A stretch of 32,971 bases of DNA. Origin: Lentisphaerota bacterium. Lineage in GTDB: Bacteria; Verrucomicrobiota; Lentisphaeria; Victivallales; Victivallaceae. The notes below the pieces were generated by a model. The model was not told the origin of the DNA and did not search any database. It saw only the letters and a program-made list of their open reading frames with translations. The stretch spans positions 1-32,971 of the forward strand of contig SUWL01000030.1 of assembly GCA_015061495.1 (NCBI GenBank). Direction: 5' to 3'. Positions within the stretch are counted from its first letter, which is position 1. Each line of letters starts with the position of its first letter. Below are positions 1 through 32,971 of this stretch, piece after piece. The position numbers and the translations under genes are program-made.

Positions 1-63
1 ACTCAATATCCCGCCTAACAGCAGCAGCAGCAATTTTTTATTCAGCGTAAAGCGCAATGCCAT
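1..63 (-). CDS. N-terminus of an unidentified exported or membrane protein (partial)
   Basis: Only the first 21 codons of this minus-strand gene lie in the window. The start ATG (63-61) shares its A with the TGA stop of the acyltransferase gene (TGATG junction), so translation is probably coupled. The visible peptide starts with a short segment containing Arg and two Lys, followed by a run of Leu, Gly and Ile. That is the pattern of a signal peptide or N-terminal membrane anchor. The family cannot be named from so little sequence. The downstream position behind plsC suggests an envelope-related product, but that is inference only. Confidence 0.55.
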   Translation of the reverse strand, partial: MALRFTLNKKLLLLLLGGILS

Positions 64-869
64 CACTGTTTCTCCTCATTTTTCCAACGTTCAAAGGCTT
101 CGGCAATGAAATTTTCCACATACTCCTGCTGCGCCTGACCGTTGCCCTCGATATCCATTGCCGCACCGAATTCAAAATAAACCTCCCGCTGCGGACAGAT
201 CGGCCCCAGATCCCGGATCACTTTGCCATTTTCCAGGAAATCGGTTTTCAACGCCATGGGAACCACCGCCGCTCCGGCGGATTTTGCCAGTTTCACCCCG
301 ATGGAGTTGAATTGCTCCCGGTCAAATACCCGCGTGCGGGTGGATTGGGGAAAGACGATCATGGAACGGCCGTCCTGCAGAACTTTTTTGCCTTCAGAAA
401 GAACTTTTTTCAGATCTTCACGGGGGTTGGTGCGGGAAACACCGATCGCGCCGAGCGCGATGAGGATATCTTTGATATATGCCGTTTCCAGCAATGACTG
501 CTTGACCACAAAGGCAAAGTCCACGTATTCCCGGATGATCGCATGCAGCGATGCCGTTTCCAGCAGACTCATGTGATTGCCGATGATCACGACCGGTTTG
601 CCCTGCAGATCACGCAGGTGATTCAAACCGCGCAAATGCACCTTTGAACCGCAATCCTCGATCAATCGGATGTTGTCGTTGGAGTAGTGGATCTGATGAT
701 CCTTGTCCAGCTGCCCTTTGGCGGCACATCTGCCGCTTTTGACAAACGTCCCGAAATTACGCAAATAAAAGTACCAACGGCTTTTGAACATCAGCTTGAA
801 CATCAGCGATACCGGATGATTATCCGGAGTATCATAACTGTCAAGCCCATGAAACATATATTCGGACAT
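63..869 (-). CDS. plsC: Lysophospholipid acyltransferase (PlsC/1-acylglycerol-3-phosphate acyltransferase family)
   Basis: This is a 268-residue member of the PlsC acyltransferase family, which transfers acyl groups to lysophosphatidate or related lipids at the inner membrane. Block I is at residues 98-104 (NHMSLLE), giving H99-x4-E104 instead of the usual H-x4-D. Block III is FPQSTRT at 173-179 instead of FPEGTRS. A Pro-rich hydrophobic segment follows (AAVVPMALKTD). I chose the ATG at 869; a TTG at 884 is in frame, but a purine-rich GGGGGAA sequence precedes the ATG at a suitable distance. The gene has its own promoter in the gap after valS and overlaps the next gene by one base. The family assignment is firm, but the acyl acceptor is not certain because of the variant motifs. 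Confidence 0.85.
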   Translation of the reverse strand: MSEYMFHGLDSYDTPDNHPVSLMFKLMFKSRWYFYLRNFGTFVKSGRCAAKGQLDKDHQIHYSNDNIRLIEDCGSKVHLRGLNHLRDLQGKPVVIIGNHMSLLETASLHAIIREYVDFAFVVKQSLLETAYIKDILIALGAIGVSRTNPREDLKKVLSEGKKVLQDGRSMIVFPQSTRTRVFDREQFNSIGVKLAKSAGAAVVPMALKTDFLENGKVIRDLGPICPQREVYFEFGAAMDIEGNGQAQQEYVENFIAEAFERWKNEEKQ

Positions 870-911
870 AAAGGATTCCCCCAACTGCTGCTCACACTGT
901 AATTCTATAAT

Positions 912-940
912 AATATAACACCGGAGTGACGATAATGCAA
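912..940 (-). promoter_or_regulatory. Sigma-70-type promoter for the plsC gene
   Basis: On the minus strand TTGCAT (940-935) and TATATT (917-912) are separated by exactly 17 bases, in the 117-base gap between valS and plsC. The predicted start near 905 gives a leader of about 36 bases before the ATG at 869. The prediction rests on motif and spacing only. Confidence 0.55.
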
Positions 941-1001
941 GAGATGCACCGCAATATATTCATTGATCGTCAACATACTGCGGCGCATTTTGCAAAAGAA
1001 C

Positions 1002-3650
1002 TTATCTGGTCAATACCGCCAGCAGTTTTTCCGTTTCGGCAGCTTTCTGCTCCAATTCGGCAAGTTTGGTGCGGGCATCAGCCACCACCTGGGCGGGAGC
1101 TGAATTGACAAACTTCTCATTTGCCAGACGACCGCGGGTACCGGCGATCCACTTATTCAGATCGGCGAGCTGCTTATTGAGCCTGGCGACCTCTGCATCG
1201 ATATCGATCAGGTCGGCAAGCGGCAGACTCACCACGCCGCAAGTTACGGTCTGACTGGCGGCAGCTCCGCGCTTGTCGGCATCGAATGCTTCCAGTGTGA
1301 TCTCTATATCATTGGCATTGAGCAGACTCTTGAGGGAGGCAAGTTCTCCGTTGAGGAATTCTGCCATCTCCGCATTGGCGGCTTTGACGTGGAAATTGAG
1401 TTTCTTGCCGTCAGGCAGGTTGTAACTGCTGCGCAGGAAACGTCCGGCACGGATCAATTCAAATTTGGCATCCGTAACGGCGGCCTTTGCCGCATCGCTT
1501 CTGCCGCTGCCGGTGGTCGGGAACGATTCAAACATCAGGAATTTGCCGTCTTCCACAAAGCCCATACGGTGCGCCAGCTCTTCAGTGATGAACGGCATAA
1601 AGGGGTGCAGAAGTTTCAAAATCCGGAAAAGTGCGTAGTCCAGCACCGCCAGCGCCCGCTCCTTGTCGGCTCCGCCGGCGCGCATCGGAACCTTTTCCGC
1701 TTCCACGAACCAGTCGCAGAAATCGCTCCAGACCAGGTCGTACAAGGCGTGTGCCGCAGCGTGGAAACGGAAATTTTCCAACTCGTTTTCAATCGTTTCC
1801 GTAGCGGCATCAAGTTTGGCGAGCATCCAATTCTCGTCACTTGAGAGTTCTCCGGCGGGCAGTTCCCGGCAGTTAGCCGAACAATCTCCCTGCATCTGCC
1901 GGAAACGGCAGGCGTTCCAGAGTTTGTTGGCGAAGTTTCTGCCGATCTCGCACTTTTCATTGCTGTATTTGATATCCATGCCGATCGGAGCGATGTAGGC
2001 AATGGAGAAACGCAGCGCATCGGCGCCATATTCTTTGATCACATCCAGCGGGTCGGGAGAGTTGCCCAGACTTTTGGAGAGTTTCCTGCCCAGATCGTCG
2101 CGGATGATACTGGTGAAGTACACATTGTTAAAGGGGATCTGTCCGGTAAATTCACATCCCGCCATGATCATGCGCGCCACCCAGAAAAAGATGATATCCG
2201 GCCCGGTCACCAAATCATTGGTCGGGTAGAATTTCTCCATCTCCTCTTTGCCGCCGTTGGGCCAGCCCATGATGGAGAACGGCCACAGCCAGCTGCTGAA
2301 CCAGGTATCCAGCACGTCCTCTTCCTGACGCCAGTTATCTCCTGCCGGAGCTTCTTCACCGATGTAGATCTCGCCCTTTTCATTGTACCATGCCGGGATC
2401 CGGTGTCCCCACCACAACTGCCGGGAAATACACCAGTCCTGAATATTCTCCATCCAGTGGAAATAGGTTTTGGTCCACCGTTCCGGATGGAACTTGATCT
2501 TGCCGCTTTTGACCGCTTCGATCGCCGGTTTGGCAAGTTCGCCCATCTTGCAGAACCACTGGGCACTGACCAGGGTTTCGATCGGCACATTGCCGCGTTC
2601 AGAGAAGCCGACGGCATGGGTGATATCTTCGATTTTCTCCAGCAAACCGGCCTCTTCCATCCGTTTCACGCAGAGTTCCCGGGCAGCGAAACGATCCATG
2701 CCGACAAATTCCGCCGGGCAGAAATCGTTGAGCGAACCATCCGGATTCATGATATTGATAACTTCCAGATTGCACCGTTTACCGACTTCAAAGTCGTTGG
2801 GGTCATGTCCCGGAGTGATTTTGACACAGCCGGTACCTTTGGTCGGGTCAGCGTGCTGATCGCCGACGATGGGGATCTCCCGGTCGGTAAGCGGCAGTTT
2901 GACCATTTTGCCGATGAGATCTTTGAACCGGGGATCTTCGGGGTGGACAGCCACTGCGGTATCGCCGAACATCGTTTCCGGACGGGTGGTGGCAACGGTC
3001 AGATAACCGGAGCCGTCGGCAAGCGGATAGCGGAAATAGTAGAATTTGCCCGCCACATCCTTGTAGATCACCTCTTCATCAGAAAGTGCGCTTTTGGCAG
3101 CCGGACACCAGTTGATCATGCGCTGGCCGCGGTAGATGTATCCTTTTTCATAAAGCTGAATGAAAACTTTGCGGACTGCCGCCGAAAGCCCCTCATCCAT
3201 AGTGAATCGTTCCCGTTCCCAGTCGCAGGAACAGCCCAGTGTGCGGAGCTGACGGATGATTTTGCCGCCGAACTCCTCTTTCCACTGCCAGACCCGTTTG
3301 ATGAATTCATCTCTGCCCAGTTCGTCCCGGGTGACATTTTCGGTTTCTTTGAGATATTTCACCACCCGTGCTTCGGTAGCGATACCGGCGTGGTCGGTAC
3401 CGGGGAACCAGCACACTTCAAAACCTTTCATCCGGGCGCGGCGGCAGAGGATATCCTGCAAGGTGTTATTCAGCACATGTCCCAGAGTCAGGATGCCCGT
3501 GACATTCGGCGGGGGGATAACGATCGAATATCCCGGTTTTGCTGAAGCCGGATCGCCATGAAAACAATTTGCTTTTTCCCATTCGGGAAACCACTTTTTC
3601 TCAACTTCTGCCGATTCGTATGCTCTCGGCAACGGTTCCATAGATGCCAT
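1002..3650 (-). CDS. valS: Valyl-tRNA synthetase
   Basis: This 882-residue class Ia aminoacyl-tRNA synthetase charges tRNA-Val in the cytoplasm. The N-terminus has the ValS signature IPPPNVTG, directly followed by the HIGH-type motif TLGH (residues 55-58). The KMSKS loop is KLSKS at 523-527. Between them lie the CP1 editing insertion and the conserved zinc-free core with WCISRQLWWGH and DVLDTWFSS. The last 60 or so residues form the Leu/Ala/Lys-rich coiled-coil arm typical of bacterial ValS. Length matches the family. The ATG at 3650 follows a GGAG ribosome site. The gene lies only 22 bases behind secA, so it is probably in the pyrE-secA-valS unit. Confidence 0.97.
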   Translation of the reverse strand: MASMEPLPRAYESAEVEKKWFPEWEKANCFHGDPASAKPGYSIVIPPPNVTGILTLGHVLNNTLQDILCRRARMKGFEVCWFPGTDHAGIATEARVVKYLKETENVTRDELGRDEFIKRVWQWKEEFGGKIIRQLRTLGCSCDWERERFTMDEGLSAAVRKVFIQLYEKGYIYRGQRMINWCPAAKSALSDEEVIYKDVAGKFYYFRYPLADGSGYLTVATTRPETMFGDTAVAVHPEDPRFKDLIGKMVKLPLTDREIPIVGDQHADPTKGTGCVKITPGHDPNDFEVGKRCNLEVINIMNPDGSLNDFCPAEFVGMDRFAARELCVKRMEEAGLLEKIEDITHAVGFSERGNVPIETLVSAQWFCKMGELAKPAIEAVKSGKIKFHPERWTKTYFHWMENIQDWCISRQLWWGHRIPAWYNEKGEIYIGEEAPAGDNWRQEEDVLDTWFSSWLWPFSIMGWPNGGKEEMEKFYPTNDLVTGPDIIFFWVARMIMAGCEFTGQIPFNNVYFTSIIRDDLGRKLSKSLGNSPDPLDVIKEYGADALRFSIAYIAPIGMDIKYSNEKCEIGRNFANKLWNACRFRQMQGDCSANCRELPAGELSSDENWMLAKLDAATETIENELENFRFHAAAHALYDLVWSDFCDWFVEAEKVPMRAGGADKERALAVLDYALFRILKLLHPFMPFITEELAHRMGFVEDGKFLMFESFPTTGSGRSDAAKAAVTDAKFELIRAGRFLRSSYNLPDGKKLNFHVKAANAEMAEFLNGELASLKSLLNANDIEITLEAFDADKRGAAASQTVTCGVVSLPLADLIDIDAEVARLNKQLADLNKWIAGTRGRLANEKFVNSAPAQVVADARTKLAELEQKAAETEKLLAVLTR

Positions 3651-3672
3651 ATTTCAAATTCTCCAATCGTAA

Positions 3673-6639
<2,967 letters not shown>

Positions 6640-6663
6640 TGAAAATCGGTCCTTATGTGGAAA

Positions 6664-7233
6664 TTACTTGCTGCCGGGACGGTCGATCGGCAATTTTTCC
6701 GCACACAAAGGACACTCTGCCGGGTCGTAGGTGGGCAGAGACAGTTTCAATGCGCTCTCGAATTTCGGCACGTCAAAGGAGGCAGTACCGCCGGAACGGT
6801 CAACGATCACCGCGACACCGGCGACATCACCGCCTTTGCTGCGGACGAGGTCGATGGTCTGCTGGACTCTGCCGCCTTTGGTCACGACATCTTCAGCGAC
6901 GAGGATCTTCTCTCCCGGAGCGATGGAGAAACCGCGTTTCAGCACCAGTTCGCCGTCCTCTTTATCCGCGAAAATGGCGCGGCATCCCAATGCGCGGGCG
7001 ACCTCCTGACCGACGATCAGACCGCCGACTGCGGGGCTGATGACTGCAGAAATTTTTTCGCCCTTGAACTTCTCCGCCAAATGGGAACAGACCACTTCGG
7101 CTTTGTCGGGATACTGCAGCAGCAGTGCCGCCTGGAAAAACTGGTTGCTGTGCAGACCGCTGCGGAGCTGGAAGTGACCGGTAAGCAGCGCTCCGGATTC
7201 TTTGAGAATGTTGATGATTTCGTTTTCAGTCAT
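6664..7233 (-). CDS. pyrE: Orotate phosphoribosyltransferase
   Basis: PyrE joins orotate to PRPP, giving OMP in de novo pyrimidine synthesis. The 189-residue protein has the PRPP-binding loop EDVVTKGG at residues 114-121, the N-terminal LTGHFQLRSGLHS substrate segment and a conserved AVGGLIVGQEVA segment. The C-terminal ECPLCAEKLPIDRPGS tail is typical of the short PyrE subfamily. The ATG at 7233 is preceded by GAGG at about 7 bases. It is the first gene of the pyrE-secA-valS series. Confidence 0.95.
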   Translation of the reverse strand: MTENEIINILKESGALLTGHFQLRSGLHSNQFFQAALLLQYPDKAEVVCSHLAEKFKGEKISAVISPAVGGLIVGQEVARALGCRAIFADKEDGELVLKRGFSIAPGEKILVAEDVVTKGGRVQQTIDLVRSKGGDVAGVAVIVDRSGGTASFDVPKFESALKLSLPTYDPAECPLCAEKLPIDRPGSK

Positions 7234-7249
7234 GGTATTACCTCACATT

Positions 7250-7280
7250 TTTATACATTAAAAACTTCAATTTTTATCAA
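7250..7280 (-). promoter_or_regulatory. Weak candidate promoter for pyrE
   Basis: On the minus strand TTGATA (7280-7275) and TATAAA (7255-7250) lie 17 bases upstream of the pyrE start. The spacer is 19 bases, longer than ideal, and the -10 box is very close to the ribosome site, so the true promoter may use another register of this AT-rich stretch. Confidence 0.25.
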
Positions 7281-7297
7281 ATCCATAATTGCACCGA

Positions 7298-7332
7298 AGG
7301 GCGAAAGGATCATTTTGACCGTCTTTCGCCCT
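7298..7332 (-). terminator. Terminator-like hairpin after the ptsN/zinc-ribbon genes
   Basis: AGGGCGAAAG (7298-7307) pairs perfectly with CTTTCGCCCT (7323-7332), giving a 10-bp stem, extended by one G-U pair, around a 13-base loop. It lies about 65 bases beyond the zinc-ribbon gene stop and upstream of pyrE. No strong U-tract follows on the minus strand, so it may act as a terminator with Rho or as an mRNA 3'-end stabiliser. Confidence 0.45.
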
Positions 7333-7395
7333 GAACGCCGCTTTGATTTGCCAGTTTTGCCGCAGTTGATTCTTTATCGTGTATGAAACAGCCTC

Positions 7396-7788
7396 TTAAC
7401 GGAACAACTGGGGACTGGAAGGTTCGACCCACAAGTGGAAGTCGATCTTCCTGCCGGCGATCTCAAGGGTGATAAGCGTATTGAGCCGGGTCAGCAGCAA
7501 AGCGTAAGGCACTCTGACCTCGCCGCCTGCGACATTGACCGACACCACGCTGTCACCGAGGATATCTTCACATTCACGGATGGAAGCGATCAGCTTCATC
7601 ATCCGCAGCAATTTGCCGCGCAGTGTTTCATCCAGCGCATACGCCCGGTGGCACACCGGACAGACCGCCTGGAAATCCGCATCTGCGACATCGGCTATAT
7701 CAAAACCGACCACGCCCTCGCAATCATCGGTAAGGCAGTGAAAATCCAACTGGGCTTTGGGAGCGGCGGGGGTTGACTCGATGCTCAT
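7396..7788 (-). CDS. Small zinc-ribbon protein of unknown function
   Basis: I do not recognise this 130-residue family. Near the N-terminus it has two cysteine pairs, Cys18-x4-Cys23 and Cys43-x2-Cys46 (CPVC), with the spacing of a zinc ribbon. A charged helix follows (KLLRMMKLIASIRECEDIL), then a beta-rich segment ending in FHLWVEP. There is no signal peptide, so a cytoplasmic location is expected. Its ATG overlaps the stop of the ptsN-like gene in an ATGA junction, implying coupled translation and a shared role with the EIIA protein. It could be a small regulatory partner, but nothing in the sequence proves that. Confidence 0.8.
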   Translation of the reverse strand: MSIESTPAAPKAQLDFHCLTDDCEGVVGFDIADVADADFQAVCPVCHRAYALDETLRGKLLRMMKLIASIRECEDILGDSVVSVNVAGGEVRVPYALLLTRLNTLITLEIAGRKIDFHLWVEPSSPQLFR

Positions 7789-8252
7789 TGGGGGTCTTCT
7801 TCCTGCTGGATGACTTTGAGCAGATCGACGGTGTTTCCGACGGTACCGAGGATCTGATCGATCAGTTTCTGATTGCGCAGTCTGCGGGAAATACTGGAGA
7901 GCAGCTGCAGATAGGCTTCCTGATTCTCATCCGGAGCGACCGTGAATACGATCACCCGCACCGGCTGATCATCCAAGCCCTGGTAATCTTCGATAGGATT
8001 CTCGCAAACGCCGACGATCACATAGGGGTGCAGGATATCATTGACGCGGATATGGGGCAGTGCGAGCATACCGCCGACGCCGGTGGTCATCATCTGTTCA
8101 CGTTTCCATGCCAGACGGAAGATCACATCGCGGCTCAATTTGGTCAAATCCGCCGCTCTGGAAATCAGCTGATCCATAACTTCCAGTTTGGTTTTCCCGA
8201 CAAGAGTCATTACCGAATCTTTGTCCACATACTGGGAAAAATCATTCTTCAT
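7785..8252 (-). CDS. ptsN: PTS EIIA-type (PtsN-like) phosphocarrier/regulatory protein
   Basis: This 155-residue single-domain protein belongs to the fructose/nitrogen-type EIIA family. The expected phosphorylated histidine is His67 in the ALPHIRV segment, matching the IAIPH motif of PtsN. The C-terminal half has the conserved helix QLLSSISRRLRNQKLIDQIL. No EIIB or EIIC transport partner is adjacent, so a regulatory role as in nitrogen-PTS signalling is more likely than sugar uptake. It is expressed from a near-consensus promoter and overlaps the zinc-ribbon gene by four bases. No EI or HPr gene is visible here, so the phosphate donor is unknown. Confidence 0.85.
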   Translation of the reverse strand: MKNDFSQYVDKDSVMTLVGKTKLEVMDQLISRAADLTKLSRDVIFRLAWKREQMMTTGVGGMLALPHIRVNDILHPYVIVGVCENPIEDYQGLDDQPVRVIVFTVAPDENQEAYLQLLSSISRRLRNQKLIDQILGTVGNTVDLLKVIQQEEDPQ

Positions 8253-8313
8253 AGTTCTTTCTCCGTAGATCCGTAAATATTTTTTAAGAATATTCGTAAG
8301 TTATCCAAATGAT

Positions 8314-8342
8314 AAAATACCGCAGAAAAATATTTTTGTCAA
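8314..8342 (-). promoter_or_regulatory. Strong sigma-70-type promoter for the ptsN-like gene
   Basis: On the minus strand a perfect TTGACA (8342-8337) is followed after exactly 17 bases by TATTTT (8319-8314). Transcription would start near 8307, leaving a leader of about 55 bases. The -35 box begins only 8 bases beyond the stop of the glycosyltransferase gene, so no room is left for a terminator and read-through from the upstream unit is possible. Confidence 0.75.
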
Positions 8343-8350
8343 CTGCTTTT

Positions 8351-9436
8351 TCATATTTTTTTCATAAATCCGCTGAAAAAATGCAAAAATCGCAGGGTTT
8401 TCAGCCCGTCGAACCATTCGTGGAACGCATTGACTGCCGCATCTGTTCTTGCCGGAAGATTGGCGAGCACCTTTTTCCAGACCTCCGGGAAGCGTTCCCG
8501 CAGGAAAAATTCCGCAGCGGCGGCGGGCAGTTTCAACAGGAAATTTTCCGGTGAAGTCAGATTTTCACTGCAGACAGAATCCAGCACTTTTTTCAGCATG
8601 ACAAACGCCCCGTCGGGGATCACATTCAACTCTTCCCCGCGCAATATCTGTGCCACCGCCGGACCGGTACCGAAAGGCACTCTGGTGGAGATCCGCGGCG
8701 AAGGATACACCAGTTTTTCCTCAATGCTGCGCACACCGGTGGTTTTGGCGACCGCCTGCAGGAAGTAGAAATCCTCTCCGGCTTCCCGGACTTTCATTCC
8801 CCCGGCTTTCAAATACGCATCGCACCGCACCGCAAAGGCGGAACCCACGGTAAAAAAGGCGTAAGGTGACCCCGCCTGCCGGAGTCTGTCCACATAACCG
8901 GCAAGATAATCCTCGTAACAGTCGATCGCCGCCTGATGGAGCGCATCTCCGGCACGCTGGTGTTTGAAGCCGATGGAAACCGCCCCGCCTTTGAGTGCTT
9001 CCGGCAAAACTTTTACGAAATAATCCTCCGCAACCAGCGTGTCGGCATCCATGGAAAAGATCACGCTTTTTTCCATATCTTCCGCCTGCAATGTGCGGAT
9101 AAAGGCATCCATGCCCGCTTTGCGTGCCGCCCCGGCTCCGCCGGATAATTCCGGCAGAAAAATGGGATATACCCCGGGAAAAACTCCGGTACGGATCAGT
9201 TCGTAAAGCGTTTCAGAATCACGTTTATCCGCATGCGGCGGATAATTTATCACTGCGATAATGGCGATATGTTCCGGAATTTTTGCCATTGCCTGCCGCA
9301 GCGAGTGTTCTGTCGCCGCGAAATGGGTCAATTCATTGTATACCGGGATCACGACCGCATGACGGCTCAACTGATATTCCGGCAGATCCGGAGCGGAATT
9401 TTTACGCACATATTTGTTGAAGTCAAATTCCCGCAT
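8351..9436 (-). CDS. Family 2 glycosyltransferase
   Basis: This 361-residue protein has a GT-A nucleotide-sugar-binding fold. The N-terminal strand VVIPVYNE is at residues 28-35, the metal-binding DAD motif is at 130-132 (SMDADT), and a GEDFYFLQ segment at 220-227 matches the acidic catalytic region of family 2 enzymes. No membrane segment is evident, so it is probably a cytosolic or peripheral enzyme. The acceptor and sugar cannot be read from sequence. The last 90 residues have no recognised domain. The ATG at 9436 follows GGAGG at 8 bases and lies inside the end of hydE (14-base overlap). It is the last gene of the nine-gene unit. Confidence 0.85.
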   Translation of the reverse strand: MREFDFNKYVRKNSAPDLPEYQLSRHAVVIPVYNELTHFAATEHSLRQAMAKIPEHIAIIAVINYPPHADKRDSETLYELIRTGVFPGVYPIFLPELSGGAGAARKAGMDAFIRTLQAEDMEKSVIFSMDADTLVAEDYFVKVLPEALKGGAVSIGFKHQRAGDALHQAAIDCYEDYLAGYVDRLRQAGSPYAFFTVGSAFAVRCDAYLKAGGMKVREAGEDFYFLQAVAKTTGVRSIEEKLVYPSPRISTRVPFGTGPAVAQILRGEELNVIPDGAFVMLKKVLDSVCSENLTSPENFLLKLPAAAAEFFLRERFPEVWKKVLANLPARTDAAVNAFHEWFDGLKTLRFLHFFSGFMKKI

Positions 9437-10523
9437 TTGCCATCCTCCGGAAGTAATGCGGCGGATCGCCGTCTTCGTGGAAACGGGGCACTTCTCCGAT
9501 CGCCGCCAGAGATCCGATCAGTTGGGTGCGGATGCTTTCCGCATTCTCATCCAGAGCCGGTTTGCCGTTGTAAAGCTGATAATCCTTGCGGAACGCAGTA
9601 TCTCCGACATTGGGCATGATCACATTCGCCCCGGCGCAGATCCCCCGTTCCCTGCCGCTGACCGGATCGATCGCCTGCAGTGCCGTCGTCGCCGCGATAT
9701 TCACATCCCGCAACACCAGCCGGGTAACGGCGATCATCCGCAAAGAGAGTTTCAAACGCTGTTCCGCCATGCCCGGCAAATCCGGCCCGCTTTTGCCAAG
9801 CGGCGTATCTGCCTGCGGAATAAACGGTCCCATGCCGATCATATCCAGATCCATCGTCCGGAAAAAATCGATATCTCCAGCCAGATCCGCCGTACTTTGC
9901 CCCGGCAGACCGATCATCACTCCGGAACCGGTCTGATAACCGGCTTCTTTCAATCTTTCCAATGCCGCTTTTCTGGCGGCAAGCGTAGTTTCTGCCGGAT
10001 GGATGGCACGGTAAATGCTTTCACTGGAACTCTCGATGCGGAGCAGATACCTTTTTGCTCCCGCCTTGCGCCAGCGCAGATAAGTTGCCAGACTCTGTTC
10101 GCCGCAGGAGAGCGTGATCCCCGGTTTATACGGCAATTCACCTATGCGGAACAAAATCTCCTCCACCAGATCTGCAAATGCCGCATCGCTGCGTTCGCCG
10201 CTTTGCAGCACCACCGAACCGTAACCGAATTCACCTGCCAGCGCGGCACCATGGACGATCTCATCCATGCTCATCACATAACGGGTGACTTTGGAATTGC
10301 TTTTGCGGATGCCGCAGTAGAGGCAATCCCGGGTACAGATGTTGGAAAACTCCACCAGCCCGCGCAGATTGACCAGATTGCCGAAAAGTTCCCTTTTCAA
10401 CCCCTGCGCCGCCTGAAAAAGTTCCCCTTCCGCCGCTTCATCCGGCGGAGCAAGCAGTACGGCGATCTCCGTCTTGTCCAGAAATGCGCCATCCACCGCT
10501 TTTTTCAAAATTTCACGGTACAT
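9423..10523 (-). CDS. hydE: [FeFe]-hydrogenase maturation radical SAM enzyme HydE
   Basis: HydE takes part in assembly of the H-cluster of [FeFe]-hydrogenases. The product (366 residues from ATG 10523) has the radical-SAM motif Cys63-x3-Cys67-x2-Cys70 (CTRDCLYC). It also has HydE-specific segments: VLQSGE, RYLLRIES, GSGVMIGLPGQS, MIGMGPFIPQADTPL and GANVIMPN. These distinguish it from BioB and from HydG/ThiH. The accessory [2Fe-2S] cysteines near the C-terminus of some HydE proteins are absent, which is common and compatible with activity. I prefer ATG 10523 over GTG 10529, which overlaps the permease stop, because the GAGGAG ribosome site is spaced correctly for the ATG. No hydF, hydG or hydrogenase gene is in the window. 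Confidence 0.88.
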   Translation of the reverse strand: MYREILKKAVDGAFLDKTEIAVLLAPPDEAAEGELFQAAQGLKRELFGNLVNLRGLVEFSNICTRDCLYCGIRKSNSKVTRYVMSMDEIVHGAALAGEFGYGSVVLQSGERSDAAFADLVEEILFRIGELPYKPGITLSCGEQSLATYLRWRKAGAKRYLLRIESSSESIYRAIHPAETTLAARKAALERLKEAGYQTGSGVMIGLPGQSTADLAGDIDFFRTMDLDMIGMGPFIPQADTPLGKSGPDLPGMAEQRLKLSLRMIAVTRLVLRDVNIAATTALQAIDPVSGRERGICAGANVIMPNVGDTAFRKDYQLYNGKPALDENAESIRTQLIGSLAAIGEVPRFHEDGDPPHYFRRMANAGI

Positions 10524-10525
10524 TT

Positions 10526-11689
10526 TCACTCCTCTTTTACCTCAAATGCCCGCCTCAACCCTTCGCCGGTAAAGTTGAATGACAGCACCGCAATAAAAAG
10601 TGCCGCCCCCGGAAAAAAGGTCAGATGCCAGTACTCCATGGGGTTGTCAAACGCCTGCCGCAGCAAATTACCCCAGCTTGCCGTCGGCGGCTGGACTCCG
10701 AATCCCAGAAAACTCAAACCGCTTTCACCGATGATCGCCCCAGCCACGCCAAAGGTGAAACTGATCAGCACCGGTGCCGAAATATTCGGCAGCAGATGCC
10801 GGAACATGATCCGCCACGGAGAAACCCCCGAAACGATACAGCTTTGCACATACGCCAGCGAACTCTCTTTAAGCGTTTCACCGCGCACCAGAAATGCCAG
10901 ATTTATCCACCCGGTAAGCCCGATCACCAGAATCACCAGCGGTATGGATTCACCGATCCGGTAATCCCCCAGCATCGACATCAATATCAACAGCAGCAAA
11001 AAAGTCGGGAAACAGAGCAGAATTTCCACCAGACGCATAAACAGCAGATCAAATGTCCCCCGGAAAAATCCCGCACACATCCCGACCGTCAAACCGATCG
11101 CCATTGCCAGTACCGTTGCCAGCAATCCGGTTGCCAGCGACACTCTCGCTCCGTAGATGAGTCTCGCCGCCAGATCCCTGCCGACATCATCACACCCGAG
11201 AATATGTTCATCATCCGGAGAAGCACACGGCACTCCGGCGATCTCATCGGGTCCATAGGGAATGGGCGCAAAGAGGGCGAAACGGGCATTTTTGGTGCTT
11301 TCCCGGTAATTTTGCCGGTCCATCACCGGTTCAGTGCCGGTGAATGCCCCGGCAGTGAACAGTACCGCAGCTGTCAGCAGGAGAATTTTGACCGCTTTTC
11401 GCTTGAATACGGTCAGTATCACAACGGCCGCGGGCAGAAACAATGCCAGGAAATTGAAGAGTTTCTCCACCATAATTTCGGAACTTTCCGGAGCAAAGAT
11501 GAAGCGCAGAAACGGCAGCGACCACCTGCCGTCTGCCGAAATCAGCAACAGCGGTCGGCCATTGGCGATGAATGGCGCGTAGACCGCCGGGATCAGCAGC
11601 AATATGATCCCCGCCGCTCCGGTCAGCGCGATCCGGTCACCGGCAAAACGGCGCAACGCCCGGTACAGAGGATTGACGGCACCGCTCAT
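10526..11689 (-). CDS. oppC: Peptide/nickel-type ABC transporter permease (OppC/DppC family)
   Basis: This is an inner-membrane permease subunit of a peptide-class ABC importer, 387 residues. The typical entry segment HILGCDDVGRDLAARLIYGARVSL precedes five to six hydrophobic helices. The EAA loop that contacts the ATPase is in the region of GVSPWRIMFRHLLPN, and the C-terminus has the family motif GESGLSFLGFGVQPP. It is longer than E. coli OppC because of about 90 extra N-terminal residues with two further hydrophobic segments. The start overlaps the binding-protein stop (ATGA). No OppB-type permease and no ATPase gene is adjacent, so the rest of the transporter must be encoded elsewhere. Confidence 0.9.
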   Translation of the reverse strand: MSGAVNPLYRALRRFAGDRIALTGAAGIILLLIPAVYAPFIANGRPLLLISADGRWSLPFLRFIFAPESSEIMVEKLFNFLALFLPAAVVILTVFKRKAVKILLLTAAVLFTAGAFTGTEPVMDRQNYRESTKNARFALFAPIPYGPDEIAGVPCASPDDEHILGCDDVGRDLAARLIYGARVSLATGLLATVLAMAIGLTVGMCAGFFRGTFDLLFMRLVEILLCFPTFLLLLILMSMLGDYRIGESIPLVILVIGLTGWINLAFLVRGETLKESSLAYVQSCIVSGVSPWRIMFRHLLPNISAPVLISFTFGVAGAIIGESGLSFLGFGVQPPTASWGNLLRQAFDNPMEYWHLTFFPGAALFIAVLSFNFTGEGLRRAFEVKEE

Positions 11690-13518
11690 TTGCCGCCTCC
11701 GGACAATTCAGATAATGACAGCGGCTTGAATCCCGCTTTGCTCGCCGCCCGTTTGACCGGGTCGATGGAGAGGTATTTCCAGCGGGTGAAACTGAAATCA
11801 TGCGGCACGCTGTTACCCAGCCAGTCGTAGCGCAGCACCCCGGAAACCGGGAAACCTTCGCAGATCCAGACACACCTGTCAAAAAGCAGTTTCACCATCT
11901 TCTCATAAAGAGCCGTCCGTTCCGGAGAATCCTCCATGGTCACGGCTTTTTCATACATCCGGTCAAATTCCGCATCGGCAAATCCGCAGTAGTTGCAGCT
12001 GCCGATGTTTCCGGAATAAAAGAGCTGCAGGAAGTTCAGTGCATCCGGGTAATCACCGATCCATGAATAACGGAAAAGCTGAAATTTGCCCCGCCGCAAT
12101 TTGTCGGAAAAACGCGGACGGCTGTTGAGCCGGGAAATCACCGTTATCCCCGCCTTGCTCCAGTCATCTGCTGCCAGTTCTCCCATCTGCCGGTGACCGG
12201 TGGTGGAACCTGCCTGATCAAAGGTCAACTCCAGTTTCTCTCCGGTCGCCGGATCGATACCGCCGGGATAACCTGCTTCAGCCAGCAACCGGGCGACCTC
12301 CGCACGGTCCGGGTGTTCTGCCGGGGGAGCGGGGATATGCCCCGCCACTCCGGGTGGTATCGGTCCTGCCGCCGCCAGCAGCATCCCGGAAGCATGGTCG
12401 ATCCGGCGGCGGATATCGTAAGCCTCGCGCAATGCCTGCCGCAGTTTCAGATTTTTACCCAGCACCGGATCCCGGAAGTTGAAACCCACATAGCGGATCT
12501 CAAATTCACTGCGCACATCCATTACCACCCGACGTGCCGCCAGTGCCGGAGAAAGCACTCCGCTGCCGGCAAGCGTTTCCTGATTATCCTTATCCAGAGC
12601 ATTGTAGTCCAGATTTCCCTGCAAAAAGAGCATCCACTGGGTCATGGGCTGACGGATCTGACTGATCACCACACCGTCGAGCAGCGGCAGACGGCGGGTG
12701 CGGTCTGCCGGATCTGCCGCCTGCGGGAAGTACTCCTCACGGTAGTCCGGATTTCTGGAAAAGCGCAAATGCAGATTGGGGATCCACTCATCGAGGACAA
12801 ATGGTCCGCTGCCGGCGGGATTGCGGGCGAGCTGTCCCCGTTTTTCAGCGGTCGCCGCCCGCCGGGAGACCACTGCGGCATTGGGCATGGCAAGCAAATA
12901 GAGGAAACCGGGATCGGGCTGATCCAGTGTCAATATGAATTTCCGGGGAGAAATGATCCTGATCCCGGGAATTTCCCGGTCGTAGACGGAGAGGTCACCT
13001 TTGGCGGTGTTTTCCGTGATTTTGCGGAACTCCCCGATGCCGCTGATCCGGTTGCGGTAGATCCAGTAGACCGGCGAATGGTTGCGGGCATCAGCGATCC
13101 GCAGGATGGAGAACTTCACATCCTGCGCCGTTACTTTACGGGAATCCCGGTCGGGAAATACCGGATCGGCGGCAAAGTAAAGATCATCCCGCAATTCGCA
13201 ACTGTAACTCCTGCCGTCGGCAGATATTTCCGGCATTTTGCTCAACATTGATGCCTGAAGTTTGTATGGGCGAGCCAGATAGTCATACTGCACGAGCGTA
13301 TCGTAGCACAGGGCGGTAAGATCCCGGCTCGCCAGATCATCGGCAAAAGCGGGGTCCAGACTTTTGACCGTCCCGCCGGCGGCACTGTACAAAATGCGCT
13401 GATCCGGCGATTCCTTCTCCGCTGCCGGAGAAGGACGGCAAAACCACACCGCCGCCGGGACAGCCGCCAGCAGCAGTGCGATGATTGCAGAGGTCAGGAT
13501 CAGCCGTTTGCGTTTCAT
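11686..13518 (-). CDS. oppA: Extracellular solute-binding protein, family 5 (OppA/DppA type)
   Basis: This 610-residue periplasmic binding protein of the peptide/oligopeptide ABC class starts with a basic N-terminus and a hydrophobic stretch (residues 6-26) that serves as signal peptide or membrane anchor; a Cys follows at about residue 27. Family 5 features include GTVKSLDPAFADD near the start of the mature domain, the DDLYFAADPVFPDRDSRKVTAQDVKFS segment, and a late lobe with YSGNIGSCNYCG. It is probably the ligand-capturing partner of the permease encoded directly downstream. Its ATG overlaps the rhaB stop (ATGA), with only weak Shine-Dalgarno character, so coupled translation is likely. 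The ligand may be an oligopeptide or glycan; sequence reading cannot decide. Confidence 0.88.
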   Translation of the reverse strand: MKRKRLILTSAIIALLLAAVPAAVWFCRPSPAAEKESPDQRILYSAAGGTVKSLDPAFADDLASRDLTALCYDTLVQYDYLARPYKLQASMLSKMPEISADGRSYSCELRDDLYFAADPVFPDRDSRKVTAQDVKFSILRIADARNHSPVYWIYRNRISGIGEFRKITENTAKGDLSVYDREIPGIRIISPRKFILTLDQPDPGFLYLLAMPNAAVVSRRAATAEKRGQLARNPAGSGPFVLDEWIPNLHLRFSRNPDYREEYFPQAADPADRTRRLPLLDGVVISQIRQPMTQWMLFLQGNLDYNALDKDNQETLAGSGVLSPALAARRVVMDVRSEFEIRYVGFNFRDPVLGKNLKLRQALREAYDIRRRIDHASGMLLAAAGPIPPGVAGHIPAPPAEHPDRAEVARLLAEAGYPGGIDPATGEKLELTFDQAGSTTGHRQMGELAADDWSKAGITVISRLNSRPRFSDKLRRGKFQLFRYSWIGDYPDALNFLQLFYSGNIGSCNYCGFADAEFDRMYEKAVTMEDSPERTALYEKMVKLLFDRCVWICEGFPVSGVLRYDWLGNSVPHDFSFTRWKYLSIDPVKRAASKAGFKPLSLSELSGGGK

Positions 13519-14993
13519 TTACCGGAAACAGCGTTGAATTTATCCGCGGCAGCGGCATATTTGGCAGCCATGGACGGATCAGGTTCAAACGTTTTGAGTG
13601 CAAATGAGTTGCGGATGACGTTGCGCACGGCGTCCAATCCGGCAAGTTCGCCTGCCGCCATTGCCTGCACCAGGATATTTCCGGCGGCAGTCGCTTCCAC
13701 CGGTCCGGCGACGACCCGGCGGTTGAGCGCGCTGGCGGCAAGTTCCATCAGAAATCCGTCTTTGGTACCGCCGCCGACCACATTCAAACAGGCGTAGGAG
13801 GTATCCAGCAATTTTTCAAACAACCCGAGTTTGACGCTGAAATAAAGTGCCAGACTGTCGTAAACCGCCCGGACGACTTCAGCATCGGAAACGTTTTCCC
13901 CCTGACCGGTGCGTTTGATAAATGCCCGGATATTGCCCGGCATATCTCCCGGAGCGGCAAATTCGGAACAGTTGGGATTGATGAAGTATTTGCACGGTTC
14001 ACTCTGGCGCGCCATATTCTCCATATCGTTGAATGAGAGGTTTCTGCCCGCTTCGTTCCAGACCCGGCGCAGCTCCTGAAACAGCCATGAACCCATGATG
14101 TTGGTCAGGAAACGGATCTTGCCGCCGACACCTCCCTCGTTGGTAATGGAAGCATTTTCGCTGTCGGCAGTCAATACCGGAACATCATTTTCCACGCCAA
14201 GCAGAGCCCAGGTACCGGCGGAGAGATACGCCCATTGACCTTCGGCAGGGGCAGGAGCCGCCGCCACGGCGCTGGCGGTATCATGGGAACCGCACTTGTA
14301 GATGGGGATGGGATCGCAGCCGAGCTGCGCACAAAGTTCCGCGCTGAGCATTCCGGCAGGAGTTCCGGCTTCCACGATCTCCGGGAAAATTTCCCGGGGC
14401 AGTCCCAGGCGGTCGATCAACTCCCAGTGCCAGCTGCGGCTTACCGGATCAAGCAGATTGGTGGTGGAACAAAAGGTGTATTCCGCCACCGGTTTGCCGC
14501 CCAGAGAGAGCGCAAGCGCATCGGGGATGGGCAGGAAAAAGGAGTCTTTGAAGTCTTCCGGATGTGCCTCCAGATGGGCGCACAACTGGTAGATGGTGTT
14601 CAAGGTCATGCACTGGATACCGGTGCAGCGGTAAAGTTCACTTTTAGAGATCTTCTGCCACACTTTTTCGGCGGCGGCGACTGTTCGCGGGTCCCGGTAG
14701 TTGTAGGGCAGACGGCGCATGGCGAGGGTCTTGCGGTCAAAGAAAACGTAATCCACGCCCCAGGTATCGATGGCGATGCCGTCAAGTTTCACGCCGGTTG
14801 CCAGAGCATTTTTCAAGCCGGTTTTCAACTCTTCGCAAAGCCGGGGATAATCCCAGAAAAAAGAGCCGTCTTTTTCGACCGGACCATTGGGGAAACGGTG
14901 AACTTCCCGCATCTCAAGTCTGCCGTTGTCCACACTGCCGATAATGGCGCGTCCACTGGATGCACCGAGGTCAAATGCCAGAAAATTTTTCAT
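13515..14993 (-). CDS. rhaB: Rhamnulokinase (FGGY carbohydrate kinase)
   Basis: RhaB phosphorylates L-rhamnulose at O1. The 492-residue product fits the family length. It begins with the ATP-binding segment AFDLGASSGRA (residues 6-16) and has DTWGVDYVFFD from residue 76, the GSHDTASAV catalytic region, and the C-terminal VVGGGTKDGFLMELAA segment. The reading frame is open for another 140 codons upstream, but that stretch overlaps hisA. The ATG at 14993, with AAGGG about 8 bases upstream and the family-typical N-terminus, is the real start. No rhamnose isomerase, aldolase or regulator lies nearby, so whether rhamnulose is the true substrate is open; the best specific match by motif is RhaB. 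Confidence 0.88.
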   Translation of the reverse strand: MKNFLAFDLGASSGRAIIGSVDNGRLEMREVHRFPNGPVEKDGSFFWDYPRLCEELKTGLKNALATGVKLDGIAIDTWGVDYVFFDRKTLAMRRLPYNYRDPRTVAAAEKVWQKISKSELYRCTGIQCMTLNTIYQLCAHLEAHPEDFKDSFFLPIPDALALSLGGKPVAEYTFCSTTNLLDPVSRSWHWELIDRLGLPREIFPEIVEAGTPAGMLSAELCAQLGCDPIPIYKCGSHDTASAVAAAPAPAEGQWAYLSAGTWALLGVENDVPVLTADSENASITNEGGVGGKIRFLTNIMGSWLFQELRRVWNEAGRNLSFNDMENMARQSEPCKYFINPNCSEFAAPGDMPGNIRAFIKRTGQGENVSDAEVVRAVYDSLALYFSVKLGLFEKLLDTSYACLNVVGGGTKDGFLMELAASALNRRVVAGPVEATAAGNILVQAMAAGELAGLDAVRNVIRNSFALKTFEPDPSMAAKYAAAADKFNAVSGK

Positions 14994-15015
14994 TTTCACA
15001 CCCTTGTAATTATGT

Positions 15016-15789
15016 TTATAGTTGTTTACTGTGACTGACAATAGTTTCAAAAGCGATCCTGCCGCCGAAAATATCCAGTGCCGAACCGATCGTATAGTCC
15101 ACTTTGCCTTTGCCGTGTTCTTCGATGAACCGGACATCCGCCAGCGAAGCGATGCCTCCGGCATAAACGCACTGCAGCGGTGAATATTCCGCGAGCATGG
15201 TGAGCAGTTCGCCGTCGATGCCGGAACATTTGCCTTCCACATCCACGGCATGGATGAGAAATTCGCAGCAGCTGTCAGCGAAACGTGCCAGAGTTGCGCC
15301 GTTGAGTTCCATACTGGTGAAGTTTTTCCACCGGTCAGTGACCACCATATAGCGGCCGTCGGGAGTTTTGCGGCAGGAAAGGTCAAGAATGATCCGTTCT
15401 TTGCCGACGGCACGGATCAGCTTACGCAGATTTTCCTCATAAAACTCCCCGTTGGCAAAGACGAAACTGGTGACGATCACCCCGCTGGCACCGGCGTCGA
15501 TAAAAGTACCGGCATTATCCGCATTGACTCCGCCGCCGAGCTGCAGCCCGCCGGGGTATGCCGCCAGAGCTTCCAGAGCGGCGGCATCGTTGCCGGACCC
15601 CAGACGGATGACATGACCGCCGGGCAGATCGTGTTTGCGGTAAAGTTCCGCATAGTAAGCGGGAGTTTCAGCGGAAACGAAGTTCGTCCGCAATCCGGCT
15701 TCGCCGCTGTCGGTATTCAGCGTACCGCCGACGATCTGTTTAACTTTGCCGTCATGCAGATCGATGCAGGGACGGAAGCGGGCTCTCAT
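15016..15789 (-). CDS. hisA: Phosphoribosylformimino-AICAR isomerase, eukaryotic type (HisA/HIS6)
   Basis: HisA catalyses the Amadori isomerisation of ProFAR in histidine synthesis. The 257-residue TIM-barrel protein reads much closer to the eukaryotic HIS6 subfamily than to ordinary bacterial HisA. Shared segments include CIDLHDGKVKQIVGGTL at the N-terminus, TNFVS, YYAELY, HVIRLG, QLGGGVN, DLSCRKTPDGRY, FLIHAVDVEGKCSGID, VYAGGIAS and GSALDIFGG. The first catalytic Asp is Asp10; the second lies in the DVEG segment. ATG 15789 is preferred over TTG 15795 because GGAGGAG is correctly spaced (8 bases) only for the ATG. It begins 2 bases after the preceding stop. No other his genes are in the window. 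Confidence 0.9.
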   Translation of the reverse strand: MRARFRPCIDLHDGKVKQIVGGTLNTDSGEAGLRTNFVSAETPAYYAELYRKHDLPGGHVIRLGSGNDAAALEALAAYPGGLQLGGGVNADNAGTFIDAGASGVIVTSFVFANGEFYEENLRKLIRAVGKERIILDLSCRKTPDGRYMVVTDRWKNFTSMELNGATLARFADSCCEFLIHAVDVEGKCSGIDGELLTMLAEYSPLQCVYAGGIASLADVRFIEEHGKGKVDYTIGSALDIFGGRIAFETIVSHSKQL

Positions 15790-15791
15790 AT

Positions 15792-16841
15792 TCAAAACTC
15801 CTCCGGTTCAATGAATTCCAGGATCCCGGCAGGACGTGCCAGATTGGCGCAGATCACCGAATTTACCAGTTCAGGAGCAGACACCTGCGCCGTGAAGCTC
15901 CCGCCGCGTTTGGCGGCAATGCCGGAAGCCCAGATGTAATCGTCAAAAACTTCGCCGAGCATACCGTGCGCTACCGCTCTGCCCGGACGGGAGATGTGGG
16001 AACCGTCAGTACAGCAGAATTTGCCGTCCAACTGCAAATGCAGATCTTTTGCCGTTGATTTGCGGACGAAGTTGCGGAATTCCCGGTGCAGAGCCGGAGC
16101 GGCGAAACAACCTGCAAGCGCGATATTTCCGCCGTTCTCCCCGCAATTTCCCGCCACCGGCGGCGGCAGGACGGCAAAGAGCGATTTGAACCGCCACGGA
16201 CGCTTCTCAACGACCGTATCTTCACCGGTGATCAGCACATGGCGCACCCAGTGGACACCCTCGCCGTCAACATAGATCCGGTGTTCCGCCGAAGCTCCGG
16301 CAATGGCGGCGGCGCCGTTGTGCCGGAAAAAGTCATCGCCGCTGTAAAATTCCGCCGCCGAACCGTCCGCGTAAATCACTCTGACCAACAGCGGCAGTTT
16401 GCCGGTTTCACAAACCGTCCCGACTGCCGGGACACTCCGGAATTCTCCGCCGTCAAGAAGATATTCCACCTTGTCTGGCTGCCCGCAAAATACGATCTCC
16501 TCCAGAAACAGATCGGTGATCCTGCCGCCGTTGTCTGCCGAAATATCGTCGGTGAATTCCACGATATCACCGGCAAAATTCCAGTGACGGCGCACACGGT
16601 ATTCACAGCCGAACGGGATCACGTTTTCACTGTCAACTTCCGCAGAGAGTGAATCGTTTGCCAGATGGCGGCGGAGTTTTTCCACCAGACCGGAGGCTTC
16701 ATCGAAATTCCCGGTTTTGATCCTGCGGATGCTCAATATCTGCCGATCACCGCAGAAACATGCAGCAGATTCCAAACCATCCGGATAGACTTCCAGACGG
16801 CTTGAGGGGGAAGCGATCTTCACCACCGGTTCAATTTTCAT
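15792..16841 (-). CDS. Hypothetical protein in the ricT-hisA unit
   Basis: I do not recognise this 349-residue protein. It has no signal peptide and no membrane helix. The composition alternates short charged and hydrophobic strands (for example YRVRRHWNFAGDIVEFTDDIS) and suggests an all-beta, sandwich-like fold of the kind seen in carbohydrate-related proteins, although no catalytic motif stands out. Its ATG overlaps the stop of the membrane HEXXH gene (ATGA), and hisA starts 2 bases after its stop, so all three are probably translated together. Codon use resembles that of the neighbours, so there is no sign of recent transfer. Confidence 0.8.
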   Translation of the reverse strand: MKIEPVVKIASPSSRLEVYPDGLESAACFCGDRQILSIRRIKTGNFDEASGLVEKLRRHLANDSLSAEVDSENVIPFGCEYRVRRHWNFAGDIVEFTDDISADNGGRITDLFLEEIVFCGQPDKVEYLLDGGEFRSVPAVGTVCETGKLPLLVRVIYADGSAAEFYSGDDFFRHNGAAAIAGASAEHRIYVDGEGVHWVRHVLITGEDTVVEKRPWRFKSLFAVLPPPVAGNCGENGGNIALAGCFAAPALHREFRNFVRKSTAKDLHLQLDGKFCCTDGSHISRPGRAVAHGMLGEVFDDYIWASGIAAKRGGSFTAQVSAPELVNSVICANLARPAGILEFIEPEEF

Positions 16842-17743
16842 AGATCAATTTCCTTCCTGGGGTCAAAAAAACGGTATTTTATCACTTGCCAGCGCACCTG
16901 CTGCGCCGCTTTTTGTTCCATCCATCCGGCAAGTGCCGCCGGGTCGCATTTTCCCAGCTCATCCAACTCTTCCGGAGTACAGCGGAAAAGCACCGCTTCG
17001 CACTTTTCCACCCCCGCCGACCGCAGAACCCTGCGGGCACCGGCAACCAGTTTGCGTGAAAAATGGTTGCGTACCAGCAGAAACAGCGGATAAACCGCCG
17101 CCATGATCCAGAATATCCACGAGGGAAATTCCGGATTCCACAGCGCCCGGAGCAATTCTGCGACCGGCAGCAGCATCACCGGCAGCAGAAATCCCCAGGC
17201 ATCTCTATCGGAAATAAAACAGTTTCCCAGATAACGGCGCAAGGGCGACGGCGAGGTCTGATAGGCGAAGTACTCTTCCAGCAGCGGTTCTTCCAGCACG
17301 TGGCGCACCGAGTGGCACAACTCATGGGCAAGCAGCTCCTCCCGGCGGTAGTTGAGAAATCTCCGGTGCTTCCGGAAGGCATTGCGGAGCAGAAATACCG
17401 CAAAATTGGCATCCGGATCGCCGATCAGACATCCTCCCCAGAGCAGACCGATCTGCTTTGTCAGGTAAAATCCCGGCACATGCCGGACGGCAAAACCGTA
17501 AAGATCTCCGGTGATCGCCGCAGCCTCCTCCGGAAGTTCCGGAGAGATGCGGTCCGCGGCACTGACGCTGAATGTATCAAACACCACCACCTGATCATTT
17601 GCGGCAAGTTCCGCATCAAACGCTTCATAAGTTCCGGCGATATCGCTTACCCGCTGCAAAAAATCCTCCGCCTGCTCATTTTCCCGGATCAGGAAGCCGG
17701 CGGCATCGAGTTCAGCAAGTTTTTCAAGCAATTCCGGATTCAC
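16838..17743 (-). CDS. Putative membrane-bound zinc metallopeptidase (HEXXH protein)
   Basis: The 301-residue product has a zincin-like motif HELCH at residues 140-144, in the context LLAHELCHSVRH. Acidic residues at 151-157 could provide the third zinc ligand. Two hydrophobic segments follow at about 184-201 and 208-225, and the N-terminal part lacks a signal peptide, so the HEXXH domain is probably cytoplasmic and membrane-tethered. The family is not one I can name. The start is GTG at 17743, overlapping the ricT stop (GTGA), with GGGAG about 10 bases upstream; no in-frame ATG is near. Proteolytic activity is inferred only from the motif, and a non-catalytic zinc-binding role is possible. 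Confidence 0.75.
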   Translation of the reverse strand: MNPELLEKLAELDAAGFLIRENEQAEDFLQRVSDIAGTYEAFDAELAANDQVVVFDTFSVSAADRISPELPEEAAAITGDLYGFAVRHVPGFYLTKQIGLLWGGCLIGDPDANFAVFLLRNAFRKHRRFLNYRREELLAHELCHSVRHVLEEPLLEEYFAYQTSPSPLRRYLGNCFISDRDAWGFLLPVMLLPVAELLRALWNPEFPSWIFWIMAAVYPLFLLVRNHFSRKLVAGARRVLRSAGVEKCEAVLFRCTPEELDELGKCDPAALAGWMEQKAAQQVRWQVIKYRFFDPRKEIDL

Positions 17744-18639
17744 TTTTTATTTGCTCCCGGATTGTTGTTTTTGCCGTTCGTTTTTTTATCCTGCTGGCGG
17801 TTTTTGCCGCCTTTGTCCGGATTATTGCCGTGCCGCTCCGGAGGACACACGGTGATCTCCGAAACATGGAAGACATGGACATTGCCGTTTTCAAAGGTGA
17901 CACTCACTTTGGAAGTAAGCAGATTGCGGTCGGTGATCCTGCCTTTACCGGAAGGTGTTTCGCAGAACTCTCCTTTGCGCGGCATCCCCTTTTCCAATTC
18001 CTGATAGCCCTCATGTTCATATTTGAGACAGCACTTCAACCTGCCGCACACTCCGGAAATCGTCCCGGGAGTGAGCAAAAGATCCTGCTCTTTTGCCATC
18101 TTGACGTTGATGGAATTGAACTCTTTAAGGAAGCGGTTGCAGCACAACACCTGACCGCAGACGGCAATGCCGCCGTAAATACCGGTTTCATCCCGCACGC
18201 CGATCTGCCGCAATTCGATCCGGACACTCAACGCCCGGGAAAGTTCTTTGACCAGCTCCCGGAAATCCACCCTGCCGTCGGCACAAAACTGCACGGTAAG
18301 CAATTTGCGGTCAAGAGTGTAGTGGGCATTGACCGGATTCATTTCCAGAGCGAGTTTTTCGATCCATTCCCGGACGATTGCCATATCAGCTTTGGCTTTG
18401 CTGCGGTTTTCAGCAGCTTCGGCAAGTTCCGGTTCTCCGGCACAGCGCAAAATCTGCGGCAGATCTTCGATCCTCGAAGTCATGCTCGGAGTCTCCAGCT
18501 GCGCACCGATAGTACCTAATTCTTCATAAAAATCTCTGCGGAAAACGCACAGATCACCCTTTTTGAGCGCCAGTTCTTCAGCGCCGCGAACCTCAAAGGA
18601 TGCGCCGTTCTCCAACTTGACTGTCCAGACTTTTTCCAT
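17740..18639 (-). CDS. ricT: PSP1-domain protein, RicT/YaaT-like
   Basis: This 299-residue protein belongs to the PSP1 C-terminal domain family typified by B. subtilis RicT (YaaT), a component of an Fe-S-containing complex that affects RNA processing and development. It has the characteristic cysteines Cys161, Cys166 and Cys167 (CGQVLCC) and Cys198, Cys203 and Cys204 (CGRLKCC), plus the LKYEHEGY segment. Residues from about 268 to the end form an Asn/Lys/Gly-rich, probably disordered tail. RicA and RicF partners are not visible here, so the complex may differ. It is the first gene of the nine-gene unit, with a promoter about 40 bases upstream of its start. Confidence 0.88.
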   Translation of the reverse strand: MEKVWTVKLENGASFEVRGAEELALKKGDLCVFRRDFYEELGTIGAQLETPSMTSRIEDLPQILRCAGEPELAEAAENRSKAKADMAIVREWIEKLALEMNPVNAHYTLDRKLLTVQFCADGRVDFRELVKELSRALSVRIELRQIGVRDETGIYGGIAVCGQVLCCNRFLKEFNSINVKMAKEQDLLLTPGTISGVCGRLKCCLKYEHEGYQELEKGMPRKGEFCETPSGKGRITDRNLLTSKVSVTFENGNVHVFHVSEITVCPPERHGNNPDKGGKNRQQDKKTNGKNNNPGANKK

Positions 18640-18686
18640 AATGTGATTCCATAATTCAACAGGTGTTCAACTTTTCTCATCAACAC

Positions 18687-18715
18687 AATATAGCAGTTCA
18701 AACGCACATTTACAA
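18687..18715 (-). promoter_or_regulatory. Sigma-70-type promoter for the ricT-hisA-rhaB-hydE unit
   Basis: On the minus strand TTGTAA (18715-18710) and TATATT (18692-18687) are 17 bases apart. The predicted start near 18680 gives a leader of about 40 bases. It lies back-to-back with the purA promoter in the 245-base divergent region 18640-18884, which holds no other gene or structured RNA that I can see. Confidence 0.5.
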
Positions 18716-18777
18716 GCACCGTCATCCAAATCCGCGCGCGTTTAATGAAGAAATCATCAAAAAAAACACATAACTGT

Positions 18778-18806
18778 TTGAAAAAACACTCCATCCATGC
18801 TATTTT
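18778..18806 (+). promoter_or_regulatory. Sigma-70-type promoter for purA
   Basis: TTGAAA (18778-18783) and TATTTT (18801-18806) are 17 bases apart, followed by a second AT-rich TATAAT-like stretch (18806-18811). An A-rich segment just upstream (near 18759-18767) could act as an UP element. The expected leader is about 70 bases. Confidence 0.5.
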
Positions 18807-18884
18807 ATAATTCAAGTATTTATTTGCAACCAACCGCTCCGGCTTGAAATCAAAGGCGGAGCATAAAATCTTGGAGAAACTGTT

Positions 18885-20159
18885 ATGCCGGTAGACATTC
18901 TGGTCGGCACCCAATGGGGTGACGAGGGTAAAGGTAAGTTGATCGACGTACTCACCCGTGATGTGGATATGGTGGTTCGTTTTCAGGGCGGCAACAACGC
19001 CGGACACACCGTGGAAATCGGTGATAAACGCTATGTGCTGCATCTGGTGCCGTCAGGCATCTTCCGTCCGGAAGTGACCTGCGTCATCGGTAATGGTCTG
19101 GTGGTCGATCCGGTGGCTCTGGATGAGGAACTGCGCAGCATCGAAGAAAAAGGCTTTTCCACGGATAATGTCCAGTTGAGCAACCGCGCCCAGATGATCT
19201 TCATCTATCACCGCGTGGCTGATACTTTGAGCGAAAACAAAGCCAAACAGAAGATCGGCACCACCGGACGCGGCATCGGTCCGGCATATATGGACAAAAT
19301 GCGCCGTTCCGGCATCCGCGCCATCGATCTGAAGTTCCCGGAAAAACTGGCGGAACAGTTCCGTACCGAGTGCGCCAGATACAATAAGATTTTCGCCGCT
19401 GCCGGAGTACCCGAGCTGGATGTCGAAGCCGAACTGGCAAAAGTTCTGGATGCCGCCACCCGGCTGGCTCCGCTGGTCTGCGACACCGTCTATTCCGTCA
19501 ACCGCGCGGTCAAAGAGGGTAAAAATGTGCTGTTTGAAGGCGCCCAGGGCGCATTGCTGGATATCGACCACGGCACCTATCCTTTTGTCACCAGCAGCAA
19601 CACCACCAGCGGCGGTGCCTGTACCGGCGGCGGAGTGCCTCCGCAGAGCATCCGCGACGTCTGGGGCGTGATCAAGGCTTACACCACCCGGGTCGGCGAA
19701 GGACCTTTCCCCACTGAATTATTTGATGCCACCGGTGAAAAACTCCGTCAGGTCGGCAGAGAATTCGGTGCGACCACCGGACGTCCCCGCCGCTGCGGAT
19801 GGTTCGATGCCGTGGCTTCCCGCTACGCCTGCATGGTCAACGGGATCAACAAACTGGCGGTCACCAAACTCGACTGTCTGGATGAGATGGATGAGATCGC
19901 CATCTGCGTAGCTTACAAGGTCAACGGCGTGCTGACCACCGAATTTCCCGCTTCCGTAGCGGAACTCGAAGCTGCCGAACCGGTCTACGAATATATGCCC
20001 GGCTGGCAGTGCAGCACCAGCGATGCACGCAAGAGTGCCGATCTGCCGGAAAATGCCCGCAAATATCTCGCCCGCATGGCGGAACTGGTCGATTCCGAAG
20101 TTGCCATCATCTCTGTCGGTCCCCGCCGGGATCAGACCTTTGCCGCAGATGCGGAGTAA
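18885..20159 (+). CDS. purA: Adenylosuccinate synthetase
   Basis: PurA couples GTP hydrolysis to joining IMP and aspartate, the first committed step to AMP. The 424-residue protein begins with the P-loop GTQWGDEGKGK (residues 8-18), followed by RFQGGNNAGHT. Other family segments are LFEGAQGALLDIDHGTYPFVTSSNTT and the C-terminal ISVGPRRDQTF. Length and all signatures match the family. GGAG precedes the ATG. The gene opens a same-strand series with rodA only 4 bases behind its stop. Confidence 0.98.
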   Translation: MPVDILVGTQWGDEGKGKLIDVLTRDVDMVVRFQGGNNAGHTVEIGDKRYVLHLVPSGIFRPEVTCVIGNGLVVDPVALDEELRSIEEKGFSTDNVQLSNRAQMIFIYHRVADTLSENKAKQKIGTTGRGIGPAYMDKMRRSGIRAIDLKFPEKLAEQFRTECARYNKIFAAAGVPELDVEAELAKVLDAATRLAPLVCDTVYSVNRAVKEGKNVLFEGAQGALLDIDHGTYPFVTSSNTTSGGACTGGGVPPQSIRDVWGVIKAYTTRVGEGPFPTELFDATGEKLRQVGREFGATTGRPRRCGWFDAVASRYACMVNGINKLAVTKLDCLDEMDEIAICVAYKVNGVLTTEFPASVAELEAAEPVYEYMPGWQCSTSDARKSADLPENARKYLARMAELVDSEVAIISVGPRRDQTFAADAE

Positions 20160-20163
20160 GTAG

Positions 20164-21324
20164 ATGAATCCAGCTGAACGCCGGCTGCCGTTCCTGAAAG
20201 TTCTGCGGACCTTGGACTATCTGCAGATCATCACCATGGTATTGCTGCTGGCGATCGGAATAATATTCATCCGTTCCACCGGAATCCAGGTGGACAACGC
20301 CGAGAGCCGGGGATTTTTCATCCGCCAGCTGACTTGGATCGCGGCCGGCGGCGGAGCATACATCATGGTTTCAGCATTGGATTACCGTTCATTATTCTGC
20401 CGGGCAGCGATCGTCATGGGGTACGCATTGACGGTGGTACTGCTGATAGCGGTGCTGCTTTTCGGCTTGAAGATCTATGGAGCAACGCGGTGGCTGAATA
20501 TTTTCGGATTCCGGCTGCAGCCCTCGGAACCGGCGAAACTGATGGTCATCGGGATGCTGGCAGCGATATTTTCTGCTCCGGGCATGATAAAACAGCCGCT
20601 GATGTGTCTGGCTACTGCCGGGATAACCGTGGGGATACCGTTTCTGCTGATCGTTATCGAACCGGATTTGGGAAGTGCTCTGGTGCTGCTGCCGATAACT
20701 GCATCCATGCTCTTTTGTTTCGGGATCAAGTGGCGTTATGTGCTGATCGGCATACTGCTTGTTGCCGCCGGGATCGGTTTTATTCTCTTTGACAGTTTCC
20801 GGGAGGACCCCATTGTTTTGCGGGACTACCAGCGGGACCGGATCAAAACGTTTCTCGATCCGACTGCCGATCTGGGCAATCGTGGACACAATGCCCATCA
20901 GGCGCGCCTTGCCGTCGGTTCAGGCGGCTGGTCGGGAACCGGAATCGGAGAAGGAACGCAAAATCAGCTCGGATTTCTGCCGCAGACGGTTTCCAACAAC
21001 GACTTTATCTTTTCCGTCATCGCGGAAGAAACCGGTTTTGCCGGAGTAATGCTGCTGCTGCTGCTCTATATACTGCTGCTTTATTCGATCTTGCGGACAG
21101 CATTCATCACTTCCGGTTACGGCAGGTATCTGTGCTGCGGAGTGGCGACACTGATATTCTGTCATATATTCATCAATACCGGGATGAGCATCGGCATTGC
21201 ACCGGTGACCGGACTGCCGCTGCCGCTGGTAAGTTACGGAGGGTCTTTCATCATGACCTCCATGACTACGCTGGGGATCGTGCAGTCGGTGTACCGGACG
21301 ACCAAAGCTGAAACTCTGGAATAA
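20164..21324 (+). CDS. rodA: Rod shape-determining SEDS glycosyltransferase RodA
   Basis: RodA polymerises lipid II into glycan strands with a class B PBP during elongation. The 386-residue integral membrane protein has about ten hydrophobic segments. SEDS-family motifs are GATRWLNIFGFRLQPSEPAKL, the EPDLGSALV segment with the essential Asp, and the C-terminal LPLPLVSYGGS. The GFLPQTVSNNDFIFSVIAEETG segment supports RodA/FtsW membership, and RodA is preferred over FtsW from general sequence character. No mreB/mreC or PBP2 gene is adjacent. It overlaps nothing, but its GGAG site lies within the purA 3' end, so co-transcription with purA is expected. Confidence 0.92.
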   Translation: MNPAERRLPFLKVLRTLDYLQIITMVLLLAIGIIFIRSTGIQVDNAESRGFFIRQLTWIAAGGGAYIMVSALDYRSLFCRAAIVMGYALTVVLLIAVLLFGLKIYGATRWLNIFGFRLQPSEPAKLMVIGMLAAIFSAPGMIKQPLMCLATAGITVGIPFLLIVIEPDLGSALVLLPITASMLFCFGIKWRYVLIGILLVAAGIGFILFDSFREDPIVLRDYQRDRIKTFLDPTADLGNRGHNAHQARLAVGSGGWSGTGIGEGTQNQLGFLPQTVSNNDFIFSVIAEETGFAGVMLLLLLYILLLYSILRTAFITSGYGRYLCCGVATLIFCHIFINTGMSIGIAPVTGLPLPLVSYGGSFIMTSMTTLGIVQSVYRTTKAETLE

Positions 21325-21364
21325 ATTTGCAAAATTTGAACGATAACCAAAAAGGAACAATATC

Positions 21365-23302
21365 ATGGCAAAAGGAACACTTGTTCAGAAAATCATCGCC
21401 GCCCATCTGGTTTCCGGCGACCCCTCCAAAGATTCTCAACTGCTCATCCGGATCGACCAGACCCTGACACAGGATGCCACCGGCACCATGGCTTATCTGG
21501 AACTTGAAGCGATGAAAACCGGCAAAGTCGCCACCGAGTTGTCCGTCTCTTACGTCGATCACAACATGATGCAGAACGGCCCGGAAAACCGCAACGACCA
21601 CCTCTATCTGCAGAGTGTTGCCGCCGAAAAAGGGGTGATCTTCTCTCCTCCCGGTAATGGTATCTGCCACCAGCTCCATCTGGAACGCTTCGGCAAACCC
21701 GGCAAAACTCTGATCGGTTCTGACAGCCACACCCCCACCGGCGGCGGCATCGGCATGATCGCCATCGGTGCCGGTGGTCTGGATGTTGCTCTGGCAATGG
21801 CGGGACAGCCATTCACCATTCCTGCTCCCAGGATCGTCGGAGTGAAACTCACCGGCAAACTCCGCCCGTGGGTCGCCGCCAAAGATGTGATTTTGAAACT
21901 TTTGAGCATCCTCACGACCAAAGGCAATGTCGGATCCATCGTGGAATACTTCGGTCCGGGCGTGGCGGATTTGAGCGTCCCCCAGCGTGCCACGATCACC
22001 AATATGGGTGCGGAACTGGGAGTTACCACCAGTATTTTCCCATCCGATGAGCGCACCAGAGAATTTCTCCGCCGCCAGAACCGGGAAGCCGATTACACTG
22101 CACTTGCCGCAGATGACGATGCCGAATACGACCGGGTCGTGGAGATCGACCTTGACACGCTTGAACCGCTTGCCGCCTGTCCTTCCAGTCCGGATAATAT
22201 CAAATCCATCCGGGAACTGGCGGGGAAAAAGGTCGGGCAGGTGCTGGTCGGCAGCTGTACCAACGGCGGTTACCGTGACCTCGCACTGGTCGCTTCTGCG
22301 CTCAAAGGACGCAAAATCCACCCCGATGTGACCCTCGGCATCGCTCCGGGCAGCCGTCCGGTGCTGGAAATGCTCTGCGCCAACGGCATGCTGGGCGATC
22401 TGGTTGCCGCCGGAGCCAGAATTCTGGAAGTCGGCTGCGGCCCCTGTATCGGTCAGGGTCAAAGTCCGGCTGATGATACCATCACCGTCCGGACATTCAA
22501 CCGCAACTTTGCCGGCCGCAGCGGCACCAAAGGCGACCAGTCTTATCTGGTCAGCCCCGAAACTGCCGTTGCAGCCGCCATCACCGGAGAATTTATCGAC
22601 CCCCGCGATCTGGGAATCGAATTTCCGGAGATCGCCGAACCGGAATTTTACCTTGCCGACGATGAACACTTCCAGAAAGGTGAACCGGGCAAAGGCATCA
22701 TCCGCAAACCGACCATCGGTGAGCCGCCCAGCAACAGTGCCCTCCCCGAAAATATCGACGGCGTGGTCGTCATCAAAGTCGGTGACAAAATCACCACCGA
22801 CCACATCATGCCTGCCGGTGTCCACCTGAAATTGCGCAGCAACATCCCCGCCTACAGCAAAGTGGTGTTTGAGTGCTTCAATGAAGCCGGAAAACCCGGA
22901 TTCGCCGAACGTGCCGCCGCAGTGCGGGATGCCGGTAAACACGGGATCATCATCGGCAGAGACAGCTACGGTCAGGGGTCCAGCCGTGAACACGCGGCGA
23001 TCTGTCCGATGTATCTGGGCATCAAAGTCGTTGCTGCCCTTGCCATTGAACGCATCCACCGTGCCAACCTGATCAACTTCGGCATTGTGCCGCTGATTTT
23101 CAAAAATCCGGCTGATTATGAACTTATCGAAGAAAACGACTCTTTGCAATTCATCTCTCTGCCTTCCCAGCTCGCCCCCGGCAGCGAAGTCACCGGTATT
23201 CTGGTCAAAGCTGACGGCAGTAAAAAAGAGCTGGTATTCACCCATCCGCTCTCGGCAAATGATATCCGTCTGGTCAAAGCCGGCGGCAGATTGAATTGTT
23301 GA
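21365..23302 (+). CDS. acn: Aconitate hydratase, short (Aquifex-like) type
   Basis: Aconitase interconverts citrate and isocitrate using a [4Fe-4S] cluster. The 645-residue product is shorter than classical AcnA (about 890) and reads like the short type that resembles LeuC fused to LeuD. The cluster cysteines are Cys298 (GSCTNGG) and Cys358 and Cys361 (CGPC). The substrate segment SDSHTPTGGGIGM and the swivel-domain motif GRDSYGQGSSREHAA are clear. AAGGAAC precedes the ATG, 40 bases after rodA. An isopropylmalate or homoaconitate activity cannot be fully excluded, but aconitase is the better fit. Confidence 0.92.
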   Translation: MAKGTLVQKIIAAHLVSGDPSKDSQLLIRIDQTLTQDATGTMAYLELEAMKTGKVATELSVSYVDHNMMQNGPENRNDHLYLQSVAAEKGVIFSPPGNGICHQLHLERFGKPGKTLIGSDSHTPTGGGIGMIAIGAGGLDVALAMAGQPFTIPAPRIVGVKLTGKLRPWVAAKDVILKLLSILTTKGNVGSIVEYFGPGVADLSVPQRATITNMGAELGVTTSIFPSDERTREFLRRQNREADYTALAADDDAEYDRVVEIDLDTLEPLAACPSSPDNIKSIRELAGKKVGQVLVGSCTNGGYRDLALVASALKGRKIHPDVTLGIAPGSRPVLEMLCANGMLGDLVAAGARILEVGCGPCIGQGQSPADDTITVRTFNRNFAGRSGTKGDQSYLVSPETAVAAAITGEFIDPRDLGIEFPEIAEPEFYLADDEHFQKGEPGKGIIRKPTIGEPPSNSALPENIDGVVVIKVGDKITTDHIMPAGVHLKLRSNIPAYSKVVFECFNEAGKPGFAERAAAVRDAGKHGIIIGRDSYGQGSSREHAAICPMYLGIKVVAALAIERIHRANLINFGIVPLIFKNPADYELIEENDSLQFISLPSQLAPGSEVTGILVKADGSKKELVFTHPLSANDIRLVKAGGRLNC

Positions 23303-23309
23303 GGTGTTG

Positions 23310-26300
23310 ATGGCAAAAAGAGTTTTTTCCGGCTCTGACATATTTCCCGCCGCCGCGGCAGCGCGCGGTCTGGCGGGATTCCGCAATGAAAACGGCTTGA
23401 GTGATCTGGGCAGGATCCTGCTGGTTCTGCCGGGACAGCTTGCCAAAAAGAGTGTTCTGCAGCTGCTGCCGGATCACTTCCCGGCAGGACTGCTTACGCC
23501 GCAGCTGCTCACGCCCGGAACGCTGTTGAATTTCGGCAGGGAGGAATTTTGTGCCGTCCCCGCCATTGCCGAAGAGATCCTCTGGGGCAAAGTCCTCACT
23601 GCCGCTGCCGCAAGGCAAAAATATTTCCGGGAGGTATTTCCCGGCGGCAGGGTACCGGTGGACTGCTTTGCGGCATCCCGAAACCTGCGGACATTCCGGG
23701 ATGAATTGACTGCCAACGGGTTCTCCATTGCCGATGCGGCAAAAGAGCTGGGCAGCCGGGGGGAAAAACTTGCCGAACTGGAACAACTCTACCTCCGGGA
23801 ACTTGCCAATGCCGGATTCACCGATAAACTGGAATATGACCGGCAATCCGTCACCGATGTCGCCGCCTTTGCCGATATCGACCGGATCATCCTCGCCGGA
23901 TTGCCCGACCTGCCCCGGATGCTCAAACTCAAACTGGAGAATATCGACCGGCAATTCCCCGGCAAAATCGAAATCTGGATCAACGATGACGAAGTAAATG
24001 CCGGTGATTATGACGGCTGGGGCGTGCCCATCCCGGAGGTGTGGCAGGAAAAAACTCTGCCGCTGCCGCTGGAAAACATCCATCCGGCACTCGACCCGAT
24101 CGATGCGGCACGTCAGGCGATGACCCTGTCCGGTGATCCGGAAAACTTCTCCCCGGAAAACTGTACCATCGTGTTGAGCGATCCGTCGCTTTACCCGGAT
24201 TTTGCCGGAGAATTTTCCCGGCTGCAGACCAAATCCGGCAAGATCACAGTCGCCGACCCGGCGGGCGTTCCATTCGGCAAACTGCGGATCTGCCGCCTGC
24301 TCAATGCCCTGCTCGCATTACTGGAAAAACGCCGTGATTATCAGGCGGCATCCGAACTTTTCCGGGAGGATGATTTCCTTGCGGCGGCGATCGGCGAATC
24401 CGGCAGCAGCAGTAAAATACTCGCATTGCTGGATGAATTCCAACAGCAATATTACCCCGATGATCTCGACAGTGCCAAACTGAAATTCACCGACAGATTT
24501 GCTCCGCTGCAGCAACTTGTCCAACTGGCGGAAAAATACCTGCAGTTTTTCGACGGAATGCCGCTGACCGGATTTCTGCGTAAAGTACTTACCCGGACAT
24601 TTTTTCACGTTTCCGGCAGTGATGAATTTCTGCAGGTCGCCTTTGCCGGGGAGTGTGATCTTTTCAACGAAAAGCTCGCTGAACTGGAGGCACTTCCGGA
24701 AAAAACCGCCGCCATTCCAGGCAAAATCAGCCTGCTGAAAATATTACTGCGCAACTGCCGTGAACTGCCGGTGAATATCCATACTCCGGCGGATGCCCTG
24801 ACCTTTGAAGGGCGTCTGGAAATGCCTTTTCTCACCTCTCGCCGGGTGATTTTCTGCGGGATGAATGAGGAGTATTTCCCGGATAAGATCGATATCACTC
24901 CCTATCTGACCGACACGCTGCGCAAGAAACTTGGCATGCGCAGCAATCAGGAAACCCTTGCCCGGTCGCTCTGTCATCTGTTCAATGTCGCAATGCCCCG
25001 GCAAAACGGCGACTTGCAAATACTGGTGTTGAAGTCCGACAGTAAAAAATCGGCGCTGTCACCATCCCGGATACTGTTCAGCGGCAAAGATCTGCCGCAA
25101 GATGAACTGCTTGCCCGGTGCGGCAAACTTTTTGCCGATCCGCCGGTCCCGCCGACGCTCGACACGATCCAGGCGAACCGGATATTCCGGCTTAAACCGG
25201 AACTGCGTTACCGCACTGCAAATGAGGGCAAACCCCTTTTCGCAGTGACCGATTTCGATCAATATCTGCGCAACCCCTTTTCCTACTTCTGGCAAAGGGT
25301 GCTTAAAAGCGATGCGGTGGATTATGAGATCATGGAACCCGACCACCGGTCCGAGGGGACCTTTTGCCACAAAGCATTTGAATTGCTCGGCACGGAACAT
25401 TTTTCCGGCGAAAAACAACTGCTGGAAACCCTGCTTGCCCGCTTCGATGAAGTTCTTACCGGACACTTCGGCACCCTGCCCGCCATGGTCAGGATCTACG
25501 CCGACAATATGAAACAGCGCTTCCATTATGCTGCTGAATTGCTTTACCGGGAGCAGACCGCCGGTTTTGAAGTGCTGGCAACCGAATACCGCTTCGGCGG
25601 GGAAGCGGACTTTTTGGAATACGCCGGAGCCGTTTTCCGCGGCAGCATCGACCGGATCGAATACAGCCGCACGGAAAAGATCATCCGCATCATTGATATC
25701 AAAACCGGTGCCCCGCACGGTGTCATCGCCGCCCACTGCAAATACAATAAAAAAAGCGGTTCCTACACTTTCAGCAAAATCCAGCTGCCGCTCTATGCCA
25801 TTTTACTGCGCCATGACCCGTGGTTCAAAGAACACCTCTGCCCGGAAATCGACGACTGCACCATCGAATGCGGCTACCTCAATCTGCCTGCCGCCGTCAC
25901 CGATACCGTGCTGGATATCTGGAAGTCCGGTGATCCGGCTGATCCGCTGGCTTTGAATAATGTCACCGCCGCCGCGGAAAATGAAATTTTACGCATCATT
26001 GATGAAATCTGCAAATCCCGGGATCATCAGGTTTTCTGCGATCCGGATTCGATCAACGAACCACTGCTGCTGCCCGATGCTGCCTCGGCATTGACCGGGA
26101 TCGACTGGATCTGCGACCGGCAGGGTACTGAAGTCAGAGAAGTTCCGGAAACCATCCCGGATGAGCAGAAAATAATGCTGCCGGTCAACCGGGCAGGAAA
26201 CAGCAGAAAAGCCGGAAATACCCGCTGCTGCACCTGTCCGGTAACGGATTGCCCCTGCCGCAACGGAGATTGCAGCAGTTGTGCGTCATTCAACGGCTTC

Positions 26301-29300
26301 AAGGCTTTCAACATCATCACCGCTTCGGCGGGGACCGGCAAGACCTTCGCTTTGGCATCACGATTCGTACAGCTGATGGATTACGGGGTCAAACCGGAAA
26401 ACATCCTGGCGATCACTTTCACCCGCAAAGCCACCGGTGAGATCCTCGACCGCATCGTCCGCAGATTGTGCAGTATGATCGAAAAACCCGATAAAGCGGA
26501 AAACCGCTGTATCCGGATCGCCATGCCCCGCCGTCTGGAACTGCTCCGGCAGCTGCTCTGCTGCAGCAGCAAGGCTCCCAGGATCAGCACGATCGACAGT
26601 TTCTTTATGAATCTGCTCAAAGTTTTCGCCCCGGAACTGGGCATCTGGGGCGAAATTTCCATGCTGGATGAATTTGATTTGCGTCCGGTAAAAGAGACGA
26701 TCCGGGCGTGGGTAAACACCATTTCCGATGGAGAGGAACTCAATACTTTGCGGGAGCTGATCAAAGATGCCAATTCATCCAGACAGATCAGCTTTTTTGC
26801 CGCCATGCAGGAACTTGCCAAAAAAATCTACCCCTGTTATCTGCTCCAACTCAAAAAAATGCCCGACGGTTCATTCCCGCAGCTGGAGTATGCGCCGTGG
26901 CAGCCGCAAAGTTCGGATGTCATGACTCCGGAACTCTGCATCTGCACCGAAAATATCCTGATGGATCAGGCAGAATCATACGATGAACAGCTCAAGCAGA
27001 AAACCTGTACCGCCGATGCCAGAAGCCTCAAAGCGCTGATCAAAAGAATGAGATCTTTAAGTTCGGAACTGGCAAAAAGCCGCCACGGGGAACTTTTCGG
27101 TAAAATTGCCGAAGATACCAAAAAACTGTTCGCCGCCATCAACGAAAACAATCTGCCGGGCTGGTGCGATGGACCGGATGATGATGAATTGCTCTACATC
27201 CGCGGCAAAGATAAAAATCCGGAAAAAGCCCGGAACAAAGATATCATTTTTCCGCCGGAAACCGCCCGTGCCGTCCGATTGGCAATGCGGCACATCCGGG
27301 CACTGTCTTATCTGCAGGTGCGCCGGAAAAACCGGGCGGTATTCGCCCTGATGCAGAAATTTGACCGGGTCTATACGGAATTGATCCGCAATTCCGGCAA
27401 GCTGACCTTTGACGATCCTCCGGCACTGCTCTGCCGGAGCGATCCGGAAACCGGCGAATTGATCCTCGGTCCGGGCGATCATTCTCTGGAAATGCGCATG
27501 GATGCCCGCATTTCCCACTATATGTTCGATGAATTTCAGGACACCAGTGACATCCAGCTGCTTTCACTGCTGCCGCTGCTCCGGGAACTTTTTGCCAAAG
27601 CCGACAGCGACGGATTCCGGTCATTTTTCTGCGTGGGCGACATCAAACAAGCCATTTATCTGTGGCGCAGCGGCAATCCGCAGCTCTTTGATTACCTCGC
27701 CGCCCAGGTGCGTCCGATCACCGGGGATCAGTATGATCCGTGCGATTCATTGAGTTGTTCCTACCGCTCGTCCCAGGTGGTTCTGGACACGGTCAATGCG
27801 GTTTTTGCCGACAACTGCCCCAGTGAACAGCCGTACTTCAAAGAAGCTCTGGCAAAGATGAAATTCCTGCCGCACACCAGTGCCGTGGAACTGGACGGCC
27901 ATACGGCAGTGATCGAAGTTGCCAAAGACAGCTCCTCCGAAAAACGTCATCTGACGGAAAAATCCCGGATCATTGCGCAGATCCTCAATGAGATCCAGCC
28001 ATTCAAAAGGGGATTGACCGCAGGTATCCTCGTGCGTACCAACGATGTGGCAAAGGAGATTTATGAATCTCTGCGGACATTCACCGATCTGCCGGCATCG
28101 GTGGACGGCAAAATATCACCGTCCCAGAGTATGTCTTTCAACGTGTTCAGGGAACTGCTGATCCTTGCCGGCCATCCGGATGATGATGAAGCGGTGAACT
28201 TCTTTGATTCGCTCACGTTTGCTTCAGAGAATGATCCTGCCCGGCACCTGACCGGAGAAGAGCTTGCGGAAAAACTGGGATTTGCCGCCGGAATACCGCT
28301 GGATGAAGCGGTAAGGAAAGAACTTTTCTGCAATGGCGTTTACGGAATGGCACGCCGATTCGTCGATGCATTTGCCGGGGAAGTCACCGCCGGAGAAAGG
28401 CGTTATCTGGAGATCCTGCTCCGGCTGGCAAGAGATTTCAACGGTTCTGCCGCCGATTTCATCAGCCATGCCGGACATGCCGGAGAGTCCGGCAATGCGC
28501 TCACCGGAACCATCCAGATCATGACCATCCACAAATCCAAAGGGTTGGAGTTCGATATCGTTTTCCTGCCGGATATGGAAAATCACCAGGGCAACAACTC
28601 TTCACTTACTCCGGAATTCGCCCCGGTTGATATGGCAGATTGCCAATATGCGGATGATCTGCCGTCCCCGCAATGGGCAAGTTATCTGCCGCCAGCTGAA
28701 ATAAGATACAATATTGACCCGTTCCGGCAGCATGATGAAGAACAGAGTATCGGAGATGCCTTCGCCAAATCCTGCAATTTGTACGTGGCAATGACCCGGG
28801 CAAAACATGCGCTTTACATGCTGCTGTCCTGCGGTAAAACTTCCACGACACTGGCTCCGGATATGCTTATCAAAGAACGTCTTTCCCGCTACCGCTGCGC
28901 CCCCGGAGATCAGCAGTGGCTGGAATCATTGAGCAATGACGGGTATCCGGCAGTGCTTCACTTTTCCCACGGCGACCGCCTCTGGGCGGGAAAAAATTAC
29001 CCCTTTGCCAATCAGACGGCAAGTACGGAAAAATTCACGCTGCCCGGTTTTATCCCGGCACCGAAGACGGTCATTGCCACAGCTTCCGGCACGGAAAAAC
29101 ACCACTTCACCGGAGATCCGGCACAGCGGTTCGCACCATTATCCGGCAAAACCGGCGGCACGCTCATCCATGAATTGTTCGCCAAACTGGAATATGTCGA
29201 TGAAAATTTCGATGCGGCAAACTTCAGCCGGGATCTGCCGCCGGATGCCGCAGAAGTATTCTGCAGTGCCCTGACCAACGGTTCTCCCATCCGGGAACTG

Positions 29301-29609
29301 CTCAAACGTCCGGATCAGGAGTGCGAATTGTGGCTGGAACGCCGCTTCCTGCTGAAAAACGCCGCTCAACAACTGGTCCCGGGAGCCTTTGACCGGGTGC
29401 AGATATTCCGGGACAACGGCAAAATCACCCAAGCGGAGATCATCGACTACAAAAGCGACCGGATCAAATCTGCAGCCGGATTCGAAATCTATTTTGAGCA
29501 GTTGAGAAGTTACCGCAATTCGCTCTCCATTCTGCTCGATTTGCCGGAAGAACAGATCTCCTGCAAAATTTGTGCCCTGCGTTTAAATGAAATTATTGAG
29601 GTGAAATAA
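23310..29609 (+). CDS. addBA: Single-chain AddB-AddA-type helicase/nuclease fusion
   Basis: This 2099-residue protein joins what are normally two subunits of the AddAB recombinational repair complex. The N-terminal half is AddB-like: a helicase-like domain without a Walker A, the segment RRVIFCGMNEEYFP, and a RecB-family nuclease with His687, Asp781, Asp796 and Lys798 (DIKTG) followed by a Q-x2-x-Y type segment. A seven-cysteine junction lies at residues 973-991. The C-terminal half is AddA-like: Walker A ASAGTGKT (1005-1012), DEFQDT (1407-1412), GDIKQAIYLWR, SCSYRSS, MTIHKSKGLEFD and NLYVAMTRAKHAL. A second nuclease follows with His1954, Asp2028, Asp2046 and Lys2048 (DYKS). The expected job is end resection of double-strand breaks to load RecA. 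ATG 23310 follows GAGG at 5 bases, 7 bases after acn. The frame is unbroken. Confidence 0.93.
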   Translation: MAKRVFSGSDIFPAAAAARGLAGFRNENGLSDLGRILLVLPGQLAKKSVLQLLPDHFPAGLLTPQLLTPGTLLNFGREEFCAVPAIAEEILWGKVLTAAAARQKYFREVFPGGRVPVDCFAASRNLRTFRDELTANGFSIADAAKELGSRGEKLAELEQLYLRELANAGFTDKLEYDRQSVTDVAAFADIDRIILAGLPDLPRMLKLKLENIDRQFPGKIEIWINDDEVNAGDYDGWGVPIPEVWQEKTLPLPLENIHPALDPIDAARQAMTLSGDPENFSPENCTIVLSDPSLYPDFAGEFSRLQTKSGKITVADPAGVPFGKLRICRLLNALLALLEKRRDYQAASELFREDDFLAAAIGESGSSSKILALLDEFQQQYYPDDLDSAKLKFTDRFAPLQQLVQLAEKYLQFFDGMPLTGFLRKVLTRTFFHVSGSDEFLQVAFAGECDLFNEKLAELEALPEKTAAIPGKISLLKILLRNCRELPVNIHTPADALTFEGRLEMPFLTSRRVIFCGMNEEYFPDKIDITPYLTDTLRKKLGMRSNQETLARSLCHLFNVAMPRQNGDLQILVLKSDSKKSALSPSRILFSGKDLPQDELLARCGKLFADPPVPPTLDTIQANRIFRLKPELRYRTANEGKPLFAVTDFDQYLRNPFSYFWQRVLKSDAVDYEIMEPDHRSEGTFCHKAFELLGTEHFSGEKQLLETLLARFDEVLTGHFGTLPAMVRIYADNMKQRFHYAAELLYREQTAGFEVLATEYRFGGEADFLEYAGAVFRGSIDRIEYSRTEKIIRIIDIKTGAPHGVIAAHCKYNKKSGSYTFSKIQLPLYAILLRHDPWFKEHLCPEIDDCTIECGYLNLPAAVTDTVLDIWKSGDPADPLALNNVTAAAENEILRIIDEICKSRDHQVFCDPDSINEPLLLPDAASALTGIDWICDRQGTEVREVPETIPDEQKIMLPVNRAGNSRKAGNTRCCTCPVTDCPCRNGDCSSCASFNGFKAFNIITASAGTGKTFALASRFVQLMDYGVKPENILAITFTRKATGEILDRIVRRLCSMIEKPDKAENRCIRIAMPRRLELLRQLLCCSSKAPRISTIDSFFMNLLKVFAPELGIWGEISMLDEFDLRPVKETIRAWVNTISDGEELNTLRELIKDANSSRQISFFAAMQELAKKIYPCYLLQLKKMPDGSFPQLEYAPWQPQSSDVMTPELCICTENILMDQAESYDEQLKQKTCTADARSLKALIKRMRSLSSELAKSRHGELFGKIAEDTKKLFAAINENNLPGWCDGPDDDELLYIRGKDKNPEKARNKDIIFPPETARAVRLAMRHIRALSYLQVRRKNRAVFALMQKFDRVYTELIRNSGKLTFDDPPALLCRSDPETGELILGPGDHSLEMRMDARISHYMFDEFQDTSDIQLLSLLPLLRELFAKADSDGFRSFFCVGDIKQAIYLWRSGNPQLFDYLAAQVRPITGDQYDPCDSLSCSYRSSQVVLDTVNAVFADNCPSEQPYFKEALAKMKFLPHTSAVELDGHTAVIEVAKDSSSEKRHLTEKSRIIAQILNEIQPFKRGLTAGILVRTNDVAKEIYESLRTFTDLPASVDGKISPSQSMSFNVFRELLILAGHPDDDEAVNFFDSLTFASENDPARHLTGEELAEKLGFAAGIPLDEAVRKELFCNGVYGMARRFVDAFAGEVTAGERRYLEILLRLARDFNGSAADFISHAGHAGESGNALTGTIQIMTIHKSKGLEFDIVFLPDMENHQGNNSSLTPEFAPVDMADCQYADDLPSPQWASYLPPAEIRYNIDPFRQHDEEQSIGDAFAKSCNLYVAMTRAKHALYMLLSCGKTSTTLAPDMLIKERLSRYRCAPGDQQWLESLSNDGYPAVLHFSHGDRLWAGKNYPFANQTASTEKFTLPGFIPAPKTVIATASGTEKHHFTGDPAQRFAPLSGKTGGTLIHELFAKLEYVDENFDAANFSRDLPPDAAEVFCSALTNGSPIRELLKRPDQECELWLERRFLLKNAAQQLVPGAFDRVQIFRDNGKITQAEIIDYKSDRIKSAAGFEIYFEQLRSYRNSLSILLDLPEEQISCKICALRLNEIIEVK

Positions 29610-29658
29610 GATCATATTTCCGCAGCACGGCAATGTCACAAACCGCCCGGAAAAGGTG

Positions 29659-29695
29659 TTTTTTTCAAAAAAAATGCGTTTTTTTGCACTTTTTC
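29659..29695. other. Phased A/T tracts between addBA and the receiver gene
   Basis: The sequence runs T7, C, A8, TGCG, T7, GCAC, T5. The A8 and second T7 can pair around a TGCG loop, but the stem is pure A-T. It could be a curved upstream promoter element for the promoter at 29708 or a weak terminator for addBA. No GC-rich terminator hairpin is seen in the 163-base gap 29610-29772. Confidence 0.4.
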
Positions 29696-29707
29696 AGCCA
29701 TAAGGAC

Positions 29708-29736
29708 TTGCGTTTTCGGGTTTTTGTGCGTATAAT
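29708..29736 (+). promoter_or_regulatory. Strong sigma-70-type promoter for the receiver/HNH genes
   Basis: TTGCGT (29708-29713) and a perfect TATAAT (29731-29736) are separated by 17 bases, with A/T tracts just upstream. Transcription would begin near 29743, about 30 bases before the ATG. Confidence 0.7.
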
Positions 29737-29772
29737 ATGCGGCGAACAACTATTTTTACAGGAATGATACGC

Positions 29773-30186
29773 ATGACAGAAAACTTTTTGCCCGGTGGCA
29801 ATGAAACGATCCTGATCGTCGATGACCATGAAACGATCTGGGATTTTCTGATCGATGCTTTGAGCGAATTGGGCTATTCCGTACTCCTTGCCGAAAACGG
29901 CTTGGATGCAGTTGAGATCTATGAAGCCAATCCGGCACAGATCGATCTGGTGCTGCTGGATATGATCATGCCCAAATCCGGCGGGCATCAGACTTTTTTG
30001 CGCCTTAAAGCAATTGATCCCCAAGTCAAAGTGCTGCTGTCCAGCGGCTTTGTTTCCGAAAACGAAGTCGCAGATCTGCTGGAACAGGGCGCTTGCGGTT
30101 TTCTGCCCAAACCCCACCGGCTGCCGGTGGTGCTCAAAGAGATCCGCCGCGTGCTGGACGCCGGGAAAGATGCCGCCAATGGATGA
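29773..30186 (+). CDS. Stand-alone response-regulator receiver domain
   Basis: This 137-residue CheY-like protein has the full phosphorylation site: acidic pair Asp17-Asp18 (LIVDDHE), phospho-acceptor Asp63 (LLDMIMP), Ser90/Ser91 (LLSSGF) and Lys113 (FLPKP). There is no output domain. The sequence resembles receiver domains attached to hybrid histidine kinases (ETILIVDD, DLVLLDMIMPKSGG, VKVLLSSGF), so it may be a phosphorelay shuttle. ATG 29773 is chosen because AGGA lies 9 bases upstream; the ATG at 29764 is too close to it. No kinase gene is in the window. The HNH gene starts inside its last codons, so the two are probably co-expressed. Confidence 0.88.
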   Translation: MTENFLPGGNETILIVDDHETIWDFLIDALSELGYSVLLAENGLDAVEIYEANPAQIDLVLLDMIMPKSGGHQTFLRLKAIDPQVKVLLSSGFVSENEVADLLEQGACGFLPKPHRLPVVLKEIRRVLDAGKDAANG

Positions 30187-30508
30187 ATGGATAGAAATAA
30201 ATAAAGACGATGCCCACGTCCGCAGAGAACGGCAAAAAGCCCGGGAACTGCGCAAAACTGCCCACTTCCAGGAACTTTTCCGCAGAGGTGTCTGCTATTA
30301 CTGTCAGAAAAAATTTCCCGCCGCAGAGTTGACGCTGGATCATATCGTACCTCTTTCACGCGGCGGCAGAAGTACCAGAGGAAATATGGTGGTATGCTGC
30401 CGGCAGTGCAATCAGGAAAAAAAATATCTCACCCCTGCCGAAATGATCCTGCGGGAGCTGGGAAGTCCCGCTGAAAACAGCGATAATTCAGAAATTTCCA
30501 ACAACTAA
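30179..30508 (+). CDS. Small HNH endonuclease
   Basis: This 109-residue protein has a compact HNH (beta-beta-alpha metal) domain. Zinc-binding pairs are Cys39-x2-Cys42 (CYYC) and Cys74-x2-Cys77 (CRQC), flanking the catalytic Asp54-His55 (LDHIVPLSRGG) and Asn69 and Asn78 (RGNMVV, CNQEK). Such proteins cut DNA in a metal-dependent way, and roles range from repair and restriction to mobile elements. No methylase or phage gene is nearby. The basic N-terminal helix (about residues 14-26) could bind nucleic acid. The start overlaps the receiver stop by 8 bases; the frame is open further upstream, but that part lies in another frame of the receiver gene. Confidence 0.85.
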   Translation: MDEWIEINKDDAHVRRERQKARELRKTAHFQELFRRGVCYYCQKKFPAAELTLDHIVPLSRGGRSTRGNMVVCCRQCNQEKKYLTPAEMILRELGSPAENSDNSEISNN

Positions 30509-30532
30509 TATAATCAAAGGAGGATTCCAAAA

Positions 30533-32062
30533 ATGGAATATTTGAAGTCGATCGGGGTCGAACCCGGTACATTGTTTGCTTTTATCGGCTATTTGATAGT
30601 CATGGTGGTCATCGGGGCACTGTGCTGCAAAAAAAGCGGCACACTGGATGATTACCTGCTCGGCGGCAGAGGCGTCGGCAGCTGGGTAACTGCCCTTTCC
30701 GCCCAGGCCAGCGATATGTCCGGCTGGCTGCTTATGGGTCTGCCCGGAGCGATTTTCATGGGCGGCATGGGTGAAGCATGGGTCGCCATCGGTCTGGCTC
30801 TGGGAACTCTGCTCAACTGGCTGCTGGTCGCCCCCAGATTGCGGGTCTATACGGCAAAAACCGATTCCCTGACGCTTTCAACCTTTTTCGCCGAACGCTT
30901 CCGGGATCCCACCGGTATGCTCCGGGTGATCTCATCGCTGATCATCCTGCTCTTTTTCACCATCTATGCGGCTTCCGGAATGGTCGCTGCCGGTAAACTT
31001 TTCAACTCCATGCTCAAAATCGATTATCAGTTGGCGGTCATCATCGGCGCGGTGGTCGTCCTGCTCTACACCTTGCTGGGCGGATATCTGGCAGTATGCT
31101 GGACTGACCTGATCCAGGGAACACTGATGTTCATTGCCATTATCGCGGTTCCGCTGGTGGCTCTGCATGCCGGCGGCGGTATCGATCCGGTGATCCGGGC
31201 AGCTTCTGCCAAAGGTCTGCAGCTTTTCCCCGGTGAAGGCTCTTCACTTACCTGGCTGGGGATCGTTTCCTGTGCGGTCTGGGGTCTGGGATACTTCGGG
31301 CAGCCCCATATTTTGAGCCGCTTTATGAGTATCAAAAGCGTTTCACTGCTTCCCAAAACCACCACGATCGCCATGACCTGGGTGATCATCTCCCTTTTCG
31401 GTGCCTGCGCAGTGGCATTCACCGCCATGCCTTTCTTCCCCGGTCTGCCCAAAGAAGAAGCGGAAACGGTCTTTATCAAACTGATCGGACTCTTTTTCAA
31501 TCCGTGGATCGGCGGCATCATGCTGGCGGCGATCATGGCAGCGATCATGTCCACCATTGATTCCCAGCTGCTGGTGACCACCAGCGCGCTTACTGAAGAC
31601 TTCTACCTGCGGGTCGTGCGCCGCAATGCTTCCATCCGGGAATCGGTCTGGGTCAGCCGCGGATTTGTGCTGGTCATCACCATTGTGGCAGCCGTGGTCG
31701 CGCTCTTTCCCAATGACACGATTTTCAACATCGTTAAATTTGCCTGGGGCGGATTCGGTGCGGCATTCGGTCCGGTCGTCCTGATGGCGATCTATTCCAA
31801 AAACACCACCTGGAAGGCCGCTCTCGCCGGTATGCTCACCGGTACGATCGTCATGCTGCTGTGGTACTTCCTCGGATGGAACGCCTATATGTACGAGATC
31901 CTGCCCGGATTCGTTGCCAACTTCATTGCCATATTCATCGTCAATGCCGTATGCAAACAGACTGACTGCGAAATTGCCGCTGATTTTGACCGGATGAAAG
32001 ATGAGTTGAAAAAAACTGCGGACAGTACCGCCTCTGAAACCGTTGAAGAGACCGTCAAATAA
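30533..32062 (+). CDS. putP: Sodium/proline symporter-type transporter (SSS family)
   Basis: This 509-residue membrane protein of the sodium:solute symporter family has about 13 hydrophobic segments. The N-terminal motif DDYLLGGRGVGSWVTALSAQASDMSGWLLMG and the GLGYFGQPHILSRFMSIKS segment match PutP closely. The segment AAIMAAIMSTIDSQLLVTTSALTEDFY is the sodium-site helix of the family. It should import proline with sodium across the inner membrane. An excellent AAAGGAGGA ribosome site precedes the ATG. No putA or proline-catabolic gene is next to it, so osmoprotection or general amino-acid uptake is equally likely. Confidence 0.9.
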   Translation: MEYLKSIGVEPGTLFAFIGYLIVMVVIGALCCKKSGTLDDYLLGGRGVGSWVTALSAQASDMSGWLLMGLPGAIFMGGMGEAWVAIGLALGTLLNWLLVAPRLRVYTAKTDSLTLSTFFAERFRDPTGMLRVISSLIILLFFTIYAASGMVAAGKLFNSMLKIDYQLAVIIGAVVVLLYTLLGGYLAVCWTDLIQGTLMFIAIIAVPLVALHAGGGIDPVIRAASAKGLQLFPGEGSSLTWLGIVSCAVWGLGYFGQPHILSRFMSIKSVSLLPKTTTIAMTWVIISLFGACAVAFTAMPFFPGLPKEEAETVFIKLIGLFFNPWIGGIMLAAIMAAIMSTIDSQLLVTTSALTEDFYLRVVRRNASIRESVWVSRGFVLVITIVAAVVALFPNDTIFNIVKFAWGGFGAAFGPVVLMAIYSKNTTWKAALAGMLTGTIVMLLWYFLGWNAYMYEILPGFVANFIAIFIVNAVCKQTDCEIAADFDRMKDELKKTADSTASETVEETVK

Positions 32063-32079
32063 AACGTCCGTCCCCATGT

Positions 32080-32110
32080 GTGCCGCGACATGCCCTGCAT
32101 GCCGCGGTAC
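32080..32110 (+). other. Strong hairpin between putP and the AAC(3)-fold gene
   Basis: GTGCCGCGACATGC (32080-32093) pairs with GCATGCCGCGGTAC (32097-32110) around a 3-base CCT loop; the only flaws are one G-U pair and one A-C mismatch. No T-tract follows. The hairpin ends 9 bases before the GGAGG ribosome site of the next gene. It may be a Rho-assisted terminator, an mRNA processing or stabilising element, or a protein-binding operator. Confidence 0.5.
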
Positions 32111-32131
32111 TGCTTATCCGGAGGAAATTCC

Positions 32132-32971
32132 ATGGCTTCAACCATCCACCATACCATTCACGGTGAAAATGAACGCAAAATCGCCGCTTATCTCAAATCC
32201 GGCAGATACAACTGCTATGATCAACAGATACTGACCGATTTCCTTGCTGGCAAAGAGGACGAAACGCCGTTTACTTCCGGCATCTGTCTGCTGAACAATC
32301 CGGAAGTGCGCATGGCGTATATGTACGTCCATCTGCCGGAAAGAAGCCTCCTGCCGGATGCCATTTCCCCGGAACTTGGCAATGCGCTCAACGGCAAACG
32401 CACTTTATACGAAGCATACGTCATCAGCACTTTTCTGCGGGACACTCCGAAATCCCCGGATGAGTGCGACAAAATACTGACAGCCGTCAAACACCTTGCC
32501 GCGGAAAACCGCTGTACCATCCGCCGCGCCCCCGCACTTACCGCAGATGATCTGAAAAATGCCCTTGAACTTACCGGTGCCAAACGAAATGATAAAGTCG
32601 TCGTCCACAGTGCTTACGCCTCACTGGGCGGAGTTGCCGGCGGTCCTGCCGCTGCGGCACAGGCTCTGATCGACTACTTCGGGACCGATGGGGTGTTGAT
32701 GATGCCTTCATTTGACTTCCCCTACTATCTGGGCAAAAATGATGACAACTGCTTTGATCTGCGTACCACACCATCCTGCGTGGGCGCGATCACGGATGAG
32801 TTCCGCAAACACCCCGGGGTACTCCGGTCGCTCAATCCCTCGCACAGCATCGCCGTTTACGGAGAGAAAAACTTCCACTGGATCAAGGATCATCATAAAA
32901 CCCTGACCATGGGCAAAGATTCGCCTTTGGGCAAACTGGAAAAGGAAAACGGTTATGCGCTGATGATCAAC
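32132..32971 (+). CDS. AAC(3)-fold acetyltransferase with extra N-terminal region (partial)
   Basis: The reading frame is open for 280 codons to the end of the window, so the C-terminus is missing. From about residue 137 the protein matches the antibiotic N-acetyltransferase AAC(3) family: VVVHSAYASLGGVAGG, VLMMPSFDF, DLRTTPS, LRSLNPSHS with the conserved His238, and GKDSPLGKL. The first 135 or so residues are not part of that fold and are unknown to me. Family members also act on secondary metabolites or surface sugars, so aminoglycoside resistance should not be assumed. The ATG at 32132 follows GGAGG (32120-32124) at 7 bases, after the hairpin behind putP. Confidence 0.8.
   Translation, partial: MASTIHHTIHGENERKIAAYLKSGRYNCYDQQILTDFLAGKEDETPFTSGICLLNNPEVRMAYMYVHLPERSLLPDAISPELGNALNGKRTLYEAYVISTFLRDTPKSPDECDKILTAVKHLAAENRCTIRRAPALTADDLKNALELTGAKRNDKVVVHSAYASLGGVAGGPAAAAQALIDYFGTDGVLMMPSFDFPYYLGKNDDNCFDLRTTPSCVGAITDEFRKHPGVLRSLNPSHSIAVYGEKNFHWIKDHHKTLTMGKDSPLGKLEKENGYALMIN

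Follow-up and report, generated by a model that had tools for sequence, protein, structure and literature searches.

AddAB and RecBCD, textbook examples of multi-subunit machines, perform the same task, the processing of DNA ends at breaks ahead of repair. AddAB normally consists of two polypeptides, often encoded by adjacent genes in the order addB-addA, and acts as an ATP-dependent dsDNA exonuclease under the control of a Chi sequence. In B. subtilis, AddB carries an N-terminal Walker A motif, and AddB of this type holds an Fe-S cluster through four cysteines, one before and three after the nuclease core (CPF/CxxC motifs). AdnAB of mycobacteria comprises two chains with a motor P-loop in both subunits. 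Ordinary AddAB combines two nucleases with one motor (PMC4027173), and AddAB and RecBCD show a complementary distribution (PMC1193525).

In the window analysed here, a 32,971-nucleotide contig of a Lentisphaerota bacterium, both AddAB subunits are encoded by a single gene (Table 1). A preliminary description had reported an uninterrupted AddB-then-AddA frame of 2099 residues, and this was borne out by a frame scan, which found zero internal stops between the ATG and the stop codon, and by Pfam domains. An alternative GTG start at 23304 makes the frame longer by 2 aa. Numbered on this 2101-aa form, the Pfam matches are PDDEXK_1 (647-861), UvrD-helicase (1002-1465) and UvrD_C (1734-1841). The helicase-like part of the AddB half is presumed to be the hotspot-scanning part. 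In 8/10 genomes carrying a fused gene, it lies between the same aconitase and response-regulator genes, and the aconitase and fused genes are probably co-transcribed.

Table 1. Features of the fused addB-addA locus in the window.
Feature	Position	Strand	Residues	Remarks
Aconitase gene	21365..23302	+		Gap of 7 bases to the fused gene; conserved neighbour
addB-addA fused gene	23310..29609	+	2099 aa	From frame, Pfam and relatives
Helicase-like region of AddB half	23310..25229	+	~1-640	N-terminal Walker A absent
AddB nuclease, PD-(D/E)XK	25230..25919	+	~641-870	D781, D796, K798
Linker	26109..26222	+	934-971	38 aa
Cys-rich module	26223..26312	+	972-1001	CxC...CxC and extra Cys
SF1/UvrD motor of AddA half	26313..28859	+	~1002-1850	Walker A ASAGTGKT, 1005-1012
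AddA nuclease	29157..29606	+	~1950-2099	D2028, D2046, K2048
Response-regulator receiver gene	29737..30186	+		Conserved neighbour downstream

Both nuclease sites are intact and the Walker A motif is confined to the AddA half. The catalytic residues assigned to the AddB nuclease are invariant in all 23 rows of the AddB alignment. Those assigned to the AddA nuclease, which correspond to AddA-half residues 1057, 1075 and 1077, are at least 90% conserved in an alignment of 22 AddA rows, two of which end before these positions, and invariant in the 8-row set of fused proteins. The absence of a Walker A motif from the AddB half, also part of the preliminary description, holds across the alignment, the N-terminal pattern being missing in 23/23 AddB rows. 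One row (L030) has a pattern match at residue 452, away from the P-loop position. Not recognized previously was the lack of the usual Fe-S cysteines: in the AddB half of the window, Asn occupies the CPF site and the last 140 aa contain no CxxC, a motif likewise absent from this stretch of AddB in 23/23 rows. The combination of two nucleases with one motor is indeed present, but it is the make-up of ordinary AddAB; in this respect, the novelty therefore resides in the covalent joining.

The proposed structural comparison, made with B. subtilis AddAB, was successful for the AddB half and, owing to a poor model, only for local parts of the AddA half. The best five listed of 50 matches to the predicted AddB-half model are all B. 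subtilis AddB, pointing to an AddB fold. Searched against PDB, the AddB half retrieved nothing as a single sequence and one chance match as a profile. Its best AddB model in NCBIfam is TIGR02786 (addB_alphas; residues 502-810, E 3.4e-14), which is distant, scoring 51.9 bits where the cut-off is 486.5. The AddA half, used as a 22-row profile, has B. subtilis AddA as its top PDB match (E 1.2e-45); as a single sequence, UvrD chain 9dci (E 5.2e-12) outscores B. subtilis AddA (4.8e-10). Its predicted model matches in local parts, including the nuclease, with a large rmsd in full-length rows, and since mean pLDDT is 53.7, the AddA-half fold is supported in these parts and not as a whole.

The two halves are joined by a Pro/Glu/Lys-rich linker of 38-49 aa in 10/10 fused forms, with a mean pairwise identity of 22%. 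No such linker is found between the AddB end and the AddA start in the four split pairs compared. Directly before the AddA Walker A motif lies a Cys-rich module (mean pairwise identity 61%), possibly a metal site. All 14 AddA proteins of the lineage have it, whether fused or split, and all 20 AddA proteins read from elsewhere lack it; the idea that it was created by the fusion was dropped, since it is also N-terminal in AddA of four readable split relatives. Two AddA proteins from outside the lineage (G261 and G358) align into the module columns, and a third (G188) nearly does, but upon direct reading the pattern is absent in all three. Scattered cysteines precede Walker A in G261 (five) and G188 (four). 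Assignment of the module to a known domain was rejected: no Pfam family matched at E values up to 5 and pLDDT is 30-36 in the predicted model, so that no fold is claimed for it. In the narrow literature examined, no mention of it was met.

The preliminary description called for mapping of split and fused forms among relatives. The fused frame is uninterrupted in 10/34 genomes of one Lentisphaeria genus, and the nearest relatives are split. The ten distinct proteins measure 2082-2115 aa, the other nine being 41-50% identical to that of the window; an eleventh frame (G011), whose protein is identical to that of G020, was left out of the count. Split relatives within the genus keep the addB-addA order, with adjacent or overlapping genes, and in one of them (G015) addB, a TGA, two codons and the ATG of addA follow each other in one frame. 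Fused forms make up one clade (support 100/100), a single change is enough in every one of 200 bootstrap trees (100%), and a quick tree likewise places them in one clade beside the split ones. The suggested origin by operon fusion is thus corroborated, the same genes being split in the same order in relatives and the fused clade adjoining split forms. From these sequences, the fusion seems to have arisen once. An apparent independent fusion in G051, initially an open frame of 2225, proved to be two frames with about 43 codons and stops in between. Unusually fast evolution of the fusion was also considered. Fused proteins are 44-65% identical at 91-96% aconitase identity (21 pairs, 7 genomes; 9 pairs with G032 or G023 aconitase left out), and RecC proteins of four RecBCD-bearing relatives are 51-80% identical at 89-97% aconitase identity (6 pairs; the RecC frame of G002 is short, 933 codons). 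As RecC diverges similarly, this speed is common to both systems and not special to the fusion.

Although the gene had rightly been read as an AddB-AddA fusion, alternation with RecBCD had been overlooked, as had the Cys-rich module. A survey of 197 genomes of the class (cut-offs E 1e-20 for AddB and 1e-10 for RecC) revealed AddB in 55, RecC in 127 and neither in 15; none of the 182 genomes with AddB or RecC carries both, so that the complementary distribution holds in this class as well. Fisher p-values for this survey ignore the shared descent of the genomes, many of which are incomplete. Within the genus, AddB is missing in 19/34 genomes, 17 of which have RecC and two neither, and the window's genome (89% complete) gave no match to RecC (PF04257). 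Since AddB and RecC never occur together, resection of DNA ends in this cell is very probably the task of the fused protein. The genus also includes one species (G019) with a RecC-RecB fusion, in parallel with that of AddB and AddA. Evidence for in-situ exchange of the two systems between the aconitase and response-regulator genes was sought and not obtained: these are not neighbours in RecBCD genomes, yet in G002, G017 and G029, RecC and the response regulator share a contig at a distance of 15-19 kb, and in G029 this contig also has the aconitase gene. A relative of the fused clade (G033, 76% complete) yielded neither system and has different genes after aconitase.

We consider it very likely that the locus encodes a natural single-chain AddAB helicase-nuclease, in which a single event in the clade's ancestor united the addB and addA genes of one operon. 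That a sequencing or assembly error deleted a stop codon is hardly credible: the window does come from a fragmented genome (123 contigs), but the fusion recurs in ten genomes as ten distinct frames, which rules out an artefact, and each fused form has a linker of similar length that is missing from the split pairs. A defence-type helicase-nuclease, Gabija-like or other, instead of a resection enzyme is very improbable. Among PADLOC models, those of GajB and RTasHel hit the UvrD motor, with E values down to 9.5e-24 (25 of 31 matching families listed), yet the matches listed are pieces of this common motor, the nearest relatives are AddA by profile and AddB by model, AddB and RecC exclude each other, and in most fused genomes the locus is flanked by the same pair of ordinary genes.

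More weight, though still little, is given to two working chains being made from the fused gene, either because translation also starts internally ahead of AddA or because a protease cleaves the linker, which we judge quite unlikely. The divergent, Pro/Glu/Lys-rich linker is probably exposed and contains an in-frame ATG at position 23 in the window. However, in-frame starts lie at differing places among the fused genes, 2/10 of which (G020 and G009) lack any ATG, GTG or TTG in the stretch that begins 20 codons upstream of the linker and ends at Walker A, and linker length is held within narrow bounds. Moreover, AGGA, GGAG and GAGG are absent from the 16 bases preceding the internal ATG of the window, whereas its addB start has GAGG; this is weak evidence, as 8/10 addB starts also lack such a motif in 20 bases.

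For a single-chain AddAB, homology with the B. subtilis enzyme suggests how the protein might work. With about 40 flexible linker residues tying the C-terminal nuclease of AddB to the Cys-rich N-terminus of AddA, the chain would fold back into the usual AddAB shape and bind DNA at a broken end. Pulling on the 3' strand, the AddA motor would then split the duplex, and each nuclease would take part in cutting the two emerging strands. The 3' strand would meanwhile be searched for a Chi-like hotspot by the helicase-like part of AddB, after which the 3' tail would be retained for RecA. If one chain persists in the cell, the tether would make assembly intramolecular and fix a 1:1 stoichiometry, with both nucleases bound to one motor. 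These activities and the Chi response are what we would expect of such an enzyme, and the Cys-rich module may hold a metal. A bolder proposal, which we regard as unlikely, holds that a single-chain class of resection enzymes, with the scanning subunit tied to the motor, was reached independently in both rival systems of one genus, AddB-AddA (ten species) and RecC-RecB (G019), that the AddB-AddA seam carries a new Cys module which binds metal and replaces the DNA-end gating of the lost AddB Fe-S cluster, and that phage inhibitors directed at complexes of this type drove both fusion and repeated swaps.

What appears to be new is the one-chain form of a well-known enzyme, in ten sampled species of uncultured gut bacteria; a limited search, mainly of openly available literature, brought up no description of such a fusion in nature. 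Such a protein offers a form of the enzyme that cannot lose a subunit, ready for use in single-molecule and structural studies, and allows the need for the AddB-AddA contact to open during the Chi response to be tested. Likewise, the alternation of AddAB and RecBCD within one genus, where each is fused in some species, provides a direct test of what drives the swap.

Among known systems, Gabija has GajB beside a GajA gene; GajB models match the UvrD motor only (among matches listed), and the neighbours here are aconitase and a response regulator. Unlike AdnAB, the AddB half has no N-terminal P-loop. RecBCD alternates with AddAB among genomes and has its own fusion, but its RecC was not found in the window's genome. 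The alphaproteobacterial AddB family is a distant relative of the AddB half. Split AddAB of the genus (G001, G005, G015, G026) shares lineage, gene order and Cys-rich module with the fused form and differs in having two genes and no linker. B. subtilis AddAB (PDB 3u4q, 3u44, 4ceh, 4cei, 4cej) has two chains, where here there is one with a Cys-rich module before AddA, and its AddB has the Walker A and CPF/CxxC cysteines that the AddB half lacks. In common with AddAB in general, the fused protein has a helicase-like AddB fold followed by a PD-(D/E)XK nuclease, then an SF1/UvrD motor with a RecB-type nuclease behind it (from Pfam, the PDB profile, conserved residues and fold matches), in the usual though not universal addB-addA order kept by fusion and split relatives alike. 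Because it is one polypeptide from a single frame instead of two, it is classed as a variant of AddAB and not as a plain member.

The preliminary description of one uninterrupted frame carrying AddB and AddA was borne out. Frame reading gave 2099 codons without a stop at window 23310-29609, with Pfam and NCBIfam domains of both halves (see table). Residues 502-810 match the NCBIfam model addB_alphas (E 3.4e-14, far under the cut-off), and the second half of the protein matches RecB-like/AddA NCBIfam models (best E 7.1e-60, likewise far under the cut-offs). The gene is single-copy in its genome (2.67 Mb in 123 contigs, 89% complete), where the next match is just a short fragment resembling UvrD. 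The fused AddB-AddA is real, and represents a single-chain variant of AddAB with the cysteine-rich segment (Cys module) of its lineage.

Features of the fused protein and of the RecC-RecB loci
Feature	Position	Strand	Remarks
PDDEXK_1	residues 647-861		Pfam; numbering from GTG two codons upstream
UvrD-helicase	residues 1002-1465		Pfam; numbering from GTG two codons upstream
UvrD_C	residues 1734-1841		Pfam; numbering from GTG two codons upstream
Cys module	window 26223-26312	+	lineage-specific
RecC-RecB frame	L074:1910-8110	-	genome G019, contig C192
recC / recB	L045:6700-7000	+	genome G032; same frame, TAA and one codon between

Split and fused forms were mapped, as had been proposed, for the genus, the class and a phylum sample. 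A protein search returned nine loci, eight of them full-length fused matches, with Lentisphaerae/Lentisphaeria metagenome-assembled genomes as named relatives (three from sheep colon); two of the eight, L014 and L016, encode an identical protein, and the ninth locus is a distant Parabacteroides helicase. By AddB profile search, 15 of the 34 genomes of the genus bear AddB, ten in a frame of 2083-2118 codons and five in split form (G001, G005, G006, G015 and G026). AddB occurs in 55/197 genomes of the class, where fused frames are confined to those ten. In the phylum sample, AddB was found in 185/387 genomes and AddA in 173/377 (E 1e-80), and every fused frame among the matches listed belongs to this genus. 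Two long AddA frames from other families, of 1812 codons (G263:C28:12393-15518) and 1766 codons (G351:C342:14060-17215), contain extra sequence, and AddB lies in a separate, shorter frame in both genomes (1011 and 1129 codons, respectively). Two different fused genes were found in genome G011, and the product of one is identical to the G020 protein (loci L003 and L004), which suggests mixed metagenome bins.

The fused forms constitute one clade of ten species, in line with the addB-addA fusion originally described, with split relatives adjoining. A tree was built from AddB and AddA concatenated in 22 rows, ten fused and 12 split (Cys module columns excluded, and G006 omitted because its AddA start was unreadable). 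In it the fused forms are monophyletic with support 100/100, and a single change between split and fused was obtained in 100% of 200 bootstrap trees; a quick tree also gave one clade. Nearest to the clade are G005/G026 (95/96) and next G001/G015, all split. In G015, the addB TGA is followed two codons downstream, in the same frame, by the addA ATG; in G001, a 20-base gap separates the genes, out of frame. Between the last shared residue of AddB and the Cys module, all ten fused proteins carry a linker of 38-49 residues (mean 43.1, s.d. 3.6), rich in Pro, Glu and Lys, with a mean identity of 22% versus 45-49% in the four main domains. Removal of a single stop codon would therefore not have been enough for the join. 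The fused genes have no common in-frame internal start, and G020 and G009 have none at all within the stretch examined.

Directly preceding the AddA Walker A motif in the window protein is RCCTCPVTDCPCRNGDCSSCASFNGF. The pattern CxC-x(3-9)-CxC, with 5-8 Cys in total before Walker A, is present in 14/14 AddA of the lineage (ten fused; split G001, G005, G015 and G026), and direct reading found it in none of 20 AddA outside it. These comprised eight others in the alignment, nine further members of the class (from 18 stretches, nine without visible Walker A being set aside, likewise L032 of G006) and three from the phylum AddA search, chosen since their match reached or neared the module columns. 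The module predates the fusion. It is 61% identical among fused forms, the highest conservation of the seven regions compared, has no Pfam match and lies in a low-confidence region of the predicted structure; we regard it as a putative metal site. In the AddB half, Asn occupies the site where iron-sulphur AddB has Cys (CPF), a motif present there in 7/9 AddB rows outside the lineage, and CxxC near the AddB C-terminal end is absent from 23/23 rows. Both sites are presumably the cluster positions of iron-sulphur AddB. Such a cluster is reported for B. subtilis AddB (PMC4716839).

The fused gene lies between aconitase and response regulator genes in 8/10 fused genomes, G016 and G009 being the exceptions. 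Comparing window 21365-30186 with L014, L015, L017 and L019-L021, aconitase is 91-96% identical and the adjoining fused AddB-AddA 44-65%. RecC of related species also evolves fast. In three genomes (G002:C28, G017:C26, G029:C20), a distance of 15-19 kb separates RecC from the response regulator found beside the fused gene in other species, a hint of a shared region, short of adjacency. Elsewhere in the window, the TIGR02627 rhamnulokinase match of the 632-aa frame at 13515-15413 (-) begins at residue 145, and a wrongly placed start site may account for the first 140 residues.

AddAB and RecBCD are described as complementary in distribution (PMC1193525). When the window's genome is counted together with the 59 sampled genomes most closely related to it, 23 carry only AddAB, 34 carry only RecC, none carries the two together and three have neither (G003, G033, G040); in the class, the respective counts for AddB and RecC are 55, 127, 0 and 15 of 197 (Fisher p 2e-35, kinship ignored). 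Aconitase from 33 genomes was used for a tree serving as a single-gene proxy for the species tree; it requires four changes of the RecBCD label within the genus, and well-supported branches force three of these. Several replacements of one system by the other thus seem to have taken place in the genus, with single-chain AddAB in one clade. The fused clade is sister to a RecBCD-only clade, and G033 is nested within the former.

A parallel to the AddB-AddA fusion is found in one RecBCD genome of the genus, G019, where RecC and RecB share a 2066-codon frame, open at the contig end, with PF04257, RecC_C, UvrD-helicase and PDDEXK_1 matches. Downstream, a 541-aa SF1 helicase with a RecD-like SH3 match is probably RecD. 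As this is the sole RecC frame exceeding 1500 codons among 127 RecC-bearing genomes, the fusion rests on one contig. G032, which the aconitase tree places with G019 in a well-supported trio, is one step short of fusion.

The plain reading of why the chains were joined is intramolecular assembly and fixed stoichiometry. Phage proteins are reported to act on such complexes, with RecBCD examples (PMC9836394), and resistance to them would be a guess at a further advantage.

The enzyme class is already known, and the one-chain form of AddAB is apparently undescribed as far as a limited literature search reaches. B. subtilis AddAB is described as having a single SF1A motor, with a RecB-family nuclease at the end of each of its two strand channels and Chi bound by the helicase-like region of AddB (PMC4027173, PMC4824097); a latch between the Chi domain of AddB and the motor of AddA is believed to open once Chi is recognised (PMC4824097). 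By homology, the fused enzyme would act likewise, the helicase-like region of its AddB half being the candidate Chi-binding part, and a flexible linker between the AddB nuclease and the AddA N-terminus should not forbid latch opening. Compared with B. subtilis AddAB, the fusion has kept the domains for the motor, two-nuclease and Chi-binding steps alike.
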